A DNA stretch of 64,000 nt. It comes from Solitalea longa (GTDB taxonomy: Bacteria; Bacteroidota; Bacteroidia; Sphingobacteriales; Sphingobacteriaceae). The position numbers and the translations under genes are program-made. Shown one piece after another: positions 1 to 64,000 of this stretch. The notes under the pieces are model-generated. The model was not told where the DNA came from and made no database searches. It saw only the letters and a list, made by a program, of their open reading frames with translations. The stretch spans positions 62,001-126,000 of the forward strand of contig NZ_PQVF01000009.1 of the NCBI RefSeq assembly GCF_002920915.1. Direction: 5' to 3'. Position 1 is the stretch's first letter, and each line of letters starts with the position of its first letter.

Positions 1-2118
1 GTCACCAATGTTTACCGTAGCCGGTACAGTTACATTAGCATTAAACAGATCACCATTATTCAAAACTGAGCTTGTTGCTACAGTTTCTCCCAGATCATCA
101 AAAGTTCCATTCGAATTCCAGTCAACAAAAAGTTTAACAATTCCTTGTGAACCCGTAGTGCATGAACCCAATGTAACAGATACAGGAACCACTTTCCCAG
201 GCTCCACTAAAGCAGGATTGTTTAAATAAGCGGCATATCCTTCACATGAATTAGTGGTATTATTAAAGCTGCCTATTGTGACATTATTAATTTTAAGACC
301 GATAGTTTGTGTTGCAGCCGAGGCACAATAAGTATTCCCTCCAACTCCACTGGCTATTAAAGAAAAATTTTGTTGCCCACCCTGCAAAGTTCTTTTATGG
401 GTAACAGTGATAGTGTAGGTTTCGCCGGGTTCTGTGTTATCGATTAGTATTTTTTCAACATTATCCCTGAAATTATCTCCCCTTGAGGCTTTATTTCCTG
501 GTTGAGAAGGTTCTAATATCCAGGGTTGATTAATATTGGCGCCTTTGGTAATTCGTACATCCAAATCATTGATCAGCTTAAGCGAAGGATCATCCACGGT
601 TCCATCAGGTGTTGCTGTACCGGCAGGATCGATCCAGCAAATAGTAACTGTCAATGGGTCTCTCCCTGAAGCCACCAATTTTTGTTCAAAGCTATTACCA
701 TTCAAAAGCGTTTGTTCACTAACAATGCTGTATTTACCATTATCTGCAATAACTTTGGCCGCTTTAGCTGTATTCATTAACCCCCATCCATGTTTATAAT
801 CAGGTCCGGCAGTGCCTCCGGCTTCATCGGCTGTATGAATGATAACCCCTCTTAAAGTAGCTGAACGCATGAAGTTACCATTATTCAGCTTCGAATATTG
901 TTCTTGTAACAGCAATGCTGAACCCGAAACTGAGGGAGCTGCCATTGAGGTGCCACTTAAGGTGCCGTAATCATCATCGCTCCCACTAAATGTCGACAAG
1001 ACATTTATACCATTTGCAACAACGTCGGGTTTTATCCTGCCATCATCAGTTGGGCCCCAACTGCTGAATGGAGCAAGCTTAACATCCGAAGCTTGTGTAT
1101 ACCCCTTATCTAAGCCGTAAATTGCACCTACCGTTAAAATATTCTTAGCGTTACAATTGGTTGACAAGTTATCGTATGAATCGTTACTGGAAATAGCTCC
1201 CTGAACACGGGCATTACGTAATGTAAAATTTCCGGCCGAGTTGCGCTGATAATAAGGCTCTCCTATTGCCGGCCCATTTTGGTTTTGGTTGTTGCCCGCT
1301 GATTTTACAATTAAATAATAAGGAGATTTGAATGCGATATCATCCCAGGTAGCTACCGAGGCATCATAGTCGCCAAATTTATAATCTTCGAATTTACCGT
1401 CTTCGCCATACCATTCCCAATTAGGATCGGTTGCAGTACCGGCTCTCGACTCCCGGTAATACCAACCGGCAATATTACCGTAAGAATGATTAGATACCAG
1501 TAGTCCATATTTGGCTGCTGCAGTGGCCATTTCCGCATCATCATTATTAAAATCAAAACCAACTAATGATGGGGCTTTAAAAGCCATTCCCTTCGCAACA
1601 GGATTTAATCCGGCAGCTATCATGGTTCCAGCCACGTGGGTAGAATGATCCTGGACATCTGTTGTACCGTCGCCGGATGTTATTCGGTTTTGAAATTCTT
1701 TATGAGTAAAAAGAGCCTGACTACCATCCCAAATGGCTATTTTGTCTTTTAACCCTGCAGTCGATCCGTTTAAGTTAAATCCCGAAGATCCTCCCGGCCA
1801 TACATTGTTCGTCCCTATTGTCGCCGCTGATCTGGCATTATTGTTTGTGCTAACGTAAACAAGCAGTCCTTTGTCATCAACTCCATGCACTGCAATTATA
1901 TTCCCTTTAGAATCAACCGTAAACAATGGCAACCCATTCTGTTGAGCAAACTTTTTTGCCTTCTTGAAGTTCTTTTTATAATGGTCATTAAGTTTATCAG
2001 CTAATTGTTTCAAAGGCTTTTGCTGGGTCTTAGCAACCTCCTTGTACGACTGGGCACTTAACGATGATGACACTAAAACTGAGATAACCAGCAAAAGGAG
2101 ACTAAAACGTATCTTCAT
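1..2118 (-). CDS. Secreted subtilisin-like serine protease (S8) with GEVED domain, C-terminus cut by window edge
   Basis: The frame starts at ATG 2118 and stays open to base 1, so at least 706 residues are present and the C-terminus is missing. An N-terminal signal peptide ends near SLSAQ. The S8 catalytic triad is visible: Asp131 in IAIWDGSQ, His158 in DHSTHVAG and Ser391 in SGTSMAAPS. After the protease domain comes a beta-sandwich region and then a GEVED-type segment (FVDWNSNGTFDD). This architecture is common in exported Bacteroidota proteases, which usually end in a type IX secretion tail; that part lies outside the window. It is divergent from the small secreted protein at 2288. Family assignment is firm; substrate is unknown. 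Confidence 0.93.
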   Translation of the reverse strand, partial: MKIRFSLLLLVISVLVSSSLSAQSYKEVAKTQQKPLKQLADKLNDHYKKNFKKAKKFAQQNGLPLFTVDSKGNIIAVHGVDDKGLLVYVSTNNNARSAATIGTNNVWPGGSSGFNLNGSTAGLKDKIAIWDGSQALFTHKEFQNRITSGDGTTDVQDHSTHVAGTMIAAGLNPVAKGMAFKAPSLVGFDFNNDDAEMATAAAKYGLLVSNHSYGNIAGWYYRESRAGTATDPNWEWYGEDGKFEDYKFGDYDASVATWDDIAFKSPYYLIVKSAGNNQNQNGPAIGEPYYQRNSAGNFTLRNARVQGAISSNDSYDNLSTNCNAKNILTVGAIYGLDKGYTQASDVKLAPFSSWGPTDDGRIKPDVVANGINVLSTFSGSDDDYGTLSGTSMAAPSVSGSALLLQEQYSKLNNGNFMRSATLRGVIIHTADEAGGTAGPDYKHGWGLMNTAKAAKVIADNGKYSIVSEQTLLNGNSFEQKLVASGRDPLTVTICWIDPAGTATPDGTVDDPSLKLINDLDVRITKGANINQPWILEPSQPGNKASRGDNFRDNVEKILIDNTEPGETYTITVTHKRTLQGGQQNFSLIASGVGGNTYCASAATQTIGLKINNVTIGSFNNTTNSCEGYAAYLNNPALVEPGKVVPVSVTLGSCTTGSQGIVKLFVDWNSNGTFDDLGETVATSSVLNNGDLFNANVTVPATVNIGD

Positions 2119-2287
2119 GAATGAGGCTTACTTTATTTTAATTACGACGCTAATTTATTCTTTTTTGAATTAACCAATCTTAAAAACACAGTATCAAGAT
2201 CAATTGCCTTAATTTTAGATAACCGATGAACGTAATTTGCCGTTAAAACTGCATTTTCTGTCGACTAAACTTATTTAATTTATACAA

Positions 2288-2758
2288 ATGAAAACTATTT
2301 TCCTGATTTGCAGCTTTTTGCTAGCTATTATCCTGCCAAATGGTTTTGCGAAAAAAAACGAGATGATAAATCTATCAGACAGTACAGGGGTAAGAGGATC
2401 AGTGGTTTACCGGTCGGGAAACTATATGCCAACAATAGGGGAAACGCAAGCAAAAAAAAACGGTAAAGCTGTGGAGCGTGAAATTGTTTTTTATGAGTTA
2501 ACGAATGCCAATGAAGCTACAGCAAACGGTTCTTTTTATACAACTATAAAAACGAAGGAAATTAAACGGATTCGGTCAGACAAGCAAGGCAGATATACTA
2601 TTTTACTTCAACCGGGCACCTATTCGGTTTTTGTAAAGGAAAAGGAGGGTTATTTCGCTAATCGCTTTGACGGGCATAACAATATTTGCCCTGTTGAAGT
2701 AAGAAAAGATAAAATGACGGTTTTAAATTTGATAATCGATTATAATGCTGCTTACTGA
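2288..2758 (+). CDS. Small secreted protein with carboxypeptidase-regulatory-like fold, unknown function
   Basis: This 156-residue protein has a clear signal peptide (hydrophobic stretch ending near NGFA). The mature part contains GVRGSVVYRSG near the start and DKQGRYTILLQPGTYSVFV towards the end. That pattern resembles the CarboxypepD_reg-like or transthyretin-like beta-sandwiches found in Bacteroidota envelope proteins. No catalytic motif is visible. Its last 7 bases overlap the end of the convergent receiver gene. The function is unknown; it may be periplasmic or surface-associated. Confidence 0.75.
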   Translation: MKTIFLICSFLLAIILPNGFAKKNEMINLSDSTGVRGSVVYRSGNYMPTIGETQAKKNGKAVEREIVFYELTNANEATANGSFYTTIKTKEIKRIRSDKQGRYTILLQPGTYSVFVKEKEGYFANRFDGHNNICPVEVRKDKMTVLNLIIDYNAAY

Positions 2759-3171
2759 TCTACTTCATGATGAGCAGAAAATTCTTCTTCCAAAATTTGG
2801 CGAGTAAGCGGTTTACCTAAAAATTTCTTAACAAACTTATAGTTGCTGATTCGTTCATGATCAACCGGATCAAGCGAAGAAGAAAGCATATAAATTTTGC
2901 ATCGATCCAAAATGGTTGGCTCCAACTGTTCAAACATTTTCAAAAAGTCGAAACCATTCATATCAGGCATTCTGATATCCAGAAAAATCAATTCAGGAAG
3001 ATCTAAATTCTTCTCCAGCTGTTTCTGAATATAATCAAGTCCATCTTTAACAGCTACTACACAATGCACATTCTTAACAAAATGATAATTTACAAGAATC
3101 TTCTTGTGGATCAAGTTATCGATAGTACTATCGTCAATAATAAGCGCTGAATTAAATATAAAGTTCTCCAT
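2752..3171 (-). CDS. Single-domain response regulator (receiver only)
   Basis: The 139-residue protein is a stand-alone CheY-like receiver domain. The acidic pair Asp13-Asp14 (ALIIDDS), the phosphoacceptor Asp65 in FLDIRMPDMNG, the Ser97 region (MLSSS) and the conserved Lys120-Pro121 are all present. I chose ATG 3171 because the longer frame upstream adds a polar, non-conserved stretch and receiver proteins of this group begin a few residues before the first strand. No output domain and no adjacent kinase are present, so it is an orphan regulator, probably acting by protein interaction or in a phosphorelay. The tail is convergent with the 2288 gene. Confidence 0.9.
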   Translation of the reverse strand: MENFIFNSALIIDDSTIDNLIHKKILVNYHFVKNVHCVVAVKDGLDYIQKQLEKNLDLPELIFLDIRMPDMNGFDFLKMFEQLEPTILDRCKIYMLSSSLDPVDHERISNYKFVKKFLGKPLTRQILEEEFSAHHEVDQ

Positions 3172-3268
3172 CCGCTCTTGTTTCTGGGTTTTGGTTATTG
3201 TTTTATACGTAGAATGCCTCCACAAAGTTCTATATTATGAAAAAAAAACTACAAAACCCAACACATAA

Positions 3269-4567
3269 CTAATGAAGATTTCCTGCAAGTAGTTTCAAGC
3301 CTATTTCGGCAGTTTTTGCTTCATACTGAGCATTAATAAATCTGAAATCAGCAATGATAAAATTTTGCTGTGCCTGGCGAAGTTCAAGCTGAGAAACGCT
3401 TCCGAGTTTATATTTCTCATAGGTAATATCCTGATTTTGTCTCGCCACTTCCCTATTATCGGCTTCTACCCGTACCAATGAAATACTATTTTGATAATTG
3501 ATATAGGCGGTGCTTAGCTGCGCATCCAAATCCTGCTTCAATTGATCATATAATAAAGAAGCGGTGTTAATGTCAGTTTTGGCATTTTGCTCCTTTTTAT
3601 TCTGAATCAAGCCATTGAATAAATTGACAGAAGCGGTTGCTCCATAATTTAACCCTGAGTTTCGGTTTGATAGTAATTGCCCATAACTCGATTCCGACTT
3701 AGTATAATTATATCCGGAGTTCAGTTTAACTAGAGGATATCGATCGCCTCGAATCTCTTTATAAACTAAAGACGCAATGTTTTTATTCAGCTGTGCTGCT
3801 TTTAACTGTGGATTATTTTGAAGAATGCTTTGCCGCACTGTTTCATACGTCAAACTATAATCAATGATAATTGTATCAGTAACCATAAAATTAGTGGTCA
3901 CCTCACGAGCCATTAACTGATTAAGACGAATTTTGCTTGATTGAAGATCCTGTAGTTGACGCATCAGGTTGGTCGTATCGGCATTTAAATCAACCGTTGA
4001 GTTTAACACATCTAACTTTGAGGCTTTCCCAACCGAATATTTATTCGTCTCGTCTTTCACTCGTTTTCTCGAAAGCGCTAATGCCTCTCTTAAACTTTTT
4101 GTTTGATTTTGCTGACTTACCACTATGTAATAAGTTGATACGATCTGATAAACCGTTTGCAAAACAGTTATTTGCGTATTGGTTTCACCCAACTTTTCAA
4201 ATTCCTTGAATTTATCATAGGTGGCAAACATTCGTAAACCATCAAAGATAGTCCAGCTTAAACCAACGTTTCCATTTAAGCTATGTGATTCTGCCCAGTT
4301 CCGGGTTTGTGTGGCTCCGGTGTTAAACTCCTGAATACTGTTCACCCTGCTTCCGTTAATCCCTCCCGAAGCTGTTGCAACCGGCAAAAGCGTTGCATAA
4401 AGATCGCGGGCATTATTCGTGCTAACCGCCTCGTCATTACGGGCAATTTTTATTGAATAATTATTCTGCAAACCTATTTCAATAGCTTTATTTATATCAA
4501 GTAATTCCTGCGCCTGTGCAGCAGAGAAACCCAGGACCATCAATAAAGCAGTTACTATTCTTTTCAT
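3269..4567 (-). CDS. TolC-family outer membrane efflux channel
   Basis: This 432-residue protein has a signal peptide ending AQAQ and the two repeated coiled-coil/beta segments of the OEP family (start of repeat one near LDINKAIEIGLQNN, repeat two near YKYKLGSVSQLELRQAQ in its C-terminal third). It should form the trimeric outer-membrane duct for the RND pump encoded just upstream. The gap to the RND gene is 21 bp, which supports one transcript in the order adaptor, pump, channel. Length is normal for the family. The exported substrate cannot be read from sequence. Confidence 0.93.
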   Translation of the reverse strand: MKRIVTALLMVLGFSAAQAQELLDINKAIEIGLQNNYSIKIARNDEAVSTNNARDLYATLLPVATASGGINGSRVNSIQEFNTGATQTRNWAESHSLNGNVGLSWTIFDGLRMFATYDKFKEFEKLGETNTQITVLQTVYQIVSTYYIVVSQQNQTKSLREALALSRKRVKDETNKYSVGKASKLDVLNSTVDLNADTTNLMRQLQDLQSSKIRLNQLMAREVTTNFMVTDTIIIDYSLTYETVRQSILQNNPQLKAAQLNKNIASLVYKEIRGDRYPLVKLNSGYNYTKSESSYGQLLSNRNSGLNYGATASVNLFNGLIQNKKEQNAKTDINTASLLYDQLKQDLDAQLSTAYINYQNSISLVRVEADNREVARQNQDITYEKYKLGSVSQLELRQAQQNFIIADFRFINAQYEAKTAEIGLKLLAGNLH

Positions 4568-4588
4568 TCGTTAATGTGCTATTTAGCC

Positions 4589-7500
4589 TTATGCCTCGGC
4601 TGTAATTAGTTTTGGTTCTGTTTTAGTATTTTCTGGTGTATGCTCTTCCGGATTCACCTTTTGTTCTCTTGAGAAATAAGAATAAATGGCAGGGATAACA
4701 AATAATGTAAGGGCCAGTGAAAACAAAATACCACCAATAACCACAATACCCATACTCATACGGCTCTTTGCTGCATCGCCCAAAGCCATTGCAATTGGCA
4801 AGGCTCCTAAGGCTGTTGCCAAACTGGTCATTAAAATTGGACGCAAACGTGCAGCTGCCGAATCCCTGATCGCTTGTTGCAATGGAACACCACGTTCTTT
4901 TAACTGGTTGGCGAATTCAACGATAAGGATACCATTTTTAGTTACCAAACCTACGAGCATGATTATACCGATCTGACTGAAAATATTAATAGTTTGATTA
5001 AACAACCACAGTGAAAATACTGCTCCGGCAATAGCCAAAGGCACTGTGATCATAATGATAAATGGATCGATAAAGCTTTCGAACTGCGCGGCCAGAATTA
5101 AATAAATAAGCACCAATGCCAGCACAAAGGCGAACATAATGTTAGATGAACTTTCGGCAAAGTCTCTTGAAGCACCACTTAATGAAGTTTGGAATGAATC
5201 ATTCAATACTTTCTCCTTAATCGCATCCATCGCTGCAATACCATCACCTATTGTTTTGCCTGGTGCTAACCCGGCCGAAACCGTTGCAGCTGTAAAACGA
5301 TTGAAGTGATACAATTGAGGAGGCGAACTATTTTCGTCCATCTTAATCAGGTTATCCATTTGAATCAACTGATTTTGATTATTACGAACAAAGATCGAAG
5401 TTAGGTTGGATGGATCTTCACGGTCTGAACGATCAAACTGACCAATTACCTGGTACTGTTTTCCATTCATGATATAATATCCAAACCGTTGACCGCTTAA
5501 ACCCAGCTGAAGTGTTTGAGCCACATCTACGAAAGAAACACCCAAAGCTTTGGCTTTATCTCTATCGATGGTAATATTTAGCTCCGGCTTGTTGAACTTC
5601 AGGTTCACATCGGTCATGGTAAAGGTTGGATCTTTCTGAACCTCCTCCATAAACTTAGGCAGTATCTCTTTCAGCTTTTCGAAATTAGGTGCTTGTAAAA
5701 CATATTGTACTGGCAAGCCTCGACCGCCACCAGCCGAAATAGTTTGCTGCTGAATAACAAAGGTTCGGGCTTCGGACAAACCCGAGGTTAACTTGGTAAG
5801 GTAATCGGCAATTTGTTGTTGCGACCGTGTACGATGATCGGGATCGACCAACCTTAATCGGCCAAAACCGGTATTGGTGGCTGAATTACCAAAACCCGGA
5901 GCGGTTACTGTTAACAATACCTGCTTTTCCGGAATTGAGTCGATAACTGTTTGGGTGATTTTCTTTAAAAAGTTATCGGTATAATCAAACGAGGCGCCTT
6001 CTGGGGCTGTCACCGAAAGGCTGATAAAGTTACGATCATCCAAAGGTGCAAGTTCCGATTGAAGCATTTTTCCAAAGAAAAAGATCATGCCTACACAAAC
6101 ACCCACTAACGGGAAGGCGACCCAGCGCATAGCCAAAAACTTGTTCAATGAAGCACGGTAGCTCTCCACCATATTCACAAACAAGGGCTCCGTCATTTCA
6201 TAAAAACGGCTTTGCTTTTGGTTTTTACGAATAAGCTTGGCATTAAGCATAGGCGTTAAGGTCAATGATACAAATGCCGAGATCAATACTGCGGCTGATA
6301 TCACTATACCAAACTCACGGAACAATCTTCCAACAAAACCTTCAAGGAAAATAATTGGTAAAAATACCGCTGCCAATGTTATGGAAGTAGAAATAATGGC
6401 AAAGAAAATCTCATTAGAACCTTTAATAGCGGCCTCAAATGGAGAAAGTCCCTCCTCCACCTTTTTATAAATATTCTCCGTTACCACAATACCATCATCA
6501 ACCACCAAGCCAGTTGCCAGCACAATTGCGAGTAAAGTAAGTACGTTGATCGAGAAACCCATCAGATACATAATAAAGAATGTACCTATTAAGGAAACCG
6601 GAATATCAATTAAAGGACGGAATGCTATTCCCCAGTTACGGAAGAATATATAGATGATCAAAACAACCAGCGTTAGCGCGACGCCCAAGGTTTCGGCTAC
6701 TTCATTGATTGATTTTTTAACAAAAAGGGTGTTATCCAGGGCAATATCGGTTTTATAATCCTTGGGCAAATCTTTTTTGATCTGCTCATAACGTTTATAG
6801 AACTCGTTGGAGATATCGATATAATTTGCACCCGGCTGTGGCACAAGAGCCAGGCCTATCATTGGAATTCCAGATTGGCGAAGAATGGTTTCTTCGTTTT
6901 CCGGGCCTAAAACAGCATGGCCAACATCGCTGAGACGAATAATATTAGCCCCATCATTTTTAATGATCAGGTTGTTGAATTCTTCCTCGGTTGACATGTT
7001 ACCCGCCGCATTAACGGTTAATTCGGTATTGTCACCGGTTATTTTACCTGTTGGCAGCTGCACATTTTCACGGTCGAGGGCGTTTTTAACATCGAGCGTA
7101 GTTAAGCCGTAAGATGCCAATCGGATTGGGTCGATCCACAAACGCATGGCGTAACGTTTTTGCCCCCAGATTTGTACGGAGCTTACACCAGGAATAGTTT
7201 GCAATCGCTCGGCCAGTACGTTTTCGGCATAATCACTAACTTCCAGTTGATTACGGGTATTGCTCTGAAGCGTCATTGAAATGATCGCATCAGAGTTTGC
7301 ATCGGCCTTGCTTACAACCGGCAACCCATCAATATCCTTCGGCAAACTTCTGGCGGCTTGCGAAACCTTATCGCGAACATCATTGGCTGCATCGTCAAGG
7401 TCCTTGCTTAAGTTAAATTCAACGGTAATATTACTCGACCCCTGATTACTGGCAGATGATATTGTTCGGATACCATCGATACTGTTGATCGCTTTTTCAA

Positions 7501-7702
7501 GCGGTTCGGTAATCTGCGATTCTATTACATCCGCATTTGCTCCCGGATAACTGGTGCGCACATTAACAATTGGAGGATCGATAGACGGAAACTCCCGAAC
7601 TCCTAAATATTTAAACCCGATATAGCCGAACAGGATAATAATGATATTCATTACTATCGCTAAAACCGGGCGTTTAATGCTGGTGGTGGATAAACTACTC
7701 AT
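4589..7702 (-). CDS. RND-family inner membrane efflux pump (HAE1/AcrB-like)
   Basis: The 1037-residue protein has the RND layout: an N-terminal helix, two large periplasmic loops and two blocks of transmembrane helices. The proton-relay acids Asp402-Asp403 lie in TGLVVDDGIVV (AcrB Asp407/408), and the matching lysine occurs in LVGLVTKNGILIVEF in the second half. The periplasmic porter start IDPPIVNVRTSYPGANA is typical of multidrug rather than heavy-metal members. It sits between the adaptor gene (44 bp upstream) and the TolC gene. Drug-type export is inferred from family resemblance; no regulator gene is adjacent. Confidence 0.95.
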   Translation of the reverse strand: MSSLSTTSIKRPVLAIVMNIIIILFGYIGFKYLGVREFPSIDPPIVNVRTSYPGANADVIESQITEPLEKAINSIDGIRTISSASNQGSSNITVEFNLSKDLDDAANDVRDKVSQAARSLPKDIDGLPVVSKADANSDAIISMTLQSNTRNQLEVSDYAENVLAERLQTIPGVSSVQIWGQKRYAMRLWIDPIRLASYGLTTLDVKNALDRENVQLPTGKITGDNTELTVNAAGNMSTEEEFNNLIIKNDGANIIRLSDVGHAVLGPENEETILRQSGIPMIGLALVPQPGANYIDISNEFYKRYEQIKKDLPKDYKTDIALDNTLFVKKSINEVAETLGVALTLVVLIIYIFFRNWGIAFRPLIDIPVSLIGTFFIMYLMGFSINVLTLLAIVLATGLVVDDGIVVTENIYKKVEEGLSPFEAAIKGSNEIFFAIISTSITLAAVFLPIIFLEGFVGRLFREFGIVISAAVLISAFVSLTLTPMLNAKLIRKNQKQSRFYEMTEPLFVNMVESYRASLNKFLAMRWVAFPLVGVCVGMIFFFGKMLQSELAPLDDRNFISLSVTAPEGASFDYTDNFLKKITQTVIDSIPEKQVLLTVTAPGFGNSATNTGFGRLRLVDPDHRTRSQQQIADYLTKLTSGLSEARTFVIQQQTISAGGGRGLPVQYVLQAPNFEKLKEILPKFMEEVQKDPTFTMTDVNLKFNKPELNITIDRDKAKALGVSFVDVAQTLQLGLSGQRFGYYIMNGKQYQVIGQFDRSDREDPSNLTSIFVRNNQNQLIQMDNLIKMDENSSPPQLYHFNRFTAATVSAGLAPGKTIGDGIAAMDAIKEKVLNDSFQTSLSGASRDFAESSSNIMFAFVLALVLIYLILAAQFESFIDPFIIMITVPLAIAGAVFSLWLFNQTINIFSQIGIIMLVGLVTKNGILIVEFANQLKERGVPLQQAIRDSAAARLRPILMTSLATALGALPIAMALGDAAKSRMSMGIVVIGGILFSLALTLFVIPAIYSYFSREQKVNPEEHTPENTKTEPKLITAEA

Positions 7703-7746
7703 TTCTTAAGCTCTTTGTTTGGTTAATGATGTTTATAGGATTAACC

Positions 7747-8814
7747 TTAATTAACACTCACTTTAACCGGTGCATCAGCTTTTAAGGACATGATTCCGGT
7801 AGTAATAACTGTATCACCGGCACTTATTCCAGTTACAACCTGAACACGATCACTTGTACGGGCGCCGGTTTCAATCAATGCATCTTTGGCAATCCCGTTT
7901 TTGCAAACAAATACTTTCTTACCTTTTAACAATGGAACAACCGCTTGTGTTGGCACAAACAGCGCATTTTTTACTTCTTTTAACGCTAACTCAATTTTTG
8001 CAAATGAACCCGGCAAAAGACTTCCATCAGTATTGGGCGAAGTTGCTTTTAACTCCACGGTACGCGTTGTTTGATCAATTTGAGGCTGCAAAGCATATAC
8101 CGTTGCCTTATGCACAGTACTACTGCCTTCAACAGTGAAAGTTATCGTTGATCGTTCACGTATTAATGACACATACTTCTCAGGCACCGTGAAAGTGATT
8201 TTCGCAGGATTTACATTCACCAATGTGGCAATATCGGTTTGAGGTGTTAAATAGTCGCCTACAGATACCGAACGAAGACCAATAGTTCCACTAAACGGAG
8301 CCCTGATCTCGGTTTTTACAATTTGCGTGCGGATCAACTGTGTTTCAGCTTTTAAAGAATTAAGGTCAGCCAGAGTAGCATCATAATCTTCCTTGCTTAC
8401 CGCTTCTTTTCCTAATAAAATGCGGGCACGATATTCTTTTTCTTCGGCAAGTTTTTGCATGGTTAGGGCCTTTTGCAATTGAGCCTGAAGATCCTTGTCA
8501 TTAATTTTAATCAGAAGCGCGCCCTTTGCAACATTTCTTCCTTCTTTAAAATAGATATTGGTAATCAGTCCCGATGCTTCACTCCTAATGGAAACCTGCT
8601 CATTCGAAACAATATTTCCGGTTATATTAAGCTTATCGGTAAAATCTTCGGCTTTTATGATTACACCATTTACCTGCATCGGTCCACTTGGCTTACCTCC
8701 GTTTTTGCCTCCTCCTGCTTTTTCATTACCTGGTGACGGAGTGGTAATTCGATTATAAACAAGATAACTTAGCACAAGGGCTATGCAAGCGTAAATAATG
8801 TACTTAACTTTCAT
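7747..8814 (-). CDS. RND efflux periplasmic adaptor (membrane fusion protein)
   Basis: The 355-residue protein starts with an uncleaved or lipid-free signal anchor (MKVKYIIYACIALVLSYLVY) followed by a Gly/Pro/Lys-rich linker. It then shows the biotinyl-lipoyl half-motif SEASGLITNIYFKEGRNV, an alpha-hairpin (about residues 105-165), a second lipoyl half near TEIRAPFSGTIGLRSV, a beta-barrel and a C-terminal membrane-proximal domain. It should link the RND pump to the TolC channel. It is the first gene of the operon, which is read away from the DUF1800 gene. Confidence 0.93.
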   Translation of the reverse strand: MKVKYIIYACIALVLSYLVYNRITTPSPGNEKAGGGKNGGKPSGPMQVNGVIIKAEDFTDKLNITGNIVSNEQVSIRSEASGLITNIYFKEGRNVAKGALLIKINDKDLQAQLQKALTMQKLAEEKEYRARILLGKEAVSKEDYDATLADLNSLKAETQLIRTQIVKTEIRAPFSGTIGLRSVSVGDYLTPQTDIATLVNVNPAKITFTVPEKYVSLIRERSTITFTVEGSSTVHKATVYALQPQIDQTTRTVELKATSPNTDGSLLPGSFAKIELALKEVKNALFVPTQAVVPLLKGKKVFVCKNGIAKDALIETGARTSDRVQVVTGISAGDTVITTGIMSLKADAPVKVSVN

Positions 8815-8854
8815 TGATCGTTGTTGTGTTTGCTATAGAAAATATGTGTGATAA

Positions 8855-8862
8855 CAAATTTA
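8855..8862 (-). promoter_or_regulatory. Possible -7 element for the RND operon
   Basis: On the minus strand the string TAAATTTG matches the Bacteroidota -7 consensus TAnnTTTG, about 40 bases upstream of the adaptor start. No clear TTG lies at the usual distance, so this is a weak call. Confidence 0.3.
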
Positions 8863-9062
8863 TACCAAGTAAATTGATTTTATTTTAAATCCTTTTTCTG
8901 TATCAACGTTTTTACGCTGACTTATAAGCCCCGCGAATCATTCTTCAACATAAAACAACAGTAAAAAAATCTTATTGTTTGTTAATTCGATTGCCTATTA
9001 AACAGTTAATTGTAACCAGTTTAACTTTTTGTTCGTTATAATCTTTACAAACAGTTAAACCC

Positions 9063-10769
9063 ATGGACCGCCGCTCATTCTTAACATCGCTTGAGAACTA
9101 TTTTCTTGTACCCTATCGAAACCTATCGGCACCTCCTCCGGATCCCATTCAGAGACCTGTTTCTACCCTGACGCCACAAATAAACTGGGGAGAAGAAGAA
9201 GCTAAACACCTGATCAGAAGGACCACATTTGGAGCATCTAAAAAACTTGTGACTCATGTTCAAAGCCTAGGTTTAAATGGTGCAGTAAATAAATTACTAA
9301 CCAACCTTGCCGATCCCCTACCTCCTCAAAATGAATTAGAAGACAATTTAGGCAACTCCAACGACTCATGGACCACCAAAGCCTACATTGATGGAGAAAT
9401 GAATGGCAAACGACTGAATAGTTTGCGAGCCTGGTGGATTGGATTAATGCTTGAACAGGACACGACTAAAGCTGAAGGTTTTAATATCAGGGAAAAGATC
9501 ACCCTGTTTTGGCATAATCATTTTGTTACGGAATCGGGTATTGTTGATGAGGCCCGTTACTGCTTTCAATACAATGCATTACTTCGCAAACATGCCATCG
9601 GTAATTACCGGACGTTCTTAGAAGAAATTACGGTTAATCCTGCCATGCTTAAATACCTGAACGGCGATAGTAACACTGCTTTCAACCCAAACGAAAATTA
9701 TGGACGGGAACTGCTCGAGCTTTTTAGCATTGGCAAAGGCCCTCAAACCACCAACCCAATTGGAGATTATACATTCTATAATGAAAATGATGTAAAAGCT
9801 TCTACTCGTGCTTTAACAGGCTGGAGGCATCAGGTTGTTAATAATATTCCAACGGCCTATTTCACTGCTCCATATCACGATCAGAAAAGCAAAACCTTTT
9901 CGGCTCGTTTTAAGAACCATACCATTCAACCACAAGGGGAATTGGAGTATAAGGAACTCATCAATATGATCCTTACCCAATCGGAAGATGCCCTTGCTGC
10001 GGCAAAATTCATTTGTCGCCGCGTATACAGGTATTTTGTTTACTATCAGATCAACCAATTTGCCGAGGATAATATTATTGCGCCTTTAGCCCAAACCTTA
10101 TTTAATAGCAACTATGAGTTTAAACCGATGCTGCAACAGCTTTTCATGAGCCAGCATTTTTATGATGTGTTAAACCGTAGCTGCGTTATTAAAAATCCCA
10201 TCGATTATGTTGTAGGTGTAGGAAAAGAATTTGAACTGATAGAAACGGGAATTGATACGCCTGCTGATCGATATAAATCATGGTTTAAGCTTTATGAAGA
10301 AGCCATGGAAATGCAATTAAGTCTTATGGACCCACCCGGCGTTTCGGGCTGGGCCGCATATGGACAACAGCCTGCTTATCACGAATATTGGATCAACTCC
10401 GATACAATGTATCAACGTAAAGGCTTTACTGACCATATTGTTTCGGGCTTGGATGCGGATGGAGTGACGCTCACGATTAATCCGCTTAAATTTTTAAGGA
10501 CCAATTTTTCGGCGACAGAAATTACTGATGCTCGTGTAATGATTGATAAGGTAACCGGCTTTTTGTTACCCGCTGTTTTACCATTAACCCAGGAGCAAAA
10601 AGACACTTTGTTGTTTGATGCATTATTGATGGGATTATCAACAGATCCGAATTATTGGACAACCAACTGGATCGACTATACGGCCAACGGAGCCACTACC
10701 GAGGTAACCAAAATGCTCAAATCGTTTTTCACCTACTTATTGGCAATGCCTGAGTACCACTTAAGTTAA
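9063..10769 (+). CDS. DUF1800 family protein
   Basis: The 568-residue protein matches the DUF1800 family: RRTTFGASKK near residue 55, TLFWHNHFVT and NENYGRELLELFSIG in the middle, and a tryptophan-rich C-terminal half. It opens with DRRSFL, which resembles a twin-arginine motif, but no hydrophobic signal core follows. It lies 37 bp before a DUF1501 gene in the same direction. The two families are commonly encoded as a pair in Bacteroidota, Planctomycetota and Proteobacteria. The biochemical role of DUF1800 proteins is not established, and nothing here reveals it. Confidence 0.9.
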   Translation: MDRRSFLTSLENYFLVPYRNLSAPPPDPIQRPVSTLTPQINWGEEEAKHLIRRTTFGASKKLVTHVQSLGLNGAVNKLLTNLADPLPPQNELEDNLGNSNDSWTTKAYIDGEMNGKRLNSLRAWWIGLMLEQDTTKAEGFNIREKITLFWHNHFVTESGIVDEARYCFQYNALLRKHAIGNYRTFLEEITVNPAMLKYLNGDSNTAFNPNENYGRELLELFSIGKGPQTTNPIGDYTFYNENDVKASTRALTGWRHQVVNNIPTAYFTAPYHDQKSKTFSARFKNHTIQPQGELEYKELINMILTQSEDALAAAKFICRRVYRYFVYYQINQFAEDNIIAPLAQTLFNSNYEFKPMLQQLFMSQHFYDVLNRSCVIKNPIDYVVGVGKEFELIETGIDTPADRYKSWFKLYEEAMEMQLSLMDPPGVSGWAAYGQQPAYHEYWINSDTMYQRKGFTDHIVSGLDADGVTLTINPLKFLRTNFSATEITDARVMIDKVTGFLLPAVLPLTQEQKDTLLFDALLMGLSTDPNYWTTNWIDYTANGATTEVTKMLKSFFTYLLAMPEYHLS

Positions 10770-10806
10770 CTGGTCACGAGTACACCTTAGAGTAAAACAA
10801 TTAAAC

Positions 10807-12387
10807 ATGCGCAGAAGAGATTTTATCAGATATACATCCGCCGCTTCTATACCAGTTTTAGCAGGTGGTTTTCAAATGAAAGCATTGGCCAATACACCTT
10901 TGTTAGACTTGTTATCTCAAACCGAAACCGACAGGGTTTTAGTCATCATACAATTGAACGGTGGTAATGATGGCTTAAACACTGTTATACCTTTGGATCA
11001 GTATTCCAATCTTGCAGCTGCCAGGGCCAATATTTTATTACCAGAGCCCAAAATCTTAAGACTTACCAACAGTACCGGACTTCATCCATCAATGGGGGCC
11101 TTGCACTCGCAATACCAGGATGGCAAAGTTCGGGTAATTCAGAATACAGGATATTACCCAGCCAATCAATCACATTTTAGGTCGACTGATATTTGGTGGA
11201 CTGCACCGAATAACATTACCAAAGTAATGGAATCGGGATGGATTGCACGTTACCTGCAGGGAATTTATCCTGGTTATCCCGAAACGAAATACGACCATCC
11301 GCCAGCTCTACAGATTGGCGCCATTTTATCATTAGGTTTAATGGGTGAACTAAGCAATCCGATGGGAATCTCAGTAAGCAGTCCGGAGGTGTTTGACTAC
11401 CTGGCACAAGGAGCTGCCGATGTGAGCATCCCTAAAACTGCGGCAGAATTAGAGCTGAAATACATCCGAAATATGTCCGTAGTTTCAGGTGATTATTCGG
11501 ATGTTTTGCGGCAGGCCATTCAAAAAGGAGCTAACCTTTCAACCAAGTATCCGGCCTCTTCAGTTAAAAATTACTTGGCCGCTCAATTAAAGGTGGTCGC
11601 CCGCTTATTGGCAGGAGGCTTAAAAACCCGCATTTTCATTGTAAATATGGGCGGTTTTGATACCCATGCCGATCAAACCAATAAAGATTCAGTTGGAACC
11701 CTATACGGAACACATGCCACCTTACTAAAGAACCTTTCTGTTGCCATTGCTGCCTTTCAGGATGATTTACAATTATTAAAGCTCGACAACCGGGTGGCCG
11801 GTTTTACGTTCTCAGAATTTGGACGAAGGATACGATCAAATGCCAGTTACGGAACCGACCACGGTGCTGCTGCACCGATGTTTGTTTTCGGTTCGGGAGT
11901 TATACCCGGCATTTTGGGTTCAAACCCAATAATTCCTAAAAATGCCACTGCCGGCGATTGTGTGGAGGCTGATGAGGATCACGATTTCAGAAACATTTAT
12001 GCCACCATCTTAAATCAATGGTTTGGGGTTTCTCAATCTGAATTATTAAGAGTGATGGATAACAAGCCTGACCTAAAATCGGACTTGAGCATTTTTAGAA
12101 CAAAAGACCAAATTCACAATAACAGCAAAGGTAAGCTGAAGCTACTCACTACTTTTCCAAATCCGTTTGTTGATTATACCACTATCCGTTTTCTTTCAGG
12201 AGCAGGACCGACTAAACTCAATCTGATTGATACAACCGGCAGAATTGTAAGAAGCATTTTGAATGAGAACTTAACAGAAGGGCAACATGAAGTCACCCTG
12301 CATCGAAATGGTTTATCAGAAGGAGTTTATTATGTTCATATTTTCCAGGGGAATGAAAAAGATTCAATGCTGATAAGAGCAGTATAA
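10807..12387 (+). CDS. DUF1501 family exported protein with Tat-like signal and type IX secretion tail
   Basis: The 526-residue protein begins MRRRDFIRYTSAAS, a good twin-arginine signal followed by a short hydrophobic stretch ending near ALA. The central domain is DUF1501 (sulfatase-like fold family) with VIIQLNGGNDGLNTV, GGFDTHADQ and TFSEFGRRIRSNAS. The last ~80 residues form a type A type IX secretion domain (FPNPFVDYTTIRF, GVYYVHIFQG). The protein is therefore predicted to cross the inner membrane folded and then be displayed or released at the surface. It is co-oriented with the DUF1800 gene. Enzymatic activity is unproven. Confidence 0.9.
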   Translation: MRRRDFIRYTSAASIPVLAGGFQMKALANTPLLDLLSQTETDRVLVIIQLNGGNDGLNTVIPLDQYSNLAAARANILLPEPKILRLTNSTGLHPSMGALHSQYQDGKVRVIQNTGYYPANQSHFRSTDIWWTAPNNITKVMESGWIARYLQGIYPGYPETKYDHPPALQIGAILSLGLMGELSNPMGISVSSPEVFDYLAQGAADVSIPKTAAELELKYIRNMSVVSGDYSDVLRQAIQKGANLSTKYPASSVKNYLAAQLKVVARLLAGGLKTRIFIVNMGGFDTHADQTNKDSVGTLYGTHATLLKNLSVAIAAFQDDLQLLKLDNRVAGFTFSEFGRRIRSNASYGTDHGAAAPMFVFGSGVIPGILGSNPIIPKNATAGDCVEADEDHDFRNIYATILNQWFGVSQSELLRVMDNKPDLKSDLSIFRTKDQIHNNSKGKLKLLTTFPNPFVDYTTIRFLSGAGPTKLNLIDTTGRIVRSILNENLTEGQHEVTLHRNGLSEGVYYVHIFQGNEKDSMLIRAV

Positions 12388-12471
12388 TTTTCCACTTAAG
12401 CCTTATTTGAGTAAAACTACTGAAGAAACTAATTTAATTTTTCGTAAATTTTGGTTAATAAGATTTAAGTG

Positions 12472-12579
12472 ATGTATCGCATAATAACACTACTGATAGT
12501 CCCTGCATTGGTTCTTTTGTCGAGGTTGATTATAAACATAGTTTGGTTAGTAAAACTCTTGATGGTCAAATTAAAATAA
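12472..12579 (+). CDS. Candidate 35-residue hydrophobic small protein
   Basis: An ATG-started frame of 36 codons follows the DUF1501 gene by 84 bp and ends 4 bp before the convergent glutaminase stop. The product (starting MYRIITLLIVPALVLLSR, ending in Lys-rich MVKLK) would be a single membrane-spanning peptide with a positive C-terminus. There is no homology evidence and no convincing promoter, so this may be chance. Conservation in related genomes would decide. Confidence 0.3.
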   Translation: MYRIITLLIVPALVLLSRLIINIVWLVKLLMVKLK

Positions 12580-12583
12580 AGCG

Positions 12584-13603
12584 TTATTTCATTGGATTAA
12601 AAATATTCAGCTGCAATTTCTCGGCTATGTATTTGATCGTTTCAATGGCTTTAACACTATTTCCTGCCTGATCTACCCTTGGTGAAAAAACACAAATACC
12701 CATTTTCCCGGGTGCAACAGCGATTATTCCTCCTCCAACCCCACTTTTAGCAGGTAGTCCGATATCATATAACCATTGTCCGCTATCTTCATATAAACCA
12801 CTTGTTGTCATTACAGCAAGTGTTTTAGTGACATTTTGGGGATTGATGATCTTGTCTTTGGTTACCGGGTTAACACCATTATTGGCTAATGTGGCGGCCA
12901 TTATAGCTAAGTCTTTTGCAGAGGTTCCAAAAGAGCATTGGCGGGTATACAAATCGCATGTCATTATTGGATCATCATAAATGGTGTTGTATGACTGCAG
13001 AAGAATTGCAATCGCCTGGTTATGCTGATTAGTTTCCGCTTCCGAATGGTATAGCTCATCTATCACTTTGATCTCGCGCGCTGCCAACCTGTTAAAGTAA
13101 TCGTTAATAGTCTTCCATTTGGAATTGCCATTTTGCACTTTAACCAAACTGTTGGTAGCCATGGCGCCTGCGTTTACCAAAGGATTTACAGCCCTTTTTC
13201 CCTGGAGCTCAATGGAGGTAACCGAATTAAATGGAAAACCGGTTGCATTAACACCTACCTTTTGCGCAATTTCTTCGGGTGTATTTGATTCTAACGCCAG
13301 GCATAAAACAAAAACCTTTGATATGGATTCAATCCCAAATTCAAATTTCGAATCACCCAGTTCATAAACCTTACCATCGGGTGTTACGATGGCGATTCCA
13401 TAAAGATTTGAATCCACCTTAGCCAGGTAAGGAATATAATCGGCGTTTTTACCTCTGGAGTCGTTTTTAAACTTTTCATAAGCTTCATTCATCACCTTTT
13501 GAATGATATTCTTATCCGCTTTTTGGGCATTAGTTGAAATGAACGTTGAGTTTATTAAAATTGAAACCAGGAGGATGGCCCTCCAACACACATGTATTTT
13601 CAT
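12584..13603 (-). CDS. glsA: Exported glutaminase (serine beta-lactamase-like fold)
   Basis: This enzyme hydrolyses L-glutamine to glutamate and ammonia. With the start at ATG 13603 it has 339 residues and a signal peptide (ILLVSILINSTFISTNAQ). The glutaminase motifs are present: the nucleophile in ESISKV (Ser93-x-x-Lys96), VNAGAMATNS, YTRQCSFGTSAKDLA and LPAKSGVGGGI. The upstream ATG at 13672 would place 23 polar residues before the signal peptide, so I prefer the internal start. Many homologues are cytosolic, so the signal peptide points to a periplasmic form, as in several Bacteroidota. It is divergent from the M61 peptidase gene. Confidence 0.93.
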   Translation of the reverse strand: MKIHVCWRAILLVSILINSTFISTNAQKADKNIIQKVMNEAYEKFKNDSRGKNADYIPYLAKVDSNLYGIAIVTPDGKVYELGDSKFEFGIESISKVFVLCLALESNTPEEIAQKVGVNATGFPFNSVTSIELQGKRAVNPLVNAGAMATNSLVKVQNGNSKWKTINDYFNRLAAREIKVIDELYHSEAETNQHNQAIAILLQSYNTIYDDPIMTCDLYTRQCSFGTSAKDLAIMAATLANNGVNPVTKDKIINPQNVTKTLAVMTTSGLYEDSGQWLYDIGLPAKSGVGGGIIAVAPGKMGICVFSPRVDQAGNSVKAIETIKYIAEKLQLNIFNPMK

Positions 13604-13771
13604 AAATTTGACAAATTGGTTATATAAATTACTAAAAATAAGGCAGTAATGCATTTTAAAGCGCCCTTTCATTGCGCATTAAAAGACCAACTGTCATTTT
13701 TTTATTACATATGTGTTGATATGATGAGCATTAACATTTTCGTAATATTGCGCCCTAGGAGAGAGAACTAG

Positions 13772-15577
13772 ATGAAAAAATTAAGCACGCTAATATTGTT
13801 ATCCGTATTTTTTATGAATACATCTTCTGCCGCCGAAACCCAACTAAGCTATAAGCTATCGTTCGACGAAGCTGCCCAGCATTATGTTGACGTACAAATG
13901 GATGTTAACCACTGGAATGGCAAAGACCTTATTGTTAAGTTACCGGTTTGGGCTCCGGGTTCGTACCTGGTTCGTGAGTTTGCCCGTAATGTAGAGCAAT
14001 TCCAGGCATTTTCAGGATCTACTGCTCTAAAAGTCGAAAAAATAAACAAAAACACCTGGAAAATTTCTGCCAACAAAGCCACTTCTATCAATATAAAATA
14101 TAAAGTGTATGCATTTGAGCTAACCGTTCGTACGAGCTTTATTGATGCTGCCCATGCTTATTTAAACGGAACTAGTGTTTTCATGTATATTGATGGTAAG
14201 AAAGAACTTTCATCAACCATAAAAATAACCCCAAACAGCACTTGGAAAGAAATTTCATCCGGCTTAGAAAGTGTTCATGACAACAAATGGACGTTGTCAT
14301 CTCCTAACTATGATGTTTTAGCTGATTCGCCAATTGAAATCGGCAACCAGGAAATACTAAAGTTTGAAGCAGCAGGAGTACCGCATGAAATTGCTTTATA
14401 TGGTGGCGGTAATTATGATAAAGCAAAATTAACGCGCGATATAAAACAAATTTGTGAAGAAGCTACCAAAGTTTTCGACTCACATCCTTGTAAGCGTTAT
14501 ACCTTTATTGTACACTGTTTGCCATCTGGAGGCGGCGGTTTGGAACATTTGAACTCAACTACGGTGCAAACTTCTAGGTTTGGCTTTAACAACGATAAAT
14601 CTTACAAATCTTTTCTTTCGTTAATTGCCCATGAGTATTTCCACTTGTGGAACGTTAAACGCCTGCGTCCGGAAGTATTAGGCCCTTTTGATTATGATCG
14701 TGAGAATTATACTTCAATGCTATGGTTCTCTGAAGGTTTTACTGCTTATTATGATAATTTGCTTACTCGCCGTGCAGGTTTTTACACTCCTGATGCATAT
14801 TTGGAGGTAATTACAGCTGATATTAACAAGGTGGTTAACCAACCAGGAAACCAAGTGCAGCCGGTAGCTGAGGCTAGTTTCGATGCATGGATTAAATATT
14901 ATCGTCCTAACGAAAACTCAAGTAATTCAACAATTTCTTACTATGAAAAAGGCTCTATTCTTGCCCTTATCCTCGATATGGAAATTCTTCGAGATACCAA
15001 GGGGGTAAAAGATCTGGATGACCTGATGAAATATTTATACACTGAATATTATTTAGGTAAGAAACGTGGCTTTACCGATGCCGAATTTAAGGCCGCTGCC
15101 GAATTAATTTGCGGACGTAATTTAAATGAGTTTTTCAGCAAATATGTAAATGGTACCGAGCCTATTCCTTTTAACGATTATTTAAGTGCCGTTGGATTGC
15201 GCTTGATCGATCAGAATGCAGGGCGTTCGAGCGAAATTTACTTTGGTGCAAATACTAAAACCGATAATGGTAAACTCATTGTTTCATCGGTTGTAAAAGG
15301 CACTTGTGCGTATGAAGCCGGCATTAACGTAAACGATGAAATTATAGGTTTCGACAATTACCGTGTTGATGATCTGAACAAATGGTTAGGTTATAAAAAG
15401 GTGGGTGATAAAGTTGATGTATTGGTAAGCCGCGAAGGTTCTTTGTTGACAATTCCGGTTACATTAAAAGCCAATACAACTCTAAAATACAAATTCGATG
15501 CTATTACATCAGTAACTGCTGATCAAGCAAAAGCCTATAATTTCTGGATGAAATTTGACACTCAAGCTGAGCATTAA
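13772..15577 (+). CDS. M61 glycyl aminopeptidase-like metalloprotease with PDZ domain
   Basis: The 601-residue exported protein has a signal peptide ending SSAAE. An N-terminal beta domain precedes the zinc site His287-Glu288-x-x-His291 (AHEYFHLWN), with the third ligand Glu321 in WFSEGFTAYY. A PDZ domain covers roughly residues 500-580 (VVKGTCAYEAGINVNDEI). This is the standard M61 architecture, whose members cleave N-terminal small residues from peptides. A perfect 14-bp terminator hairpin follows. Assignment is firm at family level. Confidence 0.94.
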   Translation: MKKLSTLILLSVFFMNTSSAAETQLSYKLSFDEAAQHYVDVQMDVNHWNGKDLIVKLPVWAPGSYLVREFARNVEQFQAFSGSTALKVEKINKNTWKISANKATSINIKYKVYAFELTVRTSFIDAAHAYLNGTSVFMYIDGKKELSSTIKITPNSTWKEISSGLESVHDNKWTLSSPNYDVLADSPIEIGNQEILKFEAAGVPHEIALYGGGNYDKAKLTRDIKQICEEATKVFDSHPCKRYTFIVHCLPSGGGGLEHLNSTTVQTSRFGFNNDKSYKSFLSLIAHEYFHLWNVKRLRPEVLGPFDYDRENYTSMLWFSEGFTAYYDNLLTRRAGFYTPDAYLEVITADINKVVNQPGNQVQPVAEASFDAWIKYYRPNENSSNSTISYYEKGSILALILDMEILRDTKGVKDLDDLMKYLYTEYYLGKKRGFTDAEFKAAAELICGRNLNEFFSKYVNGTEPIPFNDYLSAVGLRLIDQNAGRSSEIYFGANTKTDNGKLIVSSVVKGTCAYEAGINVNDEIIGFDNYRVDDLNKWLGYKKVGDKVDVLVSREGSLLTIPVTLKANTTLKYKFDAITSVTADQAKAYNFWMKFDTQAEH

Positions 15578-15595
15578 TTGCAGTTAATTATAAAG

Positions 15596-15628
15596 AAAAG
15601 CGGATAAGGAGTGACCTTATCCGCTTTT
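15596..15628. terminator. Bidirectional Rho-independent terminator
   Basis: A perfect 14-bp stem (AAAAGCGGATAAGG with its complement, 5-base loop) carries T-runs on both strands. It separates the convergent M61 and CapA-like genes. Confidence 0.92.
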
Positions 15629-15668
15629 TATTTTTATCAGAAGCTGGCTGCTTTATTTAAAGTACCCA

Positions 15669-16712
15669 TTAATTCACCAAAACCTCTCCGTTAGAGTTGA
15701 TTGAGGTACCAAAGGCTGCCGAAAGCTGTTGCATGTGATTTAATATATCATCATACTCCGAATTCTGAGCGATCCTAGCTTGCATGTTTTCCAGTACAAT
15801 TGGAACCAACTTTACTTTTTTCACTCCATCTTTATCAATCTCACAATTAAAAAAGCAGGTTTGATTGTTCTTTAGATCCGGATTCAATTCATAATCATCT
15901 ATCAAATCGCCGGTATCGTACATAATCAGTTTTCCATTATAGACTTCAATACCCTGAAAAACATGTGCACCATGCCCATGAATAATATCTACTCCAGCCT
16001 CAATGATCTTGTGGGCAAATGAAACGAATTCAGGAAGAGGCTTATCGTTCATTTTATCACCCCAATGAATGCTCAAAATCAAAATATCAACTTTATTCCT
16101 AACCATGGCAATAGCCTCTTTAATAGTGGCAATATCCCCTACCTGAACATAGTTGGTTCCGGGTTTGTCAACTGCTTTCCAATAGGGTTCATTATCTGTA
16201 AAACCCAACAATCCAATGTTAACGCCATTCTTTGATATTATAACTGGCTGAGCAGCTTGCTGACTGTTACTTCCTGCTCCTACATGAGCTATTCCGGCCT
16301 TATTCAGCAAACCTATAGTTTCAATCAAGCCTTCTTCATAAAAATCGAGAATGTGGTTATTGGCAATGTTTACCACATCAATCCGGGCATCCATTAAGGT
16401 TTGAATTCGGGTAGGCTCTGCTTTAAGATTACTTGATTTTATACGCTGAGATTTGTTAAAATGCGTTAATGGAGCCTCCAGGTTTATCAAATTTAAATCG
16501 GTTGCCTTGAATAGTGGAAGCACATTACCCCAGGGATAAGAGAAACCATTTTCAGAAATTTTTTCATTTACCATTCCTCCTATCATAACATCGCCGGCAA
16601 ACCCGATTGATACAGGTGTGTGATTTTCGTAAGCCATACAATTACCATTTAAGATGAACAGATAAATTGGCAGCAGGAAGCTGAAATGCTGACTATCTTT
16701 AAATTTAACCAA
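15669..16712 (-). CDS. CapA family protein (poly-glutamate synthesis-type metallophosphatase fold)
   Basis: The 347-residue protein carries the PGA_cap motifs GFAGDVMIGG, LINLEAPLT, NIANNHILDFYEEG, ILSIHWGDKM and HGHGAHVFQGIEVYNG. A hydrophobic N-terminus suggests export or a membrane anchor. CapA proteins take part in poly-gamma-glutamate capsule assembly in Bacillus, but many family members lie outside such operons. No capB or capC is nearby here, so a capsule role is not supported. The gene stands alone, downstream of a terminator that closes the neighbouring gene. Confidence 0.9.
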   Translation of the reverse strand: MVKFKDSQHFSFLLPIYLFILNGNCMAYENHTPVSIGFAGDVMIGGMVNEKISENGFSYPWGNVLPLFKATDLNLINLEAPLTHFNKSQRIKSSNLKAEPTRIQTLMDARIDVVNIANNHILDFYEEGLIETIGLLNKAGIAHVGAGSNSQQAAQPVIISKNGVNIGLLGFTDNEPYWKAVDKPGTNYVQVGDIATIKEAIAMVRNKVDILILSIHWGDKMNDKPLPEFVSFAHKIIEAGVDIIHGHGAHVFQGIEVYNGKLIMYDTGDLIDDYELNPDLKNNQTCFFNCEIDKDGVKKVKLVPIVLENMQARIAQNSEYDDILNHMQQLSAAFGTSINSNGEVLVN

Positions 16713-16739
16713 TTTCTACTGCTTTTGCTCTTAAAAACA

Positions 16740-16770
16740 ATCGTCTTTCAGTTTTTACCCGAAAGACGAT
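16740..16770 (-). terminator. Rho-independent terminator after the DUF4442 gene
   Basis: The stem ATCGTCTTTC/GAAAGACGAT is followed on the minus strand by TGTTTTTAAG. It lies between the DUF4442 gene and the CapA-like start, ending the upstream transcript. Confidence 0.8.
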
Positions 16771-16791
16771 CATTTCCCAATTTCATTTAAA

Positions 16792-17298
16792 CTATACTTT
16801 AGTTTTCACCTTGTCCCATTTCTTTATTTGCCAATTAACCCTGGCCTTACAAATAAGGTTGTTTTGTATATCGTAAACCGGTAGTTCGAATGTTTTAAAC
16901 ACTGCATCACTCAGTTTCAACTCATTATTTACCTGTTCGGCATCCTCATTATTAAATATAAAATGCACATTAACATCCGATTTTCCCTGAAACTGGTATT
17001 CCATATGCAAATCTTTCATAATAATACGATAGTTGGCGGCACCCAATACATTCATCAACTGTAATCCACATGCATATTCACATAAAGTTGCTAATCCGCA
17101 GGCGTGTAATCCTTTAATATGATTTTGGTTTCTTCGGATATAAGGCATTTTGATCATCACCTCTTCATCAGTTACCCTGGTTATTTCAAACCTATGAGGA
17201 CTATTAAAAGGGATGGCTCTCCATAAAACACGATTTAAAACCCAAAGGTTAAATGAAGAGGTTTTGGCTTTATTTATAAGGCTATTAAGTTGTTTCAT
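16792..17298 (-). CDS. DUF4442 / hotdog-fold thioesterase-like protein
   Basis: The 168-residue protein resembles the DUF4442 branch of the hotdog-fold thioesterases, with the segment NHIKGLHACGLATLCEYACG in the place of the active-site helix. Such proteins are often acyl-CoA or acyl-ACP hydrolases, but the substrate is not known. It lies 52 bp after the nitronate monooxygenase gene in the same direction, and two acyl-CoA synthetases are transcribed away on the other side. That context fits lipid metabolism. Confidence 0.8.
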   Translation of the reverse strand: MKQLNSLINKAKTSSFNLWVLNRVLWRAIPFNSPHRFEITRVTDEEVMIKMPYIRRNQNHIKGLHACGLATLCEYACGLQLMNVLGAANYRIIMKDLHMEYQFQGKSDVNVHFIFNNEDAEQVNNELKLSDAVFKTFELPVYDIQNNLICKARVNWQIKKWDKVKTKV

Positions 17299-17350
17299 TA
17301 GTATGATTGTCGGTTAGTATAAATCCATTTATCCAAAGCTTAAGCTAAAA

Positions 17351-18382
17351 TCAATTTACAGCAACCGTTGAACTCAAAAGTTCCTGCTGCAAATTTCTAT
17401 TAGCCGCTTCGAGCTCAATAATTAATCGGTCGGTGATTTCTTTCGCTGGTAAAACATCATTAATTAATTCTACTGACTGACCAGCACACCATAAGGTCTT
17501 ATAGTTATTCGGATGAATGGCTGCTTCGAGTTTTTTCATGCCACGGATTTGCACGAGCATTTTGAAATATTTCTTAGTGGTTTTGTTCGCTGAAAGCAGT
17601 TTTTCAAACCAGTTCTGCTTGTAGCCTATTTTCTTAGCGTAAGGCGTATTTATAATATTACAAGGGGTTCCTGATAGTTTTTCGGTTAGTACAATATCCT
17701 CCATTTTAGCATCAATTATACCCTGCTTGTAAGCCTGGCTGACAGTACTTTCGGTCGAATTAATGTACCTGGTGCCAATTGAAACACCCATTGCACCCAA
17801 ACTCAATGCTGATAATATTCCCTCGCCATTGGCAATTCCACCTGCCGCCACTAAGGGAATATCAGGGAAATGATGCTTCAATGAAGGGACCAACAAATGT
17901 AAAGGACTCGGTCCGGCATGCCCCCCTGCGCCTTGTCCAACTGCGATAAAGCCATCACAGCCTAAGCTGGCACACTTTGCAGCGTGCTCTATATTGGTAA
18001 CATCGCAATACACTTTTGCTCCATACGAATGTGCAAGCTCTATTACCGGTTTAGGATTGCCCAATGATGTGATATAAAACGGAACTTTTTGCTCCCCGCA
18101 AATTTTAAGATGCTTTTCGAATAATGGATTAGAACGCTGAACAATTAGATTCACTCCGTAATTACCACTTAAATCTCCACTTACCTCTTTATGATTTTTT
18201 AGATTGATCAATACTTTCTCAAGCTCACCTTCATTTCTGTAATTCAAACTTGGAAAAACACCCATTATTCCACTTTCAATTGCTGAACGCATCATAGCTT
18301 CATTTGAAACTAAAAACATGGGTGCCATAATTATTGGATACTTTATTCCAAGCTCCTTTGTCATTTTATTGCTTATATTCAT
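17351..18382 (-). CDS. Nitronate monooxygenase family (FMN-dependent, NMO/2-nitropropane dioxygenase-like)
   Basis: The 343-residue protein has a flavin TIM-barrel pattern: YPIIMAPMFLVSNEAM at the N-terminus, GQGAGGHAG in the middle, VAAGGIANGEGILSALSLGA and GTRYINSTES towards the C-terminus. These match nitronate monooxygenases and related enoyl-reductase-like FMN proteins (FabK/NMO group). The usual His of GGHAG is present. The real substrate could be a nitronate or a fatty-acid intermediate; proximity to acyl-CoA synthetases does not settle it. Probably co-transcribed with the DUF4442 gene. Confidence 0.88.
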   Translation of the reverse strand: MNISNKMTKELGIKYPIIMAPMFLVSNEAMMRSAIESGIMGVFPSLNYRNEGELEKVLINLKNHKEVSGDLSGNYGVNLIVQRSNPLFEKHLKICGEQKVPFYITSLGNPKPVIELAHSYGAKVYCDVTNIEHAAKCASLGCDGFIAVGQGAGGHAGPSPLHLLVPSLKHHFPDIPLVAAGGIANGEGILSALSLGAMGVSIGTRYINSTESTVSQAYKQGIIDAKMEDIVLTEKLSGTPCNIINTPYAKKIGYKQNWFEKLLSANKTTKKYFKMLVQIRGMKKLEAAIHPNNYKTLWCAGQSVELINDVLPAKEITDRLIIELEAANRNLQQELLSSTVAVN

Positions 18383-18550
18383 ATAATCAAGTGCTTAAGT
18401 TAAGTACCGATTGAAAAAGGTTTATAAAGGCAAGATAGATAAAGAAAAATCAAACTCAAAAAATTATGCATGCATATTAATTTATTCGGAAAGAGTTAAG
18501 TTTTTATGAAATGAACTTTACTTTAAAGAAATATTTAATTGTCTAAACAG

Positions 18551-18580
18551 TTGTTTATCGCTTTAAAAATCGTATTCTTG
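18551..18580 (+). promoter_or_regulatory. Promoter for the first acyl-CoA synthetase gene
   Basis: TTG at 18551-18553, a 19-bp spacer and TATTCTTG at 18573-18580 match the Bacteroidota -33/-7 pattern with one mismatch in the -7 box. The start codon is at 18649, leaving a leader of about 60 bases. Confidence 0.55.
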
Positions 18581-18648
18581 CCCACAGTAAATTAATAAAC
18601 CTATAACCTCCGTTTCTGTAACGGTTTCTTCAAAATAAATTAAAACCA

Positions 18649-20412
18649 ATGGATGTCAATACAATTGTTGGATTGTTTGATTCGCTTGAACAACGTTACC
18701 CTTCAGCGCCTGTGGTATGCGCTAAAGAAAACGGCACCTGGCGAGAATACAAGGTTGAAGAATTTACTAATAATGTAAACGCGTTAAGCTTTGGCTTAAT
18801 TAAACTTGGGATCGGCAAAGACGATAAAATTGCCAATATGTCCTTTAATCGTCCCGAGTGGAATTTTGTTGATTATGCCATTGCTCAAATTGGGGCTATT
18901 CATATTCCTCTTTACCCCACCCTTGCCGAACAAGATATCCGCTTTATTCTTAATGATGCAGAAGTTAAAGTCATTTTTGTTTCAACCAAAGAGATTTATA
19001 ATCAAATCATTAAACTAAAAGCCGACATCCCCTCGTTACAAGCCATTTATACCTACGATACTATTCCTGAAGCAAGGTCCTGGAAGGAATTATGCTGTGA
19101 CAAAAGTGAAATTGATTATACCGAGATTGATTTGCGCAAAAGCCGGATTGATGAAAACGACGTATTAACCATAATATATACTTCAGGAACTACCGGAACT
19201 CCCAAAGGTGTAATGCTTAGCCATAAGAACATTATGAGCAACATACGTGCATTGCATTCCTTTATTCCAAGAGGAGTTAAGCGTTCGTTAAGCTTTTTGC
19301 CCTTATCGCATGTTTTTGAGCGGGTTGCAGGCTATTTATGTATTGATTTAGGGATAACGATTTACTATGCCGAAAGTATTGAAACTATTTCAGCCAATTT
19401 ACAGGAAGTTAAACCCCATTTTTTCACAACTGTTCCCAGGTTGCTCGAAAAGATCTATGACAAAATAACGATTAAAGGTTCAGAGCTTACAGGCATAAAA
19501 AAGGCACTCTTCTATTGGGCGCTCAACCTTGGTTTAAAATATGAGCTGAACGGAGCTAACGGATGGTGGTACGAAACTCAGCTGAAACTTGCCAACAAAC
19601 TAATATTCAGCAAATGGAGAGAAGCTTTAGGTGGCGAAGTAAAACTGATCGTATCAGGAGGAGCCGCTCTGCAAACTCGTTTGGCAAAAGTATTTATGTC
19701 GGCAGGAATTACCGTACTCGAAGGATATGGTCTTACTGAAACTTCTCCTGTTATAGCAGCCAACCATTTCGATCCAAAGAATTATAAATTCAACTTTGTT
19801 GGAAAGCCTATTAAAGGCATTGAAGTAAAAATAGCCGAAGACGGTGAAATATTATGCAAGGGGCCTAATGTATTTTTAGGCTACTATAAACGGCCTGATT
19901 TAACAGAAAAAGCAATTGATCAAAACGGCTGGTTTCATACCGAAGACATAGGAGAGATTGATTCACAGGGATTTTTACGCATTACCGACCGTAAAAAAGA
20001 AATGTTTAAAACAGCCGGAGGTAAATATGTTGCTCCGCAAGCCATTGAAAACAAACTTAAGGAATCATTATTAATTGAACAGGTTTTGGTAATTGGCGAA
20101 AATCAACGTTTCCCATCGGCCTTAATTGTTCCTGCTTTTGAAAATCTAAGAGAATGGTGTTCGCGCCATGCTATTAACTATACAACAAACTCAGAAATAA
20201 TTAAACATTCAGAAGTACTAGCCAAATTCAAAAGAGAGGTTGAAAAGTATAATAAAGAGTTTGGCAAATGGGAGCAAGTAAAAAAGTTTGAACTGCTTCC
20301 AAAAGAATGGACAATTGACGGTGGAGAGATGACACCTAAATTAAGCCTAAAACGTAAAGTAATTGTAACTAACAACAACGAGCTGATTGACAAAATCTAT
20401 GCTCATCAATGA
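18649..20412 (+). CDS. Long-chain fatty acid-CoA ligase (AMP-forming), paralogue 1
   Basis: The 587-residue enzyme should activate fatty acids to acyl-CoA through an acyl-adenylate. The ANL-superfamily motifs are present: the P-loop TIIYTSGTTGTPKGVMLSHK, the region VLEGYGLTETSP, and the C-terminal hinge ITDRKKEMFKTAGGKYVAP. The A8-side motif reads GWFHTEDIG, with Glu where most homologues, including the neighbouring paralogue, have Gly (GWFHTGDIG). The gene has its own promoter and terminator. Chain-length preference cannot be read here. Confidence 0.93.
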   Translation: MDVNTIVGLFDSLEQRYPSAPVVCAKENGTWREYKVEEFTNNVNALSFGLIKLGIGKDDKIANMSFNRPEWNFVDYAIAQIGAIHIPLYPTLAEQDIRFILNDAEVKVIFVSTKEIYNQIIKLKADIPSLQAIYTYDTIPEARSWKELCCDKSEIDYTEIDLRKSRIDENDVLTIIYTSGTTGTPKGVMLSHKNIMSNIRALHSFIPRGVKRSLSFLPLSHVFERVAGYLCIDLGITIYYAESIETISANLQEVKPHFFTTVPRLLEKIYDKITIKGSELTGIKKALFYWALNLGLKYELNGANGWWYETQLKLANKLIFSKWREALGGEVKLIVSGGAALQTRLAKVFMSAGITVLEGYGLTETSPVIAANHFDPKNYKFNFVGKPIKGIEVKIAEDGEILCKGPNVFLGYYKRPDLTEKAIDQNGWFHTEDIGEIDSQGFLRITDRKKEMFKTAGGKYVAPQAIENKLKESLLIEQVLVIGENQRFPSALIVPAFENLREWCSRHAINYTTNSEIIKHSEVLAKFKREVEKYNKEFGKWEQVKKFELLPKEWTIDGGEMTPKLSLKRKVIVTNNNELIDKIYAHQ

Positions 20413-20443
20413 TCTTATAAACAGCCAGCACCATTTATCTATT

Positions 20444-20473
20444 AAAGGAGCACATTCTTATATGTGTTCCTTT
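20444..20473 (+). terminator. Rho-independent terminator
   Basis: A 12-bp stem (AAAGGAGCACAT paired with ATGTGTTCCTTT, one G-T pair) with a T-run follows paralogue 1. The remaining sequence to 20745 holds the promoter and palindrome of the second synthetase and no other visible feature. Confidence 0.88.
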
Positions 20474-20589
20474 TTTTGTTTTTGTATGGCTTGCTTTTTG
20501 TTTGGCAAATAATAAAAACCAACAACAATCCAAAAAAATCAAAATATTATTTAGCTTAAGGCCAATATGAAAAAATATTAGTTGGCATA

Positions 20590-20619
20590 TTGGAAATTTA
20601 AACTATAAAAATATATTTG
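20590..20619 (+). promoter_or_regulatory. Promoter for the second acyl-CoA synthetase gene
   Basis: TTG at 20590-20592, a 19-bp spacer and TATATTTG at 20612-20619 are an exact match to the Bacteroidota TTG/TAnnTTTG pattern. Transcription would begin near 20626, leaving a 120-base leader before ATG 20746. Confidence 0.7.
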
Positions 20620-20639
20620 TACCAAATACTGATTTGGTA
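20620..20639 (+). promoter_or_regulatory. Palindromic operator candidate at the transcription start
   Basis: TACCAAAT-actg-ATTTGGTA is a perfect 8-bp inverted repeat with a 4-base centre. It directly abuts the -7 box and covers the expected start site, the place for a dimeric repressor. It could also be an RNA 5' hairpin. The binding protein is unknown. Confidence 0.5.
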
Positions 20640-20745
20640 TAGGGTTTAATAAGGGTGATTTTTATCGTTAAATAGATTTCAACGAGATCAGTATCAATTA
20701 GTTTTAAACCAGTTTCAATCAATAATACACCTTTAACCATACCTT

Positions 20746-22524
20746 ATGATGCAAGTGAACACTATCGTAGACCTGTTGAACTCTTTACCTGAACGTTACA
20801 AAAACCGGGAGGTGGTTGCCGGGAAAAAGAACGGAAAGTGGATAACCTATTCGGCCGAACAATTCAGGGAAAACGTTGATCTGCTTAGCCTGGGCCTTAT
20901 ACAATTAGGCATAGGAAAACATGACCGTGTAGCGAACATGTCACCCAACCGCCCGGAATGGAACTTTGTAGATTTTGCAATACTTCAAATTGATGCTACC
21001 CACGTCCCTCTTTATCCCACATTGGCCGAAAATGATTTAAAATTTATTTTAAACGATGCGGAAGTAAAAGTTTTATTTGTTGCTAACCTGGAACTTTATG
21101 ACAAGGTTCAGCGCGTTCGCTCTGAAGTACCTTCCCTTACATCCGTTTACACATATGATGACGTTGTTGGAGCCAATTCCTGGGAACAAGTTAAACAGCT
21201 AGGCAAAAAAGGCGATAGATCGAAACTTAAAGAATGGAACGCCATGGTTACTCCTGATGATTTGGTTACCCTGATTTATACCTCAGGTACCACTGGCAAT
21301 CCAAAGGGAGTAATGCTAACCCATAGTAATTTAGCCAGCAATGTATTGGCTTGCCAAAAAATTTGCCCTCAGGGCACCAGCAAAGCATTAAGCTTTTTAC
21401 CACTTTCACACATTTTTGAGCGCATGGTCGTTTACATGTACATGTCGATCGGTGTATCCATCTATTATGCCGAAAGTATTGACACAATTTCGGCTAATCT
21501 TGCAGAGGTAAAACCCGATTGCTTCTCAACGGTTCCACGCTTACTCGAAAAAGTGTACGATCGTATTGTTGCTAAAGGAACAGCCTTAACAGGTGTAAAA
21601 AAATCTCTTTTCTTTTGGGCACTAGATTTAGGATTAAAGTTTGAAAACGATGGCAAAAATGGATGGTGGTATGAACAACAACTTAAAATTGCCCGCAAAT
21701 TAATTTTTTCTAAATGGAAAGAAGCCCTCGGAGGAAATGTGAAAGCTATAGTTTCCGGAGGAGCAGCCTTACAAGAGCGACTTGCCAGAGTTTTCTCCGG
21801 TGCAGGAATTCCTGTTTTAGAAGGTTATGGCCTTACTGAAACTTCACCAGTGATAGCTGTGAACACCCTTGAACCCGACGGACATTGTTTTGGTTCAGTT
21901 GGGAAAGTAATTGATGGTGTACAGGTAAAAATTGCTGAAGATGGGGAGATCTTATGTAAAGGGCCAAATGTAATGAAAGGTTATTATAACCGACCCGACT
22001 TAACTGCCGAAGCCATTACTGACGGTTGGTTCCATACCGGTGATATTGGTGTTATGATTGATGGCAAATACCTGAAAATTACCGATCGCAAAAAAGAAAT
22101 GTTTAAAACAGCGGGCGGCAAGTACATTGCACCTCAGGTGATTGAGAATAAATTTAAAGAATCAATATTTATTGAACAGATTATGGTTATTGGAGAAAAC
22201 CAACGTTTTCCATCTGCATTAATTGTTCCCGCTTTTTCGGCCCTTAAAGATTGGTGCGAAAGACATAACATTACTTGTTCAAGCAATGCTGAGCTGGTTA
22301 AACTTCCGGAGGTTATCGACAAGTACCAACGTGAAGTTACCAGATACAATGAAGCATTCGGCAAGTGGGAGCAGATAAAAAAATTCGAGGTATTGAACAA
22401 AGAATGGTCAATTGACGGAGGCGAACTCACACCTAAATTAAGTTTAAAACGTAAAATTATTTTGGAAAAGAATAAGGCAGTTGTCGACAGAATATATGCT
22501 CAAACTGAGCAAGTTGCCGTGTAA
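20746..22524 (+). CDS. Long-chain fatty acid-CoA ligase (AMP-forming), paralogue 2
   Basis: The 592-residue enzyme is a close paralogue of the upstream gene, collinear over its whole length. It shows LIYTSGTTGNPKGVMLTHS, VLEGYGLTETSPVIA, the canonical GWFHTGDIG and ITDRKKEMFKTAGGKYIAP. The first two codons are both ATG; 20749 fits the paralogue's start (MDVNTIV versus MQVNTIV) better than 20746. Separate control from paralogue 1 is indicated by its own promoter with palindrome and its own terminator. Confidence 0.93.
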   Translation: MMQVNTIVDLLNSLPERYKNREVVAGKKNGKWITYSAEQFRENVDLLSLGLIQLGIGKHDRVANMSPNRPEWNFVDFAILQIDATHVPLYPTLAENDLKFILNDAEVKVLFVANLELYDKVQRVRSEVPSLTSVYTYDDVVGANSWEQVKQLGKKGDRSKLKEWNAMVTPDDLVTLIYTSGTTGNPKGVMLTHSNLASNVLACQKICPQGTSKALSFLPLSHIFERMVVYMYMSIGVSIYYAESIDTISANLAEVKPDCFSTVPRLLEKVYDRIVAKGTALTGVKKSLFFWALDLGLKFENDGKNGWWYEQQLKIARKLIFSKWKEALGGNVKAIVSGGAALQERLARVFSGAGIPVLEGYGLTETSPVIAVNTLEPDGHCFGSVGKVIDGVQVKIAEDGEILCKGPNVMKGYYNRPDLTAEAITDGWFHTGDIGVMIDGKYLKITDRKKEMFKTAGGKYIAPQVIENKFKESIFIEQIMVIGENQRFPSALIVPAFSALKDWCERHNITCSSNAELVKLPEVIDKYQREVTRYNEAFGKWEQIKKFEVLNKEWSIDGGELTPKLSLKRKIILEKNKAVVDRIYAQTEQVAV

Positions 22525-22550
22525 GAGTTTAGATTAGTTTGTGTTTGTAG

Positions 22551-22575
22551 GGCTGTCTTAAGTAATTAAGCAGCC
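22551..22575 (+). terminator. Rho-independent terminator
   Basis: The stem GGCTG-t-CTTAA / TTAAGCAGCC with one bulged base is followed by a T-run. It closes the second acyl-CoA synthetase transcript. Confidence 0.85.
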
Positions 22576-22632
22576 TTTTTTTATTTTAAAGAAGATTTCG
22601 TTTCTAAACAGATTAGATAATTAAAAGCAAAA

Positions 22633-22661
22633 ATCCCTGCATCTATCAAGAATACAGGGAT
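22633..22661 (-). terminator. Terminator of the polysaccharide locus
   Basis: On the minus strand ATCCCTG pairs with CAGGGAT (15-base loop) and is followed by TTTTTGC. It lies just after the CapD-like gene, the last gene of the locus. Confidence 0.7.
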
Positions 22662-22683
22662 AATAATCGACTTAGGGTATATT

Positions 22684-24651
22684 TTAATTTACAGTAGAAA
22701 TCTCATCGATAGTATCTAATACTTCAAAAACCGAATGCTTGCTTTTAAATTCAGGCACGATATGTTTCATTTTTTGCACAATCTTATTATCATGCATTTT
22801 TGAAGCGGCATCAAGCAATTCATTAATTTCCTGTCTGGTGGTTTCAAAGGAATACTTCCTTACTTTAGCAATCATTATTTTTTCATGATGAGTCGGCTTT
22901 ACGTATTCTGAATCATTCAATAATTCTTCATACAATTTTTCTCCTGGGCGTAACCCCGAGTAAACAATCTTAATATCCTTATCAATTGTTAAACCCGACA
23001 ATTGTATCATCTTCTTGGCCAAATCAACTATTTTAACCGACTTACCCATATCGAAAACAAATATTTCGCCTCCATCGCCCATTGTTGCAGCTTCTAAAAC
23101 AAGCTGACAAGCTTCAGGAATTGTCATAAAATACCTATTAATTTCGGGATGTGTAACTGTTACAGGGCCACCTTTCGAAATCTGTTCTCTAAAACGTGGT
23201 ATAACAGAACCGTTTGATCCTAAAACATTTCCGAATCTGGTTGTAATAAATTTAGTTTGAGTGGATGAATCAGCCTGTTTTAGATAATCATTTAATGATT
23301 GTGCGTAGATTTCCGCAATTCGTTTGGAAGCGCCCATCACATTGGTTGGATTAACGGCCTTATCGGTAGAAACCATAACGAATTTCTCCGCATTGTATTT
23401 TACAGCCAGGTCGGCAACTACTTTTGTCCCTCCAATATTATTTAAAACAGCCTCTGAAGGATGGCATTCCATCATGGGAACATGTTTATAAGCCGCTGCA
23501 TGGAAAACATACTCAGGTTTATATAACTTGAATAGAAGTTCCATCCTTTCTTTATTTTTTATATCGATAATGACAGGACTAAAATTAATCTTTGGAAAAG
23601 ATTCATTTACTTCAAGTTCAATGGAATACAAGGCCGTTTCGGCCTGGTCACAAAGTATGATCCTGCTTGGCTCAAAAAATGCAATTTGACGAACTATTTC
23701 GCTACCAATAGAACCGGCAGCTCCGGTAATAAGAATATTTTTGTTCCGAAGTTGGGAACAGATATGCTTATTATCAATTTTGATCACATCGCGTTCAAGA
23801 AGTTCTTCAATTTTAATATTCCTTAATTGATTTAAAGTGAATTCACCATTGATCCAGTTTTTCACAGGCGGAACATTAACTACCTTGATGCCTAAATTCA
23901 AGCAAAGATCCACCATTTCACTTTTTCTTTTTGTATCAAGATTTTGAATACTGAATATGACTTGCTGAATATTATACTTCCTTTTAAGTTCAATCAGATC
24001 ATTTTTTGCATTGTAGATTCTCACCCCTCCAATATACTTGCCAATTTTGTTTGGGCTATCATCTACGAAGGCATGTATATGCAATCCTGAATGACGAGAA
24101 TGATCGATCACCTGTTTAGTAATTTGCCCGCTATCTCCAGCGCCAAAGATTACCACATTTATTTGCTCATCACTTTTTCCTTCAACAGCTTCAAATGTCC
24201 ATTTCACTAATGACCTGTAAGAAGTTAACATAAAGAACATTATGAGGAAATGTTTTAAGATCACATTTAGTGGCAAACTAACAAAGTTATTCATATCAAA
24301 AATTACTTTAATTCCTAAAAGAATAACTGAAATGGAACAGATGGCCGAGAACACCCGCATCATATCTTGCAAACTAGATAGTCGTATGATACCGGCATAG
24401 CTTTTTTTATAAAGAAAAACACCCGAACAGACAAAAATATTGATTAAAGCCAGGCGATTTAAGCCCGTATGTGCATAGAGCTCTGATAAGTTAAAATTGT
24501 AAAACAAAATGAAAGCTAATAAAAATGAACCGGCGCAAACGGCAACATCTATTAAAAAGATGAGCCATCTTGGGACCAGTTTAAAGGCAGATAGCCTCAA
24601 GGTAAAGGAAGCTTCTTTCTTTACCTTAGACGAGTGAGAGAGCGTAAACAT
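22684..24651 (-). CDS. CapD/WbpM/PglF-like UDP-N-acetylhexosamine 4,6-dehydratase, membrane-bound
   Basis: The 655-residue protein has four N-terminal transmembrane helices, a Rossmann-like middle domain (VVIFGAGDSGQI) and a C-terminal extended SDR domain with the NAD loop TGAAGSIGSE from residue 309. The usual catalytic Tyr is Met439 (NVMGASK, Lys443), the signature of the large WbpM/PglF dehydratases. These convert UDP-GlcNAc to UDP-4-keto-6-deoxy-GlcNAc, the precursor of QuiNAc or bacillosamine-type initiating sugars. It is the last gene of the locus, separated from the rest by 351 bp. An octamer shared with other starts of the locus covers codons 3-5. Confidence 0.93.
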   Translation of the reverse strand: MFTLSHSSKVKKEASFTLRLSAFKLVPRWLIFLIDVAVCAGSFLLAFILFYNFNLSELYAHTGLNRLALINIFVCSGVFLYKKSYAGIIRLSSLQDMMRVFSAICSISVILLGIKVIFDMNNFVSLPLNVILKHFLIMFFMLTSYRSLVKWTFEAVEGKSDEQINVVIFGAGDSGQITKQVIDHSRHSGLHIHAFVDDSPNKIGKYIGGVRIYNAKNDLIELKRKYNIQQVIFSIQNLDTKRKSEMVDLCLNLGIKVVNVPPVKNWINGEFTLNQLRNIKIEELLERDVIKIDNKHICSQLRNKNILITGAAGSIGSEIVRQIAFFEPSRIILCDQAETALYSIELEVNESFPKINFSPVIIDIKNKERMELLFKLYKPEYVFHAAAYKHVPMMECHPSEAVLNNIGGTKVVADLAVKYNAEKFVMVSTDKAVNPTNVMGASKRIAEIYAQSLNDYLKQADSSTQTKFITTRFGNVLGSNGSVIPRFREQISKGGPVTVTHPEINRYFMTIPEACQLVLEAATMGDGGEIFVFDMGKSVKIVDLAKKMIQLSGLTIDKDIKIVYSGLRPGEKLYEELLNDSEYVKPTHHEKIMIAKVRKYSFETTRQEINELLDAASKMHDNKIVQKMKHIVPEFKSKHSVFEVLDTIDEISTVN

Positions 24652-25002
24652 AGATACCTGTATATTCTACATAACAGTTTAAATCATTCTTATTTAACGT
24701 TAAAAATGGTATGAAATCTCTTTTTTGTGTTTAATCATAAGCAATTATCGGTCCTACTGGCCGATAAATCTTCATATATTGAAGCCACCTCTATGAAGCC
24801 CTAAAAAAGGCTATTTGACTTATAAACAGTATCGAAATTTAAAGGTCCGATTCCACAAATTGTATACACAATTATACAACATATCGGATTATTCTATTTA
24901 AAGAAAACATTAATAATCAATTAAATAGAAATAAAAAGTTAATCATTATTCTACTTCTATTCAACATTTTTTTGAGTTTAAATTATACTGCATTTTGGTT
25001 TT
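24652..25002. other. 351-bp non-coding gap with nested inverted repeats
   Basis: No gene is apparent. A hairpin TTATCGG...CCGATAA lies around 24746-24768. A nested inverted repeat spans 24846-24888: outer arms TCCGAT/ATCGGA and inner arms TTGTATA/TATACAA with a 6-base centre. The gap may hold the promoter and an operator for the CapD-like gene, but no clear -7 box was found. Confidence 0.4.
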
Positions 25003-25590
25003 TTAAGCCACAATCTGCTTTAGGGTTAAAAGGATGATTTTAAAATCTTCCCAAAAGCTTTTCCTTTCTATATACTGCAAACTGTACTGCAACTTTGTTG
25101 GCAATATAGTTTGTATGTAATAAGATTCGGGATTATCCTGTGCGGCCATTAACTCCGACTCATTTCTAAACATTAATGACGCATAATCAGTAATCCCCGG
25201 CTTTACCGTTAATACTTTACGTTGTTCGGCTGAATACAACTCCACATATTTCCGTACTTCAGGCCGTGGCCCTACCAAACTCATATCACCAATAAAAACA
25301 TTGATTAGTTGCGGCAACTCATCCAACTTATACTTCCTCAGGTAATAACCCACCTTTGTAACCCTATTATCTCTATCTCCAATAGTTAGAAGCCCTTTTT
25401 TATCTGAACCTTTAAACATGGTTCTGAATTTCAGCAAACCAAAATCTTTATCATACCGCCCTACTCGTCGTTGCTGATAAAAAACCCCTCCCTTTGAATC
25501 CAGAGCAATTAACACAGCGACTACAAGAAAAAAAGGCAATAAAATCAATAAGCCAATAAAGGATAAAAGAAAATCTAAAATCCGGTTCAT
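25003..25590 (-). CDS. Small undecaprenyl-phosphate sugar-1-phosphate transferase (PglC/WcaJ-type)
   Basis: The 195-residue protein is a minimal phosphoglycosyl transferase: one N-terminal re-entrant hydrophobic segment, then KFRTM, DELPQLINVFIGDMSLVGPRPE and the C-terminal Pro-Gly-Ile-Thr motif. It should transfer the first sugar phosphate from a UDP-sugar to undecaprenyl phosphate in the inner membrane. The size matches PglC rather than the long WbaP type. Its ATG overlaps the stop of the upstream aminotransferase (ATGA), so the two are translationally coupled, which suggests they act on the same sugar. Confidence 0.92.
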   Translation of the reverse strand: MNRILDFLLSFIGLLILLPFFLVVAVLIALDSKGGVFYQQRRVGRYDKDFGLLKFRTMFKGSDKKGLLTIGDRDNRVTKVGYYLRKYKLDELPQLINVFIGDMSLVGPRPEVRKYVELYSAEQRKVLTVKPGITDYASLMFRNESELMAAQDNPESYYIQTILPTKLQYSLQYIERKSFWEDFKIILLTLKQIVA

Positions 25591-26816
25591 GCTTCTACCT
25601 TGTTTAATACTTTTTCCACTGCTTCCGTTACTGTTTCACAAACATATCTGGCTTGTTCTAAACTCAGATCATAATACACGGGCAGCGAAATTTCCCTTGA
25701 ATAATTATCGTAAGCAAAAGGATAATCAGCGATATCAAATCCTATGGAACGATAATATGACATCATGGGAACAGGAATAAAATGTACATTAACGGCTACT
25801 CCTGCTTCTGATATTAAAGCAATGATCTGATCTCTTTGCTGTTCAGTAATCTCGCGAATTCGAAGTGCATATAGATGATAAGAGGAATCTTTAATATCGT
25901 TTTCCAATATGGGCAATTGCGCCCACGAGTATTCCAACAGATATTTATTATAAAACTCACAAATTTCCTTGCGTTTTACCAACATATCATTATCGTAGCG
26001 CTCTAATTCCACCAAACCAATTGCAGCAGCAATATCGGTCATGTTGTATTTATATCCCGGCTCTATAATATCATACTTCCATGACCCGGGCTTTGTTTTA
26101 GCCAAAGCGTCTTTATTTTGTCCATGCAATGCCTTAACAGAAAGAGCCTGATAAATTTCCTGGTTATCAAAAGGTTCAGGCAAATTAAAGCACATTGCAC
26201 CACCTTCGGCCGTAGTAAGGTTTTTCACTGCATGAAATGAAATAACTGAAATGTCAGCTAACGCACCCACCCTTTTACCTTTGTACGTTCCCCCAATTGA
26301 ATGAGCCGCATCCGACAAAACCAATATCCTATCTAATTTTTTCTGATTCTTTGATGAAGGCTTAAACAATGATTTCACATCATCATTATTTACAAGGCTG
26401 TTGATATTGCTGTAATCGCAAGGCAATCCAGCAAAATCAACAGCCATTATCACTTTGGTTTTTGCGGAGATATATTGTGCAATTTCAGCTATACTTATAT
26501 TAAAATCATCCTTATTTACATCAACAAATACGGGAGTTGCCCCGCAATGAAGCACCACATTGGCTGTAGCGCTATAGGTGTAAGCAGGCAAAATAACTTC
26601 ATCTCCCTTGCCAACGCCAAACCAACGAAGAGCTAATTCTAAGCCGGCGGTAGCTGAGTTTAAACATAATACTGTTGGGGCACCTGTATATTGCGCAAGT
26701 TGTTTTTCAAACAGCTTAGTTTTTGGACCGGTAGTAATCCAGCCTGATTTTAATGTATCAACCACAGCATCAATTGTTTTTTGATCAATTCGTGGAGGAG
26801 AGAACGGTATTTGCAT
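25587..26816 (-). CDS. DegT/DnrJ/EryC1/StrS sugar aminotransferase (PglE-like)
   Basis: The 409-residue PLP enzyme has the family layout: IPFSPPRIDQ at the N-terminus, SGWITTGPKT, SDAAHSIGG and the PLP lysine in SFHAVKNLTTAEGG. It should transaminate a 4-keto sugar nucleotide to a 4-amino sugar, fitting the product of the CapD/PglF-like dehydratase encoded nearby. It overlaps the PglC-like gene by 4 bp. No PglD-like acetyltransferase is next to it, so whether the amine is acetylated is open. Confidence 0.9.
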   Translation of the reverse strand: MQIPFSPPRIDQKTIDAVVDTLKSGWITTGPKTKLFEKQLAQYTGAPTVLCLNSATAGLELALRWFGVGKGDEVILPAYTYSATANVVLHCGATPVFVDVNKDDFNISIAEIAQYISAKTKVIMAVDFAGLPCDYSNINSLVNNDDVKSLFKPSSKNQKKLDRILVLSDAAHSIGGTYKGKRVGALADISVISFHAVKNLTTAEGGAMCFNLPEPFDNQEIYQALSVKALHGQNKDALAKTKPGSWKYDIIEPGYKYNMTDIAAAIGLVELERYDNDMLVKRKEICEFYNKYLLEYSWAQLPILENDIKDSSYHLYALRIREITEQQRDQIIALISEAGVAVNVHFIPVPMMSYYRSIGFDIADYPFAYDNYSREISLPVYYDLSLEQARYVCETVTEAVEKVLNKVEA

Positions 26817-26839
26817 AAATTATGGGGTTTAATTAATCA

Positions 26840-28066
26840 TTAGTAAATCATTTCTACCTTGCGTTTTTGTGATGGCACCACGCTCGAAATTCCTTTAAGC
26901 ATTTTGTCTGCCAGGTAATCCTTATCAAAATATTCCTTGGCGATCTCAGTTGCTCTTTGACCGCTTTCTTTAAGCTCCCTGTCTTTTAGCGACAATGCCT
27001 CTAAAACAACTGCTAACTCTTGGGAGTCAGCCTGTGTAGTATATCCGCATTTATGTTCGGCCAGAAATTCTTTAATCCAACCTTGAGTAGTTTGTACCAC
27101 AGGCACTCCTGCCGCCAATGATTCATATAGTTTATTAGGCGAGGATGTTGCCAGCATTGGAACATTGGCCATGGGAATGATTGAAACAAATGAACGCTGA
27201 ATAAGGGCCACTAATTCTTTTTTAGGCATCAACCCCATTATTTCAAAATTATCCACAGCTTCATCAGCCGCCCTTTTTTCAAGATACTCCTTCTGTTTTC
27301 CATCTCCAACCAACAATATCTTAATCTGATCACAGCCTTTACTCTTCAATATTTTAGCAGTTTCCAGCAATAGTTCGGAGTTATTGGTTGATCCAATATT
27401 ACCGGTATAAATGGCTACTTTTTTGGTAAAGAAGTATTCGGGCACATTAGCGTTTTCAATCCTATTACCGAATAAGCTTAAGTTAGCAGAGTTGGTTATG
27501 GATATAACTTTGGTTATACCAAATCGTCTTTCAATATTTTCCTTCATCCCAGGTGAAAGAGCTACAATTAAATCAGCAGCATCATAACAGACTTTTTCAA
27601 ACCAATAGGCAAATTTTTTCACCCATTTATTTGTTACCACCCCCAGTTCAATCGCGGCGTCGGGCCAAATATCCCTAACTTCAAACACCATTTTTCTTCG
27701 TCTGAGATACTTTGCAATTAAGCCTGGAATCCCTACTGAAATAGGACCCGATGAAGCAATTACAACATCGGCAGGAAGTGTAAGCGCATACCAGCTCGAC
27801 ATAAATGAATAAGCTAAAAAAGTAAATACACGTTTATAGATTGGCTGCTTATTATTTATTTCGATATTGATAACCTTGAGCTTAATTCCATCAATCACCT
27901 GATCTTCTAGAAACCTTTTAGCTTTAATATCAGATTTCGAATAAACACTCGTAACAACGGTCACTTCATGTCCCTGAGCAACCCAGTTTCGCGTAAATTC
28001 ATAAACCCGGGTGCTCCAGGCACCATTTGGAGTAGTAAAATATTGATAGAAGTAAACTATTTTCAT
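26840..28066 (-). CDS. Glycosyltransferase family 4 (WbuB-like)
   Basis: The 408-residue GT-B enzyme opens with MKIVYFYQYFTTPNGAWSTR and carries IYTGNIGSTNNSELLLETA, the donor-site segment SSPNKLYESLAAGVPVV and a conserved Glu in it. The start resembles WbuB-type L-FucNAc transferases, but the substrate is not safely predictable. It begins by an ATGA overlap with the epimerase gene upstream. It should add one sugar to the lipid-linked repeat unit at the cytoplasmic membrane face. Confidence 0.9.
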   Translation of the reverse strand: MKIVYFYQYFTTPNGAWSTRVYEFTRNWVAQGHEVTVVTSVYSKSDIKAKRFLEDQVIDGIKLKVINIEINNKQPIYKRVFTFLAYSFMSSWYALTLPADVVIASSGPISVGIPGLIAKYLRRRKMVFEVRDIWPDAAIELGVVTNKWVKKFAYWFEKVCYDAADLIVALSPGMKENIERRFGITKVISITNSANLSLFGNRIENANVPEYFFTKKVAIYTGNIGSTNNSELLLETAKILKSKGCDQIKILLVGDGKQKEYLEKRAADEAVDNFEIMGLMPKKELVALIQRSFVSIIPMANVPMLATSSPNKLYESLAAGVPVVQTTQGWIKEFLAEHKCGYTTQADSQELAVVLEALSLKDRELKESGQRATEIAKEYFDKDYLADKMLKGISSVVPSQKRKVEMIY

Positions 28067-29226
28067 AGAGCGAAAAGGTTAATTAACTGTTTAACAATTC
28101 GCGCTGAGGTTTTTCCATCCCATAGTTCAGGTATGGCTCCCTTTTTCCATTCGCCTTCAAATAGTTTTTTCAATGCCGGCTTCAACGCTTCAGGATTGGT
28201 CCCCAACAATTCGTTGGTACCAATAGAACAGGTTTCAGGCCGTTCAGTAGTATTCCGTAAGGTCATGCATGGGACGCCCATCACCGTTGTTTCCTCCGTG
28301 ATCCCTCCCGAATCGGTTATTACCGCCTTTGCATTTCTCACCAAATAATTAAACTCAAGGTAGCCCATTGGTTCAACAGTATGGAGATTAGCGGCATTAA
28401 TACCGGTTTGAGAAATCTTTTGTGCGGTTCGCGGATGTACAGGAAAGATAATCGGCAGCCCCATACTATTATCTACAATTTCATTAATGAGAAATTTGAG
28501 GCGATCAGCCTCATCAACGTTAGAAGGACGGTGTAGGGTTACAACTAGGTACTGCTGAGGGGCCAATACCAGGGAAGACCATAATTCAGGTTTCTTAAAG
28601 TGTGGCATTTGCTTTAACAAGGTATCAATCATGGTATTACCCACGAAAAAGATTTGTTCAGCTTTAATTCCAGATTTTATTAGATTGTCACTGGCTATTT
28701 TAGTGGTAGTAAAAAAATAATCAGTAATGGCATCGGTTACCATCCTGTTGATTTCTTCAGGCATCGACAAATCTCCCGATCGTATTCCGGCCTCCACATG
28801 TGCCACCTTAATATTTAATTTCTTTGCTGCTATCGAACAAGCCATGGTAGAAGTAACGTCGCCCACCACCAAACAAAGATCAGCAGGCGATTTCAGTAGA
28901 AGCTCCTCGTAACGCATCATAATCTTTGCCGTTTGTTCAGCCTGAGTTCCTGAACCTACTTCAAGATTAAAATCAGGTTCCGGAATTCCCAGTTGTTCAA
29001 AGAAATTGCCGCTCATCATTTTATCATAATGCTGACCGGTATGAATTAAACGAAAAGCGATATTGGCACCAAGTTCTTGTTCTTGCTTAATTGACTCAAT
29101 AATTGGAGCTATTTTCATAAAATTAGGGCGGGCCCCGGCAATAATATCAATGATGATCTGTTTTTCAGACGAGTGATCAAATGCAGGCTTTATTTCCTTA
29201 GGAAGTGTTTGTTCGGCGTAAATCAT
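28063..29226 (-). CDS. wecB: Non-hydrolysing UDP-N-acetylglucosamine 2-epimerase family (WecB/WbpI-like)
   Basis: The 387-residue protein matches the WecB fold: GARPNFMKIAPI, HTGQHYDKMMS, VEAGIRSGDLSMPEEINR, VTLHRPSNVDE and ITDSGGITEETTVMGVPC. HRPSNV replaces the HRRENV of classic WecB, a difference seen in the WbpI/FnlC side of the family. WecB makes UDP-ManNAc; WbpI acts on UDP-GlcNAc(3NAc)A. Because wbpE-, wbpD- and wbpB-like genes are in the same locus, I favour the WbpI reaction. The octamer ACGCTCTC lies just upstream of the start. Confidence 0.9.
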   Translation of the reverse strand: MIYAEQTLPKEIKPAFDHSSEKQIIIDIIAGARPNFMKIAPIIESIKQEQELGANIAFRLIHTGQHYDKMMSGNFFEQLGIPEPDFNLEVGSGTQAEQTAKIMMRYEELLLKSPADLCLVVGDVTSTMACSIAAKKLNIKVAHVEAGIRSGDLSMPEEINRMVTDAITDYFFTTTKIASDNLIKSGIKAEQIFFVGNTMIDTLLKQMPHFKKPELWSSLVLAPQQYLVVTLHRPSNVDEADRLKFLINEIVDNSMGLPIIFPVHPRTAQKISQTGINAANLHTVEPMGYLEFNYLVRNAKAVITDSGGITEETTVMGVPCMTLRNTTERPETCSIGTNELLGTNPEALKPALKKLFEGEWKKGAIPELWDGKTSARIVKQLINLFAL

Positions 29227-29265
29227 TATGAGAGCGTTTAGTAGTTTGAGTAATTATTTAATCAT

Positions 29266-30423
29266 CTAGTTAGCTAATAGTTTATCGTACAAATTCAATA
29301 CTTTAATTTCTTCAGAAGCCCAATTGTATTTATTAAGAACAGCTTCATATCCATTATCTCCCATTTGCAAAGCCTGTTCCTGATTTTCTAACAAAAATGA
29401 AATAGCGTCTGCAATTTGCTTTGGATCAGTTGGATCAACACAAATGCCACATTTATTGCTTTCCAGAATTTCTTTATATAAAGGAAAATTAGAGGCTACA
29501 ACTGGCAGGCCTGCCAGCATGTATTCAAACATCTTTACCGGCATAGCATCAACATAATTCTTAATGGGTTGAAGCGTTACAATACCAATCTTTGATTCGG
29601 CTAAAATCGCTCCAACTTTGTCTCTATTTAAAAAGCCCAGTTCGTTCACCTTCGACCAACCCTCAATCTTAACTGTTTCTTCCCTTAGTTGATCAGTTTC
29701 AAATTCACCTCCCAAATTCAGTTTATAACCATTGAGGTATTTCATCGCTTCTACCATTTGCTTAATCCCTCTTACTTCCGAAATTCCTCCTACATAACAA
29801 ATAGAATCATTTTTTAATTCCCACTTGGTTTTAACAATACTGGTTCCATTAATTAATGGATAATTACAAACATCAACCGAGTTTTTATTAAGGGGTAAAA
29901 ATCGATCTCTGATATATGGGGTTGCCGTAATCACACCTGCAATATTTTTAACAATGTAGTCTTCAACAATTTTCACAGAAGAAGATAAGGGTTGTTTGAT
30001 CAATGGATTTATATAAGCTTTAGCTTTTATCTGAACGGGTACATCTTCATGCGCGTCATAAACAACTTTTTTGCCTTTGCGAGCCAACATATATCCTACA
30101 GGTAGCAACTCAGGATCATGCAAATGATATATTTCAGCATTGATCTCTTTTGCTTTTTTGTAAATCTTCATTGAAGTGCTCACAAAGCGATTGAACCGGC
30201 CTTTTGAAGCACCTACATCATTAAAATTCACTCCATCTTTTGTTTCATCTCCAAGGCCGTCGGCAACAATTAGATGGACTTTATAACCTGCTTTTGCAAG
30301 GCTACGGCATTCTTTGTAATAAATACGTGGATCATACCGTTTATGGACGGATGTAAGGTGACATACTTTAATTTGCGGAGGTTGAGAGCTAGAATTTTCC
30401 ATTAGTATGATATTTTTAATCAA
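29266..30423 (-). CDS. Glycosyltransferase family 4
   Basis: The 385-residue GT-B protein shows VCHLTSVHKRYDPRIYYKEC at the N-terminus, LHDPELLPVG, and the nucleotide-sugar site PVKMFEYMLAGLPVV near the C-terminus. Met at 30402 (MENSSSQPP) is an alternative start that drops seven hydrophobic residues. It probably adds one residue of the repeat unit; donor and acceptor are unknown. It lies between the Wzy-like and epimerase genes in the polysaccharide operon. Confidence 0.9.
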   Translation of the reverse strand: MIKNIILMENSSSQPPQIKVCHLTSVHKRYDPRIYYKECRSLAKAGYKVHLIVADGLGDETKDGVNFNDVGASKGRFNRFVSTSMKIYKKAKEINAEIYHLHDPELLPVGYMLARKGKKVVYDAHEDVPVQIKAKAYINPLIKQPLSSSVKIVEDYIVKNIAGVITATPYIRDRFLPLNKNSVDVCNYPLINGTSIVKTKWELKNDSICYVGGISEVRGIKQMVEAMKYLNGYKLNLGGEFETDQLREETVKIEGWSKVNELGFLNRDKVGAILAESKIGIVTLQPIKNYVDAMPVKMFEYMLAGLPVVASNFPLYKEILESNKCGICVDPTDPKQIADAISFLLENQEQALQMGDNGYEAVLNKYNWASEEIKVLNLYDKLLAN

Positions 30424-30444
30424 TTGATTTTTGTGATTTTTAAA

Positions 30445-31761
30445 TCAGACCTGTTCAAGTTCCTGGCCAGATTCTATTTCGGCACCTGTTTCAAACTCTT
30501 CTTGCGTATTTTGCAAGAAATACAAACCCACCAATACCAGCACAATACCTCCATGGGTTAGCAACAATGTAAATAGTGCACTACCGTTAATAGTTACAAT
30601 AAAGTAAATGAACAAACCACCAAACTTGTGGCTAATATTAAGTGAATCAAAAAAAGCCACTAACCACCCGGTAATTACACAGAAGATGATCTCTCCAGGA
30701 ATGCCAAAATTCATATAGCCATCGCTTACCACTCCATTATTGGCTCCTGATTTAATATTATTGAAGTAATGCCAGCCGATCATATTTGTAGGTTCGACCG
30801 GATAAGGGTATTGATAGATAGGCGATAGAATACTATGCGAAAGCCGCATTGGGTTATCGGCAAAAAACTCGAAATAACAAATATTGAGATAAGCTGGCAA
30901 GAAAAAGGTACGACGAACCACTATAGATTCCAGCTCTACATTTCCATTCTTTTCCTTTAGATAATAGCACAAAAGAATTGCTACAAGGAAAACACCTAAT
31001 ACAATAGCCAGTTTTTTATAATACTCTAGAAAGTAAAAAGCTAGTATTAGAAGTGCGCCCAAAAGAACCCCTTTATGGGCTCCACACAAAAACAAATAAA
31101 CAAGCAGAATAATACCAACAAGCGTAAATAGGTATTTTTTGTAATAGATGGTAAAGATCAAGAAAACGGGAATTATAACTTTGGTTAATACCGAATAAGC
31201 ATAACCAGTGAAGAATGTTCTTTTCTCTCTGGCTTCAAAGCGTGTATCATAAATATCTTCGAACAGTAAATTTCTGAAGTTAAAATCGAAACGGTAAATA
31301 ATTAAAAATGGAACAATGGAGATCAGGATAATAATTAATAATACTTTAATCCTTTTATCAATACGAACCTGGTTTACAGAAATAGGATATCTGAATGCAC
31401 TAAAAAACACAATTGAGATCTCAAGCAGAAGAATTCCGAATAAGATTTCAGGCTGTGCATCCATATTCTCAAATAAAACAACATTGGGAAAAAGTATGAA
31501 AAGGTTAATGATCATGAGCATGGTATAAATGAAAGGGCTCAATGATTTTAACGTGATAAAAGCTAAAACTGAAAGAACTATTATTTTTCCAATTATAATT
31601 CGTTCGGGAGAAGAATCCAGTCGGTAACCTTCATACATATAGGTTACTGAAATTTGAGTTCTATAAGCCCAATCGAGCACAAAATAAATCGCCAAGCCTA
31701 AAAAGAAATTTAAAGCCTTATAGAAATAATTATACTGACCGGATGTTGAGAGCGTATTCAT
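30445..31761 (-). CDS. Polysaccharide polymerase (Wzy-like) membrane protein
   Basis: The 438-residue protein is almost entirely transmembrane, with about ten or more helices and one larger periplasmic loop in its second half (around NNIKSGANNGVVSDGYMNFG). This topology and its place among Wzx and glycosyltransferase genes fit a Wzy O-antigen/capsule polymerase, which joins repeat units on the periplasmic side. Wzy proteins share little sequence, so this rests on topology and context. The octamer ACGCTCTC covers codons 3-5. Confidence 0.75.
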   Translation of the reverse strand: MNTLSTSGQYNYFYKALNFFLGLAIYFVLDWAYRTQISVTYMYEGYRLDSSPERIIIGKIIVLSVLAFITLKSLSPFIYTMLMIINLFILFPNVVLFENMDAQPEILFGILLLEISIVFFSAFRYPISVNQVRIDKRIKVLLIIILISIVPFLIIYRFDFNFRNLLFEDIYDTRFEAREKRTFFTGYAYSVLTKVIIPVFLIFTIYYKKYLFTLVGIILLVYLFLCGAHKGVLLGALLILAFYFLEYYKKLAIVLGVFLVAILLCYYLKEKNGNVELESIVVRRTFFLPAYLNICYFEFFADNPMRLSHSILSPIYQYPYPVEPTNMIGWHYFNNIKSGANNGVVSDGYMNFGIPGEIIFCVITGWLVAFFDSLNISHKFGGLFIYFIVTINGSALFTLLLTHGGIVLVLVGLYFLQNTQEEFETGAEIESGQELEQV

Positions 31762-31765
31762 GTAC

Positions 31766-33157
31766 TTAAACTAAATTTTCTAACAAGTCTTCATAGTCTT
31801 TACAATGTTTTGGAGAAAGAACCCTATCGTTATGAAACAGCAGAACCAATTCTCCCTGGTAATGTTTGCAGGCTTTACTCAACTCAATGACATGTTTCCT
31901 GAAATCCTCTTCGGAACTACATTCCTCTTGACTAATTTCCATCACATGCAGGGAACGTTCTCGAAGCTTCAATTGCTTTCTGCTTATTAAATCAAATACA
32001 GGATACTCAAAACATGTGCCTGACCTAAATCCTGAAATTGATTTCCAACCAACTGATGAATCAAAATCGGCACCAATTTGATCCCATATTCTCCAACTAT
32101 CGGGATTTTTCCAACGCAGATAATGCTGCCTTCCACCATATTGCTCCTGTTGAATTCCCAATTCTTTGCATACCTTAATAAATTTATGAAATTCCTGTTG
32201 TGTCTTTTCTACATCACAAAATGTATAGAAACTGGGATGAAATCCTAATAAATGTCCCCGATGATGAATATTTTTCATCACCTGTTTTATAAACTTCGAC
32301 TCAATATCATATGCACCGTCAACGGAGCCTTTCCCATCTATTACAATAAAATTAAACTCACTGATTAGGCCCAATCGATCACTTACGTCCATTAAAAATT
32401 TAAATGTATTGAAGGGATCTTTATTTTTATGATAATCGTCTTCTTTAATAAAACGCGACTGAACACGCTTCATTAAAAGAGTTCCGGAACGATGCATGAT
32501 CACGTCTTTAGCACAATCTTTTAAAAAGGTTTTAAAAGGAAAATCATGAGCTCTGGGCTTATCGACATCATGGGTGATGTTCAAGCGATAGCTTCTTTCC
32601 TTACGATTGATTTCGGATGATAAAACTTGCAACAATCGGAACAAGATCTCAAGGTATTCATTAACAATTGGTCGATGTTTTATTTTTTCTTTTACCAAAA
32701 TGGACGCATGGAACGGGAATCGACCAAATTCGTCCCGATGGTCACTTCCTACTTCTTCATATAAAGTGAGACAAAAGAAAATACTACCAAAAATATCTAT
32801 ATCGAACTTTATCGTATCAGAATTTAAATCAATAACTGAGGATGTATCCTCCCCATAAATCACCGGAACACTATTATGATAGAAGTGATGAGGATTTAAA
32901 TCATCCAATTTTCTGATTCGCAGCGGACTCGCAGGTAAACTTTCCTTTTTTAACCAATAATCAGTCTTGGTTGAAAATAATATTTCTGGAAATTGAATAC
33001 GAACCGGGCTGTCAGCCATTGATATTTCAGCTTTATCAAACCCATTTTTGAAAATCAACTGATAAGGAATGCCCCAAAAGTCATTAAAAATAACATTGGC
33101 AATGTACTTTTTTTCTTCCTGGTAAGTATCTGAAAACGTAATGATCAATTCTTTCAT
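31766..33157 (-). CDS. Polysaccharide deacetylase-like (NodB-fold) protein
   Basis: The 463-residue protein has a NodB-like core: ITHDVDKPRAHD, whose Asp pair matches the first deacetylase motif, and HHRGHLLGFHPSFYT, resembling the His-box. It continues with EQYGGRQHYLRWKNPDSW and a C-terminal LVLLFHNDRVL. The ~190-residue N-terminal extension (starting MKELIITFSDTYQEEKKYIA) is typical of a group seen in polysaccharide loci. It may deacetylate an N-acetyl sugar of the polymer. It has no signal peptide, so it would act in the cytoplasm. The gene is spaced 4 bp from the Wzy-like gene. Confidence 0.8.
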   Translation of the reverse strand: MKELIITFSDTYQEEKKYIANVIFNDFWGIPYQLIFKNGFDKAEISMADSPVRIQFPEILFSTKTDYWLKKESLPASPLRIRKLDDLNPHHFYHNSVPVIYGEDTSSVIDLNSDTIKFDIDIFGSIFFCLTLYEEVGSDHRDEFGRFPFHASILVKEKIKHRPIVNEYLEILFRLLQVLSSEINRKERSYRLNITHDVDKPRAHDFPFKTFLKDCAKDVIMHRSGTLLMKRVQSRFIKEDDYHKNKDPFNTFKFLMDVSDRLGLISEFNFIVIDGKGSVDGAYDIESKFIKQVMKNIHHRGHLLGFHPSFYTFCDVEKTQQEFHKFIKVCKELGIQQEQYGGRQHYLRWKNPDSWRIWDQIGADFDSSVGWKSISGFRSGTCFEYPVFDLISRKQLKLRERSLHVMEISQEECSSEEDFRKHVIELSKACKHYQGELVLLFHNDRVLSPKHCKDYEDLLENLV

Positions 33158-33170
33158 GCCACCTCCACTA

Positions 33171-34181
33171 TTAACGAAGGAACTCGTCTTTAAAAAACAT
33201 TATCAGCTTTAAAAGCTTCGACGGTGTTTTTGAAATTATAAAATATTCTTTTTGTTTAGCGCCGAAGTTTCGGTATGCTGTTTCCACACCTTTTATCATA
33301 CTGCCCTCAAAATCAAATTTATTTACAAAAGCAGAAGTATATTTTATTGCTTCATAAAACAGTAAACTCAATGAATAGCTTTCATTATACGTTGGATTAA
33401 CAGCACTTATAATTGAATAAGCCGATTGCTTATCCCATACAACAAAAAGCGCGCTGTGTATATTCCCTTGTTCATCAATTGCGTAAAACACTTTTCCTGC
33501 ATTGTTAACTATTGCTGCGTTGTGCAATCTTTCAAACTGTGAAAAGGAGTATGAAATTTGTTTTCCGCTTCCGGTGAGTGATTTTTTATGGAATTCGTAA
33601 AACTCATTTGCAGTAAGACCGTGATGAACTTTCACTGCCTTTTCGGCCTTACGTATATTACTGCGTTTACTCTTATGAAATCGGTTAAACACTTCATTTA
33701 TATCCGACAGGTCTTCTAAAACATACGAATAACGACTCGTTTGTTTAAATCCATTCCAATAAAAGCCCAGCCAATTTCTAAACTGATAACTAAATCCCTG
33801 TCTTAAATAGTCAAATGCTGGCATTTGCTCAAGCAAATCCGTTGTCATGGATATTTCATAACTGAGCCTGTTTGTATAGTTCTGATCAGTAGGATAATTT
33901 AACCAAACCCCTCCAAAAGGTGTAAAGGTTGGCATGTGTATCAGATTGAAACCCATTTTATTCTCCCGATAAAAAGCCCAGGATGCCACTACCTTTTTAT
34001 CCGATTCTATAATCCTTACATCCCAATTTTGCTCCCCGCACACAGCATCTAACCACCAGGGCAAAGCATATATGCAAATAGAAGGTTCTGTATCAGTCAA
34101 TGCCTTATATTTATCCTTTACAGACATATCCTGTGAGCCATTTTTCTTTTTTTTATGAGCCAATAGAAATCCGAAAATCAT
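33171..34181 (-). CDS. FemAB/GNAT-type acyltransferase of the polysaccharide locus
   Basis: The protein resembles FemAB-like GNAT proteins: FNRFHKSKRSNIRKAEKA in the first half and FYAIDEQGNIHSALFVVWD later. I chose ATG 34181 (336 residues) because it forms an ATGA overlap with the Wzx stop; ATG 34127 (MSVKDKYKAL) is a possible shorter start, and the longer frame to 34211 would overlap Wzx by 34 bases. FemAB proteins transfer aminoacyl groups from tRNA, whereas GNAT relatives use acyl-CoA; both could decorate an amino sugar here. Donor is unknown. Confidence 0.78.
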   Translation of the reverse strand: MIFGFLLAHKKKKNGSQDMSVKDKYKALTDTEPSICIYALPWWLDAVCGEQNWDVRIIESDKKVVASWAFYRENKMGFNLIHMPTFTPFGGVWLNYPTDQNYTNRLSYEISMTTDLLEQMPAFDYLRQGFSYQFRNWLGFYWNGFKQTSRYSYVLEDLSDINEVFNRFHKSKRSNIRKAEKAVKVHHGLTANEFYEFHKKSLTGSGKQISYSFSQFERLHNAAIVNNAGKVFYAIDEQGNIHSALFVVWDKQSAYSIISAVNPTYNESYSLSLLFYEAIKYTSAFVNKFDFEGSMIKGVETAYRNFGAKQKEYFIISKTPSKLLKLIMFFKDEFLR

Positions 34182-35479
34182 GATGTTATCATTGTCTTTT
34201 TTAAGCTCCACGCTAAATCTTTTCTTGATGAATAGTAGTAGCTTAAAAAAAGTATGGTCAAATAATAAATTGAATAAATAATGGTATAAGCTTTAAGCGT
34301 TAACTCGATTGAATGAAAGCGGCCAAAAACAAGCATGAAACTCAAAATGCCTATTAGTAAAAACACCTCTATCAACATATCAACCTCCTGTCTTTCAGCA
34401 ATTAAAAGAACCGATGTAACGGGATTAGAGATAAATTGAAAAAAATAATTGGGCGACAGAATCTGGACATATTTACCGGCTTGTCTCCACTCTTCTCCAA
34501 AAATTAGGGCAAATAATTGCGGGGCATAAAAAATTAAAATCACAAAAGGAACTATTCCAATACCAATTAATAATAATAATGTCTTTAAAAGCACTCGCCT
34601 ACAGCTGCCAAACTGGACATAATCTTTTGCCGCCTGTTCGTTAAATACATTTCCAACCGATTTTGAAATCACTCCTAAAGGAACTGTTGCTACACTATTT
34701 GCAAATCCCCACCAACCCAATATTAATGGCCCATAAAAGTAATTGATGACAAAACTTGGAACTTCAGCTGCCCCTGTATTAAATAACCCGGCAAACATGG
34801 AGAACTTTGGAAATTTCTTATACCTTATAGCAGTGGCTTTTAGCAACTTGGGCTCATTATTAGATTTAAAATGCCCCCATTCCCCCTTCTTATGAAGTTT
34901 AAAAACATATAACAGAACCCCTGAGATTTGTCCAAAGAACCGGGCTATTACTAACCCAATAGGAATTTTCATTAGTCCCATTGATATAGCACTAACTCCA
35001 AAAACCACATTTTCAGATACCTTATTTTTGGCAATTAATCTATACTCTCTGTTTCTGGTGAACCAAAAAAACAATCCAACGGAAAGGATATTTAGCAAAA
35101 CCATTAATGGTATAACATAGAACCAATCAGCTAACAGTTGCAGTTTTAATGCTATAATGAGGGGTTGTCCGAATAAAAGGAATATCAACATTAATAGCGA
35201 GCAAAAAACAAAAGCTAATAAAAAAGTGATTTTTAGAACGCTTATGCCTGTTTGAAATCTTTTAGGTAAAACAATAGCCTGTTCATATTTACCTGATGCC
35301 ATAATCGACAATATGGAAACTACACTTAGCATTAAAGTGAGCTTACCGAAGCTTTGCGGACTGTATAAGCGTGGTAATACCAGAAAAAGCAAAATCTGAA
35401 TACCTTGGGCCAATAGAATTCCCGTAAACAATGTGATAATGTTTTTAAAATAGTTCCCGGGCACTCTAAGTGTTATCAT
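34178..35479 (-). CDS. Repeat-unit flippase (Wzx-like, MOP superfamily)
   Basis: The 433-residue protein has about 12 predicted transmembrane helices and the N-terminal FKNIITLFTGILLAQGIQIL pattern of polysaccharide transporters of the MOP group. It should flip undecaprenyl-linked repeat units across the inner membrane for Wzy. It begins 4 bp after the oxidoreductase gene and ends in an ATGA overlap with the FemAB-like gene. Confidence 0.87.
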   Translation of the reverse strand: MITLRVPGNYFKNIITLFTGILLAQGIQILLFLVLPRLYSPQSFGKLTLMLSVVSILSIMASGKYEQAIVLPKRFQTGISVLKITFLLAFVFCSLLMLIFLLFGQPLIIALKLQLLADWFYVIPLMVLLNILSVGLFFWFTRNREYRLIAKNKVSENVVFGVSAISMGLMKIPIGLVIARFFGQISGVLLYVFKLHKKGEWGHFKSNNEPKLLKATAIRYKKFPKFSMFAGLFNTGAAEVPSFVINYFYGPLILGWWGFANSVATVPLGVISKSVGNVFNEQAAKDYVQFGSCRRVLLKTLLLLIGIGIVPFVILIFYAPQLFALIFGEEWRQAGKYVQILSPNYFFQFISNPVTSVLLIAERQEVDMLIEVFLLIGILSFMLVFGRFHSIELTLKAYTIIYSIYYLTILFLSYYYSSRKDLAWSLKKTMITS

Positions 35480-35483
35480 TGTA

Positions 35484-36503
35484 TTAGCGCTGGCTGTAAA
35501 TTCGTTCTATGATCTCAACCACTTTAAGTCCTTCCAAAGCATTAGTAGTGATTGAAGATCTTCCCTTTAATGTATCTACAACGTTCTCTATAATATAATG
35601 ATGATTTTGAGCTGATCCTTTGTAAGCACCATAATCATTACCCGGATTAGTAGGAGCCAAAACAGGCATTTGATAATCTTTTATATGGCAATATTCAACC
35701 TCATTCATGTATTGTCCGCCTATTTTAACGCTACCATTTTCGGCAATAATTGTCATGCTACTCTCTAAATTCCTATCCCACACCGAAGTAGAGTAATTAA
35801 TACAACCCATACCACCATTTACAAAATCAAAGCTTACAAAGCCTGAATCTTCGAAATCAGTTAAGGCAGTGTGATTGAAATCGGCGAATCGCGCCTTAAT
35901 ATTTTCAATATCACCAAACAACCAATACAGGATATCAATAAAGTGGGAAAACTGCGTAAAGAGAGTTCCTCCATCCAAATCGTTTTTACCATGCCAGCTG
36001 TCAGGGGTATAATACCGCTCATCACGATTCCAATAGCAGTTTAGCTGCACCATGTGAACCTTACCCAGTTTTTCGGAATCAATAAGGGTTTTGATCCATT
36101 CAGAAGGAGGCGAATATCGATTTTGCATAACAGCAAAAACCTGCTTATGTACATTTAGCGCTTTATAGATCACCTTTTCCGCATCGATCTTTTTCAGCGC
36201 AACAGGTTTTTCTACAACGATATGCTTACGGGCATCCAAACATTTTAATGCATGTTCAGCGTGGAACCCATTCGGACTGGCAATGTTAATCACATCAACA
36301 TTCATACCTTCAGCTAAAAATTCTTCTATATTTCTAAAAAAAGGAACATCGTAGTTTTTAATGCCCAATTCGTCCTGTGGCTTTACATCGATTAGGGCAA
36401 CTAATTCCGACTCATGATTTCTAGTAACCATTTCGGCATGTCGTTTACCTATATGGCCACAGCCAATAACGGCGAACTTAACTTTTGAGGATCTGCTTGG
36501 CAT
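35484..36503 (-). CDS. Gfo/Idh/MocA oxidoreductase (WbpB-like)
   Basis: The 339-residue NAD(P)-dependent dehydrogenase has the Rossmann start FAVIGCGHIGKRHAEMV, the EKP motif (VVEKPVALKK) and the HFIDILYWLFGDI segment with the catalytic His. In the neighbourhood of WbpE- and WbpD-like genes it fits the C3 oxidation of UDP-GlcNAcA. The family is broad and no residue here proves that substrate. ACGCTCTC lies 2-10 bases upstream of the ATG. Confidence 0.87.
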   Translation of the reverse strand: MPSRSSKVKFAVIGCGHIGKRHAEMVTRNHESELVALIDVKPQDELGIKNYDVPFFRNIEEFLAEGMNVDVINIASPNGFHAEHALKCLDARKHIVVEKPVALKKIDAEKVIYKALNVHKQVFAVMQNRYSPPSEWIKTLIDSEKLGKVHMVQLNCYWNRDERYYTPDSWHGKNDLDGGTLFTQFSHFIDILYWLFGDIENIKARFADFNHTALTDFEDSGFVSFDFVNGGMGCINYSTSVWDRNLESSMTIIAENGSVKIGGQYMNEVEYCHIKDYQMPVLAPTNPGNDYGAYKGSAQNHHYIIENVVDTLKGRSSITTNALEGLKVVEIIERIYSQR

Positions 36504-36518
36504 ATGAGAGCGTTTTAC

Positions 36519-37127
36519 TTATTTAATTCTTGTTACTTGATTATTTTTAAATTGATATTCTTGTCCACTTTCAGGACAAACTGCTTTATTGTTTTTATCA
36601 AAAACCAGTCGATGACCATATTCACCCACCCATCCTATTTGCTTTGCTGGATTACCAACTAACAAGGCATAAGCGGGTACATTTTTAGTAACCACTGCCC
36701 CTGCTCCAATAAAAGCATATTCACCAATGTCATGTCCGCAAACAATAGTGGCATTAGCTCCAATCGAAGCTCCTTTTCCAACATGTGTTTTGGCATATTG
36801 ATCTTTCCTGTTGATGGCACTTCTGGGGTTAATGACATTGGTAAAAACCATTGAAGGCCCTAAGAAAACATCATCATCACAGGTAACACCGGTATAAATA
36901 GATACATTGTTTTGAACCTTTACGTTGCTTCCTAACACCACGTTGGGTGAAACAACGACATTCTGCCCAATATTACAACGTTCCCCTATTTTACAATTGC
37001 CCATAATATGGCTGAAGTGCCATATTTTAGTACCCGCTCCTATTTCAGCGTTCGCATCAACCAAAGAGGTTTCGTGTGCGAAATACTCTTTCACCAATTC
37101 AGACGTATTGTTTAACTGTTGCGACAT
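36519..37127 (-). CDS. wbpD: Left-handed beta-helix N-acetyltransferase (WbpD-like)
   Basis: The 202-residue protein is built of hexapeptide repeats and contains the WbpD-type signature [15 protein letters not shown], then [37 protein letters not shown] and the C-terminal [15 protein letters not shown]. WbpD acetylates the 3-amino group of UDP-GlcNAc(3NH2)A with acetyl-CoA. The first 29 bases overlap the end of the WbpE-like gene, suggesting coupled translation. Strong match to the WbpD subfamily by eye. Confidence 0.9.
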
Positions 37128-38244
37128 ATGCTAGTAATTGACTGGTAATATAATTCAACTGATCGTCCTCCATTTCAGTATGCATCGGTAGCGATAACAC
37201 CTGGCTGCACAACGCTTCGGAAACCGGAAAATCTCCTTCATTGTATCTGTCTGATTTAAACGCCTCCTGTTTATGCAATGGCAGCGGATAATAAATCATT
37301 GCGGGAATTCCTCCTGCTTCCAAATGCTTCTTCAAACCCTCTCTTTCAATGCCTTCCAACTTTAAAGTATATTGGTGAAATACATGGGTTGAATTAGATT
37401 GACGTTTAGGAATAGTAACACCTTCGATTGAAGCAAAAGCTTGATCGTATTTTTCTGCAACTGCATTTCTTGAAGCAGCATACTCATCAAGTTTTTTAAG
37501 TTTTATAATGAGAATTGCAGCCTGCAACGTATCCAAACGAGAGTTTACTCCTACCATCTCATGATAATATTTTTTTGCCTGACCATGATTGGCTATTTTT
37601 TGAAGTTTTACCCCTAATTCTTCATTGTTGGTCATAATTGCGCCGCCATCTCCATAGCAACCCAGATTTTTAGAGGGGAAAAAGGAGGTACAGCCTATAT
37701 CACCAATGGTTCCAGCCGACTTAACACTGCCATCTGAAAAGGTATACTTTGCACCTAGTGCCTGGGCAGTATCTTCAATAACATATAAATTGTATTTTCG
37801 GGCCATTTCCATGATTGGCTCCATATCACAACATTGGCCAAAAAGGTGAACAGGAACTACGGCTTTTGAATTTGGGGTAATGGCTTTTTCAATAATTTCG
37901 GCAGTAATATTAAAAGTATGAGGATCTACTTCTACCATTACAGGAGTAAGCCCCAATAAAGCGATAACCTCGGCAGTAGCTACGTAAGTAAAAGCAGGAA
38001 CAATCACTTCATCGCCGGGTTTTAAATTCAAAGCCATCATAGCAATTTGAAGAGCATCAGTACCATTTCCGCATGTAATAACATGATTAACAGCAAGATA
38101 AGAAGCCAAGTTTTGCTGAAATTGTTTCACCTGGGGACCATTAATAAACGCTGCTTCATTTAAGCAGTCGGTTATAGCCTGATCTATTTCGGCTTTAATA
38201 TTTTGGTACTGACCATTCAGGTCAACCATTTGAATTGGTTTCAT
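37099..38244 (-). CDS. wbpE: DegT/DnrJ/EryC1/StrS aminotransferase (WbpE-like)
   Basis: The 381-residue PLP enzyme carries [43 protein letters not shown], the PLP lysine in [15 protein letters not shown] and [20 protein letters not shown]. These closely follow WbpE, which aminates the C3 keto group of a UDP-uronic acid using glutamate. It lies directly before the WbpD-like gene and 49 bp after the dehydrogenase gene, the order expected for this pathway. Confidence 0.92.
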
Positions 38245-38293
38245 AAAGTTGAGCGTTAATGTTGATAGAAAACGAGATTAATACTTAATCGAC

Positions 38294-39565
38294 TTACAAA
38301 CGAGCATCCACAAGTTTTCTGTCGAGGAAAGCTTTTGTATCAAATATTACTGATGACTTGTTATGTGTTAAGTTGTTATATTCCAAAGCAAGGAATTCAC
38401 TATGTGATACTGCTAAAATAATTACATCATAAGTGCGCTCGTCAAGCTCCGGAAGCAGACAAATTCCATACTCTTCCTTTACTTCATCTTTATTTGCCCA
38501 TGGGTCATAAACTTCAACCGATAGGCCAAACTGACGTAACTCGTTGTAAATATCAATCACTCTTGAGTTTCGGATATCAGGACAGTTTTCTTTAAAAGTT
38601 ACGCCAAGCAGCAATGCTTTTGAACCTTCTATCTTATGCCCTTTTTTGATCATTAATTTGATCACCTTATTAGCTACAAACATCCCCATGTTATCGTTGA
38701 TCCTTCTTCCCGAAAGAATCACCTGAGGATAATAACCTAAACTTTGAGCCTTATGCATTAGATAATACGGATCGACTCCAATACAGTGACCACCAACCAA
38801 TCCAGGGCTAAAACGTAAAAAATTCCATTTGGTACCTGCAGCTTCGAGAACATCATGGGTATCAATTCCCATTTTGTCAAAAATCAAGGACAATTCATTC
38901 ACAAACGAAATATTAACGTCGCGCTGGGCATTTTCAATTGCTTTGGAGGCTTCGGCAACCTTCAATGATGAAGCCAGAAATGTACCTGCATCAACAATGC
39001 TGTCGTATAAAGTCTTAACAGTTTGTGCAACTTCAGGAGTACTACCGCTTACTACTTTACGAATGGTTTTAAGAGTATTTACTTTGTCACCTGGATTAAT
39101 TCGTTCAGGTGAATAACCGCAATAGAAATCAGTATTAAATTTTAATCCGCTATATTTTTCTAATACCGGAACGCAATCCTCCTCTGTACACCCCGGATAA
39201 ACCGTTGATTCATAGATAACTATATCACCTTTCTTTAGAACTTTGCCAAGCATTGCACTGGCCTTTAACAAGGGACCCAGATCCGGGTTTTTAAAATGAT
39301 CAATAGGTGTTGGCACGGTTACAATAAAAATATTGCATGTAGCTATATGCTCTACATTAGAGGCGAATTGAAGGCATTTTGATTCTTTTAGATCCTTTTC
39401 TTCAACTTCTAGTGTTCGGTCGAAACCCTCGCTTAATTCTTTAATACGATTTTCATTAATGTCAAACCCAACAGTAGGGTATTTCTTTCCGAACTCTACT
39501 GCTAAAGGTAGTCCAACATAGCCCAATCCTATTACCGCAATGCTTTGGTTAGTTTTATTAGTCAT
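38294..39565 (-). CDS. UDP-N-acetylhexosamine 6-dehydrogenase (TviB/WbpO/WbpA-type)
   Basis: The 423-residue protein has the UGD fold: IAVIGLGYVGLPLAVEFGK, VYESTVYPGCTEE, the catalytic cysteine in GLVGGHCIGVDPYYLMHK and GVTFKENCPDIRNSRVID. The sequence is of the TviB/WbpO type. TviB oxidises UDP-GlcNAc to UDP-GlcNAcA, WbpO the GalNAc form. With WbpB, E, D and I-like genes next to it, UDP-GlcNAc is the better guess. It is the first sugar-nucleotide gene after wza and wzc. Confidence 0.92.
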   Translation of the reverse strand: MTNKTNQSIAVIGLGYVGLPLAVEFGKKYPTVGFDINENRIKELSEGFDRTLEVEEKDLKESKCLQFASNVEHIATCNIFIVTVPTPIDHFKNPDLGPLLKASAMLGKVLKKGDIVIYESTVYPGCTEEDCVPVLEKYSGLKFNTDFYCGYSPERINPGDKVNTLKTIRKVVSGSTPEVAQTVKTLYDSIVDAGTFLASSLKVAEASKAIENAQRDVNISFVNELSLIFDKMGIDTHDVLEAAGTKWNFLRFSPGLVGGHCIGVDPYYLMHKAQSLGYYPQVILSGRRINDNMGMFVANKVIKLMIKKGHKIEGSKALLLGVTFKENCPDIRNSRVIDIYNELRQFGLSVEVYDPWANKDEVKEEYGICLLPELDERTYDVIILAVSHSEFLALEYNNLTHNKSSVIFDTKAFLDRKLVDARL

Positions 39566-39658
39566 AACAATCGATGTGATTACTGTTTCTTAGTTTATTT
39601 TAGATACCTGTTTTACAATTGCTTTCTAAGCAAATAGTATACAATTGAGTTTTCAATT

Positions 39659-39681
39659 AAAAAACTCCTTAAGAGTTTTTT
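39659..39681 (-). terminator. Possible weak terminator at the wzc stop
   Basis: AAAAAACTC and GAGTTTTTT form a 9-bp AT-rich stem that includes the last codons and stop of the Wzc gene, giving a U-rich end. It could lower read-through into the sugar genes. The 103-bp gap after it has no other visible signal. Confidence 0.4.
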
Positions 39682-42041
39682 AGTCGTTTCATGATTCCTT
39701 TTTGCTTCGGATTATCATAATAATAACCATTTGAATAACTGTATGCGTATTCTTTAGAGTCCTGCAAATTAACACCGTTAAAGATTAAGCCCATATTTTT
39801 AAACTTCCCATTTTTATGTACATCCGAGATAAGTTTTAAGTTAAAAATATGTGTATAGCCATATCGAATCACGTAAATAGACATATCAGCAAATCTTTCC
39901 AATATCAACGCATCCGTAACCAAACCTACTGGAGGTGAATCTATAATTATATAATCGTAACGTTTTTTTAAGAACTCGAACAGGTCGGCAAGCCGTTTAT
40001 CCAAAAGTAATTCGGCAGGATTATCGGCAGTAGTTCCGCAGGTAACTATATCCAGCGTTTCATAAGTACGCGATGGTTGAATTACCTCCTCGAGGGTCAC
40101 TTCACCTCGAATTAAGTTCGAAATGCCTTTTTCAGCCACCACGTCAAACATTTTCGCCAATCCGGGTTTTCGCAAATCCATTTCAAGTATTAATGTTTTT
40201 TTTCCGGAAATGGAAAGGCTTGCCCCTAAATTGGCTGATATAAAGCTTTTTCCTTCATCAGGGATGCTTGATGTAACCAGGATGGTTTGATTTTTCTGTT
40301 CATGATCTAGGTACTGCAAATTGGTTCGTAAAAACCTAAATTGCTCAGAAATAGCAGTTCTACTACCCTGTTTAACTACCAATTTCTCATTAGTGTTATT
40401 CTTGCCTATCACCCCTAATATAGGTGCATTGGTAGTGCTTTCAATGACCTGACGGTTTAATACCTTATCGTTTAAAAAGTCTTTTATTCCAAAGAACACT
40501 ATTGGAGCCAGCAGCCCCATAACCATTGACAAGAAAACAACAATAACCTTTTGCGGTGATTCGGGATCTGTTCCTGAACTTGGTGCATCTACCAACTCAC
40601 TTTCAGGAAACTGAGCTGCATAAGAAAGAGCTGTTTCTTCTCTTTTTTGTAATAAATAAACATAAAGTTCCTCTTTAATATTTTTCTGACGCTCAATATT
40701 GATCAGTTGTCGTTCCTTTTGCGGCACCGTTCTTACCGCTGATTCAAACCCACTGTTATTGCTTTGAAGATTATTTCTGGTAATCACCAATCCTCTTCTA
40801 ACAGCTTGAATATTATCGTTAATACTGGTTTTAGTGGATGAAATCTGACTATTTAACCCTTCAATGATTGGATTGCCCTCGTTCATTGTACGTAACAAAC
40901 GGGTACGCTCGAGCTCAAGATCGTTTAACTTATTCAGTTTATTTTGAAGGACAGGATCATCAACCCCGATAATTCCTGAAGCGCCCCTTCCACCGGCATT
41001 ACTGCTTAAATAATCGGTAACAGATTGCATCACATTTAACTGAATATTCACGCTATTTAGCTGTGAATCATTTTCTTTGATCTTATTTAATAGTAACTGT
41101 GACTGCGAACTGATATCGGTTATCTCCTTATCGGTTTTATATTCTTCCACAGCTTTTTCAGCGCTCGAAAGTTCTCCGGTTATAAGCTTCAACCTATCAT
41201 CAATAAATGCCAGTGCGGCAGTAGCTTCCTTATTTTTGGCCAATAAAACGGATCTATTATACTCTTCAATTGTTTTGTTCAAAATATCTTTACCGCGCTC
41301 TGGTACCGGGTCAAGGATAGTAAGACTTAATACACTACCTCCTTTACCACTTATTTTAACCTTAAGTTTTAACAGGTATGAATCAACCACATTAAGCGGC
41401 AATGCAACCTTAACCTGTATATCATTATTCAAAAAGCTTTTAATAGTAGAAGTGGGATAAACCACGTACTGCATACCTTGCAGAGTAAAGGTTTTGCCAA
41501 AACTTTGCACCTTGCTTCCCTGTTCTGTGGTAATTTTATAGGTTTCAGTTGATAATGGAGTTATATTGAATGTAAAAGCTTCGTTGTTCTCCGGAAACTT
41601 CAGCAATGAAAAGCGTATAGGCGAATCGTCGTAAAGCTCGTGTTTATGCCATGGCTTAGTTATCAAACCCTTGAACCCTTTATCTTCACTTGTGTAATAG
41701 GAAGCATACAGTCCAAGATCATTCACTACCCTATCCATGATCACTTTTGCCTTAATTTTCTCAATCTCATTATCTAAAACTCTTGCATCAGAAAACATAT
41801 CAAGTTCGTTCATTACGTTTTCCTTTTCACCGGTTTGAGAGGGGCTTTTTTCCTGCTTAATTAAAATGCTTGCACTGGATTTATATTGAGGTATGGTCAT
41901 CTTTAAATAAAGAAAACCTAGTGATAATGCTATAAAACCGGACAATACAAATAAAAACCAATTTTTCAGGCATTTATCCAGCAAATCTTTAGCCCAGTTT
42001 AACTGTATTGGAGAAGATGATTGTTTGAGAGCGTTATTCAT
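39669..42041 (-). CDS. Capsular polysaccharide co-polymerase / BY-kinase (Wzc-like)
   Basis: The 790-residue protein has an N-terminal Wzz domain between two transmembrane helices (near residues 30-50 and 500-520), a long coiled-coil periplasmic part and a cytoplasmic tyrosine kinase. Walker A contains Lys598 in SSIPDEGKS; Walker A' is LILEMDLRKP and Walker B is YIIIDSPPVG. A C-terminal tyrosine cluster (EYAYSYSNGYYYD, six Tyr) is the autophosphorylation site. It controls polymer length and export together with Wza, encoded 35 bp upstream. Octamer ACGCTCTC covers codons 3-5. Confidence 0.94.
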   Translation of the reverse strand: MNNALKQSSSPIQLNWAKDLLDKCLKNWFLFVLSGFIALSLGFLYLKMTIPQYKSSASILIKQEKSPSQTGEKENVMNELDMFSDARVLDNEIEKIKAKVIMDRVVNDLGLYASYYTSEDKGFKGLITKPWHKHELYDDSPIRFSLLKFPENNEAFTFNITPLSTETYKITTEQGSKVQSFGKTFTLQGMQYVVYPTSTIKSFLNNDIQVKVALPLNVVDSYLLKLKVKISGKGGSVLSLTILDPVPERGKDILNKTIEEYNRSVLLAKNKEATAALAFIDDRLKLITGELSSAEKAVEEYKTDKEITDISSQSQLLLNKIKENDSQLNSVNIQLNVMQSVTDYLSSNAGGRGASGIIGVDDPVLQNKLNKLNDLELERTRLLRTMNEGNPIIEGLNSQISSTKTSINDNIQAVRRGLVITRNNLQSNNSGFESAVRTVPQKERQLINIERQKNIKEELYVYLLQKREETALSYAAQFPESELVDAPSSGTDPESPQKVIVVFLSMVMGLLAPIVFFGIKDFLNDKVLNRQVIESTTNAPILGVIGKNNTNEKLVVKQGSRTAISEQFRFLRTNLQYLDHEQKNQTILVTSSIPDEGKSFISANLGASLSISGKKTLILEMDLRKPGLAKMFDVVAEKGISNLIRGEVTLEEVIQPSRTYETLDIVTCGTTADNPAELLLDKRLADLFEFLKKRYDYIIIDSPPVGLVTDALILERFADMSIYVIRYGYTHIFNLKLISDVHKNGKFKNMGLIFNGVNLQDSKEYAYSYSNGYYYDNPKQKGIMKRLKNS

Positions 42042-42076
42042 AAAATTTAATGTAAGGAGACTAATTCCTGAAAAAC

Positions 42077-42847
42077 TTATTTAATAGCATAAATTGCTGC
42101 AACGTTTAATAGTCCAACTAATATGGTTAACACCTGGTAAGTACGGTTTTCACTAGCATATACTTTACGAGGTCCCGGTTCAACATAAATTACATCTCCT
42201 TTGTGCAGGTAATAAAAAGGAGAAGTAAAAACATCGGTTTTATTTAAATTAATGCGAGCAAACTGGCGAACACCGTTCTCCTCTCGTATTAATAAAACAT
42301 TTTCCCTTAATCCATAAATTGTAACATCACCAGCCATGCTTAATGCTTCGGTTATGGTAATTTTCTCGTTTGTAACGTTGTACACATTCGGACGGGCAAC
42401 TTCCCCCATCACAGAAATCTTAAAATTGAGGAATTTAACTTTTACCGTGGGATCTTTTAAGTAATTGGTAAGGCGTGATTTCACCAAATCCGAAACCTCA
42501 TCTGTTGTTAAGGCATCCACCTTAAGGGCGCCTATAACCGGAAGATCAACATTTCCGGATTTATCAACCAAATAACCATCTATCTGACGCAATTCAAGTG
42601 AATTGGCATTTCCTGCAGCCGATTTAGGGTTGAACATTTCAGTGGCTTCAGGACTAAGGCTGGCAATTTCTATAGAAAGGATATCATTTGCTTGAACTTT
42701 GGGAACATAGTTATTTATAGCTTGCTGGGTACTTTTTTGGGTACCTGCATCTTTGAAATAAGCTATGTTCTCTGTAGAAGAACACGAAGTCGCTATAACA
42801 GAAAGCAATAGCATAAAAATAGAGTTTTTAAGGCGCGTAAATTTCAT
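42077..42847 (-). CDS. Polysaccharide export outer membrane lipoprotein (Wza-like)
   Basis: The 256-residue protein has a lipoprotein signal with lipobox ATSC near residue 22, a poly_export domain (VPKVQANDILSIEIASLSPEA, VKVKFLNFKISVMGEV) and an SLBB-like segment (VTITEALSMAGDV type). A hydrophobic C-terminal helix (VLTILVGLLNVAAIYAI) takes the role of the Wza membrane-spanning helix. It is the first gene of the locus. Confidence 0.93.
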   Translation of the reverse strand: MKFTRLKNSIFMLLLSVIATSCSSTENIAYFKDAGTQKSTQQAINNYVPKVQANDILSIEIASLSPEATEMFNPKSAAGNANSLELRQIDGYLVDKSGNVDLPVIGALKVDALTTDEVSDLVKSRLTNYLKDPTVKVKFLNFKISVMGEVARPNVYNVTNEKITITEALSMAGDVTIYGLRENVLLIREENGVRQFARINLNKTDVFTSPFYYLHKGDVIYVEPGPRKVYASENRTYQVLTILVGLLNVAAIYAIK

Positions 42848-43333
42848 GGTATCTGATTATGATTTAATACACAGATAATTTTGGCTGTGTATAATCAATT
42901 TATATACCAAAATAGACCCGCATAATGCTAATTACTAAAACTTGTTGTTGTCCTTAAACAAATTTAACAAACATTCCTGCATTCTCACTTCATATTAACA
43001 ATCAGCCAGTTAACAAAAAAAGGAACTTTATAATCTAACATATTACAATTTAACATAGTTACTAATAAAACCGTTCCAAACTTATTAATCAGCAGTGTTG
43101 AATATTAACTTAAACCTAAGCTTAATGGAATTATTGCTGACCATTTTTTAAGTCAAGTTGCATTAAATTTGTACAAAAAGAAATTGAAATAATAATAAAG
43201 AATTTAAAATAACTATTAGTTTAAAAGTCTATTTAACAGCACTTTGAACTAATTTAATTAAAGAATTAAGGTGATGTGGTTGAGTATAAAAATGCCCAAC
43301 TATTTCATAGATTATTTTGAAGCAATAAAATAA
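42848..43333. other. Non-coding region between the polysaccharide locus and the tRNA array
   Basis: This AT-rich stretch holds the wza inverted repeat and a lone minus-strand -7-like TAAATTTG (42959-42966), a possible wza promoter without a clear -33 box. No gene was recognised. Confidence 0.5.
42867..42892 (-). promoter_or_regulatory. Inverted repeat in the wza leader
   Basis: ATACACAG and CTGTGTAT form a perfect 8-bp inverted repeat with a 10-base centre, 20-45 bases upstream of the first gene of the polysaccharide locus. It may be an operator or a leader RNA hairpin. Confidence 0.4.
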
Positions 43334-43359
43334 AAAAGGTCAACGAGTGTTGACCTTTT
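43334..43359 (-). terminator. Terminator after the last initiator tRNA gene
   Basis: On the minus strand the 11-bp stem AAAAGGTCAAC/GTTGACCTTTT is followed by TTTTTATTTTATT, an intact Rho-independent terminator. Confidence 0.85.
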
Positions 43360-43365
43360 CCTGGG

Positions 43366-43438
<73 letters not shown>

Positions 43439-43533
43439 CTATTTAAAAAATTGGATAAGATTTGAACGGTCATAACTCCTCTAAAGTCAAATCTTGAAAA
43501 ACCAAAGGTCAACGACTGTTGACCTTTCTTGGG

Positions 43534-43606
<73 letters not shown>

Positions 43607-43702
43607 CTATTTAAAAAATTGGATAAGATTTGAACGGTCATAACTCCTCTAAAGTCAAATCTTGAAAAACCAAAGGTCAACGACTGTTGACCTTTTCTTG
43701 GG

Positions 43703-43775
<73 letters not shown>

Positions 43776-43871
43776 CTATTTAAAATTTGGATAAGATTTG
43801 AACGGTCATAACTCATCTAAAGTCAAATCTTGAAAAAACAAAGGTCGACGACTTGTCGACCTTTTATTGGG

Positions 43872-43944
<73 letters not shown>

Positions 43945-44004
43945 CTATATTTGCAACCGAAAGATTTGATGGCGTTCATTACTCGCCTCTCCCGTTTGGG
44001 ACTG

Positions 44005-44036
44005 CAAAGATAGAACGAAATACTAATTCCACAAAA
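44005..44036 (-). promoter_or_regulatory. Promoter of the initiator tRNA array
   Basis: On the minus strand TTG (44032-44034), a 19-bp spacer and TATCTTTG (44005-44012) exactly match the Bacteroidota promoter pattern. The tRNA starts about 60 bases downstream of the -7 box, so a 5' leader must be removed. Confidence 0.75.
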
Positions 44037-44061
44037 ATTATTTTAAAAAAAACCGAAAGCG

Positions 44062-44069
44062 TATCTTTG
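44062..44069 (+). promoter_or_regulatory. Candidate -7 box for era
   Basis: TATCTTTG lies about 105 bases upstream of era, and no good TTG is found at the usual distance. It is divergent from the tRNA promoter. Confidence 0.4.
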
Positions 44070-44173
44070 CAGCCTAAATTGCAAAAATGTTTATACGAAG
44101 CATTTAAACTGCAATCAATTAATAGTCAAGTCAATCAATAAAAATTGATTGAGATCACCTAATAATAAACTAA

Positions 44174-45052
44174 ATGGAACACAAAGCAGGATTTGTAAGC
44201 ATTGTTGGAAAGCCCAATGCCGGCAAATCAACCTTGATGAATATTTTGGTGGGCGAACGAATGTCAATCATCACTCACAAGGCACAAACCACCCGCCATC
44301 GCATCATTGGAATTATCAATGATGAAAATACCCAAATCATTTTCTCCGATACTCCGGGCATTATTCAACCTAAATACGGCCTGCAAAAATCGATGATGTC
44401 GGCTGTAAACGAATCCTTTTTAGACGCCGATGTTTTATTGGTTGTAACCGATATAAATGAAAAGCATGATGAAGCGGATGTGGTTGAAAAAGTAAAAAAA
44501 TACGAAGGGCCGATTGCTGTTTTAATTAACAAGGTCGACCAATCAAACCAGGAGCTGGTTACGCAAAAGATTGAATACTGGCAAAAAGAGCTGAACCCTG
44601 CTGCCATCATTCCCATTTCGGCATTAAAGGATTTTAATATTGATGCCATTACCGGCTTTATCAGGGATCATTTGCCTATCCATCCGCCTTATTACGACAA
44701 AGAAGAACTTACCGACCGTTCGGAACGTTTTTTTGTGGCCGAAATGATCCGGGAACAAATCTTTAAATGTTGCGAAAAAGAAGTGCCATATAGTTCTGAA
44801 GTGGTTATTGTTTCATTTAAAGAAGGCGAGGATCTGCACCGTATAAGTGCCGAAATAATCGTTGAACGCGAAACACAAAAAGCAATTATTATAGGCAAAG
44901 GTGGAACTATGCTTAAAAAAATTGCTTCAGCAGCTCGTTTCGACATTGAAAAATTTCTGGATAAAAAGGTATTTCTTGAAGTTTTCGTTAAAGTGCTCGA
45001 TGATTGGCGAAATAAAGACAACTACCTGAAAAGGTTTGGATACGAAGGCTAA
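44174..45052 (+). CDS. era: GTPase Era
   Basis: The 292-residue protein has the GTPase motifs GKPNAGKST, SDTPGI and NKVD and a C-terminal KH domain with IIGKGGTMLKKIASAAR. Era binds the 3' end of 16S rRNA and helps 30S subunit assembly. Length is standard. der follows in the same direction about 140 bp later. Confidence 0.97.
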   Translation: MEHKAGFVSIVGKPNAGKSTLMNILVGERMSIITHKAQTTRHRIIGIINDENTQIIFSDTPGIIQPKYGLQKSMMSAVNESFLDADVLLVVTDINEKHDEADVVEKVKKYEGPIAVLINKVDQSNQELVTQKIEYWQKELNPAAIIPISALKDFNIDAITGFIRDHLPIHPPYYDKEELTDRSERFFVAEMIREQIFKCCEKEVPYSSEVVIVSFKEGEDLHRISAEIIVERETQKAIIIGKGGTMLKKIASAARFDIEKFLDKKVFLEVFVKVLDDWRNKDNYLKRFGYEG

Positions 45053-45191
45053 GATCGATTTAGATTAAAAGGTTGAGACATTAGTTAATCAAACAACGTG
45101 GTCTCGATTCTTAAATCCATCTAATAAATTAATTAATAATAACCGATCAGGTATGTCTTTATCCCTGATTTGGTTCCTGATTTTAAAAGAT

Positions 45192-46496
45192 ATGAACAAT
45201 ATAATAGCTATAGTTGGCCGCCCAAATGTGGGAAAATCGACTTTGTTTAACCGTTTAACTGAAAGTCGAAAAGCAATTGTAGATGATATGAGCGGTGTTA
45301 CCCGCGACAGACATTATGGAAAAGCCGAATGGCTTAACCGCGAATTTATTGTAATTGACACCGGAGGCTATGTAGCCAATTCGGAAGATGTTTTTGAAAC
45401 CGCCATCCGTGAACAGGTGGTTATTGCCATTGAAGAAGCTTCCATTATTATTTTTATGGTGGATGTAACAACGGGTATTACTGACTTGGAAGATGACATT
45501 GCCAATATTCTTCGCCGTTCAAAAAAACCGGTTTTTGTAGTGGCAAATAAAGTTGACAACTCCATGTTGGTTCACGAATCAGCGGTGTTCCATTCCTTTG
45601 GTTTAGGTGAGATTTACAATATCTCATCAATGACCGGTAGCGGAACAGGAGAACTATTAGATGATATAATTGCAAAATTTGAAGTAGTAACAGAAGATGA
45701 AACTTCTCACCTTCCTAAATTTGCGATTGTTGGACGCCCGAATGTGGGAAAATCGTCAATTATAAATGCATTCTTAGGCCACGACCGAAACATTGTTACG
45801 CCGGTTGCCGGCACTACACGCGATTCAATCCATATTCATTACAAGCAATTTGGCCATGAATTTATGCTGATTGACACAGCAGGTTTACGCAAAAAGACTA
45901 AGGTTAAAGAGAACATTGAGTTCTACTCGGTCATGCGTACCATTAAGGCATTGGAAGAAGCAGACGTTTGTATTTTGATGATCGATGCAACAACAGGCTT
46001 AGAAGCGCAGGATATCAATATATTTCACCTGGCCGAAAAAAATCGTAAAGGCATTGTAATTCTGATAAACAAATGGGATTTGATTGAAAAAGATCACAAG
46101 ACCATGAAAAAGTTTGAAGATGCTATTAAGGAAAAAATCGCTCCATTTACCGACATTCCAATTGTTTTCACCTCAGTACATGAAAAACAGCGGATTTTCA
46201 AGGCCATTGAAGTAGCCCAGCAGGTATTTGAAAACAGAGCAAAGAAAATCCCTACATCAAAAATAAATGATGTAATGCTGGAAGTAATAGAACGGTATCC
46301 ACCCCCAGCATTGAAAGGCAAGTTTGTTAAGATCAAATACATTACACAGTTACCTGGAATTGCGCCTACATTTGCGTTCTTCTGTAACTTGCCTCAATAT
46401 ATTAAAGAACCTTATAAACGTTATCTGGAAAACCAGTTACGTGAAAACTTTGACTTTAAAGGAGTACCGGTAACGATCTACTTCCGTCAGAAATAA
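45192..46496 (+). CDS. der: GTPase Der (EngA), double G-domain ribosome assembly factor
   Basis: The 434-residue protein has two tandem G domains: [14 protein letters not shown] and NKVD in the first, [14 protein letters not shown] and NKWD in the second, followed by a KH-like C-terminal domain. Der acts in 50S subunit maturation. I chose ATG 45192, where the protein opens directly with the first beta strand ([12 protein letters not shown]); the upstream ATG 45153 adds a hydrophobic, non-family stretch. A strong terminator follows. Confidence 0.96.
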
Positions 46497-46506
46497 AGAA
46501 TTTATT

Positions 46507-46549
46507 AAAAAGGATAAAGAAAATAATTTGACTTTTCTTTATCCTTTTT
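46507..46549 (+). terminator. Rho-independent terminator after der
   Basis: A perfect 17-bp AT-rich stem (AAAAAGGATAAAGAAAA with its complement) and a T-run follow the der stop. Confidence 0.88.
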
Positions 46550-46625
46550 TCTTGTTGATTTACAGCAATTAAGCCTCTGCTTCCATTTTCTATTTAACTA
46601 ACTACTAGAACTTTAATAAATTTTT

Positions 46626-46658
46626 TTTGCAATTTTAAATCATTATTACTTACCTTTG
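46626..46658 (+). promoter_or_regulatory. Promoter for the small lipoprotein gene
   Basis: TTTG at 46626-46629, a 21-bp spacer and TACCTTTG at 46651-46658 match the Bacteroidota promoter pattern. The ATG at 46694 leaves a ~30-base leader. Confidence 0.7.
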
Positions 46659-46693
46659 CAGCCGATTTAAAAATCTAATTAAGAAGAAAACAA

Positions 46694-46894
46694 ATGAAAA
46701 AAGTATTTGCATTATTATTAGCTGCTGGTGTATTTGCAGTTGTTGCATGTGGTGAAGGTAAAAAAGCTGAAGGTTCAGCAGATTCAGCTCAAGTTGATTC
46801 AGCTCAAGCTGCTACTGTTGATTCATTAGCTAACGCTGTTGATACTACTGCTAAAGCAGTTGATTCAGCTAAAGTTGATACTCTTAAGAAGTAA
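46694..46894 (+). CDS. Small repeat-rich lipoprotein
   Basis: The 66-residue protein has a lipoprotein signal (MKKVFALLLAAGVF, lipobox VVAC). The mature part is about 45 residues made of degenerate repeats rich in Asp, Ser, Ala, Val and Lys (VDSAQ, AVDTTAK, AVDSAKVD). It has no known domain. It has its own strong-looking promoter and a shared terminator, so it is an independent, probably abundant, envelope protein. Function is unknown. Confidence 0.85.
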   Translation: MKKVFALLLAAGVFAVVACGEGKKAEGSADSAQVDSAQAATVDSLANAVDTTAKAVDSAKVDTLKK

Positions 46895-46907
46895 TTCTTA
46901 CAAGCAT

Positions 46908-46946
46908 AAAAAATCCCGTCCCGGATAAACCGAGACGGGATTTTTT
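46908..46946. terminator. Bidirectional Rho-independent terminator
   Basis: A 13-bp stem (AAAAAATCCCGTC with GACGGGATTTTTT) extended by an inner CGG/CCG pair set has T-runs on both strands. It separates the convergent lipoprotein and protease genes. Confidence 0.93.
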
Positions 46947-46953
46947 TATGCTT

Positions 46954-48591
46954 TTATTTTACCATAACATTTCCGGCTACCGCTTCTCCAGCGTCGTGCA
47001 TCGATCTTAAAACTATCTGGTCTTTGCTGTTTAACACTTTGTAAAACCCTTCATCTTTCCAAAATCTTCGTGCTATCATAGCTTTGATCTGATTTTTTAT
47101 CAACCCTTTGCTTTTCTTAACTTCACTTTCTGCTACATTAATATTTTGGCCACGGGCACTTTTAAAAAGCGGATTAAGATCACTGTCCGGAATTTCAAAT
47201 TTGCCAACAAAATCATTCAAAGAGGCATAAGAGCAAAGCATTTTCTGATTGCGCTCTATATAATCATAAGCAAAATCAACGATTAAGCCTTTATAAGAAA
47301 TATAGCTATACAATGCCGAATTCTGACTGGTATCAATCGGAATAAATTCATCCGGCATTATACCTCCACCTCCATAAACGGTCTTTCCCGATCGGGTTAC
47401 AAATTTGCGTGAAGTAACAAAGGCTATTTTATTGCTATCGGCGTTTAACAGCTCTCCATGTTTCATCCTTTCTCCCACTTCATTCCGGTATTCATCTGTG
47501 CCGGTTGCATATGATTTTTGAATACAACGACCTAATGGGGTGTAATATCGGGCTATTGTTAATCGCAAGGCCGAGCCATCAGGAAACACCACCTGATCCT
47601 GAACCAACCCTTTCCCAAAAGATCTTCTTCCTAATATGGTAGCTCTTTCGGTATCTTGAAGGGCTCCTGCAACGATCTCACTGGCAGAGGCTGAATTTTC
47701 ATCTATCAATACTGTTAAGCTTCCTTTTTCGAATTCTCCGGAACCAGTGGCAAAATATTCCTCCTTAGGCTGTTTCCTGCCTCGGGTATAAACAATAAGC
47801 TGACCATTAGGCAAAAATTCATCGGCAATAGCAATAGCAGCTCTTAAATATCCTCCACCGTTTCCTCGTAAATCGAGCACCAATCCACTCAGGCCTTCCT
47901 GCTTAAGTTTATCCATCGCCTTTAAAAACTCCTTATGAGTTGTGGCTGCAAACCGACTGATTTTTATGTAACCTATTTGAGCATTGAGCATATATGCCGT
48001 TTCAATGCTATTAAATGGAACTTTCCCTCTTAATACATTCACATTTGTTATTGAGGCATTGGGAGTTCTTAATAAACCAAGGTTCACCGTGGTTCCTGAT
48101 GGTCCCCTCAAACACTTGAACAAATCACTATTAGGAAGCCCCACAATCATCTTTCCATCAACATTAATGATTTTATCCCCTGCTTTTAAGCCGGCCTCTT
48201 CGGCTGGTCCACCCGAAACTATGTCAACTATTAACAATGTGTCTCTTTGAATGTGAAACTCGATCCCTATACCCTCGAAGTTCCCCTCTAAGGATTCATT
48301 TAACGCCTTAAATTCCTGCGGATCTACATATTGCGAATGAGGGTCGAGTTTGGCCATTACGGCATTTATAGACTCCTGTTCCAGCTTGGTAACATCTACC
48401 GAATCAACATACCTATCCTGAATAACCTGAAGAATACGGCCCATTTTATCAATAGGCTTAGATACAAACGGAAAGCTAAAATTAAGTTCGGAACTGGGAG
48501 AATCGCTCATTCTTGAGCCAACAATCATTCCGCTGGCCATCATAATTGCCGACAACAATGCGAAACGTAAATTATTCTTGGTCGTGCTCAT
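46954..48591 (-). CDS. C-terminal processing protease (S41, PDZ-containing)
   Basis: The 545-residue protein starts at ATG 48591 (MSTTKNNLRFALL) with an N-terminal signal or anchor; ATG 48600 is an alternative 9 bases earlier. It has a PDZ domain (GPAEEAGLKAGDKIINVDGK) and the S41 core with the catalytic Ser in ENSASASEIVAGAL and Lys in GRRSFGKGLVQ. It is the Ctp/Prc-like periplasmic protease group. A C-terminal ~150-residue extension is typical of the Bacteroidota form. Confidence 0.95.
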   Translation of the reverse strand: MSTTKNNLRFALLSAIMMASGMIVGSRMSDSPSSELNFSFPFVSKPIDKMGRILQVIQDRYVDSVDVTKLEQESINAVMAKLDPHSQYVDPQEFKALNESLEGNFEGIGIEFHIQRDTLLIVDIVSGGPAEEAGLKAGDKIINVDGKMIVGLPNSDLFKCLRGPSGTTVNLGLLRTPNASITNVNVLRGKVPFNSIETAYMLNAQIGYIKISRFAATTHKEFLKAMDKLKQEGLSGLVLDLRGNGGGYLRAAIAIADEFLPNGQLIVYTRGRKQPKEEYFATGSGEFEKGSLTVLIDENSASASEIVAGALQDTERATILGRRSFGKGLVQDQVVFPDGSALRLTIARYYTPLGRCIQKSYATGTDEYRNEVGERMKHGELLNADSNKIAFVTSRKFVTRSGKTVYGGGGIMPDEFIPIDTSQNSALYSYISYKGLIVDFAYDYIERNQKMLCSYASLNDFVGKFEIPDSDLNPLFKSARGQNINVAESEVKKSKGLIKNQIKAMIARRFWKDEGFYKVLNSKDQIVLRSMHDAGEAVAGNVMVK

Positions 48592-48771
48592 AAAATTCAA
48601 TCTGCTTCAGTTTATACAATTTATATTCCGCTTATGTTCTATAAATTAAGAAAAAAACAAAACAATTACACGAATGATTCTTAATTGTTCGGAATTCCAT
48701 AAATAGCGCAATTTTCATTATGATTTAATAGCGCCAATACAGAAATTTGCCTCCGATTTAAAACTATAGTT

Positions 48772-49578
48772 ATGCAAAGAATCACTGAATCTGATTCAAA
48801 ATATGAACATTTGGAAAAGATGTCGGTTATTGACCTTCTTCAAAACATTAACAACGAAGACAAAACCGTACCTCTTGCCGTTGAAAAAGAATTGCCGTCC
48901 ATAGAAGCACTCGTTGAAGCTATTGTAGAGCGTATGCAAACAGGAGGACGATTATTTTATATTGGAGCTGGCACAAGCGGTCGTTTAGGGGTGGTAGATG
49001 CCTCCGAATGCCCTCCTACATATGGAGTTCCGCATGATATGGTTATTGGCATTATCGCCGGAGGCGATACAGCTATCAGAAAAGCGGTGGAATTTGCAGA
49101 AGATGACAATAAACAAGCGTGGATCGACCTTCTACAATATAATATCAACGCAAAAGACACACTTATTGGAATTGCTGCTTCAGGCACTACGCCATATGTT
49201 ATTGGTGGTTTACAAGAAGCGAATAGACAAGGTGTGCTAACTGGCTGTATAGTTTGCAACTCGGGTAGTCCGGTGGCAGCTGAAGCCAGGTTTCCGGTAG
49301 AAGTAATTGTGGGCCCTGAATTTGTAACTGGTTCCACTCGTATGAAGTCGGGCACTGCGCAAAAACTTGTTTTAAACATGATTTCTACCTCTGTAATGAT
49401 AAAACTAGGCAGGGTAAAAGGAAACAAAATGGTTGACATGCAGTTAAGCAATCATAAATTGGTTGACCGCGGTATCAACATGGTGATGGCAGCAACCGGA
49501 GCAGATAAAGAAGTAGCCCAACAGCTGTTAAATGAGTTTGGCAGTGTGAGAAAAGCCGTTGAAAACTATAAAAAATAG
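48772..49578 (+). CDS. murQ: N-acetylmuramic acid 6-phosphate etherase
   Basis: The 268-residue SIS-domain enzyme cleaves the lactyl ether of MurNAc-6-P to GlcNAc-6-P and lactate. The signature GAGTSGRLGVVDASECPPTYG region (residues ~64 on) and GSTRMKSGTAQKL are present. Compared with E. coli MurQ it lacks most of the C-terminal helical tail, a common shorter form. Six bases separate it from the next gene. It points to peptidoglycan recycling. Confidence 0.96.
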   Translation: MQRITESDSKYEHLEKMSVIDLLQNINNEDKTVPLAVEKELPSIEALVEAIVERMQTGGRLFYIGAGTSGRLGVVDASECPPTYGVPHDMVIGIIAGGDTAIRKAVEFAEDDNKQAWIDLLQYNINAKDTLIGIAASGTTPYVIGGLQEANRQGVLTGCIVCNSGSPVAAEARFPVEVIVGPEFVTGSTRMKSGTAQKLVLNMISTSVMIKLGRVKGNKMVDMQLSNHKLVDRGINMVMAATGADKEVAQQLLNEFGSVRKAVENYKK

Positions 49579-49584
49579 CGTTTA

Positions 49585-50154
49585 ATGCACGATATAGAAC
49601 CATATTACAATTGGCGCGATTACTACATCGCTTCTGAAGATAAACTTTCGCCGTTCTATAACCGTGAATACAGTGAGTTTTATTTCGATAAAACTGTATA
49701 CAATTATTACATACATCCTCAATGGGATTCATTTGGATCAAACACTTTATATCTAAAAGTTTTGTTCGCAGATTATACAAGAGGCTATTGCATAATTGAA
49801 TTAATTGGCGAATGGAATGACTGCATTAACAATGATATAATGTTGTTAAAAAGAGAACTTCTGGAAGATATAATGGCCGAACGTATCAATAAATTTATTC
49901 TGATAGGAGAAAATGTCCTCAACTTTCATGGTTCTGACGATTCTTATTACGAAGAATGGTACCAAGAGGTTGAAGATGGTTGGATTGCTCTTGTTAACTT
50001 TAGAGAACATGTGATCCAGGAAATGAAGTCCCATAATTTAGATTATTACCTGAATTTGGGTGGAGAATTGGATGAGTTAAACTGGCGGGCATTAAAACCG
50101 ATGCAGTTATTTAAAAATATTGATACCTTAATGACCAAGCGCTTAGGCATGTAA
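49585..50154 (+). CDS. Conserved protein of unknown function, coupled to murQ
   Basis: The 189-residue protein is cytoplasmic by appearance (no signal, no membrane helix) and rich in Tyr, Trp and acidic residues (YYNWRDYYIASEDK, SYYEEWYQEVEDGW). I recognise no family motif. It starts 6 bp after murQ, in one transcript ending at a strong terminator, so it may function with murQ. Nothing shows what it does. Confidence 0.8.
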   Translation: MHDIEPYYNWRDYYIASEDKLSPFYNREYSEFYFDKTVYNYYIHPQWDSFGSNTLYLKVLFADYTRGYCIIELIGEWNDCINNDIMLLKRELLEDIMAERINKFILIGENVLNFHGSDDSYYEEWYQEVEDGWIALVNFREHVIQEMKSHNLDYYLNLGGELDELNWRALKPMQLFKNIDTLMTKRLGM

Positions 50155-50157
50155 ACT

Positions 50158-50198
50158 AAAAGCACCTAACCATTAAACAATAATAACCAGGTGCTTTT
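50158..50198 (+). terminator. Terminator of the murQ operon
   Basis: AAAAGCACCT and AGGTGCTTTT form a 10-bp stem followed by AACTTTTT. It lies between the convergent gene at 50205 and the murQ partner. Confidence 0.88.
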
Positions 50199-50204
50199 AA
50201 CTTT

Positions 50205-50549
50205 TTATTGCATAGTTCTTTGTAGCTCTTCTCCATCAACGGTCATTTTCCAAATTCCGTTTTCTTCATGTGGAGGTTTACTAACTACAAAAGTGGTATT
50301 AATTCCAAGTGCACCTATAACAAAATTATCGCCTTCAAACTTTTGCAATGGAGCATTCGCACTTTTTGAAGTTCCTGCTTCAACACGCTCGTATTCAACG
50401 CTTCCATCTTTCGTAATCACAAGTTTCATTGAAAGAGACTCCCAGCGGCCCACATAGTTCAATTTTTCTTTTGGCACTCCCGGACTTTTAAGGTTACATG
50501 AGATCAATAATAAAAGAGTGGCAAAAAGGATGATGTGTTTTAGTTTCAT
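50205..50549 (-). CDS. Small lipoprotein of unknown function
   Basis: With the start at ATG 50549 this is a 114-residue lipoprotein: MKLKHIILFATLLLLISC with Cys in a good lipobox. The mature part has a beta-rich, lipocalin-like pattern (YVGRWESLSMKLVITKDGSVEYERV). The upstream ATG 50582 would put 11 polar residues before the signal and is unlikely. Function is unknown. Confidence 0.82.
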   Translation of the reverse strand: MKLKHIILFATLLLLISCNLKSPGVPKEKLNYVGRWESLSMKLVITKDGSVEYERVEAGTSKSANAPLQKFEGDNFVIGALGINTTFVVSKPPHEENGIWKMTVDGEELQRTMQ

Positions 50550-50696
50550 AGTTAAAAAATAAGGTTCGAAATTATATTCCAAAATAAACTATTACTTACT
50601 ATCTGTAAATATTTTTTCTTTTTTTGTATAAAAAATTAGCAGTTAATTACAAAAGTTAAGCATTATATCACACCTACATTTAATTACATCTATATT

Positions 50697-51923
50697 ATGA
50701 AAAGGATCCAACTTTCTATTCTATTGCTATTTACAATATTGCCTTTAATTTCCTTTGCCCAAAGTAATTTCGTTGACGGCTATATCATAAAACTGAATGG
50801 CGATACAGTAAAAGGAAAGCTTGACGATAGAAACTGGAATATTACTCCAAAACAAATTACATTTAGAGATTCTTCTGTACACTCTTTTAATGCAAACGAA
50901 ATAGCTGGTTTTGGAAGCAGCAGTGATCACTACCGAAGCTTCAACCTAAAACTAAATCTCACCAATGAAAACCTACGATCGAATATAAAAACGGAAGAAG
51001 GACAGACTGTTAAGGACACTACCCTTTTCTTGCGTTTTTTAATTGAAGGGGATCAGCGATTATATGCTTTTATGGACAAAGACGATGTCGCTCACTTTTT
51101 CATTATCAACAACCAAAACGCTGCTACGGAGCTTATTCATTACCGTAGATTAGTAGTTGTAAACAATGTGCAATATGTACAGGAAGTGAACACTTATCGC
51201 GATCAACTGCTCGATCTATTGAACCCTGACAATAAATTGACCTGGAAGATCAAGCGATCGAACTATTACGAGGATGAACTTATACAAATTTTTGAAGTAT
51301 ATAACCGTTCAAAAGGAATTGTAAAAGCCGAAAAAGTTACCAAAAGGAAAGAGAAATTCATTGATTATTACCTTATTGCAGGGATTACAAGCGCCCAAAC
51401 CTCTTATTACTTGGAATCCATCTATGGTAATTTCGATTATAAACTTGGCAATTCCTTAACTCCATCTGTTGGAGCTAGTCTTACAGTTTATATTCCTAGA
51501 AACCGAATGCAGTTCTCATTGGATAATCAACTTTTATTTGTGAGCTATAATATGGAATCTGAAAAGTATAAATCGCCTTATTCCAACTCGAATACCTTTG
51601 TAAGATCAAGCTCATCATATATTAAGATGTTTAATATTTTCAAATATCAATATCCTAAGGGATTAATAAGACCGTATATTGGCGCAGGCATTAGTTTTGC
51701 CGCGAGATTAGCGTCAAAATCAGAATTCAATATTATATATCCGCTTGGAAGTTCTGAAACTTATAGAGCAGTATACGGTAACAAGAAATTTGAACCCGGA
51801 TATGCTTTCTTATTGGGAACAGCTTATAAGAGATATAAACTAGAGTTCAGAAATGATTATGCCATAAATAGTTTAAATTCGACTACTTATTATCAACTGA
51901 ATTTGTGTTATAGGTTAAGATAA
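50697..51923 (+). CDS. Predicted outer-membrane beta-barrel protein
   Basis: The 408-residue protein has a signal peptide (ISFAQ) and a soluble N-terminal domain with the repeated strand pattern DGYIIKLNGDTVKGKLDD. The C-terminal half alternates hydrophobic and polar residues and ends YYQLNLCYRLR, an outer-membrane strand. No transport or enzyme motif is visible. Family members of this shape are frequent in Bacteroidota and mostly uncharacterised. Confidence 0.83.
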   Translation: MKRIQLSILLLFTILPLISFAQSNFVDGYIIKLNGDTVKGKLDDRNWNITPKQITFRDSSVHSFNANEIAGFGSSSDHYRSFNLKLNLTNENLRSNIKTEEGQTVKDTTLFLRFLIEGDQRLYAFMDKDDVAHFFIINNQNAATELIHYRRLVVVNNVQYVQEVNTYRDQLLDLLNPDNKLTWKIKRSNYYEDELIQIFEVYNRSKGIVKAEKVTKRKEKFIDYYLIAGITSAQTSYYLESIYGNFDYKLGNSLTPSVGASLTVYIPRNRMQFSLDNQLLFVSYNMESEKYKSPYSNSNTFVRSSSSYIKMFNIFKYQYPKGLIRPYIGAGISFAARLASKSEFNIIYPLGSSETYRAVYGNKKFEPGYAFLLGTAYKRYKLEFRNDYAINSLNSTTYYQLNLCYRLR

Positions 51924-51932
51924 ACTTAAACA

Positions 51933-51963
51933 AAAAAAGCGGGCTTAAATAGTCCGCTTTTTT
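51933..51963. terminator. Bidirectional Rho-independent terminator
   Basis: AAAAAAGCGG and CCGCTTTTTT make a 10-bp stem (extendable by a G-T and a C-G pair). It separates the barrel protein gene from convergent phoU. Confidence 0.9.
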
Positions 51964-51991
51964 GTTTAATGAGTTTTATTCTTGACTTTAT

Positions 51992-52687
51992 TTATTCCTC
52001 CTCTTTGCCATAATGTTCAATAAAGCTGGCTTTTTTGCCATGTTTAAGTACTTTGGCCTCTAAAAAGAAAATGATCTCCTCGGCTATATTAGTAATATGA
52101 TCGCCGATTCTTTCCACTTTTCTTATAATAGTCAGTAGAAACAACGCCTGCATCACGTTATCGATATTGCCCCGAATATAACCGGCTATAAGACTTGACG
52201 CCGATTTATTGATTTCATCCAAGATACTGTCCATGCTAAAAACTGTGCGGGCCAGTTTAGCGTTGCGCTCAGCATAAGCACGGTTCGAAGCATTAAGCAT
52301 TAACTTTACGGTTTCGGCCATTTCATGAAAACGGCAATCTTCAAGTAACTGCTTATCGAAACCTTTCTCGGCCTCCAAAACATAATGAGCAATACCTTCG
52401 GCATTGTCGCCAATACGCTCTAAATTATAATTGATCTTTAAAGTGGCGAATACAAAGCGCATATCTTGCGCAAATGGATTTAACAAAGTAAAGATGTTCT
52501 CACAATCCTTATCAATTTTCAACTCATAAGCATTTACGCGTTTTTCGTTAAAAATCACTTCCCGGGCCAATCCTTTATCTTCTTCTAGCAGTGATGCGAT
52601 ACATTTCTCAACCTGGCCTTCAACCAAGCTGGCCATATCATTCATCTGATAAAATAATTTCTGTAGTTCTTCTTCTAAATGTGTCAT
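51992..52687 (-). CDS. phoU: Phosphate transport regulator PhoU
   Basis: The 231-residue protein has the two three-helix repeats of PhoU, each with a metal-site motif (EKRVNAYELKIDKDCE in repeat one; RKVERIGDHITNIAEEI in repeat two). PhoU links the Pst transporter to the phosphate sensor kinase and limits uptake. It is the last gene of the pst operon, 59 bp after pstB. Confidence 0.95.
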   Translation of the reverse strand: MTHLEEELQKLFYQMNDMASLVEGQVEKCIASLLEEDKGLAREVIFNEKRVNAYELKIDKDCENIFTLLNPFAQDMRFVFATLKINYNLERIGDNAEGIAHYVLEAEKGFDKQLLEDCRFHEMAETVKLMLNASNRAYAERNAKLARTVFSMDSILDEINKSASSLIAGYIRGNIDNVMQALFLLTIIRKVERIGDHITNIAEEIIFFLEAKVLKHGKKASFIEHYGKEEE

Positions 52688-52746
52688 TGCAAATGCTATT
52701 AAAAATGCAAAGTAAGTTTTTTAGGATGTACTTCTTTATTTCCACA

Positions 52747-53499
52747 TCAACCAAAACGGCCAGTTACATAATTTTGTGTAGCCTCTTTGGCGGGGTTGGT
52801 AAAAATGTTTGAAGTTTCATCGTACTCAATTAATTCGCCCAAATAAAAGAACGCGGTATTATCGCTCACACGAGCGGCCTGCTGCATATTGTGCGTTACA
52901 ATTACTATCGTATACTTACTCTTAAGATCATGAATCAGTTCTTCAATTTTAGCGGTTGAAATTGGGTCGAGTGCCGAGGCCGGTTCATCCATTAAAATTA
53001 CCGATGGCTCTACGGCCAGCGTACGAGCAATACATAAACGCTGTTGCTGACCTCCTGATAAAGCTAAAGCCGATTTCTTTAGATCATCCTTTACCTCATC
53101 CCACAAAGCAGCCTGGCGCAATGATTTTTCAACCGTTTCATCAAGGTATTTTTTATGGGAAATTCCGTTAATTCTTAAGCCATAAGCCACGTTCTCATAT
53201 ATTGTTTTTGGAAATGGATTAGGCTTTTGGAACACCATTCCAATCTTTTTGCGATGATCAACAACATTTATCTTGTTTTTGTAAATGTCTCGACCGTCGA
53301 TCAAGATCTCACCTTCCACACGGCAATTATCAATCAAATCGTTCATGCGGTTAAAACAACGCAAGAATGTGGACTTACCACAACCGGATGGGCCAATAAA
53401 TGCAGTAACAGTATTTGCTTTAATGCCCATACTTATACCCTTTAATGCATGTTTTTCGCCGTAATGAAGATTAACGTCTTTTGCTTCTAACTTATTCAT
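52747..53499 (-). CDS. pstB: Phosphate ABC transporter ATP-binding protein PstB
   Basis: The 250-residue ATPase shows Walker [10 protein letters not shown], the phosphate-type RCFNRMND segment, signature [12 protein letters not shown] and Walker [14 protein letters not shown]. It powers phosphate import with PstA and PstC. It is separated from pstA by 80 bp holding inverted heptamer arrays. Confidence 0.97.
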
Positions 53500-53504
53500 T
53501 TATG

Positions 53505-53575
53505 TTCATGATTCATGGTTCATAGTATCGATTCCTCTAGTCCATTGCTACACACCATGAACTATTGACTATGAA
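53505..53575. repeat. Inverted heptamer arrays between pstA and pstB
   Basis: Three tandem heptamers TTCATGA, TTCATGG and TTCATAG (53505-53525) face three inverted heptamers CCATGAA, CTATTGA and CTATGAA (53555-53575). GTTCATAGT and ACTATGAAC could pair across the 41-base centre as an RNA hairpin. Confidence 0.8.
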
Positions 53576-53579
53576 CTAA

Positions 53580-54437
53580 TTAATACTTCACTCTTCTATT
53601 ATGCCTGTTACGTAAAAATACTGCAATGCCATTTAATATGAAAACAAACAATAGAAGGATAATGATTGCTGCTGCGGCATTTACCACAAAACCTGATTGA
53701 GGTCTGCTCGTCCAGTTAAATATCTGAATAGGCAAAACCGTAAACTGATCTAAAGGCGATTTTGGTGCAAAAGGAACATATACCAATGCTCCAACTACAA
53801 TTAGTGGAGCTGTTTCTCCCACAGCCCGTGAAACAGCCAGAATTAATCCTGTTAAGATACTTCCAAAACTGGCAGGCAAAACTATCCGGCTAATGGTTTG
53901 CCACCGGGTGGCTCCAAGTCCAATTGAAGCTTCACGTAATGAATTGGGTACGGACTTAACCGCCTCGCGTGTTGCCACTATAACAATTGGCAACACCAAC
54001 AGCGATAGGGTTAAGCTTGCTGCCAAAATGCTGTTTCCCAATGACAGTAAACGTCCAAAAAGTTCAAGCCCCAGGATACCGTAAATAATGGAAGGAACGC
54101 CGGCCAGATTTGCAATATTGATCTCGATAAATTTGGCAAAACGATTTTTTGCTCCATATTCTTCCAGGTAAACCCCTGCTCCAATACCTATCGGAAAGGA
54201 AATAACTAACGTTAACGTCACCACCCATATCATTCCCAATAAGGCTGTGTAAATTCCAGCCTTGCCGGGACGACGCGATGGTAAATTAGTAATGAAATCC
54301 CAGTTAATACGGGTTAATCCCACTGAAATAATATTATATAACAGCAAGCCTAAAACAAGAAGACCTACTGAAGTGCAAACAAGTGCAAAGACTTTGAAAG
54401 CGTTGTCTTTAATTTCGTTCTTCCGCGCGTTATTCAT
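53580..54437 (-). CDS. pstA: Phosphate ABC transporter permease PstA
   Basis: The 285-residue protein has six predicted membrane helices and the ABC coupling loop EASIGLGATRWQT. The start ATG 54437 overlaps the pstC stop by 8 bases; the longer frame from 54449 adds only MWRN. It forms the transmembrane channel with PstC for high-affinity phosphate uptake. Confidence 0.95.
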   Translation of the reverse strand: MNNARKNEIKDNAFKVFALVCTSVGLLVLGLLLYNIISVGLTRINWDFITNLPSRRPGKAGIYTALLGMIWVVTLTLVISFPIGIGAGVYLEEYGAKNRFAKFIEINIANLAGVPSIIYGILGLELFGRLLSLGNSILAASLTLSLLVLPIVIVATREAVKSVPNSLREASIGLGATRWQTISRIVLPASFGSILTGLILAVSRAVGETAPLIVVGALVYVPFAPKSPLDQFTVLPIQIFNWTSRPQSGFVVNAAAAIIILLLFVFILNGIAVFLRNRHNRRVKY

Positions 54438-55308
54438 ATTTCTCCACAAATTTTCGTTTCATCCAGAACGAAATATTGTTAAGGATAAAGGTTAAACCAA
54501 ACAATGTAATTCCGGCTGCAAAAATTGACCGAAATTCAATAGAGTTTTGGGGAACATCTCCCATACTCACCTGAACAATATAGGTGGTAATGGTTTCTAT
54601 AGAGTTTAAGGGATTAAAAGTAAAGCGAGGCTCCTGCCCTGCTGCCACGGCCACAATCATGGTTTCACCAATGGCGCGAGAAATGGCAAGAATCACCGAA
54701 ACAATTACACCTGATGAAGCTGCCGGTAACATTACTTTAAATGCTGTTTGCAGACGAGTAGAGCCCATTCCGTAAGCAGCTTCGCGTAATGAATTAGGTA
54801 CAGCACTTAAGGCATCCTCACTCATGGATGAAACATATGGAATGATCATAACCCCCATTACCAAGCCTGCCGACAATGCATTAAATCCACTTAAACCAGG
54901 GATAAAGCTTTGCAGAATAGGGGTAATAAAAGTTAAGGCAAAAAAACCATAAACGACTGTCGGTATCGCTGCCAACACTTCTAACAAGGGCTTAATAACC
55001 GCTTTAAATCGCTTATCAGCATATTCATTTAAATATACCGCAATGGTTAGCCCTAGTGGCAATGCTACCAAAATAGCAATGAAGGTGGTTAATAAAGTAC
55101 CTGATACCAATGGAAGTATCCCAAACTTTTTATTGGCAAACAATGGCGTCCATTCCGTACCGGTGAAAAACTCAATTATCGAAACATCCTTAAAGAACTG
55201 AAATGTTTCAATGGCTAGAATAACGATGATTCCGAGTGTGGTAAAGACAGTGATTGAACTGCATAACAACAGTATTGTTTCAATTATCTTCTCTTTAACC
55301 TTTTGCAT
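54430..55308 (-). CDS. pstC: Phosphate ABC transporter permease PstC
   Basis: The 292-residue protein has six predicted membrane helices and the coupling loop EAAYGMGSTRLQTAFKVMLP. It is the second gene of the pst operon, preceded by a hairpin that separates it from pstS by 101 bp, and it overlaps pstA. Confidence 0.95.
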   Translation of the reverse strand: MQKVKEKIIETILLLCSSITVFTTLGIIVILAIETFQFFKDVSIIEFFTGTEWTPLFANKKFGILPLVSGTLLTTFIAILVALPLGLTIAVYLNEYADKRFKAVIKPLLEVLAAIPTVVYGFFALTFITPILQSFIPGLSGFNALSAGLVMGVMIIPYVSSMSEDALSAVPNSLREAAYGMGSTRLQTAFKVMLPAASSGVIVSVILAISRAIGETMIVAVAAGQEPRFTFNPLNSIETITTYIVQVSMGDVPQNSIEFRSIFAAGITLFGLTFILNNISFWMKRKFVEKYE

Positions 55309-55339
55309 TTAAAATATTCAATTTGAACTGTTAACTTAT

Positions 55340-55381
55340 ATAAGCCTCGAGTTTGTTTAATCAAGCTGAATTGAGGCTTAT
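55340..55381 (-). terminator. Hairpin between pstS and pstC
   Basis: ATAAGCCTC and GAGGCTTAT form a 9-bp inverted repeat with a 24-base centre and no T-run. It may stabilise the pstS end or partially terminate, giving more PstS than permease. It is not a standard terminator. Confidence 0.5.
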
Positions 55382-55409
55382 TAAAAAATAGGTGTTAAAA
55401 TTTTCCGGA

Positions 55410-56417
55410 TTATTTGCCTGATTCAATTTTAAGAAGATCAGCCATTTTCATTCCTACAGTAGATTTTCCATCAACGAAAACAGTACCGGTCACTTTCTTT
55501 GCCAAACGATCCTGAACTAACTTATATTCATCAACATTTAACGGAACATAACCAATGTCCTTCGCTAATCTGCCTGCGTTTTCGGTATAATACTTAGCAA
55601 ATGCAGCCACTTCTTTTCGTTCTAAAGATTTGCTATTGATATAAATAAACATCGGGCGGGAAAGCGGCTGATAAGTTCCGTTTCCTACAGTTTCCTGGCT
55701 TGGAAAAACAGGACCATTGCCTCCATCGATAGGAATTAATTTTAGCTTGTCCTGATTTTGCTCATAATAAGCCAATCCAAAGTAAGCCAAACCGCTTTTA
55801 TCTCCTGAAACACCTTTTACCAATACATTATCATCTTCGCTGGCCGTATAATCACCTCGGGAAGCACCTTTTTTACCACAAATAGCCTCTGTAAAGTAAT
55901 CGTAAGTGCCAGAAGCTGTACCAGCTCCGTATAGTTTAATAGGTTCTTTAGGAAAAGACGAACGAATTTGATCCCAGGTTTTTATGGTTCCCTGAGCAGC
56001 CGGCTCCCATAATTTTTTAAGCTCCGCAACTGTTAAGTGATCGATAAAAGTATTTTGTTTACTTACAACAACCGCTAATCCATCAAAGGCAATTGGCAAT
56101 TCAATAAAGTTAATTCCCGCTTTGGTACATGCATCAATTTCAGTACTGGTAATGGGACGAGAAGCATCACTAATGTCGATCTCATTTCTTGAGAATTTTT
56201 TAAAACCACCTCCTGTACCTGATTCACCAACTGTAACATTAATATCTGGCTGAGTCTCTCTAAAGTCTTCAGCTACTGCCTCTGAAACTGGATATACAGT
56301 ACTCGAACCGTCAATTTTAACAACACCGGTTTCTGCATTATTTTTATTAGCTTTTTGTCCGCCTCCGCATGAAGTTAAAATTGCCGCGGTAGTAAGTAAA
56401 AGAAATATCTTTTTCAT
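55410..56417 (-). CDS. pstS: Phosphate-binding lipoprotein PstS
   Basis: The 335-residue protein starts with a lipoprotein signal (MKKIFLLLTTAAILTSC) and a Gly-rich linker. The phosphate-binding fold is shown by DGSSTVYPVSEAVAEDF, GESGTGGGFKKFSRNEIDISDASRP and YGAGTASGTYDYFTEA. It captures phosphate at the outer face of the inner membrane and hands it to PstC-PstA. Confidence 0.97.
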   Translation of the reverse strand: MKKIFLLLTTAAILTSCGGGQKANKNNAETGVVKIDGSSTVYPVSEAVAEDFRETQPDINVTVGESGTGGGFKKFSRNEIDISDASRPITSTEIDACTKAGINFIELPIAFDGLAVVVSKQNTFIDHLTVAELKKLWEPAAQGTIKTWDQIRSSFPKEPIKLYGAGTASGTYDYFTEAICGKKGASRGDYTASEDDNVLVKGVSGDKSGLAYFGLAYYEQNQDKLKLIPIDGGNGPVFPSQETVGNGTYQPLSRPMFIYINSKSLERKEVAAFAKYYTENAGRLAKDIGYVPLNVDEYKLVQDRLAKKVTGTVFVDGKSTVGMKMADLLKIESGK

Positions 56418-56484
56418 CGTTCCTTGAATGGATAGTTTTCGAATACAAAAGAGAAGGAAAAAGATTACTTAAACATTAAACCAA

Positions 56485-56502
56485 TGTTAAGTAAATGTTA
56501 AG
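56485..56502 (-). promoter_or_regulatory. Pho box-like direct repeats upstream of pstS
   Basis: On the minus strand TTAACAT occurs twice with an 11-bp spacing, as in Pho boxes bound by PhoB/PhoP-type regulators, 68 bases or more upstream of the pstS start. A weaker third repeat lies at about 56510-56517. Confidence 0.6.
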
Positions 56503-56599
56503 TAACATTTGTTTAACAATTTATTTACTTAATCACTAATAAACAAACACTTACAAAACAAAACAACTGAAATAAATTACTTCTATTTAACGCAAAATA

Positions 56600-57196
56600 T
56601 TAAGAATAGATAATTTGAATAAGCAGATCAAGCATAACATCACAGGTTTCCTTTACCTCAATCAGCTTGTTTACTTTAGGATTCAAACCAAAATCTTTGA
56701 AATTGATTGGCTGTATTGCATGAATAGCAACTGGTGAAGATTCTTCCTTTAATTGATAAGGAATAAGATACACTTTTTTCACCCCTGCAATGGTTACTGC
56801 AATTTTGGCTTGACCATTTACGTTGGGGTTATTATTTATTATTGAAAGTGAAAGTAGTTCGATTTTACAATCAGGAAACTCCTTGCATTTCATCACTTTC
56901 CGAAAATCTTTGTCCATCAAAAAGTTTCCGGATTTAAACTTTTCAACTTCAAGCTGTAAACCGCTAATTGCCGCAATTAATTGGTCAGTATTAAAATTTG
57001 GATCCACCTTAAAATCTCGGGCCAAATCCCCTTTATATTTAAAAGTATAACTGCATAATGAAGTTTTTCCTTTTATTTTCACAGAACTTTCGGGCAAAAC
57101 CTTGATTAAAACTTGCTGTGCATTTCCAGCTACAACACACAAAAGAAATATGGCTACTATACCCGAAAATGCCAATATCCGTTTGAGTTGTAACAT
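56600..57196 (-). CDS. Secreted YceI-like protein, cassette 1 (gene 3)
   Basis: With the start at ATG 57196 the product is 198 residues with a signal peptide (ILAFSGIVAIFLLCVVAGNAQ). It resembles YceI loosely: VLIKVLPESSVKIKGKTS, SGNFLMDKDFRKVMKC and FPDCKIELLSL. Three conserved cysteines (MKC, FPDC, KETC) are shared with its paralogue at 59449. The ATG at 57232 lies inside a terminator hairpin and is not used. It ends just before the pst operon promoter region. Function is unknown. Confidence 0.8.
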   Translation of the reverse strand: MLQLKRILAFSGIVAIFLLCVVAGNAQQVLIKVLPESSVKIKGKTSLCSYTFKYKGDLARDFKVDPNFNTDQLIAAISGLQLEVEKFKSGNFLMDKDFRKVMKCKEFPDCKIELLSLSIINNNPNVNGQAKIAVTIAGVKKVYLIPYQLKEESSPVAIHAIQPINFKDFGLNPKVNKLIEVKETCDVMLDLLIQIIYS

Positions 57197-57213
57197 GTTT
57201 AAGAGAGCTATTG

Positions 57214-57244
57214 AAAAAAAGCGGCAGGCCAAACGGCCTGCCGC
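57214..57244 (-). terminator. Strong internal hairpin of cassette 1
   Basis: GCGGCAGGCC-aaac-GGCCTGCCGC, a perfect 10-bp GC-rich stem, is followed on the minus strand by TTTTTTT. It lies between the barrel gene and the next gene of the same cassette. Confidence 0.9.
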
Positions 57245-57264
57245 AACTATAATTTGTGTTTGTG

Positions 57265-58611
57265 TTAGAATGAAACTGCTGCCTCAATTACAATACCATT
57301 GAATTTACCTCCACTGCGATAATCTGCGGTCGGGAAATCTTCGTATTTCTGCTCAACATATTCAGCTTTCATTAAAATATTTTTGGTAATAAACCAACCG
57401 GCTGCAGCAGCAAATCTGTTTATTTTAACATCGTCAGTAAATGTAGTTCCGGCTAGCCTTCCACTAGCTGCGTTATAACGCGCTCCAACATAAACACACT
57501 CTTTTGGACCAAACCTGTACACGCCTTCAATAGCATATTGATCGAAACTTCTATCAGTGGATTCTGAAGGGCCTCTGCCTTTTGCTGATTCATAGGTTCC
57601 AAAAAATTCAAAACCCGAATATTTAAGAAAAGCATTCAGCATAAAGGAATTTACCTGTTGGCTAAAGCCCGGATTTACACGTCCTGAGAAGGCAATTGCG
57701 GTACCCGCGGATGTTACAGGGGTTGGAGTAACTGTGGTATAATATTTCTCCATTGCATTTTGATAGTTAGAACCGGTTCTATCGCCACCGTATAAGGTTA
57801 ATGTATTGTTACCTGCATTTGAGTTATTGTACCAGCTACCCGACACACGAACTCTTAACTGAGCGGTCATTTGCCTATCAAAACCTGCTTTAAAAATTAT
57901 AGAAGGGGCCTTTTTTGCATCAGGGTTGGCAGTAGTTGACTTAACAGAGTCAACATTACCTTTAATAGCACCTCCGGTAAGACCTATCATTCCAAAAAAG
58001 CCATTTTTCTGAACCAAAACATCCCCTCCAATCTCTGTTGCAAAGGCATCGAGAATTAGACCTTCCATGAATGGGTTTTGAAGGGTATGTCCACCATCTG
58101 ATCTGCGGAAATGCATATCGCCATAATTCACTTCATAGTGACCAGCTTTAATGGTAGTAATACTCATAAGCTTATCCCAAATTTCCCCCTTAAAAGGAAG
58201 CTTATCAATTTGCAGAAAACCTCCTTTAACCCAGGTTTCGTTATGGTGACGAGATGATAAATAAGTAGTTACATTTAACCGCATTCCATCATATAATTGC
58301 GCATCGATAAACAAGTTAGCCTGAGCGGTCATAAAGCCAGGAGATATTGGATACAAATAATTGCTTTGTCCGTACCCGTTCAATGTTGCGGTTGGATTCT
58401 CATGCTTTAAACTTTGAAATTGCTGGGTAAATCCGGCACCCAATTTAAGTTGTAAGCCATCATATGGCGTTGAATCCGCTTTACCGGTTTCAAACACGTT
58501 AATACCTGTTTGATCATAGGGACGCATGCTTTGGATTTTATTGCTAAACTGAGCCAAGGCAGCGTCAGTTGTTATTGCAAGAACTGTTAGTAGTAATAAA
58601 ATTTTTTTCAT
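57265..58611 (-). CDS. Predicted outer-membrane beta-barrel protein, cassette 1 (gene 2)
   Basis: The 448-residue protein has a signal peptide (LAQFSNK), no lipobox, and alternating strand patterns from residue ~45 to the end, closing with GIVIEAAVSF, an outer-membrane terminal strand with a final Phe. Conserved segments include YEVNYGDMHFRRSDGGHTLQNP and a GDRTGSNYQNAMEK loop. I do not recognise a named porin family. It is a close paralogue of the protein at 60150. Confidence 0.82.
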   Translation of the reverse strand: MKKILLLLTVLAITTDAALAQFSNKIQSMRPYDQTGINVFETGKADSTPYDGLQLKLGAGFTQQFQSLKHENPTATLNGYGQSNYLYPISPGFMTAQANLFIDAQLYDGMRLNVTTYLSSRHHNETWVKGGFLQIDKLPFKGEIWDKLMSITTIKAGHYEVNYGDMHFRRSDGGHTLQNPFMEGLILDAFATEIGGDVLVQKNGFFGMIGLTGGAIKGNVDSVKSTTANPDAKKAPSIIFKAGFDRQMTAQLRVRVSGSWYNNSNAGNNTLTLYGGDRTGSNYQNAMEKYYTTVTPTPVTSAGTAIAFSGRVNPGFSQQVNSFMLNAFLKYSGFEFFGTYESAKGRGPSESTDRSFDQYAIEGVYRFGPKECVYVGARYNAASGRLAGTTFTDDVKINRFAAAAGWFITKNILMKAEYVEQKYEDFPTADYRSGGKFNGIVIEAAVSF

Positions 58612-58637
58612 AGCCGTTTAATTTAATTGCTTAATAT

Positions 58638-59219
58638 TTATTTAAATAAAAGGTCAAAATCAACCGTTATATCGTCACCGGTTTTAATAGCCCCCATCAT
58701 TGCTTTAGGAGGAGTTACTTTAAATTCTGTCATTTTAAAGGCCTTTTTTCCTGTAATTTTAATTGAACCATTAGGCTGAACTTTTGCAACACCGGTAACT
58801 GGTATATCTTTGGTTACAGTGGCAATTCGCACTGTTGCAATAGCGTTCACTTCTCCATTGGCTCCAATGGAATTCACTTTTTTCAGAACGAAAGTAATTT
58901 GAGGATTTTTTTCGGCGTCAAGAGCTTTGTAAACATTCTTATCCATTCCTGAATCGTAATATTTACCGTCTTCCTTTAAGCTCCGCATGGATTTAACATT
59001 CATGATCAAATCCATTGTTTTAATCGTTTTAATGGTTGTGCCGGCTTTTTCGGCATCTAAGTTTCCGGAAACTTGCTCTACCCGGCAGCGCCAGTCGTGT
59101 AATGTAGATGTACCGTTAACCATTACTTTACTTTCAGTGGGAGAAAGTTTTTGGTGCTGTGCATTCACTAACATTGGTAATGACAAAATGCACGAGATCA
59201 AAAGCGTTTTGATATTCAT
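58638..59219 (-). CDS. YceI family periplasmic protein, cassette 1 (gene 1)
   Basis: The 193-residue protein has a signal peptide (LVNAQ). The YceI lipocalin-like fold is indicated by VMVNGTSTLHDWRC, KTMDLIMNVKSM, KEDGKYYDSGMDK and NPQITFVLKKV. YceI proteins bind amphiphilic or isoprenoid-like molecules; the ligand here is unknown. It is nearly collinear with the paralogue at 61546 and is the first gene of its cassette. Confidence 0.92.
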   Translation of the reverse strand: MNIKTLLISCILSLPMLVNAQHQKLSPTESKVMVNGTSTLHDWRCRVEQVSGNLDAEKAGTTIKTIKTMDLIMNVKSMRSLKEDGKYYDSGMDKNVYKALDAEKNPQITFVLKKVNSIGANGEVNAIATVRIATVTKDIPVTGVAKVQPNGSIKITGKKAFKMTEFKVTPPKAMMGAIKTGDDITVDFDLLFK

Positions 59220-59448
59220 AAGTTTACCACCTTTCTATTTATTTATTTATTGTTTAAAAAAACACAAGCAAAATGAAGATAGAATATGACTTAATATGAT
59301 ATGAGTAAAGGCCCTTGTATATAAATATACATTAAAATATTTATAACAAACTGATTTAAAGGAACAAAACAATAACCTTGCTAATAAACAAGAGAAATAA
59401 AGAGAACCCCAGAAATGTTAATTATGGGAACTTTTAAGGAAGTATTAA

Positions 59449-60072
59449 TTAAAGGTGGGTAATTTGAATAAGAAGATTGAGACTCACCTCACAGGTATCT
59501 TTTATTTCAACCAGCTTATTCACTTCGGCCGGATTCAATCCAAAATCTTTAAAGCTTATTGGTTGTATTGCATTTATGGTCAATTGGGAAGATGTTTCCT
59601 TCAGCTGAAATGGTATTAGGTATAGTTTCTTTATCCCGGCAATTGTAACTGCAATTTTAGCTTGTCCGGTTACATTTAAGCCACTCGATGAGGTGGCTGA
59701 AATAGATAGCAATTCTATTTTGCAATAAGGAAAATCGTCACATTTCATAACCTTCCTAAAATCTCTATCCATCAAAAAGTTCCCTGATTTAAACTTTTCA
59801 ATTTCTAATTGCAAACCGGTTATTGAATTAACTAATTGCTCCTTATTAAAATTTGTAGAAACTTTAAAGCTTCGGCTCAAATCACCTTTATAAGTAAATG
59901 AATAGCCAATTAAGGAAGTTTCTCCTTTAATTTTCACCTTGCTATCGGGAAGAATTTTAATTAAAACCTGGTGATTATCAGCACGTTGCTGCGAATTCAC
60001 CAGAAAAGGATCAAAGAATGTCAATACAGCCACTATTCCACACATTCGAAATATCCACATTAGCTGTATCAT
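59449..60072 (-). CDS. Secreted YceI-like protein, cassette 2 (gene 3)
   Basis: The 207-residue paralogue of the 56600 gene has signal region MIQLMWIFRMCGIVAVLTFF and conserves VLIKILPDSKVKIKGETS, SGNFLMDRDFRKVMKC, FPYCKIELLSI and the late KDTCEVSLNLLIQI. The spacing of the cysteines is the same. It ends the distal cassette. Function is unknown. Confidence 0.8.
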   Translation of the reverse strand: MIQLMWIFRMCGIVAVLTFFDPFLVNSQQRADNHQVLIKILPDSKVKIKGETSLIGYSFTYKGDLSRSFKVSTNFNKEQLVNSITGLQLEIEKFKSGNFLMDRDFRKVMKCDDFPYCKIELLSISATSSSGLNVTGQAKIAVTIAGIKKLYLIPFQLKETSSQLTINAIQPISFKDFGLNPAEVNKLVEIKDTCEVSLNLLIQITHL

Positions 60073-60093
60073 ATATATTAACCTATTATTTAG

Positions 60094-60124
60094 AAAAAAG
60101 CGGCAGGGTTTAAACCCTGCCGCT
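60094..60124 (-). terminator. Strong internal hairpin of cassette 2
   Basis: A perfect 26-base palindrome (AGCGGCAGGGTTT and its complement, 60099-60124) is followed on the minus strand by TTTTTTCTA. It lies at the same place as the hairpin of cassette 1. Confidence 0.9.
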
Positions 60125-60149
60125 AGTATATGAAGAATTTGTGTTTGTT

Positions 60150-61481
60150 TTAGAATGAAACTGCAGCTTCAACAACTACACCGTTGAATTTACCTCCACT
60201 GCGATAATCAGCAGTTGGGAAATCTTTGTATTGTTGATCAACATACTCAGCTTTCATCAAGATGTTTTTAGTAATAAACCATCCTGCTGCTCCAGCAAAT
60301 CTGTTAACTTTAACATCTTCTGTAAAACCTGCTAATCTTGAAGTTGCTGCATTGTAACGAGCACCTACGAAAAGGTTTTCTTTTGCACCAAATCTGTAAA
60401 TACCTTCTACTGCGTATTGGCTAGATTTTCTGTCTGTAAGATCTGCTGCTCCTCTACCATTGGCAGTTTCGTAAGTTCCTAAGAATTCAAAACCTGAATA
60501 TTTTACAAAAGCGTTTAACATGATAGCGTCAACTTGCATGCTGTAACCTGGGTTTAAACGTCCAGAGAAAGCAATAGCAGTACTAGCATTTGCAGTGGTT
60601 CCTGATGAATAGGCTTTCTCCATAGCATTTTGATAGTTAGAACCTGATCTGTCACCACCATACAATGTTAAAGATCCGTTACCAGCATTTGAGTTGTGGT
60701 ACCAGCTACCTGAGAAACGAACTCTTAAGTCTGAGGTTAATTGTTTATCAATACCACCTTTAAAGATAAGAGAAGGTGCTTTTTGAGCATCAGGGTTAGA
60801 AGCAGCTGTTTTTACCGAGTCAACATTACCTTTAATCGCACCACCAGTAACACCGATCATTCCGAAGATACCATTTTTTTGTACGAAGATATCACCACCG
60901 ATCTCTGTTGCAAAGGCATCCATAATTAAGCCTTCCATGAATGGATTTTGAAGTGTATGACCAGCGTCTGATCTGCGGAAGTGCATATCACCGTAGTTCA
61001 CTTCGTAGTGACCAGCTCTAATTGTGGTGTATTGCATGATGTTGTCTAAAAGCGCGCTTTTAAACGGAAGTTTGTCAATTTGCAAATACCCGCCTTTAAC
61101 CCAAGTTTCATTATGGTGACGTGCCGATAAATAAGTAGTTACATTTAAACGGATACCATCATATAATTGGGCATCGATGAATAAGTTTGCCTGAGCGGTC
61201 ATAAAACCTGGTGACAAAGCATATAATTTATTGGCTTGTTTGTCAGCACTATTGATCGCAGTTGGATTTTGATGCTTCAAACTTTGAAATTGTTGTGTAA
61301 AGCCGGCTCCTAGTTTCAGTTGCATTCCTTCATACGGAATCGTATCAGTTTTACCGGTTTCAAATATGTTTACGCCTCTTTGGTCATAAGGCCGCATGTT
61401 TTGAATTTTATTGCTAAACTGTGCCATTGCACCACCTGAACCCAAAACCATGGCTGTTACTAATAATAAAACTTTTTTCAT
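60150..61481 (-). CDS. Predicted outer-membrane beta-barrel protein, cassette 2 (gene 2)
   Basis: The 443-residue protein is a full-length paralogue of the 57265 gene. It has a signal peptide (MAQFSNK), the same YEVNYGDMHFRRSDAGHT segment and the terminal strand GVVVEAAVSF. Small indels occur in the loop regions (around residue 75 and 290), as expected for surface loops. It may have a porin-like or ligand-capture role; no evidence favours either. Confidence 0.82.
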   Translation of the reverse strand: MKKVLLLVTAMVLGSGGAMAQFSNKIQNMRPYDQRGVNIFETGKTDTIPYEGMQLKLGAGFTQQFQSLKHQNPTAINSADKQANKLYALSPGFMTAQANLFIDAQLYDGIRLNVTTYLSARHHNETWVKGGYLQIDKLPFKSALLDNIMQYTTIRAGHYEVNYGDMHFRRSDAGHTLQNPFMEGLIMDAFATEIGGDIFVQKNGIFGMIGVTGGAIKGNVDSVKTAASNPDAQKAPSLIFKGGIDKQLTSDLRVRFSGSWYHNSNAGNGSLTLYGGDRSGSNYQNAMEKAYSSGTTANASTAIAFSGRLNPGYSMQVDAIMLNAFVKYSGFEFLGTYETANGRGAADLTDRKSSQYAVEGIYRFGAKENLFVGARYNAATSRLAGFTEDVKVNRFAGAAGWFITKNILMKAEYVDQQYKDFPTADYRSGGKFNGVVVEAAVSF

Positions 61482-61545
61482 ATTCTTAATTTTTAATTGA
61501 AAAACTTTATTGATTTAAATTGAATTTTAATTGGTAAGCTTTTGA

Positions 61546-62124
61546 TTATTTAAATAGAAGATCAAAATCAACAGTTATATCATCTCCGGTTTTAATCGCA
61601 CCCAGCATTGCTTTTGGAGGATCCACTTTAAAATCAGTCATTTTAAAGGCTTTTTTTCCGGTAATCTTAACTGAGCCGTTTGGCAGTACTTTAGCTACTC
61701 CTACAACTGGCAGATCCTTGGCTACTCCTGCAATTTTCACAGTGGCAATTGCATTTACTTCGCCGTTGGCACCTATTGAGTTAATTTTCTTCAGGACGAA
61801 AGTGATCTGAGGATTTTTGTCTGCATCAAGCGCCTTGTAAACATTCTTATCCATTCCTGAATCGTAGTATTTACCGTCTTCTTTTAAGCTTTTCATCGAT
61901 TTCACAATCATCGTCACATCCATCAACTTAATGGATTTAATGGTGGTTCCTGATTTTTCAACATCTAGGTTTCCAGAAAGTTGTTCCACCTTGCAGCGCC
62001 AGTCATGTAATGTTGAAGTTCCGTTAACCATTACTTTACTTTCGTTAGGTGAAAGCTTTTGTTGTGCATTTACTAAAATTGGTAATGATAATAAGCACAT
62101 GCACAAAAGGGTTCTGAAATTCAT
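61546..62124 (-). CDS. YceI family periplasmic protein, cassette 2 (gene 1)
   Basis: The 192-residue YceI protein starts at ATG 62124 (MNFRTLLCMCLLSL); the ATG at 62133 adds only MRR and does not match the paralogue. It conserves VMVNGTSTLHDWRC, KEDGKYYDSGMDK and NPQITFVLKKI. It is the first gene of the upstream cassette and is divergent from metH. Confidence 0.92.
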   Translation of the reverse strand: MNFRTLLCMCLLSLPILVNAQQKLSPNESKVMVNGTSTLHDWRCKVEQLSGNLDVEKSGTTIKSIKLMDVTMIVKSMKSLKEDGKYYDSGMDKNVYKALDADKNPQITFVLKKINSIGANGEVNAIATVKIAGVAKDLPVVGVAKVLPNGSVKITGKKAFKMTDFKVDPPKAMLGAIKTGDDITVDFDLLFK

Positions 62125-62310
62125 ACGTCTCATCTTTCTTTGTTATTTGTTACAACACAAAAGACAACAGAATTAAATTTTAAAAACATGATTAAAGTCA
62201 TTATGTAAATTTTACACTTAGATATTGCTTAACAAGCTGATTTACAATGTCAAAAAATCAACAATTGAAGTAAAAAACCTCATTTTTCATCCAGATAAAA
62301 AAATAAAAAC

Positions 62311-62339
62311 TTGTAATTGACGGAGGAATTATAGATTTT
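62311..62339 (+). promoter_or_regulatory. Promoter for the metH leader
   Basis: TTG (62311-62313), an 18-bp spacer and TAGATTTT (62332-62339) approximate the Bacteroidota promoter. Transcription would start near 62346, the first base of the riboswitch. Confidence 0.45.
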
Positions 62340-62345
62340 TGTTCC

Positions 62346-62445
62346 GCTTATAAAGAAAGACGGAGGGAATAGACCCGGTGAAGTCTTGGCAACCTGTGCT
62401 TACAAGGTGCCAAATTCTATCCCGAATCTTCGGGAGAAGATGAGC
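62346..62445 (+). promoter_or_regulatory. SAM-I (S-box) riboswitch aptamer
   Basis: The core reads GACGGAGGGAATAGACCC, GGTGAAG, TTGGCAACC, AGGTGCCAAATTC and AGATGAG, in the order of the S-box consensus. P1 pairs GCTTAT with ATGAGC and P4 is CCCGAATCTTCGGG. SAM binding should turn down the downstream methionine synthase gene. The expression platform (62446-62595) contains two small hairpins but no obvious terminator T-run. Confidence 0.93.
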
Positions 62446-62595
62446 AGAGTGGAGTCACCACTTGATATCTGATAAGCAAAAAAATTTTCATTACAGCATT
62501 TTGAATGATCAAACAAATCTTTGATGGTTTGACTTTGAGAAAGCACAATGTACTGTAAGTCATTAGTTCAACCGATTAACTACTAATACTGCATA

Positions 62596-64000
62596 ATGGA
62601 TATTAGAGAAATATTACTACAACGTATTTTAGTTTTAGATGGAGCCATGGGTACCATGATCCAGCGCTATAAGTTGCAGGAAAACGATTTTAGAGGAGCG
62701 CGCTTCAAAGATCATCCGCATGATTTAAAGGGAAACAATGACCTTTTAAGCATCACCCGCCCCGATGTAATTAAGGCCATTCACCGTGAATACCTGGAGG
62801 CCGGAGCCGACATTATTGAAACCAACACCTTTAGCGGCACCAGTATTGCCATGGCCGACTATCATTTGGAAGCCCTGGTGTATGAGCTCAATTATGAGTC
62901 AGCTAAAATAGCTAAAGAGGTTACCGCTGAATTCAATGCCAAAAACCCCGATAAACCACGGTTTGTAGCTGGCGCCATCGGCCCTACCAATCGTACTGCT
63001 TCTTTATCGCCTGATGTTAATGATCCGGGTTTTCGTGCCATTACTTTCGACCAATTGGTTGAAGCTTATACCGAACAGGTGAAAGGTTTGGTGGATGGTG
63101 GTGCCGATATCTTATTAGTAGAAACCATTTTTGATACGCTGAATGCTAAAGCGGCATTATTTGCGATCGACCAATATTTCGAGCTTAACCATATTAAATT
63201 GCCAATAATGGTGTCGGGTACAATTACCGATGCCAGCGGACGCACCTTATCGGGGCAAACTGCAGAGGCTTTTTTAATTTCCTTATCCAATTTCGATTTA
63301 TTGTCAATTGGCTTCAACTGCGCCTTGGGTGCAAAAGATATGCGCCCGTACCTTGAAGAGATTAGCGAAAAAGCACCATTTTTTGTAGGCGCCTACCCTA
63401 ATGCAGGGTTGCCAAATCAATTCGGAGAATATGATGAAACTCCGTCTCAAATGCTTGACCAGATCCGTGATTTCTTAAAAAGCGGATTTATAAATATTGT
63501 AGGAGGATGTTGCGGAACAACCCCTGATCATATCAGGGCAATTGCTGAGGAAGTTGCAAAATTCGCTCCTCGTCAAAAAGCTGCACCACAGCCTTATTTA
63601 CGCTTAAGCGGACTTGAACCTATTGTTATAACACCTGAAACCAATTTTGTGAATGTTGGTGAGCGTACGAATATTACCGGTTCGCCAAAATTCTCTAAAC
63701 TCATATTGTCCGGTGATTACGAAGCAGCGTTAGCCATTGCCCGCCAACAGGTTGAAGGCGGTGCACAGGTAATTGATGTGAATATGGATGAAGGCATGCT
63801 CGATTCAGAAGCAGCTATGGTTAAATTTTTAAACTTAATTGCTTCCGAACCTGATATTGCCAAACTTCCTATCATGATCGACTCTTCGAAATGGTCGGTT
63901 ATTGAAGCCGGATTGAAATGTTTACAAGGAAAAGGAATTGTAAACTCCATATCATTAAAAGAGGGAGAAGAAAACTTTAAAGAACACGCCCGCAAGATCA
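62596..64000 (+). CDS. metH: Cobalamin-dependent methionine synthase MetH, N-terminal part
   Basis: The frame runs from ATG 62596 to the window edge (468 codons so far). The homocysteine-binding domain has [12 protein letters not shown], the zinc cysteine in GFNCALG and the Cys pair in [10 protein letters not shown]. The pterin-binding domain follows from [15 protein letters not shown]. Cobalamin and activation domains lie outside. It methylates homocysteine with methyltetrahydrofolate and is under SAM riboswitch control. Confidence 0.97.

Follow-up and report, generated by a model that had tools for sequence, protein, structure and literature searches.

The 64-kb window, by which we mean the whole stretch of Solitalea DNA analysed here, carries a lineage-specific tandem duplication of a gene module conserved in Bacteroidota. 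The module encodes a YceI protein (Y1), a predicted outer-membrane porin (B) and a divergent YceI-like protein (Y2). We regard it as probable that this is a low-oxygen envelope module, which was duplicated here and whose second copy escaped that control. YceI proteins are very widespread, and the module ties them to an unnamed porin family and to a low-oxygen promoter element. This tie, found in many Bacteroidota families, offers a concrete setting in which to ask for the solute and the ligand that count under oxygen shortage. Moreover, the Solitalea tandem constitutes a natural experiment, since one copy keeps and the other has lost the presumed oxygen control.

The preliminary description of this DNA had proposed two neighbouring YceI / barrel / YceI-like cassettes having order, strand and hairpin position in common. 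This arrangement was confirmed, as all six open reading frames (ORFs) lie on the minus strand of the window, with unchanged coordinates. Transcription runs from high to low coordinates through Y1, B and Y2 of copy 1 and then through Y1, B and Y2 of copy 2, and both cassettes sit between metH and the pst operon. In copy 1, Y1 (61546..62124, with an alternative ORF start possible at 62133) encodes a YceI-family periplasmic lipocalin with a signal peptide (...VNA-QQ), B (60150..61481) encodes an outer-membrane protein of predicted 16-stranded porin fold with a C-terminal Phe, and Y2 (59449..60072) encodes the divergent YceI lipocalin. Copy 2 consists of Y1 (58638..59219), B (57265..58611) and Y2 (56600..57196), the last of which likely starts with the ATG at 57196 rather than with the TTG at 57232.

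The pairwise alignment and dN/dS calculation suggested in the preliminary description gave 85% amino acid and 80% nucleotide identity for the Y1 pair (dN/dS 0.08), 76% and 76% for the B pair (0.11) and 65% and 70% for the Y2 pair (0.19), with dS values of 1.1-1.3 across the three gene pairs. Silent sites are nearly saturated between the copies, and all three pairs are under purifying selection. The Y2 pair is indeed furthest apart, as had been noticed; the Y1 and B pairs, which had been taken to be very close, are not near-identical at this dS. Nucleotide identities of 70-80% together with the dS values establish an old duplication, as opposed to near-identical copies or an assembly artefact. 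In the trees of B and of Y1 the window copies group together, apart from their congeners, with 100/98 support each. The Y2 tree gave no usable dating because of a very long branch. Concerning the congeners, S. agri carries one cassette at the corresponding site (metH, then Y1, B and Y2, then pstS) and a second species (G002) carries a single cassette beside metH without pst; a third Solitalea congener has no B gene at all. As both B-bearing congeners hold one cassette beside metH, the tandem arose in the lineage of the window. Gene conversion between the window copies is a possible alternative source of their grouping in the trees. Tandem cassettes were found in no other sampled genome, and the few genomes with two B genes carry them on different contigs.

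The preliminary description made its proposal depend on synteny in relatives, and throughout Bacteroidota the triplet is indeed kept, in single copy. Scanning contigs of bacterial genomes yielded 242 relatives of B, and the order and strand of Y1, B and Y2 are kept in most of the 95 loci examined; the loci in this and the other sets are related, and all the counts are of non-independent events. In a phylum-wide sample of 296 genomes from 140 genera, 81 genomes and 45 genera have B. A Y1-type YceI gene lies near B in 26 of 29 loci from this sample, and many of these loci contain another YceI-type gene as well. Y2 is located upstream of Y1 and not downstream of B in some genomes of Pedobacter and related bacteria (L057, L064, L075, L037), where the gene of a 135-amino-acid membrane protein is close by. 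This protein, which has no Pfam family, adjoins the cassette in 43 loci (e.g. L090:6983-7390), and its gene has its own Crp/FNR box in several Bacteroidota loci; it is absent beside the window cassettes. A search of open-licence papers for a link of YceI to oxygen, to FNR, to cbb3 or to a porin in this phylum found no description of the module.

Both Y1 copies pass the curated cut-off of the Pfam YceI family (PF04264, 23.7 bits), with 43.9 bits for copy 1 and 42.5 bits for copy 2. By passing it they resemble the YceI family proteins of E. coli (YceI), T. thermophilus (TT1927b), Burkholderia (BcnA/BcnB) and Neisseria (GNA1030). Y2, unlike YceI family members proper, is at or below Pfam detection: copy 2, aligned with the Y2 family, reaches 23.1 bits and copy 1 is without a match. 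Likeness to the family is nevertheless evident from the N-terminal signal peptides, present in both Y1 and Y2, and from the AlphaFold model of copy 1 Y2 (pLDDT 87.9). Its best PDB matches all belong to the YceI family (BcnA, TT1927b), and all 18 matches with E<1e-3 are YceI structures, with TM scores of 0.53-0.75 by target length. Y2 is, according to its predicted YceI beta-barrel fold, a divergent YceI lipocalin. Two cysteines, likely forming a disulfide, occupy alignment columns 138 and 179 in 62 of 66 Y2 proteins; the window Y2 copies and that of S. agri have Phe and Ser in their place. Octaprenyl compounds and ubiquinone-8 have been reported as ligands of YceI proteins (PMC9113575). The idea of a carrier rests on this reported binding, and by analogy an amphiphilic ligand is plausible for the YceI proteins of the window. 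The known partner of YceI proteins is cytochrome b561 (LcoA), whereas in the cassette the partner is an outer-membrane porin encoded between two YceI genes.

The AlphaFold model of B from copy 1 (pLDDT 84.6, pTM 0.84) shows 16 strands, so that B is, in its predicted structure, a 16-stranded porin fold. The closest structures are OprO and OprP (Z 25.8), followed by PorB (24.7) and general porins (up to 24.7). B shares with OprP/OprO and the general 16-stranded porins (Omp32, PorB, OmpF; Z 22-26) the predicted barrel and a long conserved third loop. It differs from them by a sequence identity of 10-12%, the lack of a Pfam porin match, an extra N-terminal segment, its own near-invariant loop and its fixed YceI partners. 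No Pfam family (E up to 1), NCBIfam family or PDB sequence match was found for B. Membership in Porin_O_P (OprP/OprO) was considered and dropped on the same Pfam search. The preliminary description had named as its weak point that the barrels might belong to a named porin family with unrelated partners; B lies outside every Pfam and NCBIfam family. With a mean column identity of 58%, B is better conserved than its YceI partners (34-35%). The segment between its strands 152-160 and 192-202 contains many residues that are invariant in 66 sequences (E160, G164, D165, H167, R169, R170, D172, G174, F181, D188), and by analogy to loop 3 of porins this long segment may form the pore constriction. A small polar solute, rather than a lipid, is what the conserved polar loop residues suit better, which makes a ligand common to Y1, B and Y2 doubtful. 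The earlier reading as a small envelope system holds, and the three proteins would cooperate physically.

Between B and Y2 both cassettes contain an intrinsic-terminator-like hairpin with a T run on the minus strand, GCGGCAGGGTTTAAACCCTGCCGC-T6 in copy 1 (60094..60123) and GCGGCAGGCCGTTTGGCCTGCCGC-T7 in copy 2 (57214..57244), at matching positions 3' of B. Each consists of a 24-base palindrome followed by the T run. The two congeners with one cassette have the hairpin too; in the alignment, two of its pairs carry compensatory changes and 100% of the cells are paired. A hairpin with a T run occupies the B-Y2 position in 48 of 89 loci, and it therefore probably represents a conserved terminator or attenuator.

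Regulation of the module is a new result as compared to the preliminary description, which had neither the promoter box nor its loss in copy 2. Of 82 loci, 57 have a TGA-N6-TCA palindrome in the 300 bp preceding Y1, compared to a mean of 7.3 and a maximum of 15 in shuffled sequences, and the same pattern search found it before B in 10/87 and before Y2 in 12/83 loci. Weight matrix sites are present before Y1 in 54 of 83 loci, before B in 1 of 90 and before Y2 in 7 of 83. The refined motif reads TGA[TC]N4[AG]TCA, with A-rich and T-rich flanks. A distant set of loci showed the box in 14 of 24 (shuffled mean 0.54) and never before B. Y1 genes without a box amount to about 30% in the first set and 10/24 in the distant set. 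Where promoters have multiple sites, the spacing is 22 or 44 bp in 24 of 25 cases, corresponding to roughly two or four turns of the helix. Two or three boxes in a row, spaced by exactly 22 bp, were seen upstream of Y1 in L045, L046, L047, L049, L050, L052, L053, L116 and others. In the window, the Crp/FNR-type box of copy 1, ATGACTTTAATCAT, lies on the minus strand at 62188..62201. According to the promoter alignment it is conserved in S. agri and G002, and with the counts above the FNR-type box of copy 1 is conserved across relatives.

Further boxes in the genome of the window were sought by a pattern search with ATGAYN4RTCAT, using the reversed pattern as control. The motif occurs 43 times versus 19 times for the reversed pattern; roughly half of these 43 fall within ORFs and probably arose by chance. 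Intergenic boxes precede ccoN (cbb3 oxidase), a ccoI-like Cu-ATPase gene, pta, a Usp gene and an L-lactate MFS transporter gene, as well as fasciclin, a CBS/peroxiredoxin pair, a thioredoxin-like gene and another YceI gene. The latter (G000:C1:184080-184726, L138) has its box about 60 bp upstream of the start. Directly upstream of the Cu-ATPase gene, by the cbb3 cluster, a 237-amino-acid Crp/FNR regulator is encoded (CKNCEFRDNSVFC), and its CX2CX8C motif with a further Cys makes it a candidate cluster-type FNR regulator. The cassette of Pedobacter polaris and that of P. boryungensis come after ccoP, ccoG and a pair of genes which by eye read as FixH-like and TauE/SafE-like. Elsewhere, neighbouring genes encode Usp, Crp/FNR regulators, PAS kinases, Pta, AckA, CoA-transferases and Zn-alcohol dehydrogenases, and several of them carry the Crp/FNR-type box. 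The box-sharing genes, the four-cysteine regulator, the adjacency to ccoP and ccoG and these neighbours are marks of a low-oxygen regulon. The core motif is common to several regulators of the Crp/FNR family, including NO sensors, and oxygen as the signal is therefore inferred from the co-regulated genes. The four-cysteine regulator would be a candidate for binding the box, and the cassette would be induced at low oxygen.

The cassette shares with the FNR/Anr/FixK low-oxygen regulons (fixNOQP/ccoNOQP, ccoI, usp, pta) the TGA-N6-TCA box, the cbb3 and copper ATPase targets and an FNR-like regulator with four cysteines. It differs from them in that a YceI-porin-YceI core target was not found in the open-licence literature searched, and in that the boxes are often arrayed at exact 22-bp steps. 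Among 60 relatives, ccoN is present in 15/15 B-bearing versus 18/45 B-less genomes (p=3e-5). In the phylum sample it is present in 65/81 genomes with B versus 136/215 without B (p=0.005, uncorrected for relatedness), and 16 B genomes are without a strong ccoN match. A strict dependence on the cbb3 oxidase was hence discarded, as the perfect nesting seen in the 60 relatives broke down at phylum scale.

In copy 2 the box is decayed. When the promoter is aligned to those of copy 1, S. agri and G002, its remnant, AAGGGCCTTTACTCAT, falls on the minus strand at 59301..59316: the left half TGA is GGG, one base is inserted and the right half TCAT is kept. Even with the threshold relaxed, the site search found no box in the promoter of copy 2. 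Compared to S. agri, dN is higher for copy 2 than for copy 1 in B (0.260 versus 0.208) and in Y1 (0.243 versus 0.180); Y2 shows the opposite trend (0.379 versus 0.419). With its intact box and lower dN of B and Y1, copy 1 looks like the retained low-oxygen copy. Copy 2, as judged from sequence, looks freed from low-oxygen control while still under purifying selection; the loss of the half box and the faster evolution suggest that it probably works under other conditions.

In the mechanism that we propose, an FNR-type regulator encoded beside the cbb3 genes would bind TGA[TC]N4[AG]TCA before Y1 as oxygen falls. The transcript would pass Y1 and B up to the terminator-like hairpin, and Y2 would be reached by read-through or from its own start. 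B would pass a specific small solute over the outer membrane through a pore with the near-invariant loop (about residues 158-192), and Y1 and Y2 may act as periplasmic binding and carrier proteins for an isoprenoid or quinone-like amphiphile. Copy 1, keeping the box and a slower, ancestral-like sequence, would serve this response, and copy 2, with half the box lost and faster evolution, would probably act under other conditions. A bolder version, to which we give little credence, sees Y1 and Y2 as shuttles for a quinone-like or isoprenoid electron carrier, linking the inner membrane with channel B. They would thereby build a redox or carrier route across the periplasm that Bacteroidota induce when oxygen is scarce, with the second Solitalea copy freed from oxygen control.

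A defence against oxidative damage and lipid peroxidation, in the manner of BcnA and LcoA, would read the YceI proteins as carriers of an antioxidant quinone in the envelope and B as a co-substrate channel, with the box reflecting an oxic/micro-oxic switch. Mutants in BcnA, LcoA and PsrA build up lipid peroxides, and YceI proteins bind ubiquinone-8 (PMC9113575). In addition, boxes in the genome of the window lie between the peroxiredoxin and CBS genes and before the thioredoxin-like gene. The BcnA-BcnB-LcoA operon of Burkholderia cenocepacia likewise comprises three genes, for two YceI lipocalins and one membrane protein. However, this membrane protein is an inner-membrane cytochrome, as opposed to the predicted 16-stranded outer-membrane porin of the cassette, and the operon is induced by antibiotics and superoxide, whereas the promoter of the cassette points to low oxygen. 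A conserved cytochrome b561 partner is lacking: the most frequent neighbour families at 32 loci include none, a single case was seen by eye near a cassette (L088) and none belongs to the window cassette. Membership in BcnA-LcoA lipid peroxide detoxification was rejected for want of this linked gene. As the box-sharing genes are, furthermore, mainly respiratory and fermentative, we consider the defence reading improbable. It is likewise unlikely that B is a nutrient porin whose folding or insertion is aided by two ligand-free YceI-fold chaperones. The strict linkage of the YceI genes with B and the better conservation of B agree with such a role, but porins of the 16-strand class fold via the BAM route and are not known to use dedicated lipocalins. 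The binding of isoprenoids by YceI relatives also argues against it (PMC9113575).

Less probable still is a role in phosphate acquisition, in which the cassette would be an accessory of the adjacent pst operon and B a phosphate porin of the OprP type. The preliminary description had taken the adjacency to pst as a hint in this direction. pstS-pstC-pstA-pstB-phoU follow the cassette in the window, pst genes do so likewise in S. agri, and in structure B matches OprO and OprP best. Yet pst adjoins the cassette in these two genomes only, and neither in the other B-bearing congener nor in any other genus examined. The lead of OprP over general porins is about one Z unit (25.8 versus 24.7), B has no Pfam match at E up to 1, and the promoter box points elsewhere, to low oxygen. 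The hint at phosphate is not supported. Beyond phoU, the window contains a separate outer-membrane beta-barrel gene of the OMP_b-brl_2 type (50697-51923, weak Pfam match), which is also kept beside pst in S. agri.
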